Below, piece by piece: positions 1 to 64,000 of a stretch of 64,000 nt of DNA. The translations under genes were made by a program, and so were the position numbers. The stretch comes from Desulfomonile tiedjei DSM 6799 (GTDB taxonomy: Bacteria; Desulfobacterota; Desulfomonilia; Desulfomonilales; Desulfomonilaceae): positions 248,001 to 312,000 of the forward strand of contig NC_018025.1 in NCBI RefSeq assembly GCF_000266945.1. The letters run 5' to 3'. The notes under the pieces are model-generated. The model saw only the letters and a list, made by a program, of their open reading frames with translations. It had not been told where the DNA came from and did not search any database. The stretch's first letter is position 1, and each line of letters opens with the position of its first letter.

Positions 1-1
1 G

Positions 2-3000
2 CTTTCGTTAGGGTTGGCCGTGTCGATAGGGAGCTATTTGGTAACCCGAGTTGGTGGAGCGAATGATGCCACTACCGTTCAGGCTGCCGGGTTTTTCTTC
101 GGATCTGTTTTTCACGCCATAGGAGCGATTCTCAATGCTTCCGGTCGTCATCCGCATTACGGCAAAGGAAAACCTCTGACTGTTGCCGCTGCATATGCAG
201 GTGTGACCGGGATCGTTGTGTGCGTCACATTGGCCGCCTTGAATGATGCTATCCTGCCGTTTTTCGATCCTTCGCATGGGCCGTCGATGCTAAGGCAAGC
301 GGTTCTCGGCAGCTCGACAGTGCTTTACATTGTCTCATGCGCGTTCTTCTTCACGCATTATCTACGGTCCAGGTCAGATTTCTTCTACTGGTATGCAGTT
401 TCTCTGGCGCTCTCTTCGATAGCAATGATCAGCTTCTTCTTCCTCAGGGCAATTGGATCTCCGATAGGATGGTTGGGGAAATGTGCGCTGTACATGAGCG
501 GTCTCATGGCTTTGGCTGCGGTCTTCAGTTCGCTGAAAAATGCCAGATTACGAGGTGTGACCCTTGAAGAAGCCATTGCCGGACTTTTCGCGGATGCTGA
601 AGCAGGGTACAAGATGCTGGTGGAGACTGCCACTGACGCGATAATCACTTTCGATCACTCAGGAAGGATCATCGACTGGAATTCAGCAGCCGAGAAGATG
701 TTCGGCTATTCGAAGCAGGAGGCAATTGGAGCGTCTTTCTTCCAGCTCGTCAATGAGAACAGGAATGCGGAGCTTCAGGTTACGAAAGAAGGAGAATCTG
801 CCTTTCATTCGTTTCGACCGGGGAACATAGAAGTGCTGTTGGAGAGGGACGACGGCCGACGGTTTCCGGCGGAAATGGCGGTATCCTGTAGAAAAGGCCC
901 GGTCGGACTCCTTGGAACGTGCATTATTCGAGATCTTACCGAACGCAAACGGGCGGAAGCGGAGGTAAGAGATCTCAATCAGGCGCTCCAACGTACAGTG
1001 AAACAACGCACTGCAGCTCTTGAAACCGCGAGAAAGCAGAACGAATTACTTCAGGCAGTCGAGCGGGCACAAACACAATTCATAGCAGACACGGATTCAG
1101 AGACCGTCTTCGCCCATTTCTTGGAAGATTTTTGCTCACTCACCGCCAGTGAATTCGGCTTCATCGGTGAAATCGTCGAAAATGCGGACGGCCGATTACG
1201 CTTGTACCATAGAGCTGTCGTCAGCAACTCATGCAACGAACAATCCCAGCAGAACAATCATCAAGTCGATCGCACGAACGGAGAGACTCGTGAAATCAGC
1301 GGATTGTGGAGTTCGATCGACGAAGCGGCCGACCCGATAGTGTTCAATCATCCCGAAAACAACAGTCAGAGAATCGGACTGCCGGAAGATCATCCTCCTA
1401 TTCGGGCGTTCCTGGGTCTTCCTTTCCTCCATAATGGCAGACTTATCGGTATGGCTGGTTTAGCCAACAGGGCCGATGGCTACGATAGCGAACTTGTCGA
1501 TTTCCTTCAGCCTTATGTTATGACGTGTGCCAACATTATAAAAGCATATGATAACCAAAATCGGCGTAGAGAAGCTGAGCAACAATTGAAGAAAGCGCAT
1601 GCCGAACTTGAACAAAAGGTCCGGGAACGCACAGCGAAATTAGCTCGGGAAATCGAAGAGCGAAAACAAACGGAACAGGCATTACTGGAAAGCAGGGCAA
1701 AGTACAAGGCCTTGTATGAAGATTCGGCAGACGGGATTCTTTTGTTCGATGATACTGGTACTGTCGTGGATGCCAACAAGGCAATCCTGCACATGTTCGG
1801 ATACTCATTGGAAGAAATCAGGGGACAACATATAGAAGAGCTGATTCACCCCGAAGATCTGAAAGAAACGCCTCTAAAGCTGCAAGCAATCCTTGAAGGT
1901 GTATTGACCCGCCTGGATCGTCGCATGCGTATGAAAGACGGCACGTACGTGGCATGCGAGGTCTGCGGCAGACACATAGGAGATAACCTGAATCAGGCTT
2001 TGTACCGGGATATTACCGAGCGGCAACTGGCCCAGGAAGCACTCAGACAAAACGAGGAGCTTTATCGGCAAATGTTCCATGGATGTCACGCAGTGAAATT
2101 ACTTATAGATCCTGACACTGCAGACATACTCGATGCAAATGCGGCAGCTTCAAAGTTTTACGGATACGAACTCGCGGATCTGAAGAAAATGAAAATAGTG
2201 CACGTCAATGTGCTATCCCCCTCAGAAATTTATGCCGAGATAGACAAAGCCCGTGCAGAACTCAAACACTTCTTCTTGTTTGAACACAAACTTGCGTCCG
2301 GAGAAATCCGGAATGTTGAAGTGTATACCAGTACACTGAACGTTCGTGGTCGAACCTTGCTTTCTTCCATCATTCACGACGTTACCAATCGCGTGAGAGC
2401 TGAAGCCGACTTAATCAGATCGAATAAAGATCTCGAGCAATTTGCGTACGTCGCTTCACACGATTTGCAGGAACCTCTGCGTAATGTAGTGAGTGCTCTG
2501 CAGATGATCGAAAAACTGTACAAAGGACGCCTCGACGAAGAATCGGACACGTTGATCCACTATGCAGTAGATTCCGCCAAGAAGATGAGGTCTCTCATCA
2601 TCGATCTTCTGACGTATTCCAGGCTCAATCTAGGGCAACTGTTCGAAAGGGTAGACACCCAAAAAGTCCTGGAACAATCGCTTCACAATCTCGAGAACCT
2701 TATTTACGCGAAAGGCACGACTGTCACGTACGATGAAATGCCTGATGTACAGGGAGATGCAACGCAGTTGATGCAAGTATTTCAGAATCTCATAGCAAAT
2801 GCCGTGAAATTCGGGCGTACAGATTCACCTCAAGTGCATATTTCCGCACAAAAAACCGGCAATGAATGGATTTTTTCCGTACAGGACAATGGCATCGGCG
2901 TACCGAAAGAGTATTTTGACCGCATTTTCGTCATTTTTCAGCAACTGAACAAACAGGAAACTTTTGACGGTACCGGTATGGGGCTGGCCATTGTAAAGAG

Positions 3001-3097
3001 AATCGTTGAACGCCACCGCGGGCGAATCTGGGTAGAATCGGAAGTTGAAGTAGGGTCGACATTTTTCTTCAGCATACCCGATGGAAGAACGTCATGA
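2..3097 (+). CDS. Multi-sensor histidine kinase (membrane, PAS-GAF-PAS-PAS-HisKA-HATPase), 5' end outside window
   Basis: A membrane-bound hybrid sensor kinase that autophosphorylates a His and presumably signals to the response regulator downstream. The reading frame is open to the left edge, so the true start lies upstream; about 1031 residues are visible, with a TTG at 14 the first possible start. The first ~185 residues are hydrophobic and hold several membrane helices. Then come a PAS domain (~200-310), a GAF domain (~360-515), two further PAS domains (~560-800), a HisKA domain with the H-box SHDLQEPLRNV, and a HATPase domain with N box (NLIANAVKFG), G1 (DNGIGVP) and G2 (GTGMGLAIVKR). 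The last codons overlap the next gene by ATGA, which implies translational coupling. The H-box class resembles phytochrome-like kinases that pair with Rcp1-type regulators. The signal sensed cannot be read from the sequence. Confidence 0.9.
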   Translation, partial: LSLGLAVSIGSYLVTRVGGANDATTVQAAGFFFGSVFHAIGAILNASGRHPHYGKGKPLTVAAAYAGVTGIVVCVTLAALNDAILPFFDPSHGPSMLRQAVLGSSTVLYIVSCAFFFTHYLRSRSDFFYWYAVSLALSSIAMISFFFLRAIGSPIGWLGKCALYMSGLMALAAVFSSLKNARLRGVTLEEAIAGLFADAEAGYKMLVETATDAIITFDHSGRIIDWNSAAEKMFGYSKQEAIGASFFQLVNENRNAELQVTKEGESAFHSFRPGNIEVLLERDDGRRFPAEMAVSCRKGPVGLLGTCIIRDLTERKRAEAEVRDLNQALQRTVKQRTAALETARKQNELLQAVERAQTQFIADTDSETVFAHFLEDFCSLTASEFGFIGEIVENADGRLRLYHRAVVSNSCNEQSQQNNHQVDRTNGETREISGLWSSIDEAADPIVFNHPENNSQRIGLPEDHPPIRAFLGLPFLHNGRLIGMAGLANRADGYDSELVDFLQPYVMTCANIIKAYDNQNRRREAEQQLKKAHAELEQKVRERTAKLAREIEERKQTEQALLESRAKYKALYEDSADGILLFDDTGTVVDANKAILHMFGYSLEEIRGQHIEELIHPEDLKETPLKLQAILEGVLTRLDRRMRMKDGTYVACEVCGRHIGDNLNQALYRDITERQLAQEALRQNEELYRQMFHGCHAVKLLIDPDTADILDANAAASKFYGYELADLKKMKIVHVNVLSPSEIYAEIDKARAELKHFFLFEHKLASGEIRNVEVYTSTLNVRGRTLLSSIIHDVTNRVRAEADLIRSNKDLEQFAYVASHDLQEPLRNVVSALQMIEKLYKGRLDEESDTLIHYAVDSAKKMRSLIIDLLTYSRLNLGQLFERVDTQKVLEQSLHNLENLIYAKGTTVTYDEMPDVQGDATQLMQVFQNLIANAVKFGRTDSPQVHISAQKTGNEWIFSVQDNGIGVPKEYFDRIFVIFQQLNKQETFDGTGMGLAIVKRIVERHRGRIWVESEVEVGSTFFFSIPDGRTS

Positions 3098-3534
3098 CAG
3101 AGAAAATACGAGAAATAAACATCCTGTTGGTGGAAGACAATCCCATTGATGTTCTGATGACCAGAAAAGCATTGGAACGTTGGGAGATCGCGAATTGCGT
3201 AAACATCGTAAGGGATGGACAAGAGGCTCTGGATTTCCTGTTCAGACGCGGAAAATACGTAGATTCCGTAAAGCCTGATCTGGTCTTTTTGGATCTCAAT
3301 CTTCCAAAGAAGAACGGGAAAGAGGTTCTATTCGAAATCAGCGGAGATCCGAACCTTTCCGGTACCGTAAAAGTTGTTGTAACCACATCCGATATTTTGA
3401 TCGACGTGCAAGCATGGCGCGAACTCGGGGCGGACCTGTGCATCGTCAAGCCGGTTGATTTCGATGCGTATATAGAGATGATACTTTCCGTTCAAGATTA
3501 CTGGGAAATGGTCGGGTTACAGTCCGATAACTGA
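3094..3534 (+). CDS. Single-domain response regulator (Rcp1-like receiver)
   Basis: A stand-alone receiver domain of 146 residues without an output domain. Visible landmarks are the acidic pair in LLVEDNP, the phosphoacceptor Asp in LVFLDLNLP, the Thr of the TTSD motif and the Lys of the CIVKPVDF motif. The NPID and LNLPKKNG pattern is typical of Rcp1/CheY-like partners of large PAS/GAF kinases. Its ATG overlaps the stop codon of the upstream kinase (ATGA), so the two are almost certainly a cognate pair. It probably acts as a phosphate relay or by protein-protein contact. Confidence 0.9.
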   Translation: MTEKIREINILLVEDNPIDVLMTRKALERWEIANCVNIVRDGQEALDFLFRRGKYVDSVKPDLVFLDLNLPKKNGKEVLFEISGDPNLSGTVKVVVTTSDILIDVQAWRELGADLCIVKPVDFDAYIEMILSVQDYWEMVGLQSDN

Positions 3535-3577
3535 TTCCAATTTGCTTTCAAAGTTACACGAAAATCCCCTCTGGCCC

Positions 3578-3751
3578 CATAGACGCTAATTTGATCCAAT
3601 TCTTTGTCCCAAAGGGACAAAAGAAAATAGCCCGGTAATTCATTGCCGGGAATTTGTGTATCAGCCGTCCCTCCGGGACTCGAAAATCATTAGATTTTTC
3701 CTTAACCGGCGATGAATCGCCGGCCTATTTTCAATTGTTCCTCCGGAACAA
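3578..3751. repeat. Modular stem-loop array, copy 1
   Basis: A string of short palindromes separated by A/T-rich spacers: GTCCCAAAGGGAC, CCCGGTAATTCATTGCCGGG, GTCCCTCCGGGAC, CCGGCGATGAATCGCCGG and GTTCCTCCGGAAC. The same modules occur in reverse order and orientation at 32077-32255, including the flanking ATAGACGCTA. The function is unknown; hairpins of this kind could act on transcript ends or be REP-like mobile units. Confidence 0.8.
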
Positions 3752-3790
3752 CTAATCCAAAACTCTCTTAGTCAGCGCCTATGCCCTCTA

Positions 3791-3925
3791 ATACCATTTC
3801 GCAATTATGTATATAAGATAGCGCAGGCTGAGGTGTTCTGAGCGGAGTGATTAGACGGCTTTGCGTCATCCGGAGCGAAGGATACCTCCAGCCTGCCAGA
3901 TTATAAAAAGAAAAGCGAATCGGTA
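3791..3925 (-). mobile_element. MITE-like element B, copy 1 (135 bp, TA-flanked)
   Basis: A 135 bp non-coding element bounded by imperfect terminal inverted repeats (ATACCATTTCGC at the left, GCGAATCGGTA at the right) and flanked by TA on both sides (3789-3790, 3926-3927). The core has GCAGGCTGAGGTGTTCTGAG and its complement-like partner CTCCAGCCTGCC. A second copy of the same length and end structure, in opposite orientation, is at 54232-54366. TA duplication and short TIRs fit a non-autonomous element mobilised by an IS630/Tc1-type transposase. No such transposase is in this window. Confidence 0.8.
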
Positions 3926-4072
3926 TAACCCCCCTTTATTAAAGGGGGGAATGGGGGGATTTTGAATGCAAATTCGAATGAGCATCTCTTTCGCAATATT
4001 TGTTGCTGATCCGGAATTCACGTGCCACTTTCGAGGCACGGACCTGCAGCAATAAGTGGTATATAGTTAGGG

Positions 4073-5257
4073 ATGAAAGAGAAGCAGAATGATATTTCGC
4101 TCGATTCCTGGTCCGGACTGCAACTCCTGGTTTTCTCTCTTGTTGCCGCTGCGTTTACGACCATTTACATTACCCAACCTGTGTTACCGATTTTCCGCTC
4201 CGAATTCGAGGTGGGCGAGACGTACGCGTCTCTGACCATATCAGCCGTTATCTTCGGAATAGCGCTCTCCAATTGCCCATTGGGCATCGCTGCAGATAGA
4301 TTTCCCATCAAACCCATTATTTTGACCGGCGGAATAGTGATTACGCTTTGCAGTCTCGCCTGTTCCATAACCACGAGCATATCGCTACTGATAGGCACTC
4401 GTTTTGTGCAAGGCCTGTTCATTCCATGTCTCACTACGTGCGTGGCTGCATTCCTGTCCAAGACTCTGCCCAGAGAAAAACTCAATGTGGTCATGGGCTC
4501 CTATATTTCGGCAACCGTAGCAGGCGGACTCGGTGGCAGACTGCTTGGCGGTTTCATCCATCCGCCGCTGCACTGGAGATATGCCTTCGTAACCGCATCC
4601 GTAATGGTATTTCTGGCGACGCTTGCTGCATACCGGTTTCTGCCCCACGAGAAATCGAAGAACCCTGCAGATCCGGAAGATCAAGGATTTCTCGCGTTGA
4701 TTGTTCGACCTGAGCTGCTCAGAACATTTCTTGTGGCCTTCAGTGCATTTTTTGTCTTTTCATCGGTATTCAATTATCTTCCTTTTTATCTTTCTTCACC
4801 TGCATTCGGGGCTTCCACCAATGCAATCACGTTCATGTACACGTCGTACGTGATTGGAATCGTTATGGGCCCCGTTGCAGGGAATCTCAGTAACCGCATG
4901 GGTAACGGTGTTATTATGGCTTTGGGTGCAGTTGTGTTTGCAGTATCCATAGGAACCACCCTTATAAAGTCAATGCCTGGAATAGCGCTCAGTTTGTGCG
5001 GAATATGCGCCGGATTCTTTGCAGTGCATGCGGCTGCTGCCGGATCGCTCAACAGAAGGCTTGTGTCCAGTAGAGGTCGAGCAAACTCGCTGTACGTGCT
5101 TTTCTATTATCTGGGCGGATTTGCTGGAATCAGTGTCAGCGGTTATATGTACGTGCTATCCGGTTGGCCCGGAATTGTCGTCACAGGATGGCTCGTCCTC
5201 ATTATTCCATTCGCTACGGGTATGTGGGAACTGAAACATAGGAAGCCGACTCCCTGA
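4073..5257 (+). CDS. MFS transporter, YnfM-like drug/metabolite exporter
   Basis: A major facilitator superfamily permease of 394 residues with about twelve hydrophobic segments, the usual size for the family. The cytoplasmic loop between helices 2 and 3 carries the MFS motif A-like GIAADRFPIKP. The region VGGLGGRLLGG resembles the antiporter motif of the TM4-TM5 region, and YITQPVLPIFRSEFEV at the first helix matches YnfM/arabinose-efflux-type exporters. The start follows an AGTTAGGG-like ribosome site. It lies 33 bases upstream of the spermidine-synthase-like gene, so the two may be co-transcribed, which suggests export of an amine or a related metabolite, but substrate assignment is speculative. 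Confidence 0.88.
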   Translation: MKEKQNDISLDSWSGLQLLVFSLVAAAFTTIYITQPVLPIFRSEFEVGETYASLTISAVIFGIALSNCPLGIAADRFPIKPIILTGGIVITLCSLACSITTSISLLIGTRFVQGLFIPCLTTCVAAFLSKTLPREKLNVVMGSYISATVAGGLGGRLLGGFIHPPLHWRYAFVTASVMVFLATLAAYRFLPHEKSKNPADPEDQGFLALIVRPELLRTFLVAFSAFFVFSSVFNYLPFYLSSPAFGASTNAITFMYTSYVIGIVMGPVAGNLSNRMGNGVIMALGAVVFAVSIGTTLIKSMPGIALSLCGICAGFFAVHAAAAGSLNRRLVSSRGRANSLYVLFYYLGGFAGISVSGYMYVLSGWPGIVVTGWLVLIIPFATGMWELKHRKPTP

Positions 5258-5290
5258 ACTGCATAAAATCGGAAAAGATTTCAAGTAGAA

Positions 5291-6961
5291 ATGACTAAGC
5301 ACATGATTTCACCAGAAAACAATAAACCTCATCCGCCGGGAACACGCTATCTTATTCTACTTACGTTCGTTTCCGGAATGACCATCATGGGACTGGAGAT
5401 GTGCTCAGGGCGGCTCATGGCTCCCTTTTTCGGCACGTCCGTCATGATTTGGACGGTCATCATCGGATCCACCATGATAGCCTTAACAGCAGGGTACTAT
5501 CTGGGAGGTCTTCTGGCCGAGAAAAAGCCAAAGGTGGAATTCCTGGCTGCGATTCTGTTTTTTGCGGCGAGTTTCGTCATATTTTTGCCCTATGTGGCTC
5601 AACCGGTCATGGAAATAGCATTGGGCAGATTTTCCGTCGCTGCGGACAGCTCGTCGAATGCGCTCGTAACTGCCCTGAGCATCTGTGCTTTGCTCATTTC
5701 CGCACCCGCAGTAATTCTGGGTATGACAAGCCCGTTCATTATTCACGTAGCAGCTTTGGATTCGTCCGGAGTGGGCCGTACTGCAGGAAAAGTCTTTGCG
5801 TTCTCAACGCTCGGTTCCATACTTGGGACCCTTATGCCTGCCTTGATTCTTCTCCCCTGGATTGGTATGCGTCTGTCTTTCCTCTTTTTCGGCGGACTGC
5901 TTCTCTGCACGGTTCTATGGCCTTTGAGAAGGTCCGGATTTTTCTATTTCGCGGCAGGTACGGGGATTGTCATTGTGGCTCTGCTCCTGGGCTTAAACGG
6001 ATTGAAAGCACCATTGAAACCGCCGCTTGTCCATCAGCGCGAAACGCTGTATCAGCACGTCAGCATATTCCAAATACCCATCTCTTCACAGAAAGAAGAT
6101 GCCCGGGCGACTGTGCTTCTCACGGATGCAGGAATCGGCATGCAGTCCATGTGGATCGAAGGCAGTCCCATAACGGATTCATGGCAGGACATGTTCGCAC
6201 TCGTTCCACGGGTATATTATGCAGCGAATCGCAAGTTTCCGGACAAAATGCTCCTCATAGGTTTGGGAGGAGCCTGTGCCCCGTACCTCATCAGTCAACA
6301 ATACCCCGATACAGTGATCGATGGAGTTGAAATCGACAGAGGGCTCCTTGAAGCTGCTGCTCCGTATTTCCCTTTCTCTTATTCCCCTCGGCTCGTTTCA
6401 CACGTGAGTGACGGCAGACTCTTCATGCGTGCATCCCGCGGTCAATACGACATAGTGCTCGTGGATGCGTTTCGACCGCCTCACATTCCCTTTCACCTGG
6501 CGAGTCTGGAATTCTTTGCGGAAGTCAAACAGCGAATGACCGGGAACGGTCTCTTGGCAATGAATATAGGAACCACAGGCGACAAGCTTGTGTTCCGAGA
6601 TATTGCCAACACGGTCGCTGCAGTCTTTCCTCACGTCTATTATGCTGAATACCGCCCGACTGAGGGTGGCAGCGTGTTCACCACTCGTCTTCTCATTGCT
6701 TCCGAAAACGACGCAAAAGTCAATCGACCTGAGGTGGAATCCGAAATTCTGGACTTTCCGGACCAGACCTGGAACAAGCTTTTTCAGGTCATGCGTGACT
6801 CGCAGCGATCTGCCGAGGGTTCTGAGACAAGCTTTTTCAAGAAGATTCCTTATGATTCCGCGGGAACGGTTTTCACCGACGATCTTTCAGCTTTAGAGAT
6901 CGTCTCTGAGAAGGAATTTATGCCGCTTACGCTTGGGTACAAAAGTGGGGTCAAGAAGTGA
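5291..6961 (+). CDS. Membrane protein fused to spermidine synthase-like (aminopropyltransferase/methyltransferase fold) domain
   Basis: A 556-residue two-part protein. Residues ~15-245 form about seven membrane helices, beginning TFVSGMTIMGLEMCSGRLMA, a signature of fused MFS/spermidine-synthase proteins. Residues ~270-540 form a Rossmann methyltransferase-like domain with LLIGLGGACAPYLI (cofactor loop), GVEIDRGLLEAA (acidic residue at the end of beta-2) and DIVLVDAFRPPHIPFHL (active-site region). Real spermidine synthases keep two conserved catalytic Asp residues; the DAF motif may retain one, and I cannot confirm the other. No polyamine biosynthesis genes are adjacent, so the substrate is unknown. 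It probably shares an operon with the upstream MFS transporter. Confidence 0.85.
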   Translation: MTKHMISPENNKPHPPGTRYLILLTFVSGMTIMGLEMCSGRLMAPFFGTSVMIWTVIIGSTMIALTAGYYLGGLLAEKKPKVEFLAAILFFAASFVIFLPYVAQPVMEIALGRFSVAADSSSNALVTALSICALLISAPAVILGMTSPFIIHVAALDSSGVGRTAGKVFAFSTLGSILGTLMPALILLPWIGMRLSFLFFGGLLLCTVLWPLRRSGFFYFAAGTGIVIVALLLGLNGLKAPLKPPLVHQRETLYQHVSIFQIPISSQKEDARATVLLTDAGIGMQSMWIEGSPITDSWQDMFALVPRVYYAANRKFPDKMLLIGLGGACAPYLISQQYPDTVIDGVEIDRGLLEAAAPYFPFSYSPRLVSHVSDGRLFMRASRGQYDIVLVDAFRPPHIPFHLASLEFFAEVKQRMTGNGLLAMNIGTTGDKLVFRDIANTVAAVFPHVYYAEYRPTEGGSVFTTRLLIASENDAKVNRPEVESEILDFPDQTWNKLFQVMRDSQRSAEGSETSFFKKIPYDSAGTVFTDDLSALEIVSEKEFMPLTLGYKSGVKK

Positions 6962-6971
6962 GAAAGAAGTT

Positions 6972-7240
6972 GTTACAGTCATTGCCGAAATAGATGACCG
7001 AAACTCAGTGCAGATGTTATAGCTGTTATCGAAAGTCTTGACGGAATCCAATGCCTGCAATGGGAAGAATCAGTAGCGCCGGCGTCCCTGCCGGCGATAA
7101 CTTATTGCTTTGTTTGGTGAATTGTTCGCCGGCACGGAGGCCGGCGCTACCAATTGCTGGGAACTGCTCTTCACAATCCGTGATTACTTTCGAGAATCGG
7201 TATAGTCGGAAAAAACCCCCTGACCCTCATATACCCTAAA
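6972..7240. repeat. Repeat R3, copy 1, interrupted by MITE-A
   Basis: Bases 6972-7019 and 7203-7240 together match, in reverse complement, the uninterrupted sequence at 21718-21796 (shared core CCGAAACTCAGTGCAGATGT followed by TAGTCG and a run of A then C). The 183 bp MITE-A sits exactly at the TA in the middle of the repeat. The copy at 21.7 kb is therefore an empty-site control for this insertion. Confidence 0.8.
7020..7202 (+). mobile_element. MITE-like element A, copy 1 (183 bp, TA-flanked)
   Basis: A 183 bp element with imperfect terminal inverted repeats (TAGCTGTTATCGAAAGT at one end, ACTTTCGAGAATCGGTA at the other) and flanking TA dinucleotides (7018-7019, 7203-7204). The centre holds two GC-rich stem-loops (GCCGGCGTCCCTGCCGGC and GCCGGCACGGAGGCCGGC). 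The copy at 34579-34761 has the same length and differs at a single base by my reading. Its right end (GAATCGGTA) is shared with element B, so both are probably moved by the same IS630/Tc1-like transposase supplied in trans. Confidence 0.85.
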
Positions 7241-7358
7241 ACAGGGTCGTCGCTGGACCGCTCTATTTAGAAGATGCGGAATTCCTGTCAGTTCAAGATG
7301 TGACGAAAACCTCTATAAACAATATCGGACCTGATCATTCAGCAACACGGCTCATGAT

Positions 7359-7446
7359 TGTCATTGCGAGGAGCGAACGCGACGTGGCAATCTCCTGACA
7401 TGGGCCTGTACCTTCAGGAGATTGCTTCGCTTTGCTCGCAATGACA
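7359..7446. repeat. REP-like inverted repeat, copy 1
   Basis: An 88 bp imperfect palindrome beginning TGTCATTGCGAGGAGCG and ending GCTCGCAATGACA, with inner arms GGCAATCTCCTGA and TCAGGAGATTGCTTCG. Related copies are at 12547-12640 and 21560-21648, with a remnant at 45466-45494. It belongs to the widespread family of intergenic ATTGCGAGGAGCG repeats. It lies downstream of the spermidine-synthase-like gene. Confidence 0.85.
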
Positions 7447-7525
7447 GCAATTCAGATACCCTGGCAAAAAAATGATGTGTTTCGCCTTGCTCACCACATC
7501 GATATTCATTGATTATGTTGAATGT

Positions 7526-7548
7526 GTGCCGGCACGGAGGCACGGCAC
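7526..7548. repeat. GC-rich inverted repeat (GTGCCGGCAC family), partial
   Basis: A stem-loop GTGCCGGCACGGAGGCACGGCAC followed by CCACC, preceded by GATATTCATTGATTATGTTGA. This matches the second half of the unit at 31935-32010 and the inverted partial copy at 52628-52692. The first hairpin of the unit is missing here. Confidence 0.65.
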
Positions 7549-7651
7549 CCACCAATTTCCCTAATCTTCAATCGGACACTAATTTTCGCAGTCGCTATAA
7601 TCCGTTTATAAAAAGGTTCTTCGGTCTTGCCCTTTTGAAAGCGCATTTGTG

Positions 7652-8485
7652 TTATCGCTGCGGCGGAGACGGAGCCAGGCACGTCATGGAAAAGTCCATC
7701 AGGTTGGCATTTTCATAGGTGACCCGGTTGAGGAAGTCCAACACATGTCGAATGTATAATTCCGGTTGCTGGTCATAGGTATTGTGACCACACTTGGGGA
7801 GAACCGCCAATTCACCGTTCTTGAGCGAGCGGTAAAACGTCACGGCCTGCTCTACCTCGAAAAGGGCGCTTCGGTCCGGATACAAAACCAGCGCCGGACA
7901 CTGAACGAGAGGCAATAACGGGCGAATATCGAATTTGTCCGATCCGTACGCTCCTCCTTTTGTTCGAGCCATTTCGTACAGAGATTCCGCGTGCTCTTCT
8001 CCAATCCATAACAGGAGTTTGTCACGGACCTGCGCGTCCAATTCGTGAAACGCCTTGGGAAATTTGGCGGCATTGAATTCAGCCATAGTTACATGGCTGT
8101 AACAGAGAGTGCTCGATGTGGTAATGGAGACTACCTGATCGGGAAAATCGGCTGCATAGTGAACTGCAATAACTCCTCCCTCGCACTGGCCGACCATGTG
8201 GAATCTACCAAGATTGAGCTCATGGCTGAGTTGCTTCAGATCTTGGCAATTTTCCTGACAAAAGGTACCGCTCAAGTAGAAGTCTTCAAAATCAGGCCCC
8301 CGTTCCGATCTCCCGTAGCCTCTTCTATCATACAGGACAACCCGATAACCAGCCTCCACAAGAGCGGGATATACGCCCTTCCACATGTTCAGACTGCTAA
8401 AACCGTGATGAAGAAGAACCACCGTCGGACCTTGCCCATGAATCTCGTAATAGATCTGTCTGCCTCGGATTTCCGCAAAGGGCAT
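7652..8485 (-). CDS. Alpha/beta hydrolase with a Cys nucleophile motif
   Basis: A cytoplasmic alpha/beta-hydrolase of 277 residues. The ATG at 8485 is chosen because AAGGAGT lies about seven bases upstream; a longer in-frame start at 8548 has no such site. The oxyanion-hole motif is HHGFSSLNMW, the nucleophile elbow reads VGQCEGG, the acid residue is probably in LVLYPDRSALF, and the catalytic His is in GHNTYDQQ. Most relatives have Ser in the elbow (GxSxG); here it is Cys, as in dienelactone hydrolases. The substrate cannot be predicted. It stands alone, between repeat regions, so no operon context helps. Confidence 0.82.
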   Translation of the reverse strand: MPFAEIRGRQIYYEIHGQGPTVVLLHHGFSSLNMWKGVYPALVEAGYRVVLYDRRGYGRSERGPDFEDFYLSGTFCQENCQDLKQLSHELNLGRFHMVGQCEGGVIAVHYAADFPDQVVSITTSSTLCYSHVTMAEFNAAKFPKAFHELDAQVRDKLLLWIGEEHAESLYEMARTKGGAYGSDKFDIRPLLPLVQCPALVLYPDRSALFEVEQAVTFYRSLKNGELAVLPKCGHNTYDQQPELYIRHVLDFLNRVTYENANLMDFSMTCLAPSPPQR

Positions 8486-8529
8486 GTGAAACTCCTTATA
8501 CTGATTTGCATTCCAAAGAGATAAAATCT

Positions 8530-8709
8530 GGGAAACACTTCTTGCCAAGAAGGGTTTCCCAGACCCTTCCCAAGAACTTTTAATATTCGTCCAAGACCAT
8601 AGTTTTTCTCTCGAAAAAACTATGGTCTTGGGCGAGTGCTAAAAGTTTTTTGGAGGGTTCGGGAACCCTCTTTACAAAAAAGGTTCCCGTATGTTACTGC
8701 TTTGAAAGC
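8530..8709. repeat. Long hairpin element, copy A (intact)
   Basis: A 180 bp element made of three nested or adjacent stem-loops: GGGAAACACTTCTT/AAGAAGGGTTTCCC (8530-8560), a very long imperfect stem whose inner arms are CCAAGACCATAGTTTTTC (8591-8608) and its complement (8613-8631), and GGGAACC/GGTTCCC around TTTACAAAA (8661-8688). It ends in TTACTGCTTTGAAAGC. It fills the gap upstream of the hydrolase and downstream of the sigma-54 activator gene. Related copies are at 29265-29337 (short), 34409-34800 and 54129-54483. Confidence 0.85.
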
Positions 8710-8869
8710 ACATCGGTATTACCGAGCATTTCAAAGAACTCATACTGCTGTTAGTTATGGAAAAAATCAAGGAAGACCGTCTTCAGAAGGACCAAATCAA
8801 GAAGAATGAACATTGGAGTTTGGCCTTCTGTATGAGGTCCGGCAGATTGAGGGAACCATACCCCAAGAA

Positions 8870-11800
8870 TTAATCAGTTTCTTCGTCACGGAATCCCAGT
8901 GACTTCATGTAGTGCTTCAGTGAATATCGGGAAATCCCCAGCATCCTGGCTGCTCCCTGCCTGTTGCCTCCCGAGCGTTTGAGAGCCTCGGCGACAAAGA
9001 AACGTTTCAACTCCTGAGTGACTTCATTTATGGACTGCTCGCTGGGGAATGACGCTGTGAACGTTGCCCTCATACTTTCTTCCGGTTCTTCCCCGAAACC
9101 AAGGCCGCGGAGCTTGAGTTCCTGTCCGTGGGAAAGAATAAGAGATCGCTCGAGCACATTACGAAGTTCTCTCACATTTCCGGGCCAGTCATAGCGCTTT
9201 AACGCATGGATGACCTTGGGCTCGATTACCGGCATGTGAGGCAGTTGTAGTTCGCTCACAAGGTTGGAAAGCAGCTCCTTGACCAGACACGGAATATCGT
9301 CTTTCCTTTCACGAAGCGGAGGCACCCTTATGGTCAATACGCTCAGACGAAAGAACAGGTCCTGTCTGAATCTACGTTCCCGAATTTCGTTCTCCAAGTC
9401 CTTGTTGGTTGCGGCAATGAGGCGGGCATTCACGGTAACCTCTTTTTCGCCGCCGACCCTGGTGAACTTTCTCGTATCCAGGAAGGCAAGCAGTTTGGCC
9501 TGCAAAGGCAGGGAGAGTTCTCCAATTTCGTTGAGCAGCAGCGTACCCCCTTCGGCAAGCTCCAGGAGTCCTCGTTTCCGAACGATCGCACCGGTGAATG
9601 CTCCCTTTTCATGGCCGAAAAGTTCGGATTCAGCAAGCTCCGGGGCAATGGCAGCGCAGTTTACCGCAAAGTAAGAACCCCCTGCACGTCCGGAGCGATT
9701 GTGGATATAGCGAGCCAGGTAATCCTTTCCGGTTCCGCTTTCTCCCAGAAGCAAAATGGTGGCATCTCGTTTTGCAGCCATTTCTGCTTTATTCAACGTC
9801 AGTCTCATAGCCTGGGATACATAAGTTTCGGGAATAGTAATAAGGGTTTGAGATCTTCGTCGACCGGTTATATCCCGGGCTATACCCAAAATTCCTTTGA
9901 CATTCCCGTCAGCGTCCTTGAGAGGCATCATGGAACACGTCAGCGTCACGCTAAATCCTTTGACACTGAAAGTAAGCTCTTTTTCGACAGATTCGCCCTG
10001 CAGCACACGAGATTCAGATTCCCGTCCCGAGCGTGCGAGTTCTTCCCCAAAAATGTCCTCAGTTCTTTTGCCGCGGATTTGCGAAGCCTTGAGTCCGGTA
10101 AAACTCTCGATTGCAGGATTCACGTCCATAAATCGACCATACACATCTTTGGTGTAAATGAAGTCGGTTGCTGCACTGAAAATGGTCTGAAAGCGCTGTT
10201 CACTCTCCTTCAATTTTGCTTCGGCTTTCTTTCTTTCAGTAACATCAGTCACAATGGAATAGATCAGTTTACGGTCGCCAATCTCAATAGGAGTGGAACT
10301 GATCTCCACGTCCCGGACTTCTCCGGAACGCAGTCTGTGCTGAAACACGAAACTCATCTTTTCTTCTGCATTGACCTTACGAATAGCATCGGCGATCTTT
10401 TCAGGGGGTGAATTGTTAATCTTCGCTATGTGCATACCGATCAACTCTTCTTGCGAGTATCCGTAGAATTCTGCTGCCGAAGGATTCGCATCCACGATGA
10501 TGCCGTCGGAATTCATGAGCAGCTTGACGGATTTGTTTTTTGTAAATATCTGATCGTAACGTTCAGCGCTTTTTCGCAGGGATTCTTCAGTCTTACGATG
10601 CTCTCGGTGCGTCCGGTACGCCTGTATGATATTTGCGCAGGCCGAAATAAACGGCTGCAGATATTCTACAAGCTCAATCTGATAACCGTCTTGTCGATTT
10701 GCCAGAGCTGCTGCACCCACAAGTTTTCCCTCGAAGTGGAAAGGTAATCCCAGAAAACACTTTATTTCAGGATGGCCCTTGGGGATTCCTCCTCTTCTCG
10801 GGTCTGATGCAGGATCGTTCGACAACACAGGTGCTTCAGTCTCGATTACTTTGCCGAAAAGATTGCTTACCGTGCGAAATTCCACGGTCTGCTCCGAAAT
10901 ATGCTTTTGATACAATTCGCGGGTCTTCTTGTTCCAGCTAATGTCACTCATGGCATGGACCCTGAGGATGGATCCTTCTTCAGGCTCGGGCAGTATTTCA
11001 CCAATGGAGCCGAATTCACTGCCCGTAAGAGCGAGGAGTTTTTCCAGGAGATTTCCGAAAAGCACCTTGGGCTTTGCGTCCGAGATGAACTGCATCTGAG
11101 CATCATGTATTGCTTCGAGCAGCGCATTTTTCCGCCGGAGAGCCTCTTCTGTCCGCTTCAGATCCGATATGTCGGTGAGAACAGCTATGCTTTGAACGAT
11201 CTTGCCTCGAAAATCTCGTTCCGCAGCCGCTGAAAAGATGACATCAAGCAATTCCCCATTTTTCTTTCTAAACTGGTATTCGGTGTTTCTCAGGGATCCT
11301 GTTTCCAGAAAGACCGGCAAATCCTCACCGAGAGCTTTGGTCCTCGACTCTTCCGTCATAAATTCCGTGATATGGCGCCCCACCACCTCATCACGTGCAT
11401 ATCCCATGACCTCAAGCCAATAATCAGTGACATCCATGATATATCCGTTACGATTCACAGAATCCATGAGTGCCGGCGCTTTTTCAGTAATGAGCTTGAC
11501 ACGTGCCCGTGCTGAATTCAGTTCGGCTGTCTGATATTCGAGCTTCTGATCGAGAATGAGGTGTTTCTTCTGAATACGCTCTTCGCGTCGCTTCCAATCG
11601 ACGATGGCTCCAAGGAGTTTTGCGGCGGTGGACAATCGCTTCTTGGCCATCTCGATAATGTATTCAGGGCGAGACGGATAGGAACTTAACTGCTGTTCCA
11701 GTTCTTTCGACGATATCTTGAATTTTCGCGCAATCCGACGGATAGAGTTCATATCAGCGGGAGGATCGCCAAAACCGAAGTTGATTGCGCCTACAATATC

Positions 11801-12199
11801 ATTGCCAGCTCGTATAGGCGCTGCATAGAGACGAATACCTCCGTGGCATTCGGCTTCAGCCTCAAGTCCCGATTCAATAGCTCTTTTCGACGCTGCCCAG
11901 CAGGACTCGTGACACAGCCAATTTCCACTTTTTACTGCTTCCTCCTGGCTGATACTTCCGCACAAATCCCGCGATGCTCGACTGAGAAGTCTGCACCAAC
12001 CAGAAGCAAAAATTCCGATGACTGGCTGTCCTGTGCTGGTATGAATAGAAGAGGCCGAATTGACAAGTTCGAGAAAATCTTGAGTTATTGCTTTAAGATT
12101 TTCTTCTCCGACTGCTTCCAACAGTTCGTCACACCCAACCGGAACCGAAGTAAGTTCCGGATGTCCTGGTTCAAAGCTGGGTTCAAAATTTTCTCGCAT
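8870..12199 (-). CDS. Sigma-54-dependent activator with PocR, PAS and GAF sensor domains
   Basis: A bacterial enhancer-binding protein of about 1109 residues. Order from the N-terminus: a PocR-type sensory domain (~20-165, with LCGSISQEEA and CHGGIRLYAAPI), a coiled coil, PAS (~225-345), GAF (~365-525), two PAS domains (~540-780), the AAA+ domain with Walker A GESGTGKD, the sigma-54 contact loop GAFTGA and the arginine-finger region RFRQDLFFRLSV, and a C-terminal Fis-type HTH (GGNRQGAARMLGISRYSLK). The Walker B motif reads LLLNEIGE, with Asn where Asp is usual. The frame is open for another 224 codons upstream, but those run through a REP element and look non-coding, so I take the Met at 12199, although its ribosome site is weak. 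Target promoters are not evident nearby. Confidence 0.87.
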   Translation of the reverse strand: MRENFEPSFEPGHPELTSVPVGCDELLEAVGEENLKAITQDFLELVNSASSIHTSTGQPVIGIFASGWCRLLSRASRDLCGSISQEEAVKSGNWLCHESCWAASKRAIESGLEAEAECHGGIRLYAAPIRAGNDIVGAINFGFGDPPADMNSIRRIARKFKISSKELEQQLSSYPSRPEYIIEMAKKRLSTAAKLLGAIVDWKRREERIQKKHLILDQKLEYQTAELNSARARVKLITEKAPALMDSVNRNGYIMDVTDYWLEVMGYARDEVVGRHITEFMTEESRTKALGEDLPVFLETGSLRNTEYQFRKKNGELLDVIFSAAAERDFRGKIVQSIAVLTDISDLKRTEEALRRKNALLEAIHDAQMQFISDAKPKVLFGNLLEKLLALTGSEFGSIGEILPEPEEGSILRVHAMSDISWNKKTRELYQKHISEQTVEFRTVSNLFGKVIETEAPVLSNDPASDPRRGGIPKGHPEIKCFLGLPFHFEGKLVGAAALANRQDGYQIELVEYLQPFISACANIIQAYRTHREHRKTEESLRKSAERYDQIFTKNKSVKLLMNSDGIIVDANPSAAEFYGYSQEELIGMHIAKINNSPPEKIADAIRKVNAEEKMSFVFQHRLRSGEVRDVEISSTPIEIGDRKLIYSIVTDVTERKKAEAKLKESEQRFQTIFSAATDFIYTKDVYGRFMDVNPAIESFTGLKASQIRGKRTEDIFGEELARSGRESESRVLQGESVEKELTFSVKGFSVTLTCSMMPLKDADGNVKGILGIARDITGRRRSQTLITIPETYVSQAMRLTLNKAEMAAKRDATILLLGESGTGKDYLARYIHNRSGRAGGSYFAVNCAAIAPELAESELFGHEKGAFTGAIVRKRGLLELAEGGTLLLNEIGELSLPLQAKLLAFLDTRKFTRVGGEKEVTVNARLIAATNKDLENEIRERRFRQDLFFRLSVLTIRVPPLRERKDDIPCLVKELLSNLVSELQLPHMPVIEPKVIHALKRYDWPGNVRELRNVLERSLILSHGQELKLRGLGFGEEPEESMRATFTASFPSEQSINEVTQELKRFFVAEALKRSGGNRQGAARMLGISRYSLKHYMKSLGFRDEETD

Positions 12200-13371
12200 G
12201 TATAACTTCGTCCACAAACTCGAAAGCTTTGGGTTAGGAACAATCTTTTTGTACTTAACTTCTGTTAAAATAAGATTCTCAAAGTAACTAGTCAATCCAC
12301 TCTGTAAATTATCGCAATACTGAATATTTTTTTGGAAGATACACGGATAACTCGACAGACTTACTCTCTTTCGGGGCGTTGTACGACTGATTGAACCTGC
12401 CGGCTCGGGTTTACGAATGAACTGGCGGCTTGGATTCATGCAAGGCTTCAGTCTCGGGCAGTGGTTTGAGAGGTATTTTGTCTGAGTGCGTGGGATGCCG
12501 GTGAGCGAAGCGAACCGCATCTTTTTTGCCAGAGTGTCTGAATGACTGTCATTGCGAGCGAAGCGAAGCAATCGCCTGAAATTAAGCGCCTGAGTGCCAG
12601 GCGATTGCCACGTCGCTACGCTCCTCGCAATGACAACGATTAAGTTAGTTGCTGAATGGTGGACTCCTAGCTGCTCGCGGGTGTTTTCCGTCAACATGGG
12701 TCGGCAGAGACGCCGACCCCCACCAGGAAAGTTGAAAGTGGATGCTCTTATTTTAACGCCTATGGGGGTCAGGGGGGAGTTGAATCCGACAAAACTTTTG
12801 GTAGACACTATAGTATCGCCTGGGGACAACATGTGACGCGGATCGGAATTTGAGGCGGACATTCTTGACAAAAAGAGTCTCTCAATACCCTCTTTTTGAG
12901 GGCAAAATGGTTTACTAAATAATTGCAGAACGGTTCATTTTTTCATTGACATGAATCAGTAAGCTGGTCTAATATTTTTTGTTTGTAGAGAATAGGATTT
13001 GGCGTAAGATGTGCCCCGACGAAAATTACGGTTATTGTCTGTACGCGCAAGGCAGGAATTCTTGCGCTTCGTCAGCGCAGACAACTCTGTCGTTAGTTCG
13101 CATCGATCGTGACCGCGTCGTGGAAATTCTTGGAAGGGGAAGCGGGAGCCATCCTTTCGCAACCGAAACATCTTCCAAAGGTTTTCAACCGGAACCTTCG
13201 TATGCGCACCGGGGTCCCGCAACCGAATGGTTGCAAAAAATTAACCGAAACCGAGATCTCTTCTGCGATACAGAGAAAATTGGAGCGGAAACCTCACCTT
13301 TTTTATTAAAAGAGGGAACCTTCGGCGGGGAAAGAGATCATACAAGGTTATCAGGTTGGAAGGAGTGACTT
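12200..13371. other. Long intergenic region with a REP element
   Basis: No gene is supported. It holds the REP-like repeat at 12547-12640, a GTCGGCAGAGACGCCGAC stem-loop near 12701-12718, and a repeat-like segment TTTTAACGCCTATGGGGGTCA near 12752-12772 that resembles 21713-21736. The part from about 13000 to 13360 has open frames on the plus strand but no ribosome site, no recognisable motif and a repeat-like composition, so I do not call a gene. A strong ribosome site (GGAAGGAGTGACTT) at its end belongs to the next gene. Confidence 0.5.
12547..12640. repeat. REP-like inverted repeat, copy 2
   Basis: Starts TGTCATTGCGAGCGAAGCG and ends CTACGCTCCTCGCAATGACA, with inner arms CAATCGCCTG and CAGGCGATTG. 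It is in the opposite orientation to the copies at 7359 and 21560. Its translation creates the false peptide LLRFARNDS in the open frame upstream of the sigma-54 activator. Confidence 0.85.
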
Positions 13372-13557
13372 ATGTTGAAGATGGAAGGCTCCAGAGTGCG
13401 AATGACTCCCGAGAACATTCACCAAATGCTTAAAGAAGGTCTTTCCTTCAAAGAGATAGCTGCTCGATGCGACGTTTTCGAGGATGCCATTGACGCTTCT
13501 CTGGTACGATGGCTGAATCAAGGGCGCTGGCCTATCGAGGACGATGTAGCGGCTTAG
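13372..13557 (+). CDS. Small HTH-like protein, 61 residues
   Basis: A short gene with an excellent ribosome site (GGAAGGAGTGACTTATG). The protein is mostly helical: TPENIHQMLKEGLSFKEIAA is followed by RCDVFEDAIDASLVRWL, which looks like a helix-turn-helix of the kind used to recognise DNA, with the phrase GLSFKEIAARCDV resembling the turn of resolvase-like or sigma-like HTH motifs. It has no metal-binding or membrane features. The family is not known to me. It is monocistronic, with a palindrome about 85 bases after the stop. Confidence 0.6.
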   Translation: MLKMEGSRVRMTPENIHQMLKEGLSFKEIAARCDVFEDAIDASLVRWLNQGRWPIEDDVAA

Positions 13558-13642
13558 ACAAGTTGCTCATCCGGCCGTTCCCCCATTCCATAACACACCA
13601 TGGCCGAAAAAATTCACGAAGTGGCAAGCTTTAACATTCAAT

Positions 13643-13674
13643 TGGGAGATCGCACCAAAAAATGCGATTTCCCA
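13643..13674 (+). terminator. Possible terminator downstream of the 61-residue gene
   Basis: A stem-loop TGGGAGATCGCA...TGCGATTTCCCA with an A-rich loop, 85 bases after the stop codon. There is no clean T tract behind it, so function as an intrinsic terminator is uncertain. The rest of 13558-13934 holds no gene; the promoter of the barrel gene should be in its last ~100 bases. Confidence 0.4.
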
Positions 13675-13934
13675 CGAACCACCAGAAACACCTCCTTTTT
13701 TTTCTTCACCCTGCTCTGCAACCTAATCTGAAGTTTACAATTGATTATCTATGGTGGATTTTCGGAATCCCCGCGAAAGATACTTTTTTCCAGCTATACT
13801 CGAGCTATACGGGAAATTTCGGAAACATAATTCGGGAAGTCTGCGAAAATTACCGACATTCCTTATTGCCCCGGAGCTGCTAAAAGTATATAAACCGTGC
13901 TGCCTGAACATCCTCCCCCGAGAGGAGAATTCCT

Positions 13935-14756
13935 ATGCGCTTGGCCGGATTTATCTACCGTGTGTTTTTGTGTCTTTTATGTATGTCCTCGTTTTTTGAG
14001 ACGGCCTGGGCTCAGGAAACGTTTCGCCTGACTTCTTTCGCCAAATTCCGATTTGGTATGGATTCCGGTTACATCTGGCACACTGGGGATATGCTCATTC
14101 CCGCAGGTGGACGCATCGGGTCCGGGACGAAAGTCGACGTGAACACGGATCTGGGGGTGGATCAGTCAGAAGCCACTGCTGTCACATTGAACGCGGCCAT
14201 TCAGGATTTGCACTATGTAAATTTCGAGTATCTCATGTACTCGCCTTCAGGTACGCGACGTCTTACCAGGCCTTTTCTGTTCCACAATCGAACGTACTCG
14301 CCGGAAACACTCCTGGAAACAAAGCTCGATTTCAACTGGCTGAGATTGGAGTACGGGTACAAGCTGTGGGATGAGACTTCCTGGTGGGTAGCGCCCAGAA
14401 TTGGCGTACATCACATTCGGTACACTGCTAGTCTCAATGGAACTACGGAAGAAGAAGGATTGACTTCAAATACGCGCAGTCTGGATGGAACGTATCCCGT
14501 TGTCGGTTTGGAAGCGCGCTATCTGTTTCCTCTCGGCGCTGAATTGATTGGAGAACTGGAAGGTATTCATCTGATCACTCGCGGGTTTCTCACCCTCGGC
14601 CGCGTGGAGGTGCGTCTGGATGTGCATCCGGACGTCACGCTCAGTCTTGCGGGATTCAGCAGAATCGTTCAGTATCAGGAAGACTTTCAGCCGTTGAATA
14701 ACGAATGGTACTTTTCTCTATTTGGTTGGACCGCGGGAGTATCTTTCGCGTTTTGA
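13935..14756 (+). CDS. Outer-membrane beta-barrel protein
   Basis: A 273-residue secreted protein. The signal peptide runs to about residue 28 (basic start MRLAGFIYR, hydrophobic core, cleavage near ETAWA-QE). The mature part alternates polar and hydrophobic residues with many aromatic residues at strand ends (DLHYVNFEYLMY, WLRLEYGYKLW, VAPRIGVHHIRY) and ends in a Phe (AGVSFAF), the C-terminal signature for BAM-dependent barrels. About ten to twelve strands are likely. The start follows GAGAGGAGAATTCCT. I cannot name a substrate or family. Its last 39 bases overlap the convergent gene on the other strand. Confidence 0.8.
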   Translation: MRLAGFIYRVFLCLLCMSSFFETAWAQETFRLTSFAKFRFGMDSGYIWHTGDMLIPAGGRIGSGTKVDVNTDLGVDQSEATAVTLNAAIQDLHYVNFEYLMYSPSGTRRLTRPFLFHNRTYSPETLLETKLDFNWLRLEYGYKLWDETSWWVAPRIGVHHIRYTASLNGTTEEEGLTSNTRSLDGTYPVVGLEARYLFPLGAELIGELEGIHLITRGFLTLGRVEVRLDVHPDVTLSLAGFSRIVQYQEDFQPLNNEWYFSLFGWTAGVSFAF

Positions 14757-15455
14757 AGGATCGTCGGATGGTGTTGCAGCAGCTTTCCTCCATGCCGCGG
14801 GATTCCGAGCAAGCCTGGATTCGACGTGCTGAGTGTATAGAGCGGTAATCTTCTTTGTTAATTCAGGGTGATCGTTCAGGACATCAGGAAAACAGATCGC
14901 GTGATACGTGATATCCAACGATGTATACGTGCTCTTACCCAAATCTATGTACCGTTCACGATTGAGATAATTAGGATCGTAGATCTTTATTAAATTCTTC
15001 TCAGAAACCCATTCGTACGCCAGAACAGCGTGAAGCACAACGCCTCTCGGACCTTTGTTCATAAGGAGCACTATGCTGGGATTTCCGGAAACCAAATTTC
15101 CCAGGAACCTCCGGGTGCTCGCATTCTGATGCCCCTGATATCTATTGCAGTAATCCGCTTGAACGCCAACAAGGTTTTTGCTGTAGAATCCCTGGAGCTC
15201 TTTTGCCAAAATTTGCTGAGTTTTCTTATCCATGATCTGCCGTAAGCACGGCCCGCCATTGCGGTTCAGATAATACCACCGGGAAAAAGAGGCCATAGCG
15301 AAACAGTACCCAGGTGCGTTTGAGATGGCAAAGGCATCTTTGCACACGTCAAAGCCGGTCTGAGCACGGGAGTTTTCGTTAAAGACATGAAGGATTAGGA
15401 CAACCAAACCGATGCATGCATATCTGCACACACCACGACCTAAAAACAATTTCAT
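14718..15455 (-). CDS. Secreted papain-like cysteine-protease fold protein
   Basis: A protein of about 245 residues with an N-terminal signal peptide (MKLFLGRGVCR, then a hydrophobic core, cleavage near NSRA-QT). The start at 15455 is preferred over 15461 for spacing to the GGGG upstream. It carries the order of residues expected of a papain/C39-like fold: a Cys in PGYCFAMASFSRWYY, a His in VVLHAVLAYEW and an Asp/Asn in KIYDPNY. The nearby Cys residues suggest disulphides in the periplasm. Family assignment is by motif only. The 3' end overlaps the barrel gene tail-to-tail by 39 bases. Confidence 0.65.
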   Translation of the reverse strand: MKLFLGRGVCRYACIGLVVLILHVFNENSRAQTGFDVCKDAFAISNAPGYCFAMASFSRWYYLNRNGGPCLRQIMDKKTQQILAKELQGFYSKNLVGVQADYCNRYQGHQNASTRRFLGNLVSGNPSIVLLMNKGPRGVVLHAVLAYEWVSEKNLIKIYDPNYLNRERYIDLGKSTYTSLDITYHAICFPDVLNDHPELTKKITALYTQHVESRLARNPAAWRKAAATPSDDPSKRERYSRGPTK

Positions 15456-15754
15456 AATCATACCCCGTTTTTATGCAGCCGTGTGATCCCGATTATACTA
15501 AAAATGAATTGAAATGACAAGCTGTTCCGCAGAAATACTAGGCCAAGCCTCATGTAAGACTGTTTTTTGTTAAGCTCAGACCTCGTTCATTAAAAGGTTT
15601 TCATTCAACAAAGAAGAGAGCCGGCAAAGAGGCAATCCTTACAAGAGACTGTCTGACAGAATTCCATCACTCTAAATTTAAACAAGAAAAGCAGGATAGC
15701 GCTGCAGCGGACCCCTTGGCAACTATCCAGTCACGCATAGGAGAGGTTTCTTCG

Positions 15755-15918
15755 GCCCCGAAAGGGGCTACGCAACAATAGCCGTGGGTGCAAACCCACG
15801 GAAGCGATACGGCAAATCCTTTGTCTTCGCGACCCTGGAAGGGTCCACCAATGACATTTGAGAATCTTTGCCTGTTGGTCGACCCTTTCAGGGTCGTTGA
15901 ACCATGCCTATGGGCATG
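15755..15918. repeat. Second modular stem-loop array
   Basis: Five palindromes in a row: GCCCCGAAAGGGGC (15755-15768), CCGTGGGTGCAAACCCACGG (15782-15801), GACCCTGGAAGGGTC (15831-15845), CGACCCTTTCAGGGTCG (15880-15896) and CATGCCTATGGGCATG (15903-15918), followed by a half-match to the second (CCACGGGTTT). It resembles the arrays at 3578 and 32077 in design but has different stems. The whole stretch 15456-16215 has no supported gene; another stem GTAGGCCTAGTGCCTAC lies near 16001. Confidence 0.75.
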
Positions 15919-16215
15919 GCGCTGTCCACGGGTTTACGAGACTGTCTCAAAATTCTCGAATGCACAACAAATCGTGCCACGATTCTCCATCTTCATAGGG
16001 GTAGGCCTAGTGCCTACCCTTATTTGGGCGGACACGAGGCCCGCCCCTACAATCAGCCCAGCAGGACGACCAGAACTTCGTGCCACGATATGGGTAAATT
16101 TCGACTTTTAAGACACTTTCTTACACCCGTGGCTACTATTGGGCCACCCTTCGAGGGCGCCGATTCCGTACTGCCCGCACGTAATTGAACGATTACAATC
16201 TTTGCACAAAACTTC

Positions 16216-16262
16216 TTGACAAGGGACTACCGTTGGTAGATACATATACAGAGTATATGTAT
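16216..16262 (+). promoter_or_regulatory. Promoter with overlapping palindromic operator for csoR
   Basis: A consensus -35 hexamer TTGACA (16216-16221) is followed about 18 bases later by a perfect inverted repeat, ATACATATAC-AGA-GTATATGTAT (16240-16262), where the -10 element must lie. The start codon of the CsoR-family gene follows at 16279. A palindrome over the -10 region just upstream of a repressor gene is the expected layout for autoregulation: metal binding would release the repressor and switch on the repressor-ATPase pair. Confidence 0.7.
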
Positions 16263-16278
16263 TCAGAAAGGCTCCAGA

Positions 16279-16554
16279 ATGGCACTTTGCGGAGACGATC
16301 ACAAGAAACTCGCAGACAGAATCAACCGCGTTGAAGGGCAAATCAGAGGACTCAAAAAAATGGTCCAGGAGGATCGTGATTGCTTTGAAGTCCTCAAACA
16401 GGTTGCCGCAGCGTCGGGTGCATTACGGTCCATAGGTATGATGATTCTTGAAGACCATCTGAAAGGCTGTGTTTCAGATGCCATACGGAACCGAACCAAT
16501 GAAGACGAGTTGATTCGGCAGGCCATCGATATCTTTCTGAAATTTACAAAATAA
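16279..16554 (+). CDS. csoR: CsoR/RcnR-family metal-sensing repressor
   Basis: A 91-residue all-helical DNA-binding protein of the DUF156 family. The N-terminal RINRVEGQIRGLKKMV is the family signature. The metal-site fingerprint is Cys35 (in EDRDCFEVL), His60 and Cys64 (in EDHLKGCV), the x-C-H-C pattern known for Cu(I)-sensing CsoR rather than the nickel pattern of RcnR. It is followed after 14 bases by a P1B-type ATPase gene and preceded by a palindromic operator, so it most likely represses the pair and releases DNA on binding Cu(I) or a similar soft metal. The start follows GAAAGGCTCCAGA. Confidence 0.88.
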   Translation: MALCGDDHKKLADRINRVEGQIRGLKKMVQEDRDCFEVLKQVAAASGALRSIGMMILEDHLKGCVSDAIRNRTNEDELIRQAIDIFLKFTK

Positions 16555-16568
16555 AACGAGGATTGGAT

Positions 16569-18461
16569 ATGATAGGACGCTTTGCTCATCTCGGAGTGTA
16601 TCGTGAATTGGCACGATCGCGTGAGATGTACCGGGTTGCCGCAGGAGGAACTCTGGGTCTCGCCGGCTATCTGTGGAACGAGACGCGTGGTGCAGAAACG
16701 GACTTCGGACAAATACTCATCTTGGCTTCCCTTGCCGTAAATGGGTTTCCCATCGTATGGAACGCATTTAAGGGTTTGTTCGGCCGTAAGGTTAACGTGG
16801 ACGAACTGGTAAGTCTTGCGATTATTGCCAGCCTCATGCAGGGTGAACTCTTAACGGCCGTGGTAGTGAGTTTCGTCATGATGCTTGGCTCTCTCATCGA
16901 GCAGGTGACGACGGGCGCTGCTCATAATGCCATCCGTTCCCTCATCAACATTCATCCGGAAACGGCAACTATTCTTGCGGACGGTGGGATGCGAACCGTA
17001 TCTGTGGCAGACGTAAACGTTGGAGACATCCTTCTCGTAAAGCCGGGTGACCGAATACCTGTGGATGGAATAATCGAGAACGGCGCCACCACTGTGGACG
17101 AGTCTCCTATGACCGGGGAACCCCTTCCTCAAGAGAAAACCGTGAAGGACATGGTCTTTGCCGGTACGTTGAATCAGACAGGCGTCATTGAGATTCAGGC
17201 TAAATCGGTTGGTGAAGACAGCACCTTGGGAAAGGTTATCAAGCTTGTTTCAACAGCCGAAGACTATAAACCGCGGTCTGTAAAAGTGATCGATCGATAC
17301 GCGACGTGGTTCACACCGACAATACTGATCTGCGCTGGATTGGCCTGGTGGATAACAGGAGATTCGGCCCGAGCCATCACGGTTTTGATCGTCGGGTGCC
17401 CCTGTGCACTTATCCTTGCCACTCCCACTGCCATTGTCGCAGCAATCGGCCGCGCGGCCAAATCAGGCGTCCTGGTGAAGGGCGGACGATTTCTGGAAGA
17501 AGCGGGACGTGCAAATGTAGTTCTTTTTGACAAAACGGGAACCCTGACCAGAGGTGAACCCCGGATCAACACGATTGTCTCCGTTGAAGGCATAGACATG
17601 AAGGATGTCTTGGCTTTTGCGGCTTCTGTCGAGCAAAACTGTACGCATCCTCTTGCACGGGCAGTGCTGAAGGCAGCTCACTACGCTAAAGTGACATTCG
17701 CCAAAGCCGAAGACATGGTAGCGGATATCGGATTGGGCGTAAGGGCCTGCGTAAACGGCAGAATCATCGAAGTGGGAAGCGCGTACCTTGGAGGCGGCAG
17801 CTTGAACCTGCCTCTTCTGCTGCGCCAACATGTGGAAGATTTTAGAGAAAACGGGGTGACTCCATTAGTCGTATACGAGAATCGGCGGGCACTCGGTGTT
17901 CTGGCGGTCTCTGATCCCGTCCGACCCGCTGCCCAGAATACCGTTTGCTCTTTAAAGAGGTTGCATATTGAATGTGTGGGCATGGTTTCGGGCGATCACG
18001 AGAAATCGGCCCGTCGCGTGGCGGATGAGGTGGGTTTGACCGAGGCATGGTCAAACCAGAAGCCCCAGGATAAGCTACAAGTTATCAGGGACTTCCAGGC
18101 TTCCGGAAAGACTGTGATTTTTGTGGGTGATGGCATCAATGACGCTCCTGCCCTAGCCACTGCAAATGTGGGTGTCGCCATGGGAGCTGCCGGTACGGAC
18201 GTGGCTTTGGAAACCGCCGATGTCGCTCTCATGAATGACGATATTTCTAAGATTCCGTTCCTCATCACTCTGGGCAGAAGAACACTCTCAACGATCAAAT
18301 GGAATATAGCTTTCGGATTACTGTTCAATGCCGTGGCGGTTCTGGCGAGTGGATGGGGGCTTCTGTCCCCGATCATGGGGGCAATCGTTCACAACGTCGG
18401 TTCAGTTCTCGTTGTACTGTCCTCTGCGCGGTTAGCGTTCGGCACCGAGAGAAAAGGTTAA
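16569..18461 (+). CDS. P1B-type heavy-metal-translocating ATPase
   Basis: A 630-residue metal pump without an N-terminal metal-binding domain. The ATG at 16569 is taken because GAGG lies seven bases upstream; a TTG two codons earlier has no spacing. Visible motifs are TGE in the actuator domain (SPMTGEPLP), the membrane metal-site CPC (VGCPCALI), the phosphorylation motif DKTGT, the HP pair (CTHPLARAV) and the hinge GDGINDAPAL. The last-but-one helix reads HNVGSVLVVLSSARL, which differs from both the classical Cu (MSxSS) and Zn (DxG) patterns. The adjacent CsoR points to copper, but the helix-8 motif leaves the metal open. It is in one operon with csoR. Confidence 0.88.
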   Translation: MIGRFAHLGVYRELARSREMYRVAAGGTLGLAGYLWNETRGAETDFGQILILASLAVNGFPIVWNAFKGLFGRKVNVDELVSLAIIASLMQGELLTAVVVSFVMMLGSLIEQVTTGAAHNAIRSLINIHPETATILADGGMRTVSVADVNVGDILLVKPGDRIPVDGIIENGATTVDESPMTGEPLPQEKTVKDMVFAGTLNQTGVIEIQAKSVGEDSTLGKVIKLVSTAEDYKPRSVKVIDRYATWFTPTILICAGLAWWITGDSARAITVLIVGCPCALILATPTAIVAAIGRAAKSGVLVKGGRFLEEAGRANVVLFDKTGTLTRGEPRINTIVSVEGIDMKDVLAFAASVEQNCTHPLARAVLKAAHYAKVTFAKAEDMVADIGLGVRACVNGRIIEVGSAYLGGGSLNLPLLLRQHVEDFRENGVTPLVVYENRRALGVLAVSDPVRPAAQNTVCSLKRLHIECVGMVSGDHEKSARRVADEVGLTEAWSNQKPQDKLQVIRDFQASGKTVIFVGDGINDAPALATANVGVAMGAAGTDVALETADVALMNDDISKIPFLITLGRRTLSTIKWNIAFGLLFNAVAVLASGWGLLSPIMGAIVHNVGSVLVVLSSARLAFGTERKG

Positions 18462-18552
18462 TCGTCCAATGCGCTTTCGGTGGAGAACATTTCGCGCTCT
18501 CGTGAGTTATCGCTGAGGCCTGTTTTCTTCGATTATCCCTCAAGTGGCGAAT

Positions 18553-19551
18553 TCAAGCTGGAGTCAGGATCGCACCGGCTTTCAATTCGCTGTTCTTCAT
18601 CATAAGAAGCACTTCGTTTGCCCTTTCCAAGGAGAATTCCTGGACCACCGTGCGGATAGGGATCTCCGCTGCAATCCGAAGGAGTTCTCGTGCGTCGCTT
18701 CGAGTGGTGTTCGCCACGCTTTTGACAGTACGTTCCCAATAGATGAGGCTGTAATCCATTTCGGGAATTGGAGTCATGGTGATTCCCGCAAGAACGAGGG
18801 TGCCACCCTTTTCCAATGTTCGTAGCGCAACGGGGACAAGAGGACCCGCGGGAGCAAAAATAATCGAGGCTTGCAGCAAGGTTGGAGACAACTCATCCGG
18901 AGCTCCGACCCATACTGCTCCCAATTCTCGAGCCAGTTGCCGATGTTTTTCTCCGCGAGTGAACACGTGCACGCGACAGCCCAACTTGACGGCCACCTGA
19001 ATCACCACATGGGCGGAATTCCCGAACCCGTACAGGCCGAGATTGCCTCCGGGTTGGATCTCACTCAGTCTTAGTGCGCGATAACCGATCACTCCGCCGC
19101 ACAGCAGTGGCGCGGCATCTGCATCTGAGAATACCGACGGAATGGGAAATGCAGATCCCTCCGGCACTGTCATGTACTCTGCGTACCCGCCGTTAGCATG
19201 GTATCCGGTAAATTGTGCCGAACTACAGAGGTTTTCCCGGCCCTCGAGACAGAAGGAGCATGCTCCGCAACCGGAGAAAAACCACGTTACGCCGACGCGG
19301 TCTCCGATCTGGTGTATTTCGGATTCCGGCCCGGTTTTGTCGACTGTGCCCACGATTTGATGTCCCGGGATCACAGGGAGTTTCCGGATTTCCAGGTCAC
19401 CTTCTACTGTATGAAGATCCGTGTGACAGACACCGCACGCAGAGACTTTGATGCGTATCTCTCCCTGACCTGGTTCAGGAATTGGTATTTCAGACAATCT
19501 GAGAGGCGAGGCTTCTATGGGCCCCGTTTTTTCCAGAATCATTGCCTTCAT
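18553..19551 (-). CDS. Zinc-dependent alcohol dehydrogenase (MDR family)
   Basis: A 332-residue medium-chain dehydrogenase. The start at 19551 follows CAGGAGTTTTC. The catalytic-zinc ligands are in CGVCHTDLH and PGHQIVG; the structural-zinc lobe keeps four Cys (SGCGACSFCLEGRENLC). The cofactor-binding fold starts at GNLGLYGFGNSAHV, with a degenerate glycine motif. It is downstream of an acyl-CoA synthetase gene on the same strand, 25 bases apart, so the pair may oxidise an alcohol or aldehyde and activate the acid, or run in reverse. The substrate is unknown. The nearest relatives by motif are class of AdhA/AdhP-like propanol-preferring enzymes. Confidence 0.87.
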   Translation of the reverse strand: MKAMILEKTGPIEASPLRLSEIPIPEPGQGEIRIKVSACGVCHTDLHTVEGDLEIRKLPVIPGHQIVGTVDKTGPESEIHQIGDRVGVTWFFSGCGACSFCLEGRENLCSSAQFTGYHANGGYAEYMTVPEGSAFPIPSVFSDADAAPLLCGGVIGYRALRLSEIQPGGNLGLYGFGNSAHVVIQVAVKLGCRVHVFTRGEKHRQLARELGAVWVGAPDELSPTLLQASIIFAPAGPLVPVALRTLEKGGTLVLAGITMTPIPEMDYSLIYWERTVKSVANTTRSDARELLRIAAEIPIRTVVQEFSLERANEVLLMMKNSELKAGAILTPA

Positions 19552-19576
19552 GAAAACTCCTGGCTCCATACCACAG

Positions 19577-21217
19577 TTACTGCTGTTTGGATTTCCGTTC
19601 GATCTCCCGTCTCTTTAGCTCTTTTCGTATAATCTTGCCGGTTGCTGTCATGGGGAGTTCGTCTACGAATTCGATCTCTCTGGGGAACTCATGGGCAGCC
19701 AGCCGGGTTTTGACGAAGTTCTTGATATCGTTTTCCAAAGCAATATCCGGAGACGTCCCCTGCTTCAGAACAATGAAAGCCTTCACGATTTCGGTACGGA
19801 CCGCATCCGGGCTCCCTACCACCGCTGCCATTCCTACTGATGGATGTTTTAGGAGACAATCCTCTATTTCCGCGGGTCCTATTCTGTACCCTGCGCTCGT
19901 GATGATGTCGTCCTTACGACCCACAAACCAGAAGTAGCCTCGCTCGTCTTTTCGAGCCAGATCGCCGGTAAGGCACCAATCACCTGCGTATTTGTCTTTG
20001 GTTGCAGCGGGATTATTCCAGTATTCCAAAAACATGACCGGGTCGGGTCTTTGCACCGCAATCTCACCCGATGTTCCCGCCGGAACCGGAGTCCCGGATT
20101 CGTCAACTACTTCAACGCGGTGACCCGGGATAGGACGGCCCATTGAACCCGGGACAATCTCCATTATTTCGCTGCAATTCCCGAGAGTGAGATTCACTTC
20201 CGTCTGACCGTAGAACTCATTGATCGTGAGGCCCATCACCTCTTTGCCCCAATCCAGCAATTCGGCACCGAGGGTCTCGCCTCCACTGCCGATTGAACGC
20301 ATACGAAACTGTTTGCCACCCCAGGGATCTTTCACCTGTCGCATGAGCTTGAGTGCTGTAGGTGGCATGAATGCATTCCGAATACCGTGTTTGGCGATAA
20401 AATGGAATGCATGCTCGGGGTCGAATTTTCTTGCCCGATGCGCCACCACGGGAATTCCATGATGCCAACTGGGAAAGAGCACGTCTATGAGTCCGCCGAT
20501 CCATGCCCAATCCGCAGGTGTCCAGAACAGGTCGCGTTCCTGGGGAAAGAAATTATGAGGAAACTCCACTCCCGGAAGATGTCCCAGAACGACCCTGTGT
20601 GCATGAAGAGCTCCTTTGGGAGGGCCGGTAGTACCGGAAGTGTATATGATAAGAGCAGGATCATTAGGCCCGGTCGGTTTGGCTTCGAACCGATCCGAAC
20701 CTTGTTCCAGCAGATCCCAGAAATCGTGTGCGACTCCTCCCGTATCACCGGAAGTCACGACAATGAGCTTCAGATTCGGGAGCTTGTCCCGGATATCCAG
20801 GATTTTTGACAAATTGACTTCATCCGTGATCAAAGCTGAAGCAGCGCTGTTGGACAATCGATATTCGAGAGCGTCGGTTCCGAATAACGTGAACAGAGGA
20901 ATGGCTATTCCTCCTAACTTGTAGACTGCAAGGTGACTCACGGCAGTCTCGGGGCACTGTCCCAGGAGTATACCTACACGATCTCCCCGTGAAATTCCTT
21001 TTGCTTTCAGAGCATTTGCCAGCTTGTCGGAGAATCCCTTCAGTTCGCGAAATGTGAACGCCCTTACCGATCCGGCTGTGTCTTCGTAAATGAGTGCCGT
21101 TCGATCCGGCCGATCGGCCCATTTGTCACAAATATCCACTGCAATATTGTAACGATCGGGAATACGCCATTGGAAGGATTCGTACGTTCTTTCGTAGTTC
21201 TCGGCACGGTTCAGCAT
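19577..21217 (-). CDS. Acyl-CoA synthetase (AMP-forming, medium-chain/ACSM-like)
   Basis: An adenylate-forming ligase of 546 residues that activates a carboxylic acid to its CoA thioester. The ATG at 21217 is preferred because AAAGGATG precedes it by suitable spacing; an in-frame GTG at 21253 lacks one. Motifs: P-loop IIYTSGTTGPPKG, A5 NEFYGQTE, A7/A8 WCLTGDLARKDERGYFWFVGR and A10 with catalytic Lys MTATGKIIRKEL. The tryptophan-rich segment DLFWTPADWAWIGG matches the acetate/medium-chain acyl-CoA synthetase branch. The substrate could be a medium-chain or aromatic acid. It heads a two-gene operon with the alcohol dehydrogenase. Confidence 0.9.
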   Translation of the reverse strand: MLNRAENYERTYESFQWRIPDRYNIAVDICDKWADRPDRTALIYEDTAGSVRAFTFRELKGFSDKLANALKAKGISRGDRVGILLGQCPETAVSHLAVYKLGGIAIPLFTLFGTDALEYRLSNSAASALITDEVNLSKILDIRDKLPNLKLIVVTSGDTGGVAHDFWDLLEQGSDRFEAKPTGPNDPALIIYTSGTTGPPKGALHAHRVVLGHLPGVEFPHNFFPQERDLFWTPADWAWIGGLIDVLFPSWHHGIPVVAHRARKFDPEHAFHFIAKHGIRNAFMPPTALKLMRQVKDPWGGKQFRMRSIGSGGETLGAELLDWGKEVMGLTINEFYGQTEVNLTLGNCSEIMEIVPGSMGRPIPGHRVEVVDESGTPVPAGTSGEIAVQRPDPVMFLEYWNNPAATKDKYAGDWCLTGDLARKDERGYFWFVGRKDDIITSAGYRIGPAEIEDCLLKHPSVGMAAVVGSPDAVRTEIVKAFIVLKQGTSPDIALENDIKNFVKTRLAAHEFPREIEFVDELPMTATGKIIRKELKRREIERKSKQQ

Positions 21218-21559
21218 ATGGACATCCTTTGCAACAGAATCTTCGACCTGCACGAGTGCAGGTTCGGAGAAAAGAACAAATTTAGCGATTCAGGGGACAA
21301 CGTATTGAGTGAGTAATGTCTATGCGACGACGTGAAAACGAGCATCCACTCGAGATATCTGGCAATCTCAAGCTCCAGACCGATATTCTTCCTTTCCCGA
21401 TTGCGAGTCAAGCCAAATGCACATGAATCCGTATGCACTCAGTTATTCGCGGGAAAAATCCCCCCTCCCCCCCTTTACAGAAGAGGGGTGAAGAAGCGCC
21501 CGCAATTCCCCCTTAATAAAGGGGAGTTAGGGGCATAAGCCATCAAAGAAACAGATAAC

Positions 21560-21648
21560 TGTCATTGCGAGGAGCGCACCGGCGTGGCAATCGCCTGGGG
21601 TTCAGCGCTTAATTTCAGGCGATTGCTTCGCTTCGCTCGCAATGACAG
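21560..21648. repeat. REP-like inverted repeat, copy 3
   Basis: Starts TGTCATTGCGAGGAGCG and ends TCGCTCGCAATGACA, with inner arms GGCAATCGCCTG and CAGGCGATTGCTTCG. Same orientation as the copy at 7359; the inner arms share their sequence with copy 2 at 12547. Confidence 0.85.
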
Positions 21649-21717
21649 TCATTCAGCGACTCTCAAAAAGACGCGGTTCGCTTTGATCATCACATCTTAC
21701 GCCGTATTCTTATTTTA

Positions 21718-21796
21718 ACGTCCATGGGGGTTGGGGGGATTTTTCGACTAACATCTGCACTGAGTTTCGGTCATTTATTTTGGCAATGACTATAAT
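21718..21796. repeat. Repeat R3, copy 2 (uninterrupted)
   Basis: In reverse complement this reads TAGTCATTGCC...CCGAAACTCAGTGCAGATGT-TA-GTCGAAAAATCCCCCC, matching 6972-7019 joined to 7203-7240. Because no MITE-A lies at the central TA, it is the empty-site counterpart of the insertion at 7020-7202. Confidence 0.75.
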
Positions 21797-22111
21797 CTGC
21801 GTCGAAGATGAGCCCCATGCCCTGGCCCATCCATGTGTTCAAAGTTGTGTCATGCTTGAAGTCGCGATCTTTCGCGACCGATGCGGTTCGCTTCGCTCAC
21901 CGGCATCCTACGCACGAATCTCATTCTAGCACCTATGAGAATTGCCACGGATCTTTTTCTTTGATTGTGAACTCGTACGACCGGAGCGGCCACAGGAAGC
22001 GATTTGTGCGATTCTAAGGGTCTCTGGGGGGAGGGTTCGGCGAAAAACTTGCACTCGGAAGTCTTTCGCCGATGTGTCTTTTCTGGTTACCCGATCCCGT
22101 ACCGGGAGAGT

Positions 22112-24520
22112 CTATTGCTTCAACTGAACGCTTTCTTCCACAGCAGCAGTCGGATTTTGGGTGAATACCGCCTGATCCAAATCAGCAAAAACAATCTGCA
22201 GAACCTCATCCATGTGGTCTACAGGTATGATTTTGAGGCCTTTCCGTATACCGTGTGCCACTTCTTTGAGGTCCTTTTCATTCTCCCGGGGAATTATTAC
22301 ACGCTCGATAAGGCCTCTTTTGGCTGCCAGGAGCTTTTCTTTCAATCCTCCGATAGGGAGCACCTGACCGCGAAGAGTGATCTCACCGGTCATCGCGAGA
22401 TCGTTAGGAAACGGTTTCTTGGTGAGTGCGGAAATAATCGCCGAGGTCATGGTTATTCCTGCAGAAGGGCCGTCTTTCGGGGTGGCTCCTTCAGGAACGT
22501 GGATGTGGATATCGACTTTGTTGTAGAAGTCAGTCTTCAGGCCCAGTCCCCAGGCTCTCGATCGCACGTAGCTCATCGCAGCTTGTGCGGATTCCTGCAT
22601 GACTTCGCCGAGTTTTCCAGTCACGGTGAGCTTCCCCGATCCGGGCATTGTGGCCACTTCAACAATCAGCAGTTCACCGCCAACTTCGGTCCAGGCCAAT
22701 CCTGTTGCAATGCCGACCTTTTCGCTTTCTTCCCTTTTGCCGTATCGGAACTTGGGAACGCCGAGAAATCGGCCAACCTGGCGGGCCTCTATCTCAATGC
22801 GTCCGTTGAGTGTGCCGCCCACGACGTCTTTTGCCACTTTTCTGCAGATTTTCGAGAACTGGCGTTCCAGGTTTCGGACTCCGGCTTCTCTCGTATACCG
22901 ACGAATCACTCTCAGGATCGCTTTCCTCGAAAACGCAATGTAATCGTCCGAAAGTCCGTTTGCCTCCATCTGTTTGGGAACAAGGAATCTTTCGGCTATT
23001 TTGAGCTTTTCCAGCTCGGTGTAACCGGGGAGGCGGATAATCTCCATTCTATCCTGAAGGGGAGCAGGGATGCCGTGCAGTGTGTTCGCCGTTGTAATGA
23101 ACATTACCTGTGAAAGATCGTAATCTACATCAAGATAATGATCGTTGAACGTATGATTCTGTTCCGGGTCCAGGACTTCCAATAATGCAGCAGAGGGATC
23201 TCCTCGGAAATCCATGCTCATCTTGTCCACTTCATCCAAGAGCATCACCGGATTAACCGTTTGGACCTTCTTCATACTTTGTATGATTTTTCCGGGTAAT
23301 GCGCCAATGTAAGTTCGCCTGTGGCCGCGTATCTCGGCTTCGTCGCGTACGCCTCCCAAAGAAATGCGTACGAATTCCCTCCCCGTTGCCCGTGCGACGG
23401 ATCGAGCAAGGGATGTCTTGCCCACACCGGGAGGTCCAACAAGGCAGAGGATCGGTCCTCTCGACCTCGTCACGAGTTTCTGTACTGCGAGATATTCGAT
23501 GATTCGCTGCTTGACTTCTTTGAGCCCGTAATGATCCTCATCCAGAATCTGCTGAGCCTGGTCGATATTGAGATCCGATTCGGATTTGGTCGTCCACGGG
23601 AGAACAAGAAACCAGTCGATATAGTTTCTCACAACCGTCGCTTCAGCAGACATGGGCGACATCAGTTTGAGCTTGCGAATCTCTTTTCGGACCTTGGTCT
23701 CCGCTTCAGGCGGCAGATTCTTCTTGGCCAATTGCTCTTCGAGATCGGCGATTTCATTCTTAAAGTCGTCCTTTTCGCCCATCTCTTTCTGAATAGCCCG
23801 CATTTGCTCGCTAAGGTAATATTCTTTCTGGCTCTTCTCCATCTGCTTCTTGACGCGATCTCGGATCTTCTTCTCGATTTCCGCGATTTCGATCTCACTC
23901 TGCATCAGCTCCAGCACTCGTTCAATACGCGCGGTCAACGATGAGAGTTCCAGTAATCGCTGCTTGTCCTCAATCTTGAGGTTTAATTGTCCGGCTATGG
24001 TATCGGCAAGGCGAGCCGGGTCCGTCATACCTCGAACGGATGACACAAATTCCTGGGGTATTTTCTTGTTATGGGTGAGATAGCTCTCGAACACTCCTTT
24101 TAATCCTCGAACCAGCGCCTGAAGCTCGATTTCTTTTTCAGGCATCTGATCCACGAGAATCTCGACTTCAACTTTAAAGAACAGGTCGTGATCTATAAAT
24201 TTTCTGATTGCTCCTCTTCGCCGGCCTTCTACAAACACTTTAATGGTGTTGTCCGGGAGCTTGAGCATTTGAATAATTTGGCCGACGGTTCCAATAGTGA
24301 AGATATCCTCTTCCTGAGGATTGGTCTGCTGAGCATTCATTTGGGAAGCCAGGAAAATCAGCTTGTCTGATTTCATGGCGGATTCCAGAGCTTTTATCGA
24401 TCGATCTCTTCCCACGAACAAGGGAACCACCATATGGGGGAACACGACTATATCCCTTAACGGGAGAAGAGGCAGGAAAACAGGACTGGAAGGATTATCC
24501 TCCTTTTTTGCAAAGAGCAT
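22112..24520 (-). CDS. lon: ATP-dependent Lon protease
   Basis: An 802-residue LonA-type protease that degrades misfolded and regulatory proteins in the cytoplasm. The N-terminal substrate-binding domain starts [20 protein letters not shown]; a coiled coil follows ([21 protein letters not shown]). The AAA+ domain has Walker [10 protein letters not shown] and Walker [10 protein letters not shown]; the protease domain has the catalytic Ser in [11 protein letters not shown] and the Lys in [12 protein letters not shown]. Length is normal. The start follows GAGGAACTCCC. It is the last gene of the tig-clpP-clpX-lon cluster, 130 bases behind clpX. Confidence 0.97.
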
Positions 24521-24650
24521 GGGAGTTCCTCGTATAATGGGTCTGGGGAGACGAGTCCCGTCCCCAAAATAGACGGACCTCGCCTCATGTGGTTTAGATT
24601 AGGTGGAATTGCCCGGGCATTCCGGACGCGAAGAAGAGAACAATTCAGGA

Positions 24651-25904
24651 TCAGGAAGCGGACCCAGCTTCTTTCTCGAATACCAGAATGCACTGTTCGT
24701 GATTATAAATAACTTCTTCGTTGACGATCACTTCCTGGAGGTTTTTATATTCTGGGAGTTCATACATAATATCAAGCATCGATTCTTCGAGAATCGAACG
24801 CAATCCTCGCGCTCCGGTCTTTCTCTGGAGTGCTTCACTTGCAACAGCTCTCAGTGCTTCATCCGTGAATCTCAGCTTCACGTGCTCGAATCCGAAAAGT
24901 TTCTTGTACTGTTTGACGAGAGCATTCTTGGGTTCGAGTAAGATCCGAATGAGCGCTTCCTCATCCAATTCATGAAGCGTCGCCACCACGGGCAATCTGC
25001 CGACGAATTCGGGAATCAATCCGTAATGGATCAGGTCCTCGGGCTGAGCCATTTCAAGAATATTCGACGATACGTCAGTGGTTGGACCTCCGATCTGAGC
25101 GTTAAATCCCATGGACTTCATGTTGATTCGATGATGAATCACTTTGTCGAGTCCCACGAAAGCTCCACCACAGATGAACAGGATGTTCGTAGTGTCCACC
25201 TGAAGGAATTCCTGTTGCGGATGTTTACGCCCACCTTTTGGCGGGACGTTCGCCATCGTGCCTTCAACGATTTTGAGCAAGGCCTGTTGCACGCCTTCCC
25301 CGGAAACATCGCGTGTTATGGACGGGTTTTCAGTTTTTCGGGAAATCTTGTCAATCTCATCAATGTACACAATACCGCGGCATGCTCGGGAGATGTCATA
25401 ATCCGCGTTTTGCAGCAGTGTCAGGATAATGTTTTCAACATCCTCGCCGACGTATCCGGCCTCTGTCAGAGTGGTGGCGTCTGCAATTGCGAACGGTACG
25501 TTAAGAATGCGTGCCAGCGTCTGAGCCAGCAGAGTTTTTCCGGACCCGGTAGGTCCGACCAAGAGAATATTGCTTTTCTGCAGTTCGACACCATCAAGAT
25601 CCGGCTTGGATTCGATTCTCTTGTAATGATTGTGGACCGCCACGGATAAAATCTTTTTTGCCAATTCTTGCCCGATCACGTACTCGTCAAGTGCCCGTTT
25701 GATCTCCGATGGAGTGGGTACTTTCGAGCGTGCACGGCCAAGTTCTTCTTTTTCGTATTCTTCGGCAATAATTTCATTACACAACTCAATACACTCATCA
25801 CAAATGTACACTGTCGGCCCGGCAATGAGTTTGCGAACCTCATCCTGGCTCTTGCCGCAGAATGAACAATAAAGAGAAGAAAAATTACCTTTTCTGCCCG
25901 CCAT
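24651..25904 (-). CDS. clpX: ClpX, ATP-dependent unfoldase of ClpXP
   Basis: A 417-residue AAA+ unfoldase that feeds substrates to ClpP. The N-terminal zinc-binding domain shows CSFCGKS and CDECIELC. Walker A is GPTGSGKTL, Walker [11 protein letters not shown], and the IGF-type ClpP loop region is at NAQIGGPT, where the canonical tripeptide is not obvious. [14 protein letters not shown]-like C-terminal segments match the family. The start follows CCAAGGAGGAATTC, a very strong site. It is 94 bases downstream of clpP, so expression may be part of the same transcript. Confidence 0.97.
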
Positions 25905-25998
25905 GAATTCCTCCTTGGACCTCGGTCTTCGCAGGCAACCGCTGAATTTTCTTCATCCCCGAATGCAACAGTAAAACGCTGCCTCAGTTGGATGCTAA

Positions 25999-26592
25999 CT
26001 AGACTCCCGACAACTCTCGTTGAGTTATTACATGATCTACAATTCCGTATGTCGCTGCCTCTTGTCCGCTCATGAAATAGTCTCTCTCCGTATCCGCTTC
26101 GATTCTCTCCCTAGGTTGTCCGGTGTGTTTAACCAGGATATCGTTGAGTTCGCTCCGCATCCGAAGAATCTCTCTGGCATGTATCTCGATATCCGTTGCC
26201 TGTCCCTGAAATCCGCCCATGGGCTGATGGATCAATATCCGTGCATGAGGCAGCGCATAACGCTTGCCATGGGTTCCAGCCGCAAGCAATAAGGCTCCCA
26301 TGCTGGCCGCTTGACCGATGCAGATCGTCTGGATGTCAGGTTTAATGTACTGCATGGTATCGTATATGGCCAGTCCTGATGTCACGATTCCGCCCGGCGA
26401 GTTGATGTAAAAGTTGATGTCTTTGTCGGGCTCCTCGCTTTCCAGGAAGAGAAGCTGGGCTATAATCAAGTTGGCAACATAATCGTCTACTCCCGTCCCC
26501 AGAAATACTATCCTCTCTTTCAGCAGCCTGGAATAGATATCATACGACCTTTCACCACGACTCGTTTGTTCAACTACAATAGGTACTAACAT
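25999..26592 (-). CDS. clpP: ClpP, proteolytic subunit of ClpXP
   Basis: A 197-residue serine peptidase that forms the tetradecameric barrel. The catalytic Ser is in [14 protein letters not shown] and the His in [14 protein letters not shown]; the Asp lies in the segment [17 protein letters not shown]. The N-terminal [24 protein letters not shown] is the usual beginning, so the start is secure. It begins only three bases after the trigger factor stop codon, indicating tight coupling. Confidence 0.97.
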
Positions 26593-26595
26593 GAG

Positions 26596-27924
26596 CTATT
26601 CTTCCTTATTTTCCGTTTGAGCAGCTTCCGTTTCCTGCAGTTTTTCCTCTGTTATTTCTGCATTCTCCCGGATGAACGAAAATACTTTCTCCTGAAGTAA
26701 CGAGAACCGCATATCTTCCAGGGCCTTGCTTGCATCAAGCTGATCCCGCAAGTAGTCTACGGACATTCCCAGGTTCTCTGCCCTTTCTTTTATCCCTTCA
26801 TCGAGTTCCTCGTCACTGACGGTCATCTGTTCCGTTTCAGCAATGGCTTTCAACAACAAGCCCGTACGCACATGGCGCTCTGCCGCCGGTCGGATCTGAT
26901 TTCGTTGTGCCTCTGTAGGGGGAGGCATCTTCCTGGGATCCAATCCGTGGGCTGCCAGGTTGTACATCGTCTGATTCAGAAGATTGTCGATCTGGCTTTC
27001 GACCATAGTGTCCGGAACCTCAAAGGAGTTCGCCTGTACAAGAGCATCGACGATTTGCTCTTCCACTTCTTTCTTCGATTGGTTCTCGTTTGTTTTCTCT
27101 ATGTCTTCTCGGACTTCTTTGAGCAAAACTTCAAGAGAATCGAGCCCGAGATCTTTTGCGAAATCATCGTCGAGTTCCGGGACTTTTCTCTCTTTTGCCT
27201 CTTTCACGGTAACCCTGAAAGAAACTTTCTTGCCTGCCAGACTCTTCCTTTGAAAGTCCTCCGGCAGATCCACCGTGAATTCTCGGGTCTCGTCAACCTT
27301 CATGCCTTCAAAATATTTGTCGAAATCCGGAAGGTAAAAGTTGCGACCCATCTCTGTGAGGTAATCCGTAACGGAAAGGGCAGGGATCGCCTCACCATCC
27401 GAAGTGGCATCCACATCTATGGTGACCTGGTCGCCCGTTTTTACTCCTGTATCTTCGGCAATGGGAGCCAATGTTGCATTTCGCTCCCTGAGATTCTCCA
27501 GTCGTTCGTTCACGTCCTTTTCTTTGAGTTCACGCACGATGTTCTTGAGCTTGAGTCCCTTATAGCCCACAGGTTCCAGAGGCGGTGGAACTTCGATTTC
27601 AGCCGTGTATTTGAAGGGTTTTCCCACTTCAATTGTCTCCGGGTCGATACTCAGGACAGATATGGGTACAATCTTCTGCTCATCCAGACCGGGCTGCAAA
27701 GTATCTTCTACAATCTTCCGAACTGTGTCAGCTTGTACTTGATCCCTGAAATAGCTCCGGATAATATTCAGAGGCACTTTGCCTTTCCGAAACCCTTTGA
27801 TTTGCACCGTCTTCTTCAGATCACGGTACTGATTATCGAGCATAGTCTGGACTTCTTCTTCAGGAATCTCGACCGTCACCTTTTTCTTGATATCGCTGAT
27901 GCTTTCAATCTGAATGTTCCTCAT
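26596..27924 (-). CDS. tig: Trigger factor, ribosome-associated chaperone
   Basis: A 442-residue chaperone with peptidyl-prolyl isomerase activity. The ribosome-docking region includes GFRKGKVPLNIIRSYF, the family signature; the FKBP-type domain lies around VKTGDQVTIDVDATSDG; the C-terminal helical arms follow. The ATG at 27924 is chosen over a GTG six codons upstream because trigger factors start with a short beta strand (MRNIQIESISD). It is the first gene of the proteostasis cluster and is transcribed divergently from the glycosyltransferase gene. Confidence 0.95.
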   Translation of the reverse strand: MRNIQIESISDIKKKVTVEIPEEEVQTMLDNQYRDLKKTVQIKGFRKGKVPLNIIRSYFRDQVQADTVRKIVEDTLQPGLDEQKIVPISVLSIDPETIEVGKPFKYTAEIEVPPPLEPVGYKGLKLKNIVRELKEKDVNERLENLRERNATLAPIAEDTGVKTGDQVTIDVDATSDGEAIPALSVTDYLTEMGRNFYLPDFDKYFEGMKVDETREFTVDLPEDFQRKSLAGKKVSFRVTVKEAKERKVPELDDDFAKDLGLDSLEVLLKEVREDIEKTNENQSKKEVEEQIVDALVQANSFEVPDTMVESQIDNLLNQTMYNLAAHGLDPRKMPPPTEAQRNQIRPAAERHVRTGLLLKAIAETEQMTVSDEELDEGIKERAENLGMSVDYLRDQLDASKALEDMRFSLLQEKVFSFIRENAEITEEKLQETEAAQTENKEE

Positions 27925-28270
27925 CTGCCCTCTTTCACTCACTGGGTAGAAGTCAATAAACCCCGAGTTTTTTATTCGGTAATATGCATTTAAGAGGCGG
28001 CTGAAAAAGCCGTCCCCATCAATCCAGTTGCCGCATTATACGGCAAACATCCCCAAAAGGGAAGCCAATGGAACATACTATAGCACCCTCGGTTCTGGTT
28101 GAACAGACACGCCATTATTTGCTATAGAAACAATCTCGTAATCTTCTTGTAGTATAATGCGCCGAACTCAGGGCGTCCAGATTTGGGAATCGTATGATTC
28201 CTTTTTTTGCAGCAACCGACGATTCAGAGCCATCCGAGTATCGGATGCGATCTACACAAAGCAGTGTGAG
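27925..28270. other. Divergent promoter region between tig and the glycosyltransferase
   Basis: Must hold promoters for both directions. On the plus strand TATAAT at 28152-28157 is a perfect -10 hexamer, but I see no convincing -35 at 17 bases. A small stem GCGGCTGAAAAAGCCG lies near 27996. No gene is supported. Confidence 0.4.
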
Positions 28271-29281
28271 ATGTCTGAAGTGCAATCATCCAAATTTCAA
28301 CCGCAGTCTCCTGTTATAAGCATTGTGATTCCCCTTTACAGGGAAGAAAAGAATGTAGTGCCTCTCGTGGACAGAATAGGGCAAGTCATGGCTCCTCTGG
28401 GTTATCTGTGGGAAATTGTGTTTGCCCTGGACCCGAGCCCCGATCGGACTCGCGAAGTCATTATGGACCTTATTGCCCAGGGGAATCCGATTCGGCTTCT
28501 CACTTTTTCCCGGAGGATAGGAAAGCCTCTTTCTCTCATCGCAGGGCTGGATCACGCCGTAGGAGACGCTTGCGTGATCATTGATGCAGATCTCCAGGAT
28601 CCACCCGAACTCATTGGCGAAATGATACAGAAATGGAAGCAGGGGTACCAGGTAGTATTGGCGCAACGCACTTCAAGAAAAGGCGAGAACTTTCTGTATT
28701 TGAAGGCGGCTCAAGCTTTCTACCGCATTCTGGAAAAGATCTCCGAGGTCCCGGTTCCGAGAGACACGGGCGATTACCGTTTACTGGATGCAAGAGTAGT
28801 CAAGGAACTCTCCACTTTCCGAGAACGGCATGGATTTCTGAGGGGCCTCACTGCGGCAGTCGGATTCAAAACTACGGTAATCCCTTATGAACGTGAGCCT
28901 CGATACTCGGGCAAAACGCAAATCAGCTTTGCAGGAGCGTTCGATATTGCATTAGACGGCATTGTACCTTTTTCGCGCGTACCTGTCCGTTTACTTCTCT
29001 TCACCGGCGCGAGCCTGGCGGTGATTGCGATGGTTCTTGCTCTTCTGTGGATAATTCTCGGGGTTCTGACAGGATTCTCAGACAAATGGCCCTTTGTTGC
29101 CCTCGGGCTGCTGATAACGGAACTGTCGGGGATAGTGCTTACAGGAATGGGTATCCTGGGAGAGTACCTCGTACGATCCTATGAAGAAACGCGTGACAGA
29201 CCATTGTACATTATCGATACCCTTGAAGAATCAGCAGGCCTGCCGCGGAAAGGACCCGATAATACACAATCAAAACAGTAA
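28271..29281 (+). CDS. Polyprenyl-phosphate glycosyltransferase (GT2, DPM/GtrB/ArnC-like)
   Basis: A membrane-anchored family-2 glycosyltransferase of 336 residues. The start at 28271 is taken because the GT-A fold begins a few residues later (VISIVIPLYREEKNV); an earlier ATG at 28157 would add 38 unlikely residues. The nucleotide-sugar site is DADLQDPPELI, and the acceptor region is RDTGDYRLLD. Two membrane helices near the C-terminus (LLFTGASLAVIAMVLALL and LGLLITELSGIVLTGMGILG) match enzymes that transfer a sugar to undecaprenyl phosphate for LPS or glycan modification. Its last codons are part of an inverted repeat shared with the downstream intergenic DNA. Confidence 0.88.
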   Translation: MSEVQSSKFQPQSPVISIVIPLYREEKNVVPLVDRIGQVMAPLGYLWEIVFALDPSPDRTREVIMDLIAQGNPIRLLTFSRRIGKPLSLIAGLDHAVGDACVIIDADLQDPPELIGEMIQKWKQGYQVVLAQRTSRKGENFLYLKAAQAFYRILEKISEVPVPRDTGDYRLLDARVVKELSTFRERHGFLRGLTAAVGFKTTVIPYEREPRYSGKTQISFAGAFDIALDGIVPFSRVPVRLLLFTGASLAVIAMVLALLWIILGVLTGFSDKWPFVALGLLITELSGIVLTGMGILGEYLVRSYEETRDRPLYIIDTLEESAGLPRKGPDNTQSKQ

Positions 29282-29337
29282 GATCGCTGGAACCTTTTTG
29301 TAAAAAGGTTCCCAGCGATCTTACTGTTTTGATTGTG
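29265..29337. repeat. Long hairpin element, short copy D, overlapping the end of the glycosyltransferase gene
   Basis: A near-perfect palindrome with arms of about 35 bases: CACAATCAAAACAGTAAGAT at the left is mirrored by ATCTTACTGTTTTGATTGTG at the right, and the centre is GGAACCTTTTTGTAAAAAGGTTCC. The stop codon of the glycosyltransferase lies in the left arm. The stem-loop with its T run should act as a bidirectional terminator. The central hairpin is shared with copies A, B and C. Confidence 0.85.
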
Positions 29338-29353
29338 CATCGAGAGGAAAGGT

Positions 29354-30316
29354 ATGAAGACCCTTGTTACGGGTGGTGCCGGATTTATCGGAAGCCACAT
29401 TGTGGATGAGCTGGTCCTTCGGGGCCATGAAGTCGTTGTGTACGACAATTTGTCGTCGGGATTCCTGAGACATCTTGATAAAAGCAGGCAATCTGGATTG
29501 GTGGAATGTGTTCAGGCAGACATCCTGGAGGTTGAGCGACTATCTGCGGCAATGGAGGGCGTTGAAACCGTGTTTCACCTCGCGGCCAATGCAGACGTGC
29601 GAGGAGGAAAAGCCGATCGCTCTATCGATCTGGAACAGAATATCATTGGTACCCACCGGGTCTTGGAAGCAATGGTGAAGACCGGTGCGACAAGTATTGT
29701 TTTCACGAGTTCGGCTACGGTGTACGGCGAACCCGATGTTTTTCCGACTCCGGAAGATTACGCTCCGTTGCAGACTTCGCTGTACGGAGCATCCAAACTC
29801 GCGGCAGAGGGCATCATAGAAGCGTACTGCGAATATTTCGGAATCACGAGCCATATCTTCCGATTCGTTTCGTGGATCGGTGAACGATATTCACATGGCG
29901 TAGTATTCGATTTCATAAATAAACTCAGAGCAAATCCTCACGAGCTCGAAATTCTTGGTGACGGTAATCAGAAAAAGTCCTATCTCCATGTGCAAGACGG
30001 AGTGAAAGGGATCTTTCAGGCATTGGAAAGCTTCGGCGACTCCAAGAACGTCCTCAATCTAGGTCACACGGAATACATGAATGTTCTCAGACTTGCGGAT
30101 ATCGTGTGCGAGGAAATGGGCCTGAAAAACGTTGCATTCCGATGCACCGGCGGAATCAGAGGTTGGATCGGTGACAGCCCCTTCGTCCATCTTGACGTAT
30201 CCAAGTTGGGCTCTGCAGGATTCCGACCTGAAATCTCGATAGAAGAAGGGATACGCCGGACTGCCCGATATCTTCTGGATAACCCGTGGATTCTCGACGC
30301 GAGACGTGCCAGGTGA
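29354..30316 (+). CDS. NAD-dependent nucleotide-sugar epimerase/dehydratase
   Basis: A 320-residue extended short-chain dehydrogenase that probably epimerises or dehydrates a UDP- or GDP-sugar. The start at 29354 follows GAGGAAAGGT. NAD binding is shown by TGGAGFIGSHIVDEL, and catalysis by FTSSATVYGE and the SLYGASKLAAE motif with Tyr and Lys. GGIRGWIGDSPFVHLDVSKL near the C-terminus is a substrate-binding segment seen in GalE-like enzymes. It follows the glycosyltransferase and precedes lptG, so a role in cell-envelope glycan synthesis is likely; the exact sugar is unknown. Confidence 0.88.
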   Translation: MKTLVTGGAGFIGSHIVDELVLRGHEVVVYDNLSSGFLRHLDKSRQSGLVECVQADILEVERLSAAMEGVETVFHLAANADVRGGKADRSIDLEQNIIGTHRVLEAMVKTGATSIVFTSSATVYGEPDVFPTPEDYAPLQTSLYGASKLAAEGIIEAYCEYFGITSHIFRFVSWIGERYSHGVVFDFINKLRANPHELEILGDGNQKKSYLHVQDGVKGIFQALESFGDSKNVLNLGHTEYMNVLRLADIVCEEMGLKNVAFRCTGGIRGWIGDSPFVHLDVSKLGSAGFRPEISIEEGIRRTARYLLDNPWILDARRAR

Positions 30317-30687
30317 GCAACAAGCTGCATGGAAAACGAAATGGCGTTATAATAATACGCTTGCACTTAAAACGTCTGGTGGGCGGCGTTGTCGCGTTAA
30401 GAAACCCTGGTTCTGTGAGACGTCCGTGACAGAATCAATGACTAAGACGGTCTCCCGACAGACCGTGCTTACATAGCGGTTGGTATAATTTCTGACCTTT
30501 TGAACACCCTTCCTTTAATGAGGAACGGTAGGGTCCGGTGTCTCTGCCAGACCGAACTGGTCGATTTACTATGAAAAATGTGTCGGCACGAAGGAAGGCA
30601 CGGCACCCACCGATTTTCGAGAAGCGCTTTTCGCAATCGGACAAGAATTCTGACATTTGCTACAACTCAAGTTGAAAGAACATTGCT
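30317..30687. repeat. Intergenic region with degenerate GC-rich inverted repeats
   Basis: Three stem-loops: GACGGTCTCCCGACAGACCGTG near 30448, GGTCCGGTGTCTCTGCCAGACC near 30532 and TGTCGGCACGAAGGAAGGCACGGCACCCACC near 30580. The last two are decayed versions of the two-hairpin unit at 31935-32010. TATAAT occurs at 30484. No gene is supported. Confidence 0.6.
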
Positions 30688-31770
30688 GTGCGCATCCTGG
30701 ACAAATACATAACACGTGAATTCCTCAAAGTGTTCACACTTTGTGTCTTCGGGTTCATTCTCGTATTTCTGCTGGTAGAGCTTACTGATAAGATCAAGTA
30801 TTACTTTGAACACAATCCTTCCGGGTGGCTCATGCTCAAGTATTTCCTCGTAAAGCTTCCCGGATATCTGTACTTTGCCATTCCTCTCGGGATTCTAATG
30901 GCAGGAATGCTTTCTTTGCTCATGATGGCACGGAATTCGGAAATAATTGCGATGCAGGCCAACGGAATCGATGCGCTCAGTATTTCGCGTCCGGTAGCAG
31001 TCATCGGTGTGATTGCCTCGATTCTCATGTTCTTCGCCAATGAGACCGTGATTCCGTGGTCCAATTCTTACAGCGAATACATCCAGAACGTTGAAATTGC
31101 GGGAAAATCAGATACCACTCTTTTCAAGAAAGATCAGATATGGATACGCTCCAAAGATTCCGTAACATTCGTGAAGAAATTCGATAAACCTGCCAGAACC
31201 CTGGAACACGTTTCCATTGTTCGCTGGGACCCGGAATACCATCTGACCGAGCGGATATTTGCTGACAAAGCCAAATGGTGGAACGATCACTGGATGCTCT
31301 ACGGAGTCAACAAGATCAGTCGCACACCGGAAGGCAAGTTCGAAGTGGAAAGCCTCCCTTCAATGCGGAGTTCTCTGCAGAAGCCACCGGATAATTTTGA
31401 CCGGGTGGAGAAGATAGCCAAAGAAATGACCCTCACCCAACTCGGTGAGTATATCGACAAGCTAATGGATGAGGGACAATCGCCTACCCGCTATCTGGTG
31501 GATTGGCATGATAAGCTCGCGTTTCCCCTGGTTTGTCTCATCATGGCTGCTCTTGGAGTGCCTTTTGCGGTGAAGGTAAACCCGCGGGGCGGCGGTGTTG
31601 CGCTTGGGCTTGGTTTGTCTCTTCTCACCGCGTTCAGCTATTGGGTTGTCCACACAATATTTATTGCTCTGGGCAATGGGGGGTACATTCCACCCGTAAT
31701 GGCAGGATGGGGAGCAAACGTGATCTTCGGCCTGACTGCAACCATCCTGATTCTTCAGGCAGGAACGTAG
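30688..31770 (+). CDS. lptG: LptG, permease subunit of the LPS export ABC transporter
   Basis: A 360-residue YjgP/YjgQ-family inner-membrane protein that helps extract lipopolysaccharide and pass it to LptC/LptA. Starts with GTG at 30688. It has the typical three membrane helices at each end (LPGYLYFAIPLGILMAGMLSL; the last at VMAGWGANVIFGLTATILIL), with a periplasmic jellyroll domain between (~130-260). The segment LAFPLVCLIMAALGVPFAV is a family signature. LptF, its usual partner and neighbour, is not next to it. The gene follows the envelope-sugar genes but is separated by 371 bases of repeats. Confidence 0.87.
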   Translation: MRILDKYITREFLKVFTLCVFGFILVFLLVELTDKIKYYFEHNPSGWLMLKYFLVKLPGYLYFAIPLGILMAGMLSLLMMARNSEIIAMQANGIDALSISRPVAVIGVIASILMFFANETVIPWSNSYSEYIQNVEIAGKSDTTLFKKDQIWIRSKDSVTFVKKFDKPARTLEHVSIVRWDPEYHLTERIFADKAKWWNDHWMLYGVNKISRTPEGKFEVESLPSMRSSLQKPPDNFDRVEKIAKEMTLTQLGEYIDKLMDEGQSPTRYLVDWHDKLAFPLVCLIMAALGVPFAVKVNPRGGGVALGLGLSLLTAFSYWVVHTIFIALGNGGYIPPVMAGWGANVIFGLTATILILQAGT

Positions 31771-31934
31771 ATATAGCGATTCCTATAAAAATCCCCGTGG
31801 GGAGTGATATCGCCAGACGGTTAGGAAGATTCCTAGGGCGGGGTTGCACAGGATTTTTATGTTTCGTTGTAGCTTTATAGGTGTTGCCAAAAATTCTGAC
31901 GTTTATCCCACGCTCCAGTACAAAATATTAGTAG

Positions 31935-32010
31935 GGACCGGCGTCCCTGCCGGTCCATTCTATTGATATCATTGATTATATTGAAGATGTGCCGGCACGG
32001 AGGCCGGCAC
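31935..32010. repeat. Two-hairpin GC-rich repeat unit, complete copy
   Basis: Two stem-loops 32 bases apart: GGACCGGCGTCCCTGCCGGTCC (31935-31956) and GTGCCGGCACGGAGGCCGGCAC (31989-32010), then CCACC. The two hairpins closely resemble those inside MITE-A (GCCGGCGTCCCTGCCGGC and GCCGGCACGGAGGCCGGC), so the families are related. Other copies: 7526, 30532-30611 and 52628-52692. The rest of 31771-32311 holds a stem-loop array and no gene. Confidence 0.75.
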
Positions 32011-32076
32011 CCACCAATACTCTTTTCTGAATCAGGCATTAGTTTCGGCACTTATTATAAGTCTATTTTGTCTTTT

Positions 32077-32255
32077 GTTCCGGAGGAACAGTCGACAATA
32101 GACCGGCGATTCATCGCCGGTTGCCTGAGCAATTATAAAGGATTTTTGAGTCCCAGAGGGACGGCTGATTCACGGGAGCCCCCGGCAATAAATTACCGGG
32201 CTGTTTCCATTCGCCCCGCAGGGACGAAGAGATTGGGACAAAGCTAGCGTCTATC
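32077..32255. repeat. Modular stem-loop array, copy 2 (inverted relative to 3578)
   Basis: Palindromes in order: GTTCCGGAGGAAC, ACCGGCGATTCATCGCCGGT, GTCCCAGAGGGAC, CCCGGCAATAAATTACCGGG and the CCCCGCAGGGA stem, ending in GGGACAAAGCTAGCGTCTAT. This is the same series as 3578-3751 read on the other strand. Stem bases are conserved better than the spacers, suggesting that structure matters. Confidence 0.8.
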
Positions 32256-32311
32256 GGAGGATGGGGAGTTCTGCTGAAATTTGATCGCAAGCAGTTCTCC
32301 CGGATTATCTC

Positions 32312-32785
32312 CTATTCCTGGCCTCTTCGGAATTGTGCGAACAGCCCGGGATCGCTGGTGGATTCGTAGACCTCTATGGAAGTGTATTGGTCCTTATTGT
32401 CGAACCGCACGTACATGACTTCTTCTTCACTGGCTCCTTTACGTAAATGCCGGAGCTCGTTGCCGCCGAATTTCCAGGTGCCGCCCTGGACGGCTTCATC
32501 CTGTCCGATTCTGGTGAGGCGCCGGAATGTTCCATCCTGGCGGTATTCCAAAATAAGAGTGAAAGCATTCGGTCCCTTGTGCACGAAAGGTCGTCCCTTG
32601 TATCCTCTTGTATAAGGCTGTCCCGGTTCCTTGGTCTGATAGATTTCCCATGTTCCCAGGAGTCGGGATGCTGTTGAATCAACTTGGGGGGTGACGTTTT
32701 TCTTTTCTTGTGCGTAAAGGGAAGGTAACGACAGGCTGAGTATCAGGCCGGTGCTCACGATTAAAAACAATCTGACAATAAGCAC
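32312..32785 (-). CDS. Small secreted protein of unknown function (lipocalin-like fold possible)
   Basis: A 157-residue protein starting with GTG behind a strong site (GGAAAGGAGTCGAACA). A clear signal peptide ends near SLYA-QE. The mature part begins ASRLLGTWEIYQT, continues with FTLILEYRQDGTFRRLT and VQGGTWKFGGNELRHL, a pattern of short beta strands with GxW motifs typical of lipocalin-like or META-like barrels that bind small ligands. No catalytic motif is visible. It is divergent from the membrane protein gene at 32954. Confidence 0.7.
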   Translation of the reverse strand: MLIVRLFLIVSTGLILSLSLPSLYAQEKKNVTPQVDSTASRLLGTWEIYQTKEPGQPYTRGYKGRPFVHKGPNAFTLILEYRQDGTFRRLTRIGQDEAVQGGTWKFGGNELRHLRKGASEEEVMYVRFDNKDQYTSIEVYESTSDPGLFAQFRRGQE

Positions 32786-32953
32786 TGTTCGACTCCTTTC
32801 CGGGGGAGCGTAGAGAAGAACTGAAACATGGCACCATGATTGATGATCTTGCGCTAAAACAGGCGCCTACATACCACAAAGTGTTTCCGTTCGCAACATG
32901 AACCTTGTCCGAGAACAGAGGGAATGGTAGGCTGTTGAAAAGGTGAGATTCTT

Positions 32954-34396
32954 ATGAGCCGATTCTTTGCAAAAGACAAAATTAAGATTGATGGCAAATT
33001 ATTCGTGGGCCTTGTCTTTGTGTTAGCCGGGATCTCCATTGCGTGGATGGGATATTTCCAGGCGAAACTGTTATGGAGCAGACTGGCGCCGTTTTTTCCC
33101 CTATCTCTTCCGGCGGATGTTTCGGAACGGATCCTGGCATCGCTTTCCTTTATCGCCAGAGACCTGATTTCCGCGATCAGTTCGCTTTGTGCCATACTGA
33201 TCGGTATCATGTGGTTCTTCTCCGGGTTAGGGGATGTTTTGCGCAGCGGGCAATTACCGCAGCAATCTCCTGATTTCGCTGATCCGGGTTTGGTCTCCGA
33301 GACTCTCCGTACAGGATTTCCACAATATTGGAGACAATCTTCCTGGTCTGCACGCATTATGGGTAGAGTGTGGAAATCCTCCAGGAGCATCAGCCCGATT
33401 TCGTACGAGTTGACCGGACGTATGCTCAAATCCTGCCTGAAGATTCTGCTATTGGCTTTGATCATCGCGTTCGTTTTTCAGGCCGTCTCTGCTATTCCCG
33501 GATTGCTCAGGCGCTACCTGCAGATTTCGGTCACGTATCTTGTCCCGGCAGCCCGACCTCTCTATGCTCTTATCGGCCTGACACTTTTGGCAAATTTAGT
33601 TCTCATAGTCACTTTTTTCCCTTTTCGGAAGAAAGAATTCTCAAGATCCGGCGAAGCCCTGTCAGTTAAAGGTCGCGTCAATCCTCCTATGTTTTTCGCT
33701 CTCCTTGAAGAAGGCTGTAAGTTGTTGAATGCATCCAATGGACTTTCCCGTCCTTCTATCCGTTTTACGGCCGAGACACTTGGAAGCACAAAAGGAACCC
33801 TGATAGAAAACCTTCCGGAAAACTGGGGCCTTGTCGCACGGCCTGGAGGCTTCCTGTGCTTACCACTGAGTTTTTTTCCTCTGGTTCTCGGTTTTTCACG
33901 GCTCGTCCATTTTCAACGGCCCGCTTTTGAAATGCCATATATGGAATTTCTCAAAGTGCACGCGTTTGATTACGTCTTTGAAGTGCTTTTCGCTATCGGT
34001 CTGATAATGGTCGGTCTATATTTCGCGGAATGGGCGCGAGTATTGTTCGGTATCCGAAGGTACCGCTCGGACCTGGTATTTTGCTATGCCGTCGAGAATT
34101 CCGAGTCCGGTACACTGACGGATCCGCAGCCTGAACCCGTTGATTGGAAGCTTGCGAACGGGGCAGACAGTGAGTTTGCGAACTGGGCAAAGAATCCTGA
34201 ATCGAATGCATTTCGTGTCGAGGTATTTTGGGCCGAAGTGCTTTCGGAATCGGCAGGACCCGACAGTCCCAGGTATGTAGTGGGGATGCAGGAACAAGAG
34301 GGGCTTAACAGATCGATGTGGCGAATTCTTACGATTCCATTCGTCATTACCGTGGAAGCTGAAGACAGGCAAATACTCGCGGGAGGAAGTACTTGA
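32954..34396 (+). CDS. Membrane protein of unknown function, 480 residues
   Basis: Not recognised. The start follows AAAAGGTGAGATTCTT. Hydrophobic helices lie near residues 17-37, 76-97, 160-182, 193-215, 300-320 and 343-365, separated by basic and polar loops; the C-terminal ~110 residues are soluble and acidic. The soluble segment around 225-290 (SVKGRVNPPMFFALLEEGCK) may be a cytoplasmic domain. No transporter, enzyme or signalling motif is evident. A role in the cell envelope is a guess from the neighbouring genes. Confidence 0.75.
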   Translation: MSRFFAKDKIKIDGKLFVGLVFVLAGISIAWMGYFQAKLLWSRLAPFFPLSLPADVSERILASLSFIARDLISAISSLCAILIGIMWFFSGLGDVLRSGQLPQQSPDFADPGLVSETLRTGFPQYWRQSSWSARIMGRVWKSSRSISPISYELTGRMLKSCLKILLLALIIAFVFQAVSAIPGLLRRYLQISVTYLVPAARPLYALIGLTLLANLVLIVTFFPFRKKEFSRSGEALSVKGRVNPPMFFALLEEGCKLLNASNGLSRPSIRFTAETLGSTKGTLIENLPENWGLVARPGGFLCLPLSFFPLVLGFSRLVHFQRPAFEMPYMEFLKVHAFDYVFEVLFAIGLIMVGLYFAEWARVLFGIRRYRSDLVFCYAVENSESGTLTDPQPEPVDWKLANGADSEFANWAKNPESNAFRVEVFWAEVLSESAGPDSPRYVVGMQEQEGLNRSMWRILTIPFVITVEAEDRQILAGGST

Positions 34397-34408
34397 GATT
34401 TCATGCAA

Positions 34409-34800
34409 TTCGCTTTCAAAGAAGTAACACTTGAGGAACCTTTTTTACAAAAAAGGTTCCTCAAACTCCTCCAAAAAACTTTTAACACTGGTTTAAATCA
34501 TGGTTTTTCTATGAAAAAACCATGATTTAAACCCAATGCTAAAAGTTCTTGGGAAGGGGTTTGGGGAAACACTTCTTATAGCTGTTATCGAAAGTCTTGA
34601 CGGAATCCAATGCCTGCAATGGGAAGAATCAGTAGCGCCGGCGTCCCTGTCGGCGATAACTTATTGCTTTGTTTGGTGAATTGTTCGCCGGCACGGAGGC
34701 CGGCGCTACCAATTGCTGGGAACTGCTCTTCACAATCCGTGATTACTTTCGAGAATCGGTATACAAGAAGGGTTTCCCCAGTGTTACTGCTTGAAAGCGA
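34409..34800. repeat. Long hairpin element, copy B, interrupted by MITE-A
   Basis: Inverted relative to copy A. It runs from TCGCTTTCAAAGAAGTAACAC (34409) through GGAACCTTTTTTACAAAAAAGGTTCC, the long stem with inner arms GGTTTAAATCATGGTTTTTC (34490-34509) and their complement (34513-34533), to GGGAAACACTTCT, where MITE-A is inserted, and resumes with CAAGAAGGGTTTCCCC and GTGTTACTGCTTGAAAGCGA. The outer ends are inverted repeats of each other. The insertion splits the hairpin that in copies A and C is intact. Confidence 0.85.
34579..34761 (+). mobile_element. MITE-like element A, copy 2, inserted in a hairpin loop
   Basis: 183 bp, identical to 7020-7202 except for one base (CTGTCGGC here, CTGCCGGC there), flanked by TA at 34577-34578 and 34762-34763. 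It lies in the loop of the CACTTCTT/AAGAAGGG hairpin of the long hairpin element. Near-identity shows that the element moved recently, since the other repeats in this window are much more diverged. Confidence 0.88.
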
Positions 34801-34807
34801 ATTCACG

Positions 34808-34847
34808 TAAAAAACGGGGAAGCTCCGGTCATAAGAGCTTCTCCGTC
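34808..34847 (-). terminator. Rho-independent terminator of the CODH/ACS operon
   Basis: On the minus strand ACGGAGAAGCTC and GAGCTTCCCCGT form a 12-bp stem around TTATGACCG, directly followed by TTTTTT. It lies 30 bases beyond the stop codon of acsE, so it should end the acs transcript. Confidence 0.85.
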
Positions 34848-34877
34848 CTTTGTTTTTCAGAAATATGAAATGTTAGT

Positions 34878-35768
34878 CTAGAGATCGAGCCAGGAATGAG
34901 AATACAAGGATTTGCCGAACAGCAGTCTGGCTGTTTTCACGAAATCCACTTCCCGTTTGCTCATTCCAGCGGTGTCCACTTCTTCACCGTCGAAAATGCG
35001 ACCCACGAGGTTTTCCAGTTCCATTTCTTCATCGTGAGCGATCTTGACGATCGCTTCGTCGAAGCCATCAAGAATCGCTGATGTTATGCCGCATTTCTTG
35101 AGGATACAGAGGTACACCTGATTGAGTATGTCTCTGAGTTCGTCGGGAGATCCATTGGAAACGTTGGACAGACCGCAGGTAGATTTTGAGCCCGGAGCAA
35201 GATCAGGCAACCACTGCATGAATGTCGTGCAGCCCTGCAGTTCCTGTTGCTGGGAAGAAACCGGCACCACGATGGGGTCGAACCAGATTCTTTCGAGCTC
35301 GATTCCGTGTTCGGCTGCTTGAGTCATCATGCTGTCCAAGAGGACCGCGCGTTCGTTTTCGTCTCTGGGGATGCCATCAGGACCCCACATAAGTCCAACC
35401 ATGTCACAGTCGTACTTGGTGACCAGCGGCATTTGTAGGGCCATGCGCTCGGGAGTGGCCATAATGGAATTGATGACCGCTCTTCCCTGCTTCACCTTGT
35501 AGACCTGAAGCCCTGCCTCGACGGCATCGTTGTTGGTCGTATCCAGGAAGAGAGGAAGATCCGTGACTTCCTGAACGGTTTGCACCAGCCATTGCATCAT
35601 TTCGGGACCGCCCTTGCGTGCCGGACCCAGGTTGAGATCCAGCAGATCAGCTCCTTTTTCGGTAAGCTTGATCGCCCATTCCTGGATCGGCTTGGGGTCC
35701 TTCTCCCTCATTGCATTGCCGGTGTACTTGGACATGATGTTAATGTTTTCAGCCACCACATTTATCAT
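34878..35768 (-). CDS. acsE: Methyltetrahydrofolate:corrinoid iron-sulfur protein methyltransferase (AcsE)
   Basis: A 296-residue TIM-barrel methyltransferase of the dihydropteroate-synthase-like family that moves the methyl group from methyl-H4folate to the cobalt of the corrinoid protein. The pterin-site residues are in GADLLDLNLGPA, the segment LFLDTTNNDAVEAGL is typical, and CGLSNVSNG matches the AcsE signature loop. The start follows AGGAGGTACTGTCC. It is the last gene of the CODH/ACS operon. Length agrees with the Moorella-type enzymes, a bit longer by the C-terminal helices. Confidence 0.93.
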   Translation of the reverse strand: MINVVAENINIMSKYTGNAMREKDPKPIQEWAIKLTEKGADLLDLNLGPARKGGPEMMQWLVQTVQEVTDLPLFLDTTNNDAVEAGLQVYKVKQGRAVINSIMATPERMALQMPLVTKYDCDMVGLMWGPDGIPRDENERAVLLDSMMTQAAEHGIELERIWFDPIVVPVSSQQQELQGCTTFMQWLPDLAPGSKSTCGLSNVSNGSPDELRDILNQVYLCILKKCGITSAILDGFDEAIVKIAHDEEMELENLVGRIFDGEEVDTAGMSKREVDFVKTARLLFGKSLYSHSWLDL

Positions 35769-35880
35769 GGACAGTACCTCCTGATTAACTCCGATTCACT
35801 CAAAATCATTAAGATCGAATAACACATTTTGAGGGTAGTTTGAAACGTAAATCTTTGCCGGGTGTTCCTTGGAAGGACTA

Positions 35881-35907
35881 CGGGGAAAAGAAAAAATCTC
35901 TTCCCCG
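35881..35907 (-). other. Intercistronic stem-loop between acsC and acsE
   Basis: A palindrome CGGGGAA...TTCCCCG with an A/T-rich centre in the 168 bases between acsC and acsE. It is not followed by a T run, so it more likely shapes or stabilises the mRNA than ends it. Confidence 0.5.
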
Positions 35908-35936
35908 TGACAATAGCTCAGGTCCGGACATCCGGA

Positions 35937-37277
35937 TCAGGCATAGTTTTGACGCAGATAAGCAGGGATGTGTGCACCTTCTCTGGGACCGATGGCTACA
36001 CCCCATCCCTGAAGCTCTTCTTCCAGATCACCGCTGATGATTGCAGCCGCGCCCGGAATAATGAGCTTTCTGGTCTTGGTCTTCTCTTCGATTCCGGACT
36101 TCTTCACGAATGGACCGATAAGATCGGCAACAAACTTCCCTGCCGCCCATGCAGTGAGAACCGAAAGACCATCCGTATTGAGCACCAGGAGCCACGAAGG
36201 CACTCTGCTGGCTTCCACTTCTCCGGATACGATAAAATAGGTCAGGGAGAAATTGCTGGTGATCAACACAGGAGAGTCTTCTCCCGGGTTGTTGATGGGA
36301 TAAATGCCCTGCTCGGTCGTCATGGGGCGCTGAGGATCGGTGAAGATATTCAAGCGCTGGAGCAGCAAGGGGAACAGCAGTTCGCCTTTGAGATCGCTCA
36401 ATATGGCAATGCCGCCGTACTTGGAAATGAACGTGCCAGCTATGATTGCTTCATCAACCGGATTGTCGGCCATTTCGCACGGGAAAACGATTGTGGGGAA
36501 GCCGAGCGGTCTGTACAGTTTCTCCAGAGCCAATCTGCGGATCATAATGTTGTCCCGAACCAATTCCGCCAAGTCTCTGGAGCCGGAATCGAGGACGATA
36601 TCCTTATGACCTTTTTCCATCAACGAAGCACTCATGGTGGCCAGATCGCCCACCTTTGAGGCTTTGATTGCGACGGGAACATCGTACTCTTTGCAGAGTG
36701 CTGAAATGGCGTCAACATTGGCTGCAGTAGCCGCATAAACCAGAGGCTTATTCTTGCCGACTTCAGCCAGAGCAGCTTTGAGCGCATCCAGATTATCGGA
36801 AATCAGCACCAGAGCGGCGCCTGCATCCGAAGCTTTCTTCGCTATTGCTGCAAACTTGGTCGGATCGCCTGCGTCCTTGACTGCAATGAGATCGGGTTTC
36901 AGCGTAAGACCGACCCGCTCATATCTCAATTCCTTGAAAGCCTTAAGCTTGCCGTCCACTGATGCATCGCTTTCCGATGTTGCAATGAGGCATCCCAGGG
37001 CTGTGGGGTTGTTAAAGGTTTTCTCATGGCGGAAAAGAACCGTCTCTCCACCTGTTTTGACTGCACTATCACCGACACCGATCTGAACCGTTCTGATCGG
37101 AGGAGCAGAAGCTGATGCAAGCTTTTCTTTGGCTTCGTCGGAAACGTACGGGCACTGGGCCAGTTCAGCTTTTCCGGCTGCCAGGTTCATGGCAAAGGCG
37201 AGACACGTGGGAACTCCACATTCCCCGCAGTTTTTCTTGGGCATCATTTTGAAGATCTGAATTCCCGAAAGAGCCAT
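35937..37277 (-). CDS. acsC: Corrinoid iron-sulfur protein large subunit (AcsC)
   Basis: A 446-residue subunit that carries a [4Fe-4S] cluster and, with the small subunit, binds the cobamide that shuttles the methyl group. The N-terminal cluster motif is CGECGVPTCLAFAMNLAAGKAELAQC, written here as Cys spaced CxxCxxxxC with a fourth Cys downstream. The TIM-barrel part and the B12-contacting C-terminal domain (~320-446, SNFSLTYFIVSGEVE) follow. The Met at 37277 is preferred to the one at 37283 because the ribosome site GGAGGTGA is too close to the first. The gene is between acsB and acsE. Confidence 0.93.
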   Translation of the reverse strand: MALSGIQIFKMMPKKNCGECGVPTCLAFAMNLAAGKAELAQCPYVSDEAKEKLASASAPPIRTVQIGVGDSAVKTGGETVLFRHEKTFNNPTALGCLIATSESDASVDGKLKAFKELRYERVGLTLKPDLIAVKDAGDPTKFAAIAKKASDAGAALVLISDNLDALKAALAEVGKNKPLVYAATAANVDAISALCKEYDVPVAIKASKVGDLATMSASLMEKGHKDIVLDSGSRDLAELVRDNIMIRRLALEKLYRPLGFPTIVFPCEMADNPVDEAIIAGTFISKYGGIAILSDLKGELLFPLLLQRLNIFTDPQRPMTTEQGIYPINNPGEDSPVLITSNFSLTYFIVSGEVEASRVPSWLLVLNTDGLSVLTAWAAGKFVADLIGPFVKKSGIEEKTKTRKLIIPGAAAIISGDLEEELQGWGVAIGPREGAHIPAYLRQNYA

Positions 37278-37340
37278 AGACATTCACCTCCCTCTCGAGG
37301 CCATAAAAACCCCAAGGAAGAATCATTTCGTTATGTATAA

Positions 37341-37366
37341 GGGGGCTCTGGGGAGATAGAGCCCCC
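37341..37366 (-). other. Intercistronic stem-loop between acsB and acsC
   Basis: GGGGGCTC and GAGCCCCC form an 8-bp GC stem with a short loop, in the 119 bases between acsB and acsC. The sequence following on the minus strand is not a T run. It could reduce the amount of downstream message or protect the upstream part. Confidence 0.5.
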
Positions 37367-37396
37367 TGGTCATTTATATACCGGATATCCGTACGC

Positions 37397-39604
37397 TTAT
37401 CCGACGATGGAATCCATAGAAACAGCCGGATGCTCTTTCTCCTGAAGGAACGGATAAATCTCGTCTTCAGTCACGCCCACTGTTTCATCTGCAATCCGGT
37501 CGGACAGATTGGAAACACCTCGTTCTGCTCCAAGTCTGTCGATTTTTTCCTTCAGCATCTCTTTGAGAGCCTTCGGCATCCACACAAGACGGAGGATTCC
37601 GCCTTCTGCGGCAACGAATTTCTTCGAGCCGATATAGAGCTTGCTGTGACCGACAAAACCAGGAGTAATGTTTCCACCACCCGCGCTACCCGCCAAGGTC
37701 GTGAACTTCATACCGCATGGCGTGGGGCCTTTGTAGTCGCGGTCAACAGTCATAACTCCATTGGCAACCGGGAGCACTGCTGCGATGCACTCGAAGCAAC
37801 CGCAAGAGGTCATGGGATCTTCCATAATGGAGTATGCGTTGTACTTCACGACTTTTCCGCGGGATGCCTTCTGAACGAATTCATTAACGCCTTCCCATTG
37901 TCCTAGGCGCTCGTCGATGACTTTGCCCTTTTCAATCGGCTGGTTCGGTCCCGTGGGATTGATCTCGAATGATGCCTTGCAATCGAGCCAGTTGTATGCA
38001 CCGCAAAGGCCGGTACGTTCCGGAGTGACAACGCAAACGTGCGACGGAGCGAAACTCTGGCACAGCGTGCAAGAGTAGAAAATGGGCTCGTCTTCGTCGG
38101 TCATGCCTTCAACTCGGGCATCTCTTTTTGCGTAGACTTCTCTGGCCTGTTTCAAGAGATCGTCAACTTTGTCTTTTTCCGTGAAGACCTTCACCTGAAC
38201 CTTGTCCAGAACCGAACCGAAGTCCTGATGCAGCTTGGCATGGAGAATGGACCCGATGTGGCTCAGGCTGAAGCCTTTTTCCACTGCACCTTTTCCAATA
38301 CGCACCCAGGCTATGTCTCTCTGTCCTATATGCATCAAACCCTGAGCATAGTTGATCAAATGGTGGATCTGGCGTTCAAGAATGGGCTCGAAGTCGGACT
38401 GCATCTTACGGCCTGCAACCTCCACAAGAATACCCAGAGGCACACGGGTGCCTGCCTCGATGTCCTTCAGGTCCGGACCGATAACTTCTATCTTGCCGTC
38501 TTCGACTTCGTTCATGTCCTTCATAACGGTGAGCTCGACTGCCTGAGTCTTGCCGCCGCCAGCTTCCATGTAAATGTCTTCGCCACGGATTCGCTCACCC
38601 TCGAAGGCAGGACCGTAAGCGGTGGGAACCGGAACTTCGGTAACCGTTACTTTGAGGCCGCGCACTTCAATCGCTTTGGCAACGATTTCCTGGTGAGGAA
38701 TATTGGAAACGACGTGCTCGTATGTGCACACGCCTGTAGGAAGTATCTGAGGAATCGGGGTATCGGCTATTGTCGGGAAGCCGTAATTGATGCAACCCGC
38801 TGCAGCCGCATACCATTCGTCACTGACATCGCCCATCGCCAGGACGAACGCGAAAACACGATCTTTATTGTAGATCAGGACTTTGCGGAAATCGCCCGGC
38901 TCGATACCACCGAAGCTCAAAGCCGCACGAGTTGCAAAACCGACAGCAAAGATGGCTGAAGAAATGTCCGGACCAAAGGGTACGAGACGAGTGGGCCAAC
39001 CGATTTGAACACCGGCTTCACGGAGCTGCTGAGAGAAGGTCGTGCCATTGTGCTGTGCGGCCATGAACACGTACAGGTTCTTCTTCTGCAGTTCCAGAGC
39101 CATTTCAGCGGCTATTTCTTTTGTGGGGGCAGAGCCGACGATTGCGGCAAATCCGGGAGCGGTCCCATCCACGAATTCCACGCCGCGTTTTCTCAAAATG
39201 ACGTCATCAGCCGCGCCCAGCCACAGTTTGTCATCTGTGGGATCTTCCGCGGGGAGATAAAAATCAGGTTCTTCAAGATAACGAATGGCTTCGATGATTT
39301 CATAGTTAAAAAGAGAAGCCATACCGGCGTCCAGGATCGGTCCCAAGTACGGAAGGTGAGCCTTCTCACGGATCAGGGGAGGAATAAGCTGCTCGGAACG
39401 ATCCAGGACCAAACCTGCATCACCGAGGTTTTTCACCGGAAAACCGAGGATCCCGTAGATGACCGGCAGGTAGTAACCGGTGTTCGGGAAAGATATTTCT
39501 TTCTTCTTGCCGTACTTTTGCACGGCCATTTCGTATTTCTTCCGGGCCTTCTCATAGACTTTGTGGGCTCCGGCTACGACATTCGCTGCAATAATCTTAG
39601 ACAC
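37397..39604 (-). CDS. acsB: Acetyl-CoA synthase catalytic subunit (AcsB)
   Basis: A 735-residue enzyme that makes acetyl-CoA from methyl-corrinoid, CO and CoA at the Ni-Ni-[4Fe-4S] A cluster. The cluster Cys residues are visible in CTLCQSFAPSHVC, GLCGAYNWLDC and the Cys-Gly-Cys of SCGCFECI that binds the distal nickel. The start is a GTG at 39604 behind AGGAGGAACTAAACA. The protein has the full N-terminal domain found in bacterial AcsB (~310 residues), which binds CODH in the known complex. It follows the AcsD-CooS fusion. Confidence 0.95.
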   Translation of the reverse strand: MSKIIAANVVAGAHKVYEKARKKYEMAVQKYGKKKEISFPNTGYYLPVIYGILGFPVKNLGDAGLVLDRSEQLIPPLIREKAHLPYLGPILDAGMASLFNYEIIEAIRYLEEPDFYLPAEDPTDDKLWLGAADDVILRKRGVEFVDGTAPGFAAIVGSAPTKEIAAEMALELQKKNLYVFMAAQHNGTTFSQQLREAGVQIGWPTRLVPFGPDISSAIFAVGFATRAALSFGGIEPGDFRKVLIYNKDRVFAFVLAMGDVSDEWYAAAAGCINYGFPTIADTPIPQILPTGVCTYEHVVSNIPHQEIVAKAIEVRGLKVTVTEVPVPTAYGPAFEGERIRGEDIYMEAGGGKTQAVELTVMKDMNEVEDGKIEVIGPDLKDIEAGTRVPLGILVEVAGRKMQSDFEPILERQIHHLINYAQGLMHIGQRDIAWVRIGKGAVEKGFSLSHIGSILHAKLHQDFGSVLDKVQVKVFTEKDKVDDLLKQAREVYAKRDARVEGMTDEDEPIFYSCTLCQSFAPSHVCVVTPERTGLCGAYNWLDCKASFEINPTGPNQPIEKGKVIDERLGQWEGVNEFVQKASRGKVVKYNAYSIMEDPMTSCGCFECIAAVLPVANGVMTVDRDYKGPTPCGMKFTTLAGSAGGGNITPGFVGHSKLYIGSKKFVAAEGGILRLVWMPKALKEMLKEKIDRLGAERGVSNLSDRIADETVGVTEDEIYPFLQEKEHPAVSMDSIVG

Positions 39605-39674
39605 TGTTTAGTTCCTCCTGTCGAGAAATTCGCATAAAGAGGGGAAGGAATCTCCGTCCTCCCCCGGTTGGAGG

Positions 39675-42600
39675 CTATCCGGCTATTTCTCTGCGCATTG
39701 CCATATCCATGAGCACGCGCTCTCTCGCTTTGTCTATGCCGAGGGCCTTTCTCTTTGCATCGATCTGAGCGATGATCCTCTTGGCCATTTCGTACGGGTC
39801 TTTTTCCACGAAATCCCAACGACCGCCATACGTCTTCTCGATATCTTTGAAGAGATAATTGGTGCAGACGTCTTCGTTGATGGTCGGGAAACCGACACCG
39901 AACAACACGTATACGCCAGAGGCGACAAAGTATTGGCCGATAGAGACGGCTTTTTCACTCATCCATTCCGGGGCGCAGCCGACTGCGGGCAGATCGGAGA
40001 TGTCGTCGCCCAGACCACCATCTCTTACCACTGCAGTTGCGGCCATGAGGATTCGGCTATTATCCACGCAGGATCCCATATGGAGGCACGGCGGGATTCC
40101 CACTGTCTCGCAGACTTCGGCAAGTCCCGCACCGCAGTATTTTGAAGCTTCCGGAGTGAGCAGACCGGCTTTTCCGAGGGCGATGGCGGAGCAACCGGTT
40201 GTGAGCACGAGCACGTCATTCTTGATAAGCTCTTTAGCAAGTTCCACGTGCAGATAATCGTTCTTTACCCGGGCATTGCCACAACCGACGATACCAGCGA
40301 GACCTCGAACACGACCGTTGATGATATTGTCGTTCAGAGGCCGATAGCTGGCTCGGAACATGCCACCCAGCATGTAACTGATGGTTTCGTGGCTGAACCC
40401 GACAACCATGTCCTGCTGCTCTGTGGGAATCGACACTTTGTTCTTGTCACGATTCGGGAAATTGTCGATAGCGTCTTTTACGATAGCTTTTGCCGTTTCG
40501 AGTCCATATCGCTCATCGTAGCTATAATGCTTGTAAGCTCCCTGCATCTTGGCAATCGGGCTGGTTGTAACCACCTGAGTGTGGAAACACTTGGCCAGCT
40601 CTGCCAATCCCTGCATGACGCACTGGACGTCCACCACGATGGCTTCGAGAGCGCCCGTGATAACTGCGATTTCCTGCTGCAGGTAATTACCGGCGACAGG
40701 AATACCGTGGCGCATCAGGATTTCATTGGAAGTACAGCAAATACCGCCCAGGCTGATACCACCGGTTGCACCTTTGCTCTTTGCATAGGCGATCATTTCC
40801 GGATCTTGCACTGCCTGAACGATGATTTCCGACAATGACGGCTCATGTCCGTGAACGATAATGTTTACGGTGTCTTCTTTCATGCAGCCGAGGTTGACTT
40901 TGCCGAGGATCGGAACCGGAGTTCCATAGAGAATATCGGAAAGATCCGTGGCGATCATGGAGCCGCCCCAACCGTCGGCCAGGGAGCATTTTGTCGCCAG
41001 GCGGATGATGTGTTCCATTTCCTGGTTCACACCCATATGGGTCATGTGCATGACTTCGACAACCGGTCTGTCGATTCCTGCCGGGATGACTCCTTCTTGT
41101 TTCCAGATCTCCTGGCGTTTCAGCGGGGCCCGTTTCACGTTCAGGATTTCGCCATCCTGCTGACCGTACTGTTGCAGAGCTCTCTTGCCGACATCAATTG
41201 CGATGTCTTTAATTTCGCGGCCTTCAGTGGGAATATCATAGTCCATTGCAATGGCGAAGAGCTTCGGAATGTCTTTGATCTGGTAATCGGGGAGTTCGCC
41301 TTTTGCGGCATGCAGGAAGGTGTGAGCGACATGGCGTCCGTGGTCGCTGTGGGCTGCTGCACCGGCGGCAACCATTCTTGCGAAGTTTCTCGCCGCGATG
41401 GTTTCAGGGGTGGCGCCGCAAAGACCGGTTCGTTTTTTTCTCTCTTCGGGCGTTTCGTCTTTGCCCTTGGGAGGAAGCACCCGGCAGGGGCCCATGTTGC
41501 AGATTTTGCAGCAGGTTCCGCCTTTACCGATGGGGCATGCGGTCATGGTCCGGGCACGATGGAAAGCAGTGGTGTAGCCTTCGCGATCCGCTTTCTTCAG
41601 TCCCTCAATCGTTGGAGTATCAATTGCGTATTGAGTCCAATCGGCAGGTCCGACTTCTTTTTTCTTGGGCGGAGGTGCCACTACGGCAGGACCTTCAGCT
41701 TTTGCAACCGGGGCATCAGCCCCCATGGCCGTCTTCAATGCCTTGAAGAAGCCGACCATTTCTTTGAGGCCTTGAACATCGTCTTTTGTCAATCCCATTA
41801 TCGCTTCCTCTTCTTCGACTGCCGGTTTCGCTGCAGCTTTGGGAGCTGCCGGCTTGGTTACAGGGGGAGCTTTCTCCTCTTTCGGTTCGGCTGCCTTGGG
41901 AGGTGCAGGTGCAGGTGCCGGTTTTTCAGCAGGTTTCGGGGCTGCCGCCGCCGGTTTTGCTGCTGCGGGTTCGGCCTTGGGTGCCGCTGCTTCGATAAGC
42001 TTTAAATCCACTCCCATTGCATCCAGGGTGGTCTCCACCATAATACTGGAAATATATTTGCGAATATGTTCGAGAGTCTTTGGATGTCTCAGGATCAGAA
42101 GATCCGAGCCAGCCTGGAGAGCACTCAATGCAGTGATGGCTTCCAGGTTGATCCCGCGAGTTCCTGCCTCGCCCAATTTGGGATCCGCATCCGTAGAAAG
42201 TTTGGCTTCTTTGGTTTTCCACACTTCCTCGGCGACATTGTTAATTATGGGATACTGGAGCTTGTCGTCGTTCTGGGTCAGAGCTGCCTGTCTGATCCTC
42301 TCCATAATGGAATAACAGTACTCCATACCGTAGCCCACACCACCTGTAGTGGGATCCACGAGTATTTTGTCGTTGGGAACGCCGAGGTTCTCCAGAAGAA
42401 TGTTCAACTGCTTGGCTAAGTTGATGTCTATCGGCGTATTTGCGGCTACCGTATGCTTGTATGCGATTGCCGCCGCTCCGACCTGCTTGTAGTTGCCTTC
42501 TGTTACCGGGCCAATGACCACATTCAAACCGGCGCATGCTTCCGCCACCGCTTTGAGCACTTCCGTATTCTTGACGTCGCTTGACGTGCCCCACACGATC

Positions 42601-42974
42601 AGCGGAACATTAATGGCTTCCGCCACTTCCTTAGCCACTTTCGCAGCATGCTCGGCTGAAAGATTTTTTCCGTTGGGATCTGTGCCGGTAAGCCAAAGGC
42701 ACACGGCATCCGCTTTGTACTCGTCGACGCACTTCTTGGCCCAAGCCACTGGATCTCCCAGCACGTCTTTGAACGGAGCCAATGCCTCGGCAGCCCACTC
42801 TTCGGGCACTATATCCAAAACCTGCAGCGCTAGTTTCGGCGCATTGGGAGTTTTTCCTTCAAAGGAGTAGAAATTGTAAGCGGTTTCGCCGCCTACGGTT
42901 ATCTCGCAACCCGGCTTCCCAATTTTTATTTCACGTATTTTTCCCGAATATTTTACTTTTGGCAGTTCAGCCAT
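39675..42974 (-). CDS. acsD/cooS: Fusion of corrinoid protein small subunit (AcsD) and carbon monoxide dehydrogenase (CooS/AcsA)
   Basis: One uninterrupted frame of 1099 residues. Residues 1-~328 are the AcsD/CdhD delta subunit (TIM barrel; VDPTTGGVGYGMEYCYSIMER). Residues ~329-392 are a Pro/Ala/Lys/Glu linker, 393-419 a helical island (MGLTKDDVQGLKEMVGFFK), 420-440 a second linker. From ~445 to the end is a complete nickel CO dehydrogenase: B/D-cluster motif CPIGKGGTCCKICNMGPC, C-cluster ligands in HMTHMGVNQ, GGICCTSNE, VQCVMQ, GCGNARVK, TTGCSAIA and HMGSCVDN. The start follows AAGGAAGGTGGCAA. No frameshift is needed. CODH and AcsD are normally separate genes, so this ties CO2 reduction to the methyl-carrying protein. 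An internal ATG with a ribosome site at 41798 could give a separate CooS. Confidence 0.93.
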   Translation of the reverse strand: MAELPKVKYSGKIREIKIGKPGCEITVGGETAYNFYSFEGKTPNAPKLALQVLDIVPEEWAAEALAPFKDVLGDPVAWAKKCVDEYKADAVCLWLTGTDPNGKNLSAEHAAKVAKEVAEAINVPLIVWGTSSDVKNTEVLKAVAEACAGLNVVIGPVTEGNYKQVGAAAIAYKHTVAANTPIDINLAKQLNILLENLGVPNDKILVDPTTGGVGYGMEYCYSIMERIRQAALTQNDDKLQYPIINNVAEEVWKTKEAKLSTDADPKLGEAGTRGINLEAITALSALQAGSDLLILRHPKTLEHIRKYISSIMVETTLDAMGVDLKLIEAAAPKAEPAAAKPAAAAPKPAEKPAPAPAPPKAAEPKEEKAPPVTKPAAPKAAAKPAVEEEEAIMGLTKDDVQGLKEMVGFFKALKTAMGADAPVAKAEGPAVVAPPPKKKEVGPADWTQYAIDTPTIEGLKKADREGYTTAFHRARTMTACPIGKGGTCCKICNMGPCRVLPPKGKDETPEERKKRTGLCGATPETIAARNFARMVAAGAAAHSDHGRHVAHTFLHAAKGELPDYQIKDIPKLFAIAMDYDIPTEGREIKDIAIDVGKRALQQYGQQDGEILNVKRAPLKRQEIWKQEGVIPAGIDRPVVEVMHMTHMGVNQEMEHIIRLATKCSLADGWGGSMIATDLSDILYGTPVPILGKVNLGCMKEDTVNIIVHGHEPSLSEIIVQAVQDPEMIAYAKSKGATGGISLGGICCTSNEILMRHGIPVAGNYLQQEIAVITGALEAIVVDVQCVMQGLAELAKCFHTQVVTTSPIAKMQGAYKHYSYDERYGLETAKAIVKDAIDNFPNRDKNKVSIPTEQQDMVVGFSHETISYMLGGMFRASYRPLNDNIINGRVRGLAGIVGCGNARVKNDYLHVELAKELIKNDVLVLTTGCSAIALGKAGLLTPEASKYCGAGLAEVCETVGIPPCLHMGSCVDNSRILMAATAVVRDGGLGDDISDLPAVGCAPEWMSEKAVSIGQYFVASGVYVLFGVGFPTINEDVCTNYLFKDIEKTYGGRWDFVEKDPYEMAKRIIAQIDAKRKALGIDKARERVLMDMAMRREIAG

Positions 42975-43028
42975 TTGCCACCTTCCTTGACCTACAATGA
43001 TTCATGAGGGGTATATACTACGAATGCC

Positions 43029-43262
43029 TCAGGCGGGATTTTTCCGTTTCTCGCTTCCGAACCACTCTTTCGAGTAGAAATACCGCTCAGCCGAGGTGAG
43101 ATATCTCATCACGGGTTGGCTCTGCTCACCAACGTTGACTGCATCGATATTCTTTCGCCATTGGTAACGATCTTCATCGGCACCGACAGCATACGTAGGG
43201 AGAAGAATTTTCACCTTCTGCCCGTCAAACCTTTCTTTTTCTTCGTACTTGTCTCCGGCCAT
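43029..43262 (-). CDS. Small hypothetical protein heading the CODH/ACS operon
   Basis: A 77-residue protein behind a very good ribosome site (GAGAGGAGTGAATCT). It is hydrophilic and charged (MAGDKYEEKERFDG; YQWRKNIDAVNVG; YFYSKEWFGSEKRK) and contains no Cys, so it is not a metal chaperone of the ferredoxin type. It lies 54 bases upstream of the AcsD-CooS start on the same strand, so it is probably the first cistron of the acs operon. I do not recognise its family. A structural or regulatory role for CODH/ACS is inferred from position alone. Confidence 0.7.
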   Translation of the reverse strand: MAGDKYEEKERFDGQKVKILLPTYAVGADEDRYQWRKNIDAVNVGEQSQPVMRYLTSAERYFYSKEWFGSEKRKNPA

Positions 43263-43360
43263 AGATTCACTCCTCTCTTCTTGGAGATTCTAATTTGTAT
43301 CGGCAAGATTGCCCTGGGTCTTTTAGCGAGAATCCGAAACTGCGATGGGTAAGCCTTTGC

Positions 43361-43389
43361 ATTATGAAGTAGTATTCGTTTAACTGCAA
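43361..43389 (-). promoter_or_regulatory. Candidate sigma-70 promoter of the CODH/ACS operon
   Basis: On the minus strand TTGCAG (-35, 43384-43389) and CATAAT (-10, 43361-43366) are separated by exactly 17 bases, about 100 bases upstream of the 77-residue gene. The rest of the gap from 43263 to 43572 has an A/T-rich stretch next to GCGCGTGTACACG-like palindromic sequence (43433-43448), which could be an operator. No gene is seen in the gap. Confidence 0.45.
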
Positions 43390-43572
43390 TAGATTTTTGG
43401 TAGAACTATTACGATATTACGATTTTAAAAAACACGCGCGTGTACATCGGAAATGCGTTTCAGTCGCGACATTCACAGAGATCGTCGCATAACAAAACTC
43501 AACTAAACTGAAGCTTTCTAAGACCGAACTCCCAAACGCAGCGATGCCCTCAAACACGGTCTCTGTTGCCGA

Positions 43573-45108
43573 TCAAAGTCTGATAGAGGGTTTCGGTAAT
43601 TTGGAAAGATAATCCAACCTGTTCATTGCATTAACCATCGCTTTTGCCGCGGCAACGAGAATGTCTTCGTGAGCACCTTTTCCGATTGACTGATTTCCTT
43701 CTTCCTCTAAACGGATGGTAACTTCACCGAGAGCATCCGTGCCTCCGGTAATACTGCTAATGGAAAAGCGTAAGAGTTTCGGTGCCCTGCCAGTCAGCTT
43801 CATAATGGCATTGTAAGTAGCGTCCACGGGACCGTTACCGAGTTCTGCTCCGTGGTATTCCACTCCGTCGATCTCCATGCGTACTGTTGCTGTCGGTACC
43901 ACGTGCGAGCCGGACATTACGGTCAAAGACAGGAGCTTATACGTTTGATCGGATCTGAGCACTTCTTCAGCGATGACGGCTTCAATGTCCTCATCAAACA
44001 CGGTTTTCTTGCGGTCGGCCAGATCTTTGAAGCGCTTGAAGCTTCTATTTAGCTCATCGTCAGTCAATATATATCCCAATGATTTGGCACGTTCGCGAAA
44101 TGCATGGCGTCCCGAGTGTTTTCCCAGGACCAGAGAAGACTTGGCGATACCAACGCTCTCAGGATTCATTATTTCATAGGTGGTGCGTTCTTTGATGACT
44201 CCATCCTGATGAATCCCGGACTCGTGCGCAAAAGCGTTTGCGCCTACAATAGCCTTATTTGGCTGAACAGGTATGCCGGTAATACTTGTGACAAGTCTGC
44301 TGGTGTGAAAAATCTGCTCGGTGACAATTCCCGTGTAATAACCGAAGGCCTCTTTCCGGGTGTTCAGAATCATGGCTATTTCTTCGAGTGCAGCGTTTCC
44401 GGCTCTCTCACCGATACCGTTGATGGTGCATTCCACCTGGCGAGCGCCGGCCTTAATTGCTGCAAGCGTGTTTGCTACGGCTAATCCCAGATCGTTATGG
44501 CAATGAACCGAGAGGACGACGTTTTCCAAACCTGTAACGGTTTTCTTGACGATCTGGATTAACTCGGACATTTCATCGGGATGTGCATAGCCCACCGTGT
44601 CGGGCACGTTGATCGTCGTTGCGCCTTCATCTACGGCAGTCTGAATCACCTGACACATGAAAGCCGGGTCGCTGCGTGTAGCGTCCTCACAGGAGAATTC
44701 TACCCAATCGGAGAGCGAACGAGCAAGGCGGACAGCCTGTCCTGTCCGATCGATAACCTCCTGACGCGACATTCTCAATTTGTGTTGCATATGAATATCG
44801 CTGGTCGCGATGAAGGTATGAATTCCTGGAAAAGCTGCTTTCTCCACAGCACGCCATGTGGTTTCGATATCTTCTGCAACTGTTCGAGCAAGAGCAACCA
44901 CGCGGGATTTATGAAGAGCACCTGCAATGAGGGCGACACTTTCTTTATCTCCTGTAGAACTTGCCGGAAAACCGGCTTCCACAATATCAACACCCAATTT
45001 CTCCAATTGGCGGGCCATTTGCAGCTTTTCCTGCTGGTTCATGGTAGCGCCGGGAGATTGTTCTCCATCCCTTAGTGTAGTATCGAAAATGAGAATTCTT
45101 TCCGCCAT
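43573..45108 (-). CDS. leuA: 2-Isopropylmalate synthase
   Basis: A 511-residue enzyme of leucine biosynthesis that condenses acetyl-CoA with 2-oxoisovalerate. The catalytic TIM barrel starts ILIFDTTLRDGEQSPGA; metal ligands are in VHCHNDLGLAVAN, and the second signature is GIGERAGNAALEE. The C-terminal regulatory domain (~390-511, with GNGPVDATYNAI) is complete and should give leucine feedback inhibition. The start follows CCGGAGGACAAAA. It is upstream of the acs operon on the same strand (310-base gap), a position that makes metabolic sense because it consumes acetyl-CoA, though co-transcription is unproven. Confidence 0.94.
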   Translation of the reverse strand: MAERILIFDTTLRDGEQSPGATMNQQEKLQMARQLEKLGVDIVEAGFPASSTGDKESVALIAGALHKSRVVALARTVAEDIETTWRAVEKAAFPGIHTFIATSDIHMQHKLRMSRQEVIDRTGQAVRLARSLSDWVEFSCEDATRSDPAFMCQVIQTAVDEGATTINVPDTVGYAHPDEMSELIQIVKKTVTGLENVVLSVHCHNDLGLAVANTLAAIKAGARQVECTINGIGERAGNAALEEIAMILNTRKEAFGYYTGIVTEQIFHTSRLVTSITGIPVQPNKAIVGANAFAHESGIHQDGVIKERTTYEIMNPESVGIAKSSLVLGKHSGRHAFRERAKSLGYILTDDELNRSFKRFKDLADRKKTVFDEDIEAVIAEEVLRSDQTYKLLSLTVMSGSHVVPTATVRMEIDGVEYHGAELGNGPVDATYNAIMKLTGRAPKLLRFSISSITGGTDALGEVTIRLEEEGNQSIGKGAHEDILVAAAKAMVNAMNRLDYLSKLPKPSIRL

Positions 45109-45652
45109 TTTTGTCCTCCGGCGGGAGTATTAACCGCAGCGTCGCAACAATGACTTCTGCATATTTTCCGTAATATGAAAAAAGAGCTTCGCAGGACGTT
45201 CGTGGCCGAAAGCTTCGGACCGGGAACATATGCGGTTTAGCAATAAAACTATACCGGTTTGAGATCTGAAATTCAACCGATGCACTCGTTTCCATACAGC
45301 GAATGCCAATAGGTTGGCGCCCCTGCGGAAATTGTTTCAGAATATCGATCCAAGATCTATATGTTCAAGGCGGTATCGTAACTGCCAAACATTGGGTACG
45401 CTCACAGATGTGAGCATGTGTTCGCACAGAGTATCGGGATGTCCATTCAGCAGTCCATCAAATGCTGTCATTGCCACGTCGCTTGCAATGACAAGCGTTA
45501 AGGTCGCAGTTACCATGAGGACCCTAAGAATTCTCGTTGTTCACTCTCGAGTGGTTCCGGTGTCGACCTTTTCTGCTTACCCGCATCCTAAACGATTAGG
45601 AAGTTTTGAGACAGCCTCCTAGTGTTTGCGCTTATTTGGGCCACCCACGCAA
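45109..45652. other. Intergenic region upstream of leuA with a REP remnant
   Basis: Contains TGTCATTGCCACGTCGCTTGCAATGACA (45466-45494), the two outer arms of the REP-like repeat with the middle deleted. The stretch next to leuA should be its leader, but I see no T-box or leucine leader peptide. No gene is supported. Confidence 0.5.
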
Positions 45653-46720
45653 TTAGCTGCTGTAATCCATTAACTGAGCTTTTATCAAGGTGAGATCCTC
45701 TACATCCGGCGGAAAGGGATAATTCCTGATGTCGGGACCGGGTTTTTCGTTCCCGTACGGACGATTGCAGGCAACTTTTCCGTCAGGTCCGGGGCAGCCT
45801 GACGTCTGAAATGGCGTGCCGCTGTCGATCACCTGCTGCATCTTTGCTTCCGGGATGCCGAAATCAATGATTCGTCCGCATTCATCAAATCTCATGAGAT
45901 CCAGTGTCGAAACATCAGTATCAATCAACCAGCGGGCCAGTTGAATCCGCCTGTATGTCGCAGCTTTCGGAACCGGGTGTTTCTCCATGCGGGAACCTCG
46001 TTCGGGAAAGAAACAAAAGAGATGAGTGAATCCCCCCATATTCCTCGCTCTGGATATGGCTTCCACCATCTGCCGTTCCGTTTCTCCCAGCCCACAGATA
46101 AGGTGTACACCGGCCTTGTCTCTGCCGAAAACACTCACGCTCTTTTCATAGATATGCCAGTACTTCTCCCACGAATGCGGTCCATGCACCGGTTTGCCTC
46201 GGAGTTGCTCGAAAATTTCCGGGATTGCCGCATCAATGGCTACTCCCACCCGATCTGCACCCGCGTGTTTCATTGCTCGTAAATCGTCTTCCTGCAACAG
46301 GGTGGGAGAAATGAGCAGAGAAACAGCCTTGCCGGTTTCCCGGGCGATTCGTCTGCAAACGGTCAAAACGTCTGCTTTACAGCGCGGATGGGTAATCATG
46401 GAAATACACACGCGACTCACGTGGGATGGCGCATTCCGGATTCCTTCAATGACGTCCGACGTTGCATAGGATTTCCAGGGGACTCTTATGAAATTGGTAC
46501 CACGAGGAGCATGCTTCTCGGCGGCCAGTCCGCAGAATGCACAGTTGGCTTTGCAGCCTCCCTGGTATGTCAAGAGAAGATTGATGCACCCGAGCTTTGC
46601 ATTGCGATAAAACCAACCGGGGACGAATCCCAACGTCATCGCAGCAGCCAAAGAGAGCCTCACATGATCCGGGCTTTCCTGAAATTGTTCGGGTTCTGCA
46701 ACACTGTGGCAGGTATTCAT
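45653..46720 (-). CDS. Radical-SAM sulfur-insertion protein of the LipS1/LipS2 lipoyl synthase pair (BioB-like)
   Basis: A 355-residue radical-SAM enzyme. The [4Fe-4S]-AdoMet motif is CKANCAFCGLA. Further Cys residues near the C-terminus (SGCPGPDGKVACNRPYG) probably hold the second cluster that donates sulfur. The pattern fits one of the two proteins that together replace LipA in Thermococcus and many bacteria. I cannot say with certainty which number (LipS1 or LipS2) it is; LipS2 is my guess. The Met at 46720 overlaps the stop codon of the gene before it (ATGA). It is the last gene of the lipoate operon. A biotin-synthase annotation would be an easy mistake. Confidence 0.8.
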   Translation of the reverse strand: MNTCHSVAEPEQFQESPDHVRLSLAAAMTLGFVPGWFYRNAKLGCINLLLTYQGGCKANCAFCGLAAEKHAPRGTNFIRVPWKSYATSDVIEGIRNAPSHVSRVCISMITHPRCKADVLTVCRRIARETGKAVSLLISPTLLQEDDLRAMKHAGADRVGVAIDAAIPEIFEQLRGKPVHGPHSWEKYWHIYEKSVSVFGRDKAGVHLICGLGETERQMVEAISRARNMGGFTHLFCFFPERGSRMEKHPVPKAATYRRIQLARWLIDTDVSTLDLMRFDECGRIIDFGIPEAKMQQVIDSGTPFQTSGCPGPDGKVACNRPYGNEKPGPDIRNYPFPPDVEDLTLIKAQLMDYSS

Positions 46721-47685
46721 TGGAACCGATCTCCTGATATGTATGTTCCGAGCGAACAGCAAGTCTCACTATAGCAGATTTCAAGCCCGCGTGATTCAGC
46801 CTCTCTCAAGCCCTGTTCGGATGGGAGCGCGAGAGAATTGATGCCCGCTGCAACTGCCAAGACATCCAATGTTTTGCGGTACTTTCCACGAGGGCGAGCG
46901 CACCCGAGAGACGCTTGAAGCAAAGGCAATTCCAGACGAGCCTTGGCCAAAAACAGCGCAACTTCCAGAGGCGCTGGAGGTTCGACGAACTTCATGGGCG
47001 TTTCGGATGAAGGCATTATTACAACCAGCACGTATTTGCTGAGCGGATAATCCCTCAGCATTTCGAGTGCTCGATCTTCGCCGCGTTTCGCTCCGTAATG
47101 CAAACCGTACAAGATGTGCGGCACTATTTCCAGACCTGCAAAGGCAAGAGCGTCCATTGTTTTGCGAATGGTCCGGACTCCGTCATCAAGGTGATAGACT
47201 TCCCGAACGGTACCATCGTCGCCGATTACATCCACCAGCGCTTGATCCACTCTCGATTGTTTGAGAGCAACGGCAGTGTCCGTGTCAACCTGTCCTGCGT
47301 GAACCGTAATTACAAGATCCGTTTCTCGCTTCAGTCTTGAGATTGCCGGGATGAATTCTCGCCAGGGAAGCCTTCCAAGACTGTCACAGCCTCCTGTCAC
47401 GAGTATTCCGTGGTCGCCTCTGGCAAAGGCCGCTCTGCCATATTCAACGAGGCTTTCCGGAGTCGATGCGTGTGCCATTGTCCGAAGGAGAAAACCTTTG
47501 CAGTGCTCACACCCCAGATCGCATGTGCCTCCAGTGATAGAAACAGCCCTGTAACGGCCTCGCCTTCCGTTCACAACAAACATTCCCGGGACGTGTACGG
47601 AGAGCGAATATCCGTGAGCCGCACGCGATAGATCCCAGGCTGCACGCAGGAGGTCTCGCTGGTCGGGATTCAACTCAGTCTGCAT
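46717..47685 (-). CDS. Second radical-SAM protein of the LipS1/LipS2 lipoyl synthase pair
   Basis: A 322-residue radical-SAM protein with the cluster motif CDLGCEHCKG. Downstream Cys residues (LGCARPRGKYRK and YSETCC at the end) probably bind an auxiliary iron-sulfur cluster. The sequence GMFVVNGRRGRYRAVSITGGTC is typical of this group. The Met at 47685 overlaps the preceding gene by 11 bases; a longer start at 47715 is less likely. The tight coupling to the sister radical-SAM gene supports joint action on protein-bound octanoyl groups, one enzyme per sulfur. LipS1 is my guess. Confidence 0.8.
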   Translation of the reverse strand: MQTELNPDQRDLLRAAWDLSRAAHGYSLSVHVPGMFVVNGRRGRYRAVSITGGTCDLGCEHCKGFLLRTMAHASTPESLVEYGRAAFARGDHGILVTGGCDSLGRLPWREFIPAISRLKRETDLVITVHAGQVDTDTAVALKQSRVDQALVDVIGDDGTVREVYHLDDGVRTIRKTMDALAFAGLEIVPHILYGLHYGAKRGEDRALEMLRDYPLSKYVLVVIMPSSETPMKFVEPPAPLEVALFLAKARLELPLLQASLGCARPRGKYRKTLDVLAVAAGINSLALPSEQGLREAESRGLEICYSETCCSLGTYISGDRFQ

Positions 47686-48814
47686 GACTCTGCCCGACAC
47701 GATCGTTCGAAACATTTCTTATCCGCTGCCTGTAGCCTTTGAAAGCGATCCAGGTCTGCTCGCAGAGTTTTACATAGTCCGTATCGGTTCCTGTTTTCCA
47801 GGAACCCATGATAGTTCTCTTGGAAACCGCATGATCGATCACGCCCTTGTATCGGCCTCTCACTTCGGCTTCGTATTCTCTGATGGGCAGGTCGCTTGAG
47901 TTTTTGATTGCAGCCGAAGCTGCACGTCCCGCAAGATCGCCGGAGAACACTGCCTGAGGTATCCCTGCACCGGTTACGGGGTGAGTCAAGCCGGCAGCAT
48001 CTCCGCAGAAAATAACATTCTCCACGCACAACGAAGGTCGCAATCCTGACACCGGGATAATGCCTCCATATCGGGCGAGAATCCCTTCGCGGATCATACC
48101 CGATGTAATGAGAGCGCTTGCCAGGCTCCGGAGCAGGTCACGGACATTCGTATCAGGACGTGCGCCAATGCCCAGATTCGCGACAATTCCCTTGGGAAAC
48201 AGCCAGCCGTAACCGCCCGAGAATGCCTTATCAAGGAAGATAATGGTTTTCCCTATCGACTCAGCAAGAGGCACCTCAACCTGGAGTCCTTTCAAGAATT
48301 GAAAGCTTGGCAGTCCAAGAAGAGACCCTACGGACGACAGCGGTCCATCTGCAGCAATAACAATTCTCGGGAAAAAGGAAATCTCGGACTCCGGCGCTCT
48401 CGCAATCCAATAATCGTTTTTGTGTCGAATCAAGCGAGTTCCGGAGAACACACGGGCTCCGGATTCTGATGCTTTCCGGGCCAAATCACGGTCGAATCGG
48501 ACCCGATCTATCATGTGTCCCGGGGACACAGTTGTCATCGCAGGAATGCAGAGATCCGGGCCGAATTCGGACAGTCCGGTGAGAATCCGGGTTTCCATGG
48601 AGTCGACAGATTGGATGATGCAGGATTTGTCGAGATGAAATTCGCCGAAGAGTCGTGAGGGCACGAATTCGCCGCAATGAGGTTGCTCGCCGATGCGCAT
48701 TTTTGCGTCGATGAGAACGGTATCGACACCCATTTCAGCCGCGGCTCTGGCAGCGGAAGACCCGGCCGGGCCTGCTCCGACCACGAGAACGTCACATGCG
48801 ATCGTGCGGCCCAT
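47675..48814 (-). CDS. FAD-dependent oxidoreductase of the geranylgeranyl reductase family (LipT-like)
   Basis: A 379-residue flavoprotein. The dinucleotide fold is VVGAGPAGSSAARAAAEMG, the GGR-type segment is PHCGEFVPSRLF, and the second FAD motif is FCGDAAGLTHPVTGAGI. Genes of this kind lie between or beside lipS1 and lipS2 in other bacteria, and the product, LipT, is thought to pass electrons to the radical-SAM pair; the same job is likely here. The Met at 48814 follows GAGGCTTGTAC. It overlaps both neighbours. A true prenyl reductase is the alternative but has no context support. Confidence 0.82.
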   Translation of the reverse strand: MGRTIACDVLVVGAGPAGSSAARAAAEMGVDTVLIDAKMRIGEQPHCGEFVPSRLFGEFHLDKSCIIQSVDSMETRILTGLSEFGPDLCIPAMTTVSPGHMIDRVRFDRDLARKASESGARVFSGTRLIRHKNDYWIARAPESEISFFPRIVIAADGPLSSVGSLLGLPSFQFLKGLQVEVPLAESIGKTIIFLDKAFSGGYGWLFPKGIVANLGIGARPDTNVRDLLRSLASALITSGMIREGILARYGGIIPVSGLRPSLCVENVIFCGDAAGLTHPVTGAGIPQAVFSGDLAGRAASAAIKNSSDLPIREYEAEVRGRYKGVIDHAVSKRTIMGSWKTGTDTDYVKLCEQTWIAFKGYRQRIRNVSNDRVGQSHAD

Positions 48815-50369
48815 GTACAAGCCTCAGTGCTTTTTGCAGCAATTCCATATTCAGGGTTGTCTTGTTCTCGAAATCTCCTCTATAGGCCCTCGTGCCTTTG
48901 CCGAGATCGTAGCAGGTGGTGCAATCCAAATTTACGAGGAGACCGCGAACCCCGGTATCCTGCATTTCTCGCTGGTGCTTCGAGTAGAATGCTTCGCAGC
49001 ACGATCCCACGTACATTGCGTTCCCGTCCGTGCACTCGTTGCTGAGGACGTGCATCAAGTGCTCGAAACTTTGAATGGTTATGGGGAACATGCCGAAAGC
49101 TCGTGCAAGATCGAAGCATGCTCCGATTTCGCAATCACCGCATTCATCGCATCCGGAAATTTGCCTGTATGCGCATTCGGGACTTTTGGAACAATAGGGA
49201 AGCAGAAGCCATTTGGCCGCGAAACTTTGCAGCTCGTGGGGAGCCAGATTTACCAGAAAAAGATCGTTCACTTCATTCCTGGTCAGATCATGACCTGCGA
49301 TCAACAACCGGTCCGCTGCAGAAGAAATCGCACATGCCATTTCCTCCGGCCGCATGCCGAAAATGAACCCGTCAGAATGGAGAAAAAACTTCAGGACCGC
49401 CTGTTCCAGGGCAGATCGTTCGATCCGCTCTCCTATTAACGCAGCCTCGAGATCATGGATCAAGCGTCCGGGAATGGCGAAGAAATCTCCTACAATAAGC
49501 GCCTGTTTGATTCTTTTTCCTCCGGGAGCAGGCCAGAGATGCACTCTCAATGTCCCGGCATCGGTCTGGGTAATGGAACGAAGAGGCTCGCCTTCAGCAG
49601 GGGGACGGGAACGAGAATCGATCCATGCATTGCTTTGAAAGTACGGGAGTTGCTCTTCAAGTTTCTTCTGCTCTCTCTCTGTAAGTCCGTCCGGAACGAG
49701 GTCCATTCCGAGATCGTTCGCAAAAGATTGCACCAGGACACCTTTGATCGTTTCCAGAGACGGCATTGGTGAGAGCAGGTCCGAAAGAAAACAGATCCGT
49801 TCCATGAGCGATTCAATTTCCCGCTTCTTCAGCTTTTCAACGGGAACTCTGAGACTGCGCAGAAAAAGCTCTACTTCATTGTTTACAAGCAGCGTGCCCT
49901 GGAACATGAAACCATTACCCAGGGTAACTCCACCTGTTCCGGAGACCTTTCGGCCATTTACCTCGATATCGTTTCGAGGCCGGAACGCCGCCGGAACGCC
50001 AAGGTGAGAAATACCTGCCGCCGCTGCCGAGCAGATTCTATGAAGTATGGACTCATACGAACCTCGAAAAGGATCGTCGCCGCGACGTCCGAAGATTTCC
50101 CAGCCGAGTCCGGATTCTTGAAACAAAATGCCGCCACCGCCTGTGATGCGGCGATTCACGTGGATTCCTTCCGCGTGGCAGTATTCCAGCCTGATTTCCA
50201 GATTCACGTCCTGATGGTATCCCACCAGTGCAGCCGCAGGCTTGAATTGCAGGAACCGCAGCGTAGGCGGGCTCCAACCTTCGGCTATTTCCTCGAGTAG
50301 GATGTTATCCAAAGCCATATTTTCTGCAGCAGAAATGCAGCCTGTATCAAGAAGTCTGAATATGCTCAC
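48792..50369 (-). CDS. Lipoate-protein ligase fused to a Cys-rich DUF116 domain
   Basis: A 525-residue two-domain protein. Residues 1-~245 form a biotin/lipoate ligase (BPL/LplA) domain: RRITGGGGILFQESG, catalytic Lys in VNGRKVSGTGG. A linker domain with LplA C-terminal features follows. The last ~190 residues are rich in Cys (CSKSPECAYRQISGCDECGDC; VGSCCEAF; DCTTCYDLG), matching DUF116, a likely iron-sulfur domain. The GTG at 50369 is preferred because GGAG precedes it by five bases. It is directly behind lpd and overlaps the flavoprotein gene. It probably attaches octanoate or lipoate to the apo-protein on which the radical-SAM pair acts. The role of DUF116 is not known. Confidence 0.85.
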   Translation of the reverse strand: MSIFRLLDTGCISAAENMALDNILLEEIAEGWSPPTLRFLQFKPAAALVGYHQDVNLEIRLEYCHAEGIHVNRRITGGGGILFQESGLGWEIFGRRGDDPFRGSYESILHRICSAAAAGISHLGVPAAFRPRNDIEVNGRKVSGTGGVTLGNGFMFQGTLLVNNEVELFLRSLRVPVEKLKKREIESLMERICFLSDLLSPMPSLETIKGVLVQSFANDLGMDLVPDGLTEREQKKLEEQLPYFQSNAWIDSRSRPPAEGEPLRSITQTDAGTLRVHLWPAPGGKRIKQALIVGDFFAIPGRLIHDLEAALIGERIERSALEQAVLKFFLHSDGFIFGMRPEEMACAISSAADRLLIAGHDLTRNEVNDLFLVNLAPHELQSFAAKWLLLPYCSKSPECAYRQISGCDECGDCEIGACFDLARAFGMFPITIQSFEHLMHVLSNECTDGNAMYVGSCCEAFYSKHQREMQDTGVRGLLVNLDCTTCYDLGKGTRAYRGDFENKTTLNMELLQKALRLVHGPHDRM

Positions 50370-50386
50370 CTTGGCTCCGCAATAGA

Positions 50387-51820
50387 TCAATTTCGCTTTT
50401 CCGAAACTTGCTGTGGAATTCCAAACGTCTTCACCCGTGAAGCAGCGTGGAGGGAACCCCCCAACAGTCCCAGCGCTGTTTCCCGCAATGCCTCGGAAAG
50501 GGTGGGATGTGCATGGATGGTGTCAGCCAGATCTTTTGCCGATAACCGCATTCTTACTGCCAGCGTCAACTCCGCTATCAGCTCCGACGCCTCCGGACCC
50601 AGAATATGTGCACCGATAAGCGAACCCGATGTGGAATCTTCCAGAAGCTTCACCCATCCCCGGGAATCCCCCATAGCTTGAGCTTTTCCATTGGAAGAAA
50701 AAGAAAACATGCTCGTACGGAAACTGAGATCGCTCGCTATTGCCTGCTCCTCGGTGAGACCGGCCCACGCGATCTGTGGATGAGTAAATACACAGCTCGG
50801 GACGACACGATCTTCAGCAACCGTATCCATCCCTGCGATATTCTCTGCAGCAATTTCACCATGATAGTAGGCCACATGAGCCAGCATTTTTCGTCCCGTG
50901 ACATCTCCCACTGCATAGATTCCCTCTGTTGAGGTCCGAAGTGTCCGATCCACGAGAACCGATCCTTTTTCCGTTCTTATCCCGAGAGCGTCGAGTCCGA
51001 GCCCTGCGGTATTGGGAGCCCGACCTGCTGCAATGAGAACCAGATCCGCATCGATTGTCTTTTCTTTTGATTTCTTTTCGTAAATAACACGAAGCGAGCT
51101 TCCCGATTGTTGGAACGCGTCGATGCGAGCACCCGTTTCGACGGTTATTCGCTGGCCGGGCAAAAGACTGGCGAAACGCTTTGCCATTTCGGCATCGACT
51201 TCAGAGAGGATTCTGTCGAGAGCCTCGAGAATGGTGACTTTGCTACCCAACGGAGCGAATATCGCCGCAAACTCCTGACCGATTATTCCGCCGCCCACGA
51301 TCACGAGTCGCTGTGGCACTTGCCTCATGGAGAGGATTTCACGGGTACCGACAATTCCCGGTAAATCAATGCCGGAGATAGGCAATTTAGTCTGTCGCGA
51401 GCCTGTGGCAAGCACGAGAGAGCGAGCAGTGAATTGCCGCCCATCATCCATTGTCATGACACCGGGTTCCGGTACGGATGCTCTGCCTTGGATAATTTCC
51501 ACTCCACCTGCACGAAGCAGTTTTTCCAGGTTGGAGACCATGCCGTTAACAATCGTGTCTTTGCGGTCTACCATCCGGTCAAAGTGTATTTCTGGAAGAG
51601 CAGGTATGATGCCGTCTTGAACGGCCCTCTTTGCCCAGCGAAGACCGTCGAGATCCGCGAGCAAAGATTTTGTAGGAATACAGCCGCGGTTCAGACAAAC
51701 GCCTCCGATCCTTTCCTGTTCCGCAAGGATCACGGTCAGACCCAACTGGCGAGCCCGAAGGGCGGTCATATAACCGCCCGGACCTCCGCCCAGAATACCC
51801 ATATCATATTGCACGGTCAT
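50387..51820 (-). CDS. lpdA: Dihydrolipoamide dehydrogenase (E3)
   Basis: A 477-residue FAD-dependent disulphide oxidoreductase that reoxidises dihydrolipoamide with NAD. FAD binding is at LGGGPGGYMTALRARQLG, the redox disulphide in GGVCLNRGCIPTKS, NAD binding at IVGGGIIGQEFAAIF, and the catalytic His-Glu pair in AHPTLSEALRE. The start follows AGGACGTATC. It is the first gene of the lipoate operon and 31 bases downstream of the Skp/OmpH gene. No dehydrogenase E1/E2 or glycine-cleavage genes are in the window, so its partner complex is elsewhere. Confidence 0.94.
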   Translation of the reverse strand: MTVQYDMGILGGGPGGYMTALRARQLGLTVILAEQERIGGVCLNRGCIPTKSLLADLDGLRWAKRAVQDGIIPALPEIHFDRMVDRKDTIVNGMVSNLEKLLRAGGVEIIQGRASVPEPGVMTMDDGRQFTARSLVLATGSRQTKLPISGIDLPGIVGTREILSMRQVPQRLVIVGGGIIGQEFAAIFAPLGSKVTILEALDRILSEVDAEMAKRFASLLPGQRITVETGARIDAFQQSGSSLRVIYEKKSKEKTIDADLVLIAAGRAPNTAGLGLDALGIRTEKGSVLVDRTLRTSTEGIYAVGDVTGRKMLAHVAYYHGEIAAENIAGMDTVAEDRVVPSCVFTHPQIAWAGLTEEQAIASDLSFRTSMFSFSSNGKAQAMGDSRGWVKLLEDSTSGSLIGAHILGPEASELIAELTLAVRMRLSAKDLADTIHAHPTLSEALRETALGLLGGSLHAASRVKTFGIPQQVSEKRN

Positions 51821-51851
51821 GATACGTCCTGATTAATAATGTAGAACTACT

Positions 51852-52397
51852 CTATTTGGGCGTTATTTCCAGGGCAGGCATCGCGTCCAATGCTTTTGTG
51901 ACCTTTTCCGTGAGATCCGGAACGCCGTCAGAATAGAGCACGACATCACTGTTCAGAATGGCATTAAACTTTTCTTCCTTGGCAATTTTTTCGAGAATTT
52001 CGTTTAGCTGAGTTCTCACGACATTGCCCAATGATTTCTGCTTGAATGCTAGCTTGACCCTTATGCTCTGCTGTTCCTGCTGCATCTCCTGTCTCTTGGT
52101 CTGGACTTCGTTTTCAAGCTTCTCTTTTTCCTCTTTAGAAAGGGTTGCTTCCCCGGCTTTCAACTGGTCTTCAAGCTTCTTGATTTCATTACTCAGAACC
52201 GTCAGCTTGGGAGCGCTTTCCAGTTGGACCTTTTTCATGTCTTCCATTGCTGCTTTTATCCGGGTGGAATTCTCGCTGACAGCGGAAAGATTCACCTTGG
52301 CAATCTTCATCTCCGCGAAAGCGGTACTCGTCAGGAGCATCATACCAAGGACTCCAGCCGTGATTGATAGAATCATGAGTACAGTTCGAATTCTCAT
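51852..52397 (-). CDS. Skp/OmpH-family periplasmic chaperone
   Basis: A 181-residue secreted protein. The start at 52397 follows AAAAAGGAGTTACAC; a longer open frame upstream has no ribosome site. A signal peptide ends near STAFA-EM. The mature N-terminus (MKIAKVNLSAVSENS) matches the short beta strand of Skp, followed by a long coiled coil (~45-135, rich in KLEDQLKAGEATLSKEEKEKL) that forms the tentacles, and a closing strand near the C-terminus. Skp holds outer-membrane proteins during transit. It is next to lpd but has no obvious link to lipoate. Confidence 0.85.
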   Translation of the reverse strand: MRIRTVLMILSITAGVLGMMLLTSTAFAEMKIAKVNLSAVSENSTRIKAAMEDMKKVQLESAPKLTVLSNEIKKLEDQLKAGEATLSKEEKEKLENEVQTKRQEMQQEQQSIRVKLAFKQKSLGNVVRTQLNEILEKIAKEEKFNAILNSDVVLYSDGVPDLTEKVTKALDAMPALEITPK

Positions 52398-52627
52398 GTG
52401 TAACTCCTTTTTGTGTGGTGAAATCACCATAGAGGAAACTGGTTCGAGTGTCCACGGGGAAATGAGACGAGCTTCACCATCGGGAACAATGAAGATGAAA
52501 ACCCGGAAAATGGGAGTTGATCTTCCGTGAGCGATCTGGAGCAGTTCTCCTGAATCGCCTACCTCAAAATAGATCAACGGTTATACGAATTGTCAAAATG
52601 AATGTCCGACTGAGGAGGAGTAGGTGG

Positions 52628-52692
52628 GTGCCGGCCTCCGTGCCGGCACATCTTCAAACATGATCAATGATATTGATAAAATGGACCGGCAG
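52628..52692. repeat. Two-hairpin GC-rich repeat unit, truncated, inverted
   Basis: The reverse complement of the 31989-32010 hairpin (GTGCCGGCCTCCGTGCCGGCAC at 52628-52649) with its A/T-rich spacer, cut off after GGACCGGCAGG. It lies in the 369-base gap upstream of the Skp/OmpH gene, in which no other feature is seen. Confidence 0.7.
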
Positions 52693-52766
52693 GAATGTTC
52701 ATTGCGACTGGCACTAAGCAATCCCCGGACGCCTGTGGTCCGAACCTGTACGTAGCGACTCAATTG

Positions 52767-53402
52767 TTACTCCAGACCGATTTTTTTCTCCAGATTCTTT
52801 AGTCTGGTCTCGATGGCATTGATCCTGGCAAGTGTCTTGTTGACGAGCTGCGCCAATTCAGCCGAGTTCAAAGGTTTCGATACCCGCGGTTCAACCTGCG
52901 GTGTTTCTTCTGCAATCTCGCGATCCGGTGACGAGGTGCTCTCCGCTTGCTGCATTACAGCCACGGTCGGTTCGGCATTGACGGGCTGCGGAGAAACGTT
53001 TTGAACATCGGCTTCGGGCTCAGGCTCGACTGTTTTCTCGGCGAGAACGGGTTCCTCTTTCGGCGCCTGCTTGGATTCAGATGCAGATTTTCGATGAAAC
53101 AGATTTGAAAGTCTTTGGAGTATTTCCGAAGGAGGCTCGTCTTCAGGTCTTTGTGGTTCCACAGGTTGGGCATCTGATTTTTTCTGCTGATTGTCTTCTG
53201 ACGAAACTTTGAGCGATATGCCTTGAAAGAAACTGTTAAATTCTTCTTTCGTCATCTCGTTTCGCCTGTACATTGGCAAGAGCATCATGGCCAATTCCTG
53301 TTCGGATGTTCTGTACTTCTTTATCAACTCATTTTTAGTTGAACCGTTCTTGATTTCTGCAAGAAGTTCCGTGGGGTTAACGAGTTCTTCTAGTCTGGCC
53401 AT
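52767..53402 (-). CDS. Cytoplasmic coiled-coil/low-complexity protein of unknown function
   Basis: A 211-residue protein. The start at 53402 has GGAG ten bases upstream. Residues 1-65 are a helical domain (LAEIKNGSTKNELIKKYRTS, which looks like a small HTH) followed by a region of ~110 residues rich in Pro, Glu, Ser and Val (probably disordered), and a C-terminal coiled coil (LAQLVNKTLARINAIETRLKNLEKKIG). The layout of a folded head, a flexible linker and an oligomerising tail occurs in scaffolding or regulatory proteins. The family is not known to me. Confidence 0.7.
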   Translation of the reverse strand: MARLEELVNPTELLAEIKNGSTKNELIKKYRTSEQELAMMLLPMYRRNEMTKEEFNSFFQGISLKVSSEDNQQKKSDAQPVEPQRPEDEPPSEILQRLSNLFHRKSASESKQAPKEEPVLAEKTVEPEPEADVQNVSPQPVNAEPTVAVMQQAESTSSPDREIAEETPQVEPRVSKPLNSAELAQLVNKTLARINAIETRLKNLEKKIGLE

Positions 53403-53675
53403 GTAATATATCTCCAACAAAGCATGATTTGCTTTAATTATAAAGGATACGTAGCTGAAAATCAATAATAAACAGGAAGGAAAGAAAACATCCGCCTGTT
53501 TCTTTGATCTCGCGTATGACTGCCATCGTTTTTCTCATCATCATGAAAGACGGAAGACAGGATAATTTTCTCAATGGATTTGCAGATTGTGCCTTGCGCT
53601 AAGATAACTCTCGCGAAGTATGCTACTATCGATCAGATGCGCCGGCACAGCTCACCTTTCGAAAGGATATCCTTC

Positions 53676-54122
53676 ATGCCAAAACGCATTCTCTATTGCA
53701 CAGATTTTTCGCATAATTCGCTTCCTGCCCGCGGATATGCCATAGAATTCGCTCGAGCATTCGACGCGGAGCTGATTGTCCTCCATGTGGTGAATACGAA
53801 ACAAATCGGCTTTCCATCTCTCGAATCCGTACCCGCGGACATGGAACAGCAGTTGCTTGAAATCCAAAAATCGGCAGAGAAGGCGTTGCAATTATTAGAA
53901 AAAGAGCTTTCTCGTTCGGTCGACAACGTGCAGTCCCGATTGAGGACAGGTACTCCATTCTATGAGATCGTCAAATGCGCTTCCGATGAAGCTGCCGATT
54001 TGATTATCATGGGAACTCACGGGAGAACCGGATTCCCACACCTCATCATTGGAAGTACCGCAGAAAACGTCGTGCGTACCTCCCAAATCCCAGTACTCAC
54101 CGTGAAATCTTCACTCCAGTGA
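53676..54122 (+). CDS. Universal stress protein A family
   Basis: A 148-residue cytoplasmic protein. The ATG at 53676 follows GAAAGGATATCCTTC; the open frame upstream has no ribosome site. It starts KRILYCTDFSHNS, as usual for UspA, and has the ATP-binding motif GTHGRTGFPHLIIGSTAENV (G-x2-G-x9-G-S/T), so it is of the nucleotide-binding type. It is monocistronic and converges on tatD, separated by a hairpin element. Confidence 0.9.
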   Translation: MPKRILYCTDFSHNSLPARGYAIEFARAFDAELIVLHVVNTKQIGFPSLESVPADMEQQLLEIQKSAEKALQLLEKELSRSVDNVQSRLRTGTPFYEIVKCASDEAADLIIMGTHGRTGFPHLIIGSTAENVVRTSQIPVLTVKSSLQ

Positions 54123-54128
54123 CATCTC

Positions 54129-54483
54129 GCAATTGATGCTTCGCAGCCAAAGAAGTAAAACCCGGGAAACCCTTCTTGGTAAGAAGTGTTTCCCGAGCCC
54201 TTCCCAAGAACTTCTAATATTCGTTTAATTATACCGATTCGCTTTTTGTTTTATAATCTGGCAGGCTGGAGGTATCCTTCGCTCCGGACGACGCAAAGCC
54301 GTCTAATCACTCCGCTCAGAACACCTCAGCCTGCGCTATCTTATATGCATAATTGCGAAATAGTATTAGTTATTTTTTCAATGGAAAAAATAACTAATTA
54401 AACGAGTGTTAAAAGTTTTTTGGAGGGTTTGGGAACCTTTTTTACAAAAAAGGTTCCCTGATCTTACTGCTTTGAAAGCGAAG
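54129..54483. repeat. Long hairpin element, copy C, interrupted by MITE-B
   Basis: Same order as copy A: GGGAAACCCTTCTT/AAGAAGTGTTTCCC (54166-54196), then the long stem with inner arms CGTTTAATTAGTTATTTTTTC, cut in two by MITE-B (54232-54366), and its complement (54384-54404), then GGAACCTTTTTTACAAAAAAGGTTCC, ending TTACTGCTTTGAAAGCGAAG. The right arm contains the stop codon of tatD; the left arm (AATTGATGCTTCGC...AAAGAAGTAA) is a diverged mirror of the end of tatD. Confidence 0.85.
54232..54366 (+). mobile_element. MITE-like element B, copy 2, inserted in a hairpin stem
   Basis: 135 bp, starting TACCGATTCGC and ending GCGAAATAGTAT, flanked by TA (54230-54231 and 54367-54368). Removing the element and one TA restores CGTTTAATTAGTTATT, the exact complement of the opposite arm of the hairpin. 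This confirms a TA target duplication. The opposite-orientation copy is at 3791-3925. Confidence 0.88.
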
Positions 54484-55288
54484 CATCAACTGCGAGACCG
54501 AAGAAGTGCCGGGCGTTTGTGGTGGTTAATTCGCACACGGATTCGTACGGGATACCGAGGACTTCTGCCACTTTTTTCGCCGTATAGACGATATTAGCCG
54601 GTTCGTTGTCTTTTCCCCGGAGCGGTTCGGGCGAGAGAAACGGGCAATCAGTTTCGAGGAGGATACGTTCTTTGGGGCACTTCTGGGCTATGGATCTGAG
54701 CGCATCGTTTTTCTTGTACGTGACAGTTCCCGGGATAGAAATGTGAAAACCCAAAGCTACTGCTCGATCCGCGTCGGCCTGAGTGCCTGAAAAGCAGTGA
54801 ATGACGCCTCCTGCCGGATACGGTGCGGATCTCTCGAGTATCTCCAGCCCTTCTCGATACGCGTCTCTCAGATGTATAACAACCGGTTTTCCCAGGTTTT
54901 TGGCCAGGCTCAATTGTTCTTCGAAGATTCGAATCTGTATGTCCCGGGGTGAATGATTTCTAAAGAAATCAAGTCCGATTTCACCATATCCCACTACCTT
55001 CGGGTGTTTCGCGTAGATTTCCATCTGTGACAAGCCGGCAGCCGCGGCTTCTTTCGCGTTGTGCGGATGAAAACCTACACAGGCGTACACATGAGGAAAC
55101 CGTTCTGCCACATTCAATGCTCGTTCAACATCCTCTAGATCGATTCCTACAGTCACGATGGCTACGATCCCGGCCGAAACCGCATTGGCAACGACTTGCT
55201 CGCATCTTCCGAAGAGAGGGTCCAATTCCAGATGCGCATGAGTATCCACGAGCATCGGTTTCGATGTAGTTTTTCCAGAATGTATCAT
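54464..55288 (-). CDS. TatD-family metal-dependent hydrolase/DNase
   Basis: A 274-residue TIM-barrel metallohydrolase; TatD enzymes are 3'-5' exonucleases for DNA repair and possibly RNA. Metal ligands are in VDTHAHLELD, the Glu of GYGEIGLDFFRNHSP, the His residues in PVVIHLRDAY and VIHCFSGTQ, and the Asp of LLETDCPFLSPEP. The start follows AAGGATTATTGA. The last four codons (LSKQ and stop) belong to the end of a repeat element, so the C-terminus may have been altered by it. Confidence 0.92.
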   Translation of the reverse strand: MIHSGKTTSKPMLVDTHAHLELDPLFGRCEQVVANAVSAGIVAIVTVGIDLEDVERALNVAERFPHVYACVGFHPHNAKEAAAAGLSQMEIYAKHPKVVGYGEIGLDFFRNHSPRDIQIRIFEEQLSLAKNLGKPVVIHLRDAYREGLEILERSAPYPAGGVIHCFSGTQADADRAVALGFHISIPGTVTYKKNDALRSIAQKCPKERILLETDCPFLSPEPLRGKDNEPANIVYTAKKVAEVLGIPYESVCELTTTNARHFFGLAVDASLSKQ

Positions 55289-55351
55289 TCAATAATCCTT
55301 ATGAAAAAGACTGCGGGGACAGTAACGGTTATTTCTCTTTTGCAGAATGCA

Positions 55352-56269
55352 TCATCTCGGAGCGCGCAGATCGAGAAAATAATCGTGCAGCCATTTCTTC
55401 TTCGTTTCCTCAAGTCTCCCGTCCCCTTTCACCTGCCGAATGAAGTGATTCAGCCAGTTCAGCCAGTGAGCATCGTTCGGACGAACAGCCCAGGCCATTG
55501 GTTCGAACGAGAGCGGCGCGAAGTTGCTCGTGAGAAACTGAGAATGTGTTGCACACGCAAGGCGAATAGCAAATTCCTCATCGATGTACGCGTGTGCCCT
55601 TCGTTCCAGGACTTCTTTCGCAGCATGTGCTCTGTCAGGGAATTCCCGGTATGAAGCCTCCGGCAGAAGCTCTTTCAACCGCAGATCTCCCAGACCGCCA
55701 GGAACCGAAACAACAAAGATTCCGCGTTGATTCAGATCCTGTATTCTTTTGAATCGTTCCGCGTTCATGGAGTGTACCAGGAACATGCGGCCCGTTTCCA
55801 GCACGGGTATGGTAAACATTGCCTCGGCATTTCGCTCGGATGTAACCGTCATACCGGATATGACCACATCCGCGTTTCCTGCCACCAATGACGGGAGGAG
55901 TTCTTGCCAGTTGTTGCGTACGATTCTGAGCGCTACTTTCAAACTTTTTGCCGCCATTTCAGCCATATCTGCATCAAAGCCGATTACGCTGCCACCATTC
56001 CCGGCCATTTGGAACGGGATATAACCCACTTGCATGCCGACCCGTAGTTCACCTCGCTGCTTTATTGCCTCGAGAGTGGACGATCCTGTTCCGGAAGTCA
56101 ATTTTCCTGCACCGGACGTCTTTTCAGCGCCCGATGGCATCGGTGCGGATTCCGGAGAAGCCGGCGGCGCCTGTGGAATTTTCTGTGTCGATTCGTTTCC
56201 GCACCCGGCACACAGGGCACAGATCCACGCGAGGATCAGGAAATATCCCATTGATTTGGAAAACGTCAT
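55352..56269 (-). CDS. Extracellular solute-binding lipoprotein, family 3 (amino-acid type)
   Basis: A 305-residue periplasmic binding protein. A hydrophobic signal sequence ends in LCAGC, an imperfect lipobox, with Cys as the likely lipid-attachment site, followed by a Pro/Ser-rich tether (~25-65). The binding fold starts at LEAIKQRGELRVGMQVGYIPFQ and has the family signature GFDADMAEMAAK. No permease or ATPase gene is near, so it is an orphan; such proteins can also be sensors or serve a transporter encoded elsewhere. It lies 53 bases downstream of the MinD-like gene on the same strand. Confidence 0.87.
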   Translation of the reverse strand: MTFSKSMGYFLILAWICALCAGCGNESTQKIPQAPPASPESAPMPSGAEKTSGAGKLTSGTGSSTLEAIKQRGELRVGMQVGYIPFQMAGNGGSVIGFDADMAEMAAKSLKVALRIVRNNWQELLPSLVAGNADVVISGMTVTSERNAEAMFTIPVLETGRMFLVHSMNAERFKRIQDLNQRGIFVVSVPGGLGDLRLKELLPEASYREFPDRAHAAKEVLERRAHAYIDEEFAIRLACATHSQFLTSNFAPLSFEPMAWAVRPNDAHWLNWLNHFIRQVKGDGRLEETKKKWLHDYFLDLRAPR

Positions 56270-56322
56270 GAATCAGACCGGCAGGAAAAAATCTGCGGTT
56301 CCGGAATGGAATCGCAAACGTA

Positions 56323-57342
56323 TTATGGCGCGAAATTCACTCCGGGAAAAGCATTGAAATCACCATTGCACCGAATGTGATCGAATCCGAGATTGCGAGA
56401 GACCTCCATGATCTCCCGGACGTCTCGATAGAAATTGCGAAAATCAACGGAATCCACCTCATCTGCGCTGAGTGCTTCCATCAAAGTCTTCTGCAAACAG
56501 TGATACTCCTCCAGTCCAGCAGCACAACAGGTTTTCTCGCGTCCGATATTCTCTCTCTGGAGGTCTACCAACAATGCCTGGAGGACTTGTCTGAGCCTGC
56601 CTTGATATCGTTCTCTCGTCGCGAATTCTATTGCAGTGGCAAGTTGCACCAATTTCAACGAAGTCTCGGAGGCAGGATTCAAGGTGATAAAAGGGACGCG
56701 AGCATCTCGCGCCTCAGGCACAGAGGGCTCTTCAGGGACAAACCAGGCGCAATCCATAGGAATCCCCAGCATTCTGGCAAAATCGTGTTCCAGACGATTG
56801 CACATGATTTCCGCAAGTTCAGGAGCCGGAGCCCTATTGAGAATGACGTGGATGTGCTTGCCTCGACAAATATCGGCAAGGTTTCGGATAAAACGAAAGC
56901 TCTCGGAAGCCTCCACCTGTTCCGGGGTTATCACTGCGAGAACATTTGACGCGGAATCAAGAACCGGAATCAGACTGTCGGGAACTCCTTCAGGAGCATC
57001 CGCAATGATGAAATCAGTCTTCTGCAGTTCATCGAGACGGTCAAAGAGCAGCTTGTTTTCGCGCTCGCCGATTATCGAAGCTTCATCAGATTGGACTATA
57101 AGATCGAGATTATTGCCGCAGTGAATGACTGCTTCTTCAGCGGAACACAGGCCCGCTGCAAAATCGTAGGTCGAGTGGAGAGGTTCGATTCCGAAATAGG
57201 AGCACATTCCGGTCTTTGAATTACCCAATTCGACAAAGGTAACGCCAAAGCCCATGAAACCGAGAATGGTCGCTATATTGAAGGAGAGGAAAGTTCTTCC
57301 CGGAGCGCCTTGGCCACCAGTGAAAGCGACAATTTCACACAT
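56323..57342 (-). CDS. MinD/ParA-like P-loop protein with an altered Walker A motif
   Basis: A 339-residue protein of the SIMIBI class. The start at 57342 follows AAGGAGTCTTCT. The N-terminus reads FTGGQGAPGRTFLSFNIA, where MinD/FleN proteins have KGGVGKTT: both the signature Lys and the P-loop Lys are missing (Arg in the second place). The Switch-like FIIADAPEGVPD (MinD: xDxPxG) and the later VLAVITPEQVEASESF are kept, so the fold is secure. It may bind nucleotide weakly or not hydrolyse it. The C-terminal ~100 residues are extra and helical. The function is not known; a role in placing a cell-surface structure is possible. Confidence 0.78.
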   Translation of the reverse strand: MCEIVAFTGGQGAPGRTFLSFNIATILGFMGFGVTFVELGNSKTGMCSYFGIEPLHSTYDFAAGLCSAEEAVIHCGNNLDLIVQSDEASIIGERENKLLFDRLDELQKTDFIIADAPEGVPDSLIPVLDSASNVLAVITPEQVEASESFRFIRNLADICRGKHIHVILNRAPAPELAEIMCNRLEHDFARMLGIPMDCAWFVPEEPSVPEARDARVPFITLNPASETSLKLVQLATAIEFATRERYQGRLRQVLQALLVDLQRENIGREKTCCAAGLEEYHCLQKTLMEALSADEVDSVDFRNFYRDVREIMEVSRNLGFDHIRCNGDFNAFPGVNFAP

Positions 57343-57591
57343 AGAAGACTCCTTCGAATACAATAATATCGTCAATATTACCATATTTACATTATCATGA
57401 CAACGAAACAGAATAATATCGGTTAAAATAAACTGATATCACGGTGTTTTTAGACGATGTTTTATAAAAAGGACAGTCTATTTCTGAAGAAAAAAGAAAG
57501 GCGTGGGCCGGAATCCCGGCCTGAGTGTCACATAGGATTATCTATAGCCTTGAGTTAAGGTGAAGGGTTCAGAGAGGGACCGCGTATGCGG

Positions 57592-57945
57592 TTAGTGGAC
57601 GTAATCCGTGCATCCCGGACAACAGTTTTCAGACATTACGGTGCGAATAATCTCGGGTTCGATAATGCTCATGCAGGTTTGGTCGTCTATCTTGGTTTCG
57701 ATAAACGACACGAGGTTTTCGAAATCACCTTTGGTGATCACGGGAAATTGATCTGATCGATCGGACACGTAGTCCAATGCCGTGAAATTTCCGGTATGCG
57801 GATCGACCTCTCCGGAAATTTGGACTACTTCAACGTTTTCGCCGGAGGTGTACCGGCCGACAATGGCTAAACCTCTGGACTTTGAAAAGTAGAGGATTGC
57901 CATTTTGTAAATACCGGAAGACTGGAACAGCTCAAACGGATTCAT
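57592..57945 (-). CDS. Hypothetical protein with a C-terminal CCPGC motif
   Basis: A 117-residue protein with AGGA eight bases before the start; an internal Met 14 residues later is possible. It looks like a small alpha/beta domain (MAILYFSKSRGLAIVGRY; VEVVQISGEVDPHTGNF) with three Cys clustered near the end (NCCPGCTDYVH). That cluster could bind a metal or take part in redox chemistry. The family is not known. It is isolated from its neighbours. Confidence 0.6.
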   Translation of the reverse strand: MNPFELFQSSGIYKMAILYFSKSRGLAIVGRYTSGENVEVVQISGEVDPHTGNFTALDYVSDRSDQFPVITKGDFENLVSFIETKIDDQTCMSIIEPEIIRTVMSENCCPGCTDYVH

Positions 57946-58527
57946 CGCATTTTCCTATATTTGAGAGAACTCATGTGTAAGGATTGTTGGTGAGGTTAAT
58001 TTATCAGCGCGAGTGCCAGATGTCAAGTCCAACAGCAACTTTAGGTTGTTTCAGGTGACTTCGACATGCACCGGGTGAAGTACCGATTGGATGTTCCAGG
58101 TTTCCCTCTCGGGAATTGCCGTAAGAACGGGGCGAGGTATTATCTACAAAAAAAATCAAACTCTGTACGGCCTTTACAAAAAATTCTTTCTTTTTCCGAT
58201 CGAGAATGTCACAGTGGAAAGAAGAAACGTATATGTAAAGTCAATCCGTACTATGACGGTGTTTCCTCGTCCAGGCATAGTACGAAATTCCTTGTCCGAG
58301 GATTCATATATACCTGCCAATTCCCCGTTGTTTTCTGAAACCGAACCCTTTAAACGAGCAAACCCGCTCGAGTCTTCTTTGCAGATTTCCGGACGGAACT
58401 TCTCAAAACGGCGTTGACTCCGGTGAAAGGTGACTAAACATTATGAGTGTGGCCGTAAGCTTCACGTGCAAAACTTTCTCCGAAGCGGGATTGCAATGTA
58501 ACGTCTGAGCTGCACAAGGAGGATTGT
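57946..58527. other. Long 5' region of the receiver-GAF gene, no gene seen
   Basis: About 580 bases without a credible gene. A 21-codon frame at 58444-58509 has no good ribosome site. The base composition drops in A/T-rich patches near 58140-58190. Regulatory sequences for the four signalling genes downstream should be here, but I see no clear palindromes. Confidence 0.4.
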
Positions 58528-59463
58528 ATGAATGCTACGAGAGACCTACATGCGACAATTCTGGTAGTGGATGACGAACAGATCGTTCATGAAAGTATAC
58601 AGAGAATACTGGACCAGGACGGGCACCGGGTAATCAGTGCGATGAGAGTCGATCAGGCTCTCCAGGAGCTTGAAAAGAAGCATTTCGACCTGGCACTCAC
58701 TGACCTGAAGATGCCTGGAACCGGCGGGATGGAAGTGGTGAGAGCCATAGCAGAGAACCACCCGGACATGGGAGTGGTGGTTTTCACCGGTTTTCCCACA
58801 GTAGATTCGGCAATCGAGTCCATGAAATTGGGCGCACTGGACTATCTTCCCAAACCGTTTACACCGGAAGAGTTGCTTCAAGTTACGCGTAATGCTCTGC
58901 AGAAAATTGAGAAATTGAAAAAAGAGCGGGAAATGGAAAAGATCTATGCCGAGGCCGAAAAGGCGTTGAAAGCGAGTCTCGATCTACGTGAAATCTTCGA
59001 TTTGATCTGTTCGAGTGTGTCTCGGCTCTTCAATGTCACAGGAAGCGCGGTCTTGATGTTCCGCAAGAAGGACCAGACCCTGGAACTCGCAGCTTCTTGC
59101 GGGTTGAGCGAGATGTACGTAAGAAAAGGAGCGTTGGACAGTTCAAGAAGCATTGCTGAAGCGATGAAATCCGGCCGGGCGGTTTTGGTTCAAGAATCGG
59201 AATTTGACTTGAATCTTCAGTACCCCGACGAAGCGAGAAACGAGAAATTCTCTTCTGTTCTTTCCATTCCTTTGAAGTTGGAAGATTCTGTCTTCGGATT
59301 TCTCAGGCTGTATAGTACCGAAACCCGCACCTTCAGTGATGATGAACTGGATCTTCTCATGAAGTTTGCCGAACAGGCCACTCGCGCCCTGGAGAACGCG
59401 ATGACGTACGAGCGAGTCCGAACGGAAATCGAAGAGCTCAAAAAATACTTGCCTCAAACGTGA
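58528..59463 (+). CDS. Receiver-GAF response regulator, copy 1
   Basis: A 311-residue protein behind a strong site (CAAGGAGGATTGT). Residues 1-125 are a receiver domain with acidic pair VVDDEQ, phosphoacceptor Asp in LALTDLKMP, Thr in VVFTGFP and Lys in YLPKPFTP. A coiled coil follows and then a GAF domain (~150-300; SVSRLFNVTGSAVLMF, FSSVLSIPLKLED). No DNA-binding or enzyme output domain is present, so it may act through protein contacts. It is clearly paralogous to the next gene along its whole length. Confidence 0.88.
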   Translation: MNATRDLHATILVVDDEQIVHESIQRILDQDGHRVISAMRVDQALQELEKKHFDLALTDLKMPGTGGMEVVRAIAENHPDMGVVVFTGFPTVDSAIESMKLGALDYLPKPFTPEELLQVTRNALQKIEKLKKEREMEKIYAEAEKALKASLDLREIFDLICSSVSRLFNVTGSAVLMFRKKDQTLELAASCGLSEMYVRKGALDSSRSIAEAMKSGRAVLVQESEFDLNLQYPDEARNEKFSSVLSIPLKLEDSVFGFLRLYSTETRTFSDDELDLLMKFAEQATRALENAMTYERVRTEIEELKKYLPQT

Positions 59464-59557
59464 TTCCTGTCGGAATGCACGAGAAGAAGCAGTATCGCAT
59501 GAATTGGTTGTATTCGTTTTCCGACCGCTCTGATCTTAACGTGTGGAGGAGGACACA

Positions 59558-60502
59558 ATGGTAAAAGAACAAGAGAAGATTCTGGTATTGGATGATAAGG
59601 ACATCGCTAGCGACAGCGTACGCCGGATTCTCGAATCCGAATATATTGTGCATGTCTCCAACTCGGTCTCGGACGCTCTGAACATGCTCCATAACGGCGG
59701 TTTCGACCTGTTGATCACGGATGTGAGAACACCTGACGCCAAGGATCTGAAGACCATGGAATCTGTTTCCGAAGTGGATCCCAATGTCTCGTTCATTGTG
59801 ATTACGGAATCCTCGACAGTCAATTCAGCGGTCGAAACAATGAAATCGGGAGCAGCAGATTATGTGACAAAGCCCTTCACTCCGGATCAGCTTACCGATT
59901 TGGTACATCGAGTCCTGGAGAGTCGTAAGATTCGTCTCGATCAGAATTTTCGAGACCGGCGTTTTGAGGAGTTGAAGAGAAAGATTTCTTCTACTCTGAA
60001 TCTCAAAGAAGTGCTGGGATTAATCGTCGAAGGTATCGTGACTATGGCAAAAGTGAAAGGAGCCACTTTGAGTCTTCTGGATAAAGACCGTGAAATGCTG
60101 AGGGTCTATGCCTATTCCGGCTTGAGCAAGGAGTATGTCGATAAAGGACCGTTGGATTCTTCAAAGAGCATAGGAGAGTCCATCATAAGCGGGAAAGACG
60201 TGTGGGTCGAAAATGCCGCCACCGATCCCAGACTCCAGTATCCGGCCGAAGCGGTAAGAGAGGGAATCTCCTCCATACTGAGCCTACCTTTGATTGTCCG
60301 AGGTATCGTAATAGGATGTCTTCGGGTGTACACTGGAGAGGTCCGGACCTTCAGCAAAGATGAGATTGACTTTCTACACAAATTTGCCGACCAGGCCGCG
60401 ATTGCCATTGAGAATGCCCGGTCGTATGAAGATGTGATGGATGAGTACGAGGTGATCAAAGACGATCTGTGGGATTTCTTCGACCCGTATGGGTATCTTT
60501 AA
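59558..60502 (+). CDS. Receiver-GAF response regulator, copy 2
   Basis: A 314-residue sister of the preceding protein. The Met at 59558 is used because GGAGGAGGACACA precedes it. The receiver has LVLDDKD, the Asp in LLITDVRTP, FIVITESS and YVTKPFTP. The GAF domain (~150-300) shares phrases such as GPLDSSKSIGE and ISSILSLPL with copy 1. It ends in an acidic tail (DDLWDFFDPYGYL) not present in copy 1, a plausible docking peptide. The two arose by tandem duplication and stand upstream of two sensor kinases. Confidence 0.88.
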   Translation: MVKEQEKILVLDDKDIASDSVRRILESEYIVHVSNSVSDALNMLHNGGFDLLITDVRTPDAKDLKTMESVSEVDPNVSFIVITESSTVNSAVETMKSGAADYVTKPFTPDQLTDLVHRVLESRKIRLDQNFRDRRFEELKRKISSTLNLKEVLGLIVEGIVTMAKVKGATLSLLDKDREMLRVYAYSGLSKEYVDKGPLDSSKSIGESIISGKDVWVENAATDPRLQYPAEAVREGISSILSLPLIVRGIVIGCLRVYTGEVRTFSKDEIDFLHKFADQAAIAIENARSYEDVMDEYEVIKDDLWDFFDPYGYL

Positions 60503-60526
60503 ATCCGGAGAACACAAGAATCTCAG

Positions 60527-62269
60527 GTGCGCCCCGGTTCTATAAACCTGCTGAAAGCGTGTGGCATGATATCCGAGAGCGGATCTGAAACCACTGAACG
60601 ATTCCATGATCGGGATAGTGAACGATCCCGGCTTGAAAAAGCCATACCTATTTCTTCCCGGCAACCCGGTTGGATTGTAAACAGTATCTATCTATTGGAG
60701 AAGATCCTGCCGAAAGCCCTCAAACCTCGGCCGGGTGTTCTGCTCTCATTCAAGAATAGAATACTGCTCAGTACTTTCCTGGTCATGATCGGGGTAGTCA
60801 TTACCATCGGGATAATACTCCAGGTCACAGTTTTCCCCCAATTGGGCGGGGATTCCCCAGCAATCAAATATTTGAAAGTCATTCACCTCTTTGTTAGTCT
60901 GGTTGTTATCGCATTGAGCTGTTTGTTTATCGAGCGCATTTCAAAGAAGATCACTATGCCTCTGATCGAGTTGACGTCGCGTGCCGATCAGATCAGCCGT
61001 GAAGCGGGCGCAAGCACTGCGTCCTCCGACCAGTCCGGGAATGATTCCCTGGAGCAGAACGAAGGGGCTGTCCTTGTTCAAGGAGACGAGATCCATCAGC
61101 TCACAGTTTCTTTCAACAGAATGCTCGTGCATTTAAAAGCGTCTGAAGCGCGGCTGAGGGAATCGGAGGAAAAATATCGATTCCTCTTCGACAACGGGCC
61201 GTTTCCAATCTTCCTCATAGACGCGGAAACCACGATGATTTTGGACGTGAATGCGAGAGCAGAGGAGGACTATCAGTACGCACGGGAGCAACTCCTTGCC
61301 ATGAGCTTCGCTGACTTGGGGTTAGACCAGGACAGGAAAGCAACTGTGGCACGGTTGCAGCAGCTCTTTTCTACGGAAGTGACGCTGTTGCCGGTCATGC
61401 AACACCGACGCCGGAATGGCTCGCTGTTTATGGTGAATTACCAGGCTTCGTTGATCACATATCAAAATAGACCGGCAATCATAGCTGCGGTTTGGGATGT
61501 AACGGAGCGACTGGAGAAGCATTCTCAGCTCATTCAAGCCGGAAAGATGGCAACCCTGGGAGAAATGGCAACCGGTATTGCTCATGAGTTGAATCAACCA
61601 CTCAGTGTTATACGTCTTGGCTGCGATTATTTGCTGAAAACGACGCAGATGGGAAAATCTCTCGCATTCGATGACATGAAGAACATCACGGAAGACCTTA
61701 CAGCGAGCGTTGACCGAGCATCGAGAATCATCAACCATCTCAGACAGTTCGGGAGAAAAACCGATGAGACTATGACGAGGATTGACATCAACGACCCCAT
61801 TCGGAACGTATTTACCCTCCTTGGCACTCAGTTGGAAGCGAACAAGATAACATGGAATCTGCGGCTCTCAGAGGACTTGCCTCACATCATAGGCGATGCT
61901 AATCGGCTCGAACAGGTGTTCATGAATCTGATCCTGAATGCGCGGGACGCAATGCTCTCCGGGGACTATACAACCTGTGAGGAACGGGAATCGGAACATG
62001 TTATTCACATAGCATCGAATTCTGAACGGGGCAGGGTTGTGGTTACCGTTTCCGATACCGGGCCGGGCATTCCGCAGTCCATTCGAGACAAGATATTCGA
62101 GCCTTTCTTCACAACCAAGAAGATCGGTGAGGGAACCGGTCTCGGTTTATCCATCAGTTACGGCATAATTCGAGAACACAAAGGTACCATAGAAGTAGAA
62201 CCTCATTACAAAAAGGGGGCTTCTTTCCGGATGACGTTTCCTGTTCCTGACATCGGAGTTACCTCATGA
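60527..62269 (+). CDS. Membrane histidine kinase with HAMP and PAS domains
   Basis: A 580-residue sensor kinase. It starts with a GTG at 60527, or possibly the ATG at 60566. Two membrane helices (~80-105, ~125-145) enclose a short periplasmic loop of ~20 residues. Then come a HAMP linker (KKITMPLIELTSRADQISRE), a PAS domain (~215-330), a HisKA domain with H-box GIAHELNQPLSVIRLG and a HATPase with NLILNARDAM, DTGPGIP and GEGTGLGLSIS. HELNQPL kinases often work with receiver proteins of the Fis or CheY type. It overlaps the next gene by ATGA. Confidence 0.9.
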   Translation: MRPGSINLLKACGMISESGSETTERFHDRDSERSRLEKAIPISSRQPGWIVNSIYLLEKILPKALKPRPGVLLSFKNRILLSTFLVMIGVVITIGIILQVTVFPQLGGDSPAIKYLKVIHLFVSLVVIALSCLFIERISKKITMPLIELTSRADQISREAGASTASSDQSGNDSLEQNEGAVLVQGDEIHQLTVSFNRMLVHLKASEARLRESEEKYRFLFDNGPFPIFLIDAETTMILDVNARAEEDYQYAREQLLAMSFADLGLDQDRKATVARLQQLFSTEVTLLPVMQHRRRNGSLFMVNYQASLITYQNRPAIIAAVWDVTERLEKHSQLIQAGKMATLGEMATGIAHELNQPLSVIRLGCDYLLKTTQMGKSLAFDDMKNITEDLTASVDRASRIINHLRQFGRKTDETMTRIDINDPIRNVFTLLGTQLEANKITWNLRLSEDLPHIIGDANRLEQVFMNLILNARDAMLSGDYTTCEERESEHVIHIASNSERGRVVVTVSDTGPGIPQSIRDKIFEPFFTTKKIGEGTGLGLSISYGIIREHKGTIEVEPHYKKGASFRMTFPVPDIGVTS

Positions 62270-63771
62270 CAAAGATCCTGGTTGCAGATGACGAGGAGAG
62301 CATACGCAATCTTATGCGGATGACCCTGGAGCTTGATGGGTATCAGGTCTTGATGGCCCGGGACGGTTCGGAAGCCGTGGAAGTTTTCCAGAAAGAGGCG
62401 CCTGAACTGGTGTTACTGGATGTAAAAATGCCGGGCCTGAACGGCATAGAAGTACTGAGCCGTATCCGTGCCAAGGACCCGGACTGTGAGGTAATCATGA
62501 TTACCGGTCACGGCGATATGGATATGGCTGTGGAATGTCTGCGCAAAGAAGCATCCAATTTCTTGACGAAGCCCATCAGCGAGGAGTTGTTATCCTTGTC
62601 TCTGAAACGTTCGTTGGAGCGCCTGTCTCTGAAAAAGAAGCTCAAACGATATACTCGCAATCTCGAAACCCTGGTCCGTGAGGCGAATGTGGAACTGGAG
62701 CGCGCGTATCAGTTCAGGGAAAATATCATTGAGAATTCGCCCGATGCAATTGTATGCATACGCAAGGGAGGAGAAATCACCATATTCAATTCCGCTGCGG
62801 AAAAGCTTCTCGGTTACAAAAAATCCGAAGTCATAGGCAAAATGCATATCACCCAGGTGTATCTGCCTAGCGAAGCAAAAAAGATCATGAAAGATTTGCG
62901 ATCCAATGAATTCGGTGGACCGGGAATCCTTCAAAAAAGAGAAATGACCCTTCTGGACAAAGAAGGAAATCATATTCCCGTGTACATTTCCGCTTCCATA
63001 CTCTATGAGCAGGGCAGAGAAGCAGGTTCCATGGGCGTGTTTACCGATCTCAGAGAGAAGAAGAGACTGGAAAAACAGCTCCTGCGATCGGAAAAGCTTT
63101 CTTCTCTGGGCCAATTGGCCGCGGGTATCGCTCACGAGATAAACCAGCCGCTGACCGGTGTGCTCACCTTTTCCCATTTGTTGCTTCAGAAGGTGCAAGA
63201 TGATGAAGAGAGCCGGAAAGACCTGGAAGTCATCGTGCGGGAGACCACCCGGATACGAGGGATTGTGCAAGGCATTCTGGATTTCGCGCGCGAAAGCCCC
63301 GTACAAAAGACCCAACAACACGTAGAGGATATCGTGGATAGTACACTGGAAATTCTTGTAGGCCAACACAAGTTCTTCGGCATAGAGTTGGTGAAGGAAT
63401 ATGATGCCGAGAGTCCGGAAGTAGTATTCGATGCAAATCTCATGGAACAAGTGTTCATGAACATTATACTCAATGCCTTGGATTCGATGGCAGGATCCGG
63501 CACACTCACAGTGCGGACTCGTCGTACAACAGAAGCTGTTGAAGTGGATTTCACCGACACGGGAAAAGGAATGCCCGAAGACATTGTTGAGAAAATTTTC
63601 GATCCATTCTTCACCACAAAAGATTCCAGCGAAGGGATGGGAATGGGTCTAGGGTTGGCCATAAGCTACGGAATCGTAAAAAACCACAACGGAGATATTG
63701 TGGTAAACACCAGACAAGGTAAAGGAACTACCTTCACGGTTCGCCTTCCTTTACCAGGTAAAACGAATTGA
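62266..63771 (+). CDS. Hybrid receiver-PAS-histidine kinase
   Basis: A soluble 501-residue protein with an N-terminal receiver domain (LVADDEES, Asp in LVLLDVKMP, MITGHGD, FLTKPIS), a coiled coil, a PAS domain (~155-270; NSPDAIVCIRKGGEITIFNSAAEKLLGY), a HisKA domain with H-box GIAHEINQPLTGVLTF and a HATPase domain (NIILNALDSM, DTGKGMP, GMGLGLAIS). An N-terminal receiver on a soluble kinase fits a phosphorelay, with the preceding membrane kinase phosphorylating the receiver. Translation is coupled to that gene through ATGA. Confidence 0.92.
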   Translation: MTKILVADDEESIRNLMRMTLELDGYQVLMARDGSEAVEVFQKEAPELVLLDVKMPGLNGIEVLSRIRAKDPDCEVIMITGHGDMDMAVECLRKEASNFLTKPISEELLSLSLKRSLERLSLKKKLKRYTRNLETLVREANVELERAYQFRENIIENSPDAIVCIRKGGEITIFNSAAEKLLGYKKSEVIGKMHITQVYLPSEAKKIMKDLRSNEFGGPGILQKREMTLLDKEGNHIPVYISASILYEQGREAGSMGVFTDLREKKRLEKQLLRSEKLSSLGQLAAGIAHEINQPLTGVLTFSHLLLQKVQDDEESRKDLEVIVRETTRIRGIVQGILDFARESPVQKTQQHVEDIVDSTLEILVGQHKFFGIELVKEYDAESPEVVFDANLMEQVFMNIILNALDSMAGSGTLTVRTRRTTEAVEVDFTDTGKGMPEDIVEKIFDPFFTTKDSSEGMGMGLGLAISYGIVKNHNGDIVVNTRQGKGTTFTVRLPLPGKTN

Positions 63772-63807
63772 CACACGTTTTGGTATGGATTACAGTGAAA
63801 AAACTGT

Positions 63808-63884
63808 GCGCCCGTAGCTCAGTAGGATAGAGCGCAACACTCCGGATGTTGAGGTCGAACGTTCGAATCGTTTCGGGCGCACCA
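63808..63884 (+). tRNA. tRNA-Arg (anticodon CCG)
   Basis: A 77-nt cloverleaf: acceptor GCGCCCG paired with CGGGCGC, D-arm stem GCTC/GAGC, anticodon stem CAACA/TGTTG with loop CTCCGGA (anticodon CCG, codon CGG), and T-arm GAACG/CGTTT with loop TTCGAAT. The CCA end is encoded (63882-63884). It lies 37 bases after the hybrid kinase. Nothing else is seen in the last 116 bases of the window. Confidence 0.95.
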
Positions 63885-64000
63885 GAGAGCTCATCACATT
63901 TCTCCAAATCCCCCACAATGACATTGAGAATAGTGAGGACCTGAGATTCTAGTCTTCGGCTGTATCAACCTGCGCGGGTGTAATACGGACCTGCGTTCAT

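Follow-up and report, generated by a model that had tools for sequence, protein, structure and literature searches.

The repeat carried as copies A, B and C in the window (the whole stretch of 64,000 nucleotides of Desulfomonile tiedjei DSM 6799 DNA analysed here) is a group of non-autonomous DNA transposons (MITEs). It is a quasi-palindrome of hairpins, in which the apex of the central stem is probably kept matched by template switching from one arm to the other at the time of replication.

The element is about 220 bp long and folds as a cloverleaf, in which a 42-bp central stem is accompanied by a terminal stem and two conserved hairpins. From the outside in, it has terminal inverted repeats (TAC..ATTCGC / GCGAAT..GTA), the terminal stem (TCAAAG / CTTTGA), hairpin 1, the 42-pair central stem, hairpin 2 and the other end. 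Copy A folds at -94.4 kcal/mol compared with -45.6 +/- 4.1 kcal/mol for 200 shuffles. The sequence-only reading had described a hairpin repeat with covarying arms at three places in the window. Copies A, B and C were found at these places, and each of the inner arms that it quoted was found with its complement on the opposite side. The outlines of the copies were revised as follows. Copy A was located correctly at 8530-8709, but the element occupies 8499-8718 and has a TTA duplication on each side. Copy B is present, but lies on the minus strand relative to copy A and has its hairpin 1 split by a 187-bp repeat. Copy C is present, but its left arm is broken by another MITE, which has a TTA duplication of its own. 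The features are listed below.

8496..8498, no strand: target duplication TTA left of copy A, read in the sequence (TNA/TNA rule over 52 copies)
8499..8718, plus strand: copy A, whole MITE, with ends TACTGATTTGC ... GCACATCGGTA
8527..8563, plus strand: hairpin 1 of copy A, in which the tip is inverted compared with the consensus of the family
8564..8657, plus strand: central stem of copy A, the outer part conserved and imperfect, the apex variable and matched
8589..8602, plus strand: variable inner left arm of copy A
8620..8633, plus strand: variable inner right arm of copy A
8660..8689, plus strand: hairpin 2 of copy A
8719..8721, no strand: target duplication TTA right of copy A
34404..34812, minus strand: copy B, split by the nested repeat, outer ends approximate
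34490..34533, minus strand: variable apex of copy B, with arms 34490-34503 and 34520-34533
34577..34763, no strand: 187-bp repeat splitting hairpin 1 of copy B (second copy at 7018-7204)
54134..54494, plus strand: copy C with its nested MITE, outer ends approximate
54232..54365, plus strand: MITE nested in the left arm of copy C, with TTA at 54229-54231 and 54366-54368, read in the sequence
54391..54404, plus strand: inner right arm of copy C, variable (the left arm consists of 54222-54231 and 54369-54372)

The two window copies of the 187-bp repeat (7018-7204 and 34577-34763) are nearly identical and have TACCGATT-like ends. An interior similar to that of the MITE nested in copy C was found in L130.

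We assign the repeat to the MITE group because it has inverted ends, a 3-bp TNA duplication, shorter relatives with the same ends, and nesting of elements (copy C has a MITE within one arm, and hairpin 1 of copy B contains the 187-bp repeat). The target duplication was tested on the 52 copies with both ends readable, out of 115 in the set. TNA was present on both sides in 38 of the 52, and the two 3-mers were identical in 28 of these 38. When the flanking 3-mers were shuffled, a mean of 10 and a maximum of 21 of the 52 were identical. A search for an exact end pattern gave 15 occurrences in the own genome and 79 in the sister Desulfomonile genome; the reversed control gave 0 in both. The shorter relatives have a single hairpin. 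A single-hairpin relative at 29259-29351 of the window has hairpin-2-like content and a ATCAAAACAGTAAG terminal stem.

Mobility of such a MITE would need a transposase acting in trans. No partner was found among the PF13340 and PF01609 families of the own genome: there were no matches to the PF13340 transposase, and the two multi-copy PF01609 IS families have ends that differ from those of the MITE. An IS with a 466-aa transposase was first suspected as the partner because it adjoins related repeats. It was ruled out on its ends (CAATGCTG...CAGCATTG) and its insertion into a GGCCGG palindrome. This 1514-bp IS was located inside the palindrome in 14 of 14 copies inspected (L143, L144, L146, L148, L150, L152, L154, L156 and L158-L163), mostly within the 187-bp repeat that is also present in the window, and it duplicates about 11 bp.

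Using copy A as the query, 43 copies were read after merging in the own 6.5 Mb, two-contig Desulfomonile genome. The search gave 79-80 match rows, many of which were both strands of one palindrome. The count of copies leaves out seven rows below 80 bits and the partial copy L121, as weak or partial, and takes the two halves of copy C as one. The sister genome (G001) had 72 distinct matches, many of them partial; 20 misreads of the automatic parser were dropped, 13 were unparsed and 39 were kept, a few of which are apparently still misread. Matches were also present in five further genera of the family (G002, G004, G006, G008 and G011). Among the 41 genomes searched, 7 were positive, the own genome included, and the repeat was absent from 11 other genomes of the same family and from 23 genomes of another family. 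At L048 and L060 in G004, which belongs to another genus, a related stem seems to surround a longer multi-hairpin insert and not a simple apex. Neither this repeat nor a bacterial MITE with arms matched by template switching was found described in the open-licence PMC literature.

That the two arms covary between copies, as the sequence-only reading proposed, was confirmed, strongly only in the central-stem apex. At the inner 12 pairs of the 43 own copies, 493 of 516 positions were Watson-Crick, whereas 2000 shuffles of the right arms between copies averaged 264 and never exceeded 316. For this count the insert nested in copy C was skipped, and the arms of four copies were read by hand. There were 35 distinct left 12-mers among the 43 copies. 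Averaged over 40 copies (3 partial own copies were left out), identity between copies was 83% and 80% in the left and right flanking parts and 51% in the inner arms. RNAalifold, run on 36 of the 43 copies, gave both-side changes at 21 of 57 pairs, located in the central-stem apex (17), the outer central stem (2) and hairpin 2 (2), with none in hairpin 1. At the apex pairs up to 22 of the 36 sequences were altered on both sides, with few breaks. In the sister genome the apex pairs less well (on average 10.3 of 12 pairs, over 39 reads that include a few misreads), which speaks against templated correction. Paired change of the same style was seen by eye in another genus (L211, L203, L207, L208 and L216).

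The other stems of the same element served as internal controls. Changes in 15 closely related copies were scored against their own consensus, the apex being the 20 innermost pairs. The 300 pair-cells of the apex contained 17 double changes that keep pairing, 4 pair-breaking singles and 7 pairing-restoring singles. Doubles and pair-breaking singles numbered 2 and 6 in the outer central stem, 0 and 8 in the terminal stem, 0 and 12 in hairpin 1, and 2 and 15 in hairpin 2. Thus the terminal stem and the two hairpins had 2 Watson-Crick doubles against 35 breaking singles in 567 cells. If the arms of the apex changed independently, and as often per base as the other stems (33 of 1058 bases in 14 copies), 0.09 doubles would be expected; L020, in which hairpin 1 is replaced, was left out of the calculation. 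The 17 doubles are not independent events, since two paired changes are common to L018 and L019 by descent. Hypermutation of the apex was considered and rejected. Set against 28 changes at 448 unpaired sites lying outside the loop, the 17 paired changes in 300 pair-cells call for no raised rate within this subfamily. Independent drift of the arms, which the earlier reading had set against its own proposal, was found in the terminal stem and in hairpins 1 and 2, and not in the central stem, which was the one that this reading had described.

The sequence-only reading had offered two causes for the matched arms, namely selection for the structure, as RNA or DNA, and template switching that repairs one arm from its partner. 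This interpretation was partly supported. Selection for an RNA was not supported. Template switching is the better supported cause, through the concentration of paired changes in the apex, the rewritten arms and two inverted tips. During replication past the long central hairpin, the strand being synthesised would switch its template to the opposite arm. Any point mutation in an arm would then be erased or copied across, so that the pair would evolve as one unit, and long rewritten arms and inverted tips would be the traces of single large events. The matched apex looks like such templated correction from arm to arm (quasipalindrome template switching). In L021, about 19 nt of the right outer arm, one indel included, are complementary to the left-arm consensus. 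L036 has the reverse direction: its left arm agrees with the right arm of the same copy over 18 nt, and other copies differ there at 4-5 sites. These two are the copies, among the 43 of the own genome, in which an arm was rewritten from the opposite arm at several sites together. The tip of hairpin 1 could be read in 37 own-genome copies and is inverted in two of them, W_8503 and L041. Step intermediates were found in the sister genome, where a C.A mismatch is common to L071, L079 and L066, and the same pair is changed but paired in L070_919. Inversion of the central loop was rejected as proof of template switching, as the possible tetraloop inversion of L015 departs from the consensus at two sites only. 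In the outer central stem the same non-paired sites are kept in most copies, so correction generally does not reach that far. Among the loci of the sister genome, one insertion site was found that the two Desulfomonile genomes, of two species, have in common (L037:2009-2208 and L092:3340-3550). The elements there are opposite in orientation and their arms differ; this intergenic site could reflect inversion in place or two insertions at one spot.

Selection for pairing of the DNA in mobile source elements is a real rival, which may operate alongside templated correction. An element could then move only if its central hairpin paired, as a DNA cruciform or when the transposase assembles, and only compensated source elements would yield copies, with no need for templated repair. 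Most paired changes are specific to one copy and later singles look neutral, the hairpins and ends are conserved in sequence, and the two paired changes shared by L018 and L019 indicate that lineages exist, all of which agrees with this explanation. The clusters of 4-5 paired changes in L018, L019, L021 and L022 could likewise have been built by selection in source elements and not in place. However, L018 would need four or five double substitutions among its 12 pairs and next to no other change, and the indel-bearing rewritten arm of L021 and the inverted tips are left unexplained. We regard selection acting alone as less likely than templated correction.

It is doubtful that every transposition cycle rewrites the apex, as might happen if a hairpin intermediate were copied by folding back. 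A new copy would in that case leave with a freshly matched and often altered stem, which would be a self-renewing palindromic tag.

An element transcribed at gene ends, with the stem retained as an RNA terminator, stabiliser or RNA end, is improbable. The fold is very stable, and the copies insert mostly at gene 3' ends. By crude ORF calls and a manual tally, the 43 copies comprised 14 convergent, 23 tandem and 3 divergent sites and 3 overlapped by a short ORF (104-109 aa, apparently accidental). Against this, promoter avoidance would produce the same placement, which fits loss of promoter-hitting insertions as well as any gene-end function. Orientation to the flanking genes at the 23 tandem sites (14 same, 9 opposite) showed no significant bias, and the other stems of the same copies decay one-sidedly. 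The single changes away from Watson-Crick pairing did not favour wobble pairs: 11 were of G-U type and 22 of A-C type, opposite to the preference for G-U intermediates that selection on an RNA of this strand would give. In Rfam no match to the element was found in the window at gathering scores, and permissive matches to copy A were far under the cut-off. Rfam also gave an Acido-Lenti-1 RNA match at window 3605-3650 on the minus strand, with 38 bits against a cut-off of 37, in this Desulfomonile genome. Exchange of whole apex hairpins among elements by gene conversion, with the arms matched by descent, is very improbable: the arm GTCTGAGTTGTTG is common to L019_2404, L034 and L043, whose flanks differ, but with 35 distinct left 12-mers in 43 copies swapping cannot be the source of the variety.

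When a stem shows paired changes, this is usually read as proving a functional RNA; here such changes were found in dispersed copies of a transposon. Since the other stems of the same copies drift freely, covariation alone would mislead RNA-gene finders. The stem changes its letters quickly with its two sides matched, most likely by copying of one side from the other in DNA replication.

REP/BIME, ERIC and similar sequences are intergenic palindromes often located at gene 3' ends. The present element resembles them in being palindromic and intergenic and in this location, and differs in sequence and size, in its target duplications and in its TAC...GTA ends. Like bacterial MITEs with a 3-bp TNA duplication, it is short, has no ORF, has inverted ends and the TNA duplication, and occurs as dispersed intergenic copies with nesting. 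Such MITEs have IS5/IS1031-like ends. Unlike them, the present element forms a hairpin cloverleaf with a variable, self-matching central stem, and its partner transposase was not found. Quasipalindrome or template-switch mutation (PMC7202029, PMC8604942 and PMC8794818) likewise leaves homogenised arms, inverted loops or tips and several paired changes together. PMC8794818 proposes that template switching creates and maintains stems, gives multiple paired changes and inverted loops as its traces, and terms the evidence for stem maintenance circumstantial. Here, in contrast to those systems, many dispersed copies of one transposon are present in one genome and its other stems are internal controls. 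A family with dozens of young copies makes the maintenance of stems by template switching, as proposed in PMC8794818, directly testable.

Follow-up and report, generated by a model that had tools for sequence, protein, structure and literature searches.

In bacterial CODH/ACS complexes, CO is made at the CO dehydrogenase (CODH) and passes through a tunnel to the acetyl-CoA synthase AcsB, and the methyl group comes from the corrinoid/Fe-S protein (CFeSP), which consists of AcsC and AcsD. CFeSP is described as a standalone protein in acetogens, but as a stably bound component of the complex in archaea (PMC11474084). In a published AlphaFold3 model, the small subunit of CFeSP is located on the N-terminal domain of ACS (PMC12289521). 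CODH/ACS is considered to rank among the oldest enzymes of carbon fixation, and a central question is how the corrinoid protein meets the bacterial CODH/ACS and whether it remains attached.

The window analyzed here is the whole stretch of 64,000 nucleotides from the genome of Desulfomonile tiedjei DSM 6799. One of its genes is a real in-frame fusion of AcsD with a Ni-CODH of the CooS type. Like the acsABCDE operons of Moorella thermoacetica and Clostridium autoethanogenum, the locus encodes five activities in neighbouring genes with the same domain families. In the latter two bacteria, AcsD forms a chain of its own apart from CODH, and CFeSP is described as standalone (PMC11474084), whereas in the window the two form one polypeptide with an arm and a helix. 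The archaeal ACDS/Cdh complex also keeps CFeSP together with CODH and ACS in one assembly, as is proposed below for the fusion; however, it is a non-covalent complex of 2.2 MDa (PMC11474084) with a CdhA-type CODH and an epsilon subunit, whereas the CODH of the window is of the CooS type and its link is covalent. The presence of CODH and a CFeSP subunit in one chain makes the locus a variant of the bacterial CODH/ACS operon and not an ordinary member.

Ala/Pro linkers and small helical docking domains are typical of swinging-arm enzymes, such as the E2 component of pyruvate dehydrogenase and the docking domains of PKS. As in the window, a carrier domain, a disordered A/P-rich linker, a small helix and a catalytic domain are combined in them. 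No sequence relation was found or is claimed, and the island of the window has a single helix of ~19 residues.

A literature search found no paper describing the fusion, and the words "fusion" and "fused" are not used in a 2026 study of the pathway in Desulfobacterota (PMC12827605). According to a 2019 survey (PMC6344411), fused Ni-CODHs are classified in its supplement. The fusion modifies a known enzyme complex in a way that appears to be new, although it may already be listed in that supplement.

The acsD-cooS gene and its operon

The minus strand from position 42974 to position 39675 is one frame of 1099 codons without interruption, which begins with ATG; the plus-strand translation of the same region is broken by stops. 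The earlier note had placed AcsD and CooS in a single frame at 39675..42974 without stating the strand, and had estimated the mass of the protein at ~117 kDa; the frame was confirmed, and the computed mass is 118.0 kDa. The domain borders were slightly revised. The AcsD domain, i.e., the small subunit of CFeSP, comprises residues 1–312 (42039..42974, minus strand) and not 1–328, and the CooS domain comprises residues 444–1099 (39678..41645, minus strand) and not 445–1099. Neither a stop nor a frameshift is present between residues 328 and 445.

According to the Pfam analysis, the protein contains CdhD (residues 15–256, E-value 7.5e-45) and Prismane/CODH (residues 487–1060, E-value 6e-162) domains. 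Residues 459–1080 of the CooS half score above the curated cut-off of TIGR01702 (586.6 bits vs 478), a CooS-type profile; the CdhA profile TIGR00314 matches the protein only weakly. For the AcsD half, residues 3–312 exceed the cut-off of the subfamily NF003376 (396 bits vs 280), and the score with PF03599 is 153.7 (cut-off 24.8); with NF040759 (WLP_AcsD) this half is under the cut-off (347 vs 430). The PDB matches were 4djd_D, 2h9a_B and 9fzy_E for the AcsD half, and the CODH of 6ytt/9fzy for the CooS half.

Every ligand of the D-, B- and C-clusters checked in the CooS half, together with the catalytic Lys, is intact, in agreement with the earlier note. These residues (C480, C488, C489, C492, C497, C519, H710, C746/C747, C785, C898, C928, C969 and K1008) are invariant in seven fused homologues. 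The D-cluster has the type II spacing C-x7-CC, matching PMC6344411. Judging by sequence, both halves of the protein are apparently active.

The two domains are joined by linker 1, rich in Pro, Ala, Lys and Glu (residues 313–392; 41799..42038; 75% P+A+K+E), a helical island (residues 393–416; 41727..41798) and linker 2 (residues 417–443; 41646..41726; 65% P+A+K+E), all on the minus strand. 3D modeling using AlphaFold2 with 70 aligned rows gave a mean pLDDT of 85.3. Both domains are mostly above 90, the linkers are mostly below 50 (residues 330–394 and 414–435), which indicates predicted disorder between two folded domains, and a helix is modelled at residues 397–415 with a pLDDT of about 53–66. 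Foldseek analysis of the modelled CODH half confirmed the CODH fold (TMt about 0.95–0.97 for the best matches among solved CODHs). Within the family, pairwise identity is 85% for AcsD, 88% for CooS and 68% for the island, with a drop to 40% and 49% in the linkers; thus, the domains and the island are conserved and the linker sequence drifts, but its composition stays. The composition, the identity drop and the modelled helix bear out the description of two Pro/Ala/Lys-rich linkers with a helical island between them.

Downstream of the fusion, on the same strand, lie acsB, then acsC, then an acsE-like gene; the first two had been recognized earlier as neighbours and were supported by NCBIfam matches. 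The acsB gene (37397..39604) encodes a full-length acetyl-CoA synthase of 735 aa (NF040764, 1104 bits), in which the A-cluster cysteine motifs were found by alignment to 7zkj_B. The acsC gene (35937..37283; NF003195, 589 bits; PF04060 Fe-S motif) encodes the large CFeSP subunit, so that the operon supplies the partner of AcsD with its Fe-S and corrinoid-binding domains. The acsE-like methyltransferase gene (34878..35768) matches PF00809 and is under the NCBIfam cut-offs. No Rfam elements were found at window positions 30000–52000.

A conserved 77-aa ORF, provisionally named AcsX (43029..43262, minus strand), is located upstream of the fusion and has the C-terminal motif RYFYSKEWFGSEKRKNPA; Pfam and NCBIfam searches gave no match for it. 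It precedes acsD in the CODH/ACS operons of several phyla, among them Desulfobacterota, Chloroflexota and Spirochaetota, and was found beside 35 of 48 short-AcsD loci and beside all AcsD-CooS loci, some loci being the same genome counted twice. Among the loci compared, a separate AcsX ORF is absent beside operonic long AcsD, MetF-AcsD and AcsB-AcsD genes; in five long-AcsD loci, AcsX is the C-terminal domain of AcsD.

The source genome (G000) comprises 6,500,104 bases and a second contig of ~26.9 kb. The fusion is its only Ni-CODH, the other Prismane match being hydroxylamine reductase; therefore, it must serve any Ni-CODH reaction of the organism.

Elsewhere in the window, a cluster at 45653–50390 (minus strand) combines a pair of radical-SAM-like genes with a gene resembling flavin reductase and a gene for a lipoate ligase-like protein whose C-terminal part is Cys-rich; a dihydrolipoamide dehydrogenase-like gene (50387–51820) adjoins the latter. 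These genes may represent a lipoate assembly cluster of the LipS1/LipS2 type.

Distribution of the fusion and of the helical island

A search for the AcsD plus CODH architecture detected intact fusions in six further genomes of Desulfomonilaceae (G003, G004, G005, G008, G009 and G011; open frames of 1128–1150 aa), i.e., in seven together with G000, and also in G067, which belongs to another family. In G007, G012 and G015, the contig breaks off inside the linker, up to which point the frame contains no stop; the G002 locus is too short for a fusion call. Named relatives ("uncultured Desulfomonile" and "Desulfomonilaceae") show an AcsD identity of 81–87%. AcsD is present in all eight high-quality genomes of the family screen, the fused copy being the only AcsD found in G004, G008 and G009 (96–99% complete).

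The sole family member seen with separate acsD and cooS genes is G006 (100% complete), which branches first in the family CooS tree (support 76). Its separate genes may either be ancestral or have arisen by the splitting of a fusion. Since acsD and cooS are unfused in G006 and in most Desulfobacterota, function does not depend on the fusion.

AcsD was found in 193 of 297 Desulfobacterota genomes, and AcsD-CooS fusions among the matches listed were those of G000, G005 and G067. Other phyla were sampled through the best 80 AcsD loci of named genomes from several phyla; just one of these loci has the fusion, and it belongs to a Desulfomonilaceae record. The earlier statement that the two subunits are encoded by separate genes in known operons therefore holds for all loci sampled except those of Desulfomonilaceae and G067. 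Several loci, including those of G050, G220, G110 and G061, looked fusion-like by the length of the open frame but proved to have separate genes, and open frame alone was not trusted as a sign of fusion.

A profile of the island run over the G000 genome gave only two matches: the fusion itself and another AcsD, which is unfused (C1:5962688, 452 aa). The latter is 82% identical over the AcsD domain and ends C-terminally with a related helix. Consequently, the fused AcsD need not be the sole methyl carrier in G000. Unfused AcsD with such a helix is also present in G005, G006, G007 and G012. In G006, one island stands at the start of the separate CooS (MATLSREEIEGL...) and another at the end of AcsD. 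Island likeness is 75% among fused, 60% among unfused proteins and 49% between the two classes. In G005, DNA identity between the fused (L062:3925-7362) and unfused (L062:17943-19268) AcsD copies is 95.8% over 1111 nt; protein identity is 100% over 312 residues and falls to 42–60% in the linker and island. Judging from this pair, the AcsD part is either homogenised by concerted evolution or recently copied, and the tails are distinct. That the two helices stay distinct under these circumstances argues for a role of the helix.

In the region L003:6944-11047, far from the acs operon, the unfused AcsD gene of G000 forms a divergent pair with a probable [FeFe]-hydrogenase gene, with HydE/F/G-like maturation genes nearby (names from sequence reading).

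Possible role of the fusion

We consider it fairly probable that the fusion covalently tethers CFeSP to CODH and thus corresponds, in bacteria, to the stable complex of archaea. This reading is based on the conservation of the fusion in the family, on its being the sole AcsD found in G004, G008 and G009, and on its being the sole Ni-CODH in G000. The full-length fusion protein would be the main product. AcsD would combine with AcsC to form CFeSP, and the CooS half would dimerise and bind AcsB in the way known from the CODH/ACS complexes of other bacteria. The predicted disordered arm, ~130 residues in G000 and longer in relatives, with the short helix inside it, would link the methyl carrier to the CO-supplying enzyme. 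Through the arm, CFeSP would be more concentrated around AcsB and yet free to swing to AcsE. The island helix may be a docking or pairing element, and the tether may speed or channel methyl transfer. The unfused AcsD with its paralogous terminal helix probably supplies extra CFeSP able to join the same assembly. The published model with the small subunit at the N-terminal domain of ACS (PMC12289521) is compatible with a tether there. Tethering is a supported but incomplete reading and appears to be the likeliest role of the fusion; if so, a covalent tether appears to have evolved in bacteria for a step that elsewhere is thought to rely on loose encounters. Since the carrier and CODH are naturally linked in an apparently culturable species, both could be purified as one unit and the effect of tethering on methyl transfer could be measured.

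Ribosomes may, in addition, start at an internal ATG (M393; 41796..41798, minus strand), which would give two products, the AcsD-CooS fusion and a free helix-CooS protein of 76.5 kDa, whose ratio would set the number of CODH subunits with a methyl carrier. We regard this as a tentative possibility. M393 is invariant in fused genes and is homologous to the true cooS start of G006, which has a stop just upstream; the site may also be a relic of a former cooS start. An SD-like GAGG (41807..41810, minus strand) is located 8 nt upstream of this ATG. All 10 genes compared have GAG at codon -4, or GGG if Gly has replaced Glu, which gives GAGG or GGGG, whereas GAG is used uniformly in only one of 28 columns with conserved Glu. 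However, Glu-rich codons yield SD-like sequences by default, shuffling of synonymous codons gave p=0.11 for the SD energy, and the genes compared are related and not independent. The mRNA near M393 is weakly structured (71st–99th percentile), and the GGAGG forms in G005, G007, G012 and G015 score like the native SD of acsB. These features are suggestive only, and both live internal initiation and a relic are possible.

An extended scheme, which we consider rather doubtful, would combine three proteins: AcsD-helix-CooS, the internally started helix-CooS and the AcsD-helix encoded by the second gene. The homologous, paralogue-specific helices would pair and thereby set the number of methyl carriers per CODH/ACS core, and G006, with a helix on both separated ends, would represent the non-covalent form.

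It is quite unlikely that the fusion arose by neutral read-through and has no functional effect. Because acsD is adjacent to cooS in most outgroups, loss of one stop between the neighbouring genes would suffice, and G006 manages with unfused genes. Nevertheless, the family has retained the fusion, the island has stayed conserved although the linkers on both sides change fast, and AcsD fusions recur with three partners.

Long disordered linkers rich in Pro, Ala and Lys are often protease-sensitive, and the linkers of the fusion, with their pLDDT below 50, are of this kind. The protein might be cut there and work as two ordinary subunits, but this is very unlikely: the sequence indicates no dedicated site, and the linker sequence varies, yet the composition and the island are kept. 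An assembly or sequencing artefact has a negligible probability; some relatives are MAG contigs, in which misassembly is possible, but conservation of the same fusion in independently assembled genomes at 82–87% identity excludes chance or assembly error and makes an effect of misassembly unlikely.

AcsD fusions elsewhere in Desulfobacterota

The tether reading can be compared with other AcsD fusions in the phylum. The G067 gene is a true AcsD-CooS fusion, with an island sequence different from that of Desulfomonilaceae; a search of its linker found no SD-led start. Its CooS groups with that of the unfused G072 (support 92), in a clade different from the Desulfomonilaceae fusions, which makes a second origin likely, and the G067 fusion is probably independent. 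The tree topology is against a single origin of both fusions, which was not rejected in the AU test (p=0.087).

In three genomes of a sister family in the same class, AcsB is followed by a linker with a long helical island and by AcsD, in frames of 1169–1197 aa (L090:5164-8721, minus strand; L091:1861-5367, minus strand; L092:5656-9246, plus strand). Eleven other loci (L190-L200, e.g., L190:4381-7656, minus strand) encode MetF (methylene-THF reductase) joined to AcsD by linkers with coiled-coil-like stretches and sometimes TPR repeats; PF02219 was confirmed in the three examined. In the AcsD tree, the AcsB-AcsD and MetF-AcsD groups each form a clade with a support of 100. As in the window, AcsD is joined to a pathway neighbour via a linker with a helical island; here, however, the partner is acetyl-CoA synthase or methylene-THF reductase, and AcsD is C-terminal. 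A kinship of the Desulfomonilaceae island to the MetF-AcsD islands was considered (hhalign probability 52, few sequences) and is not claimed.

With fusions to CooS, AcsB and MetF in one phylum, AcsD is a repeatedly tethered subunit, which suggests selection in Desulfobacterota for keeping AcsD in place. These fusions also offer ready-made linker designs for C1 biotechnology.

AcsD tails of 170–225 aa were detected in many more loci. The long tails of L076, L077, L079, L083-L085 and L089 contain KAEAEAK repeats and are probably single alpha-helices, and some long tails end in conserved short motifs, e.g., YILRSLxRWRLRGEGVLKK.
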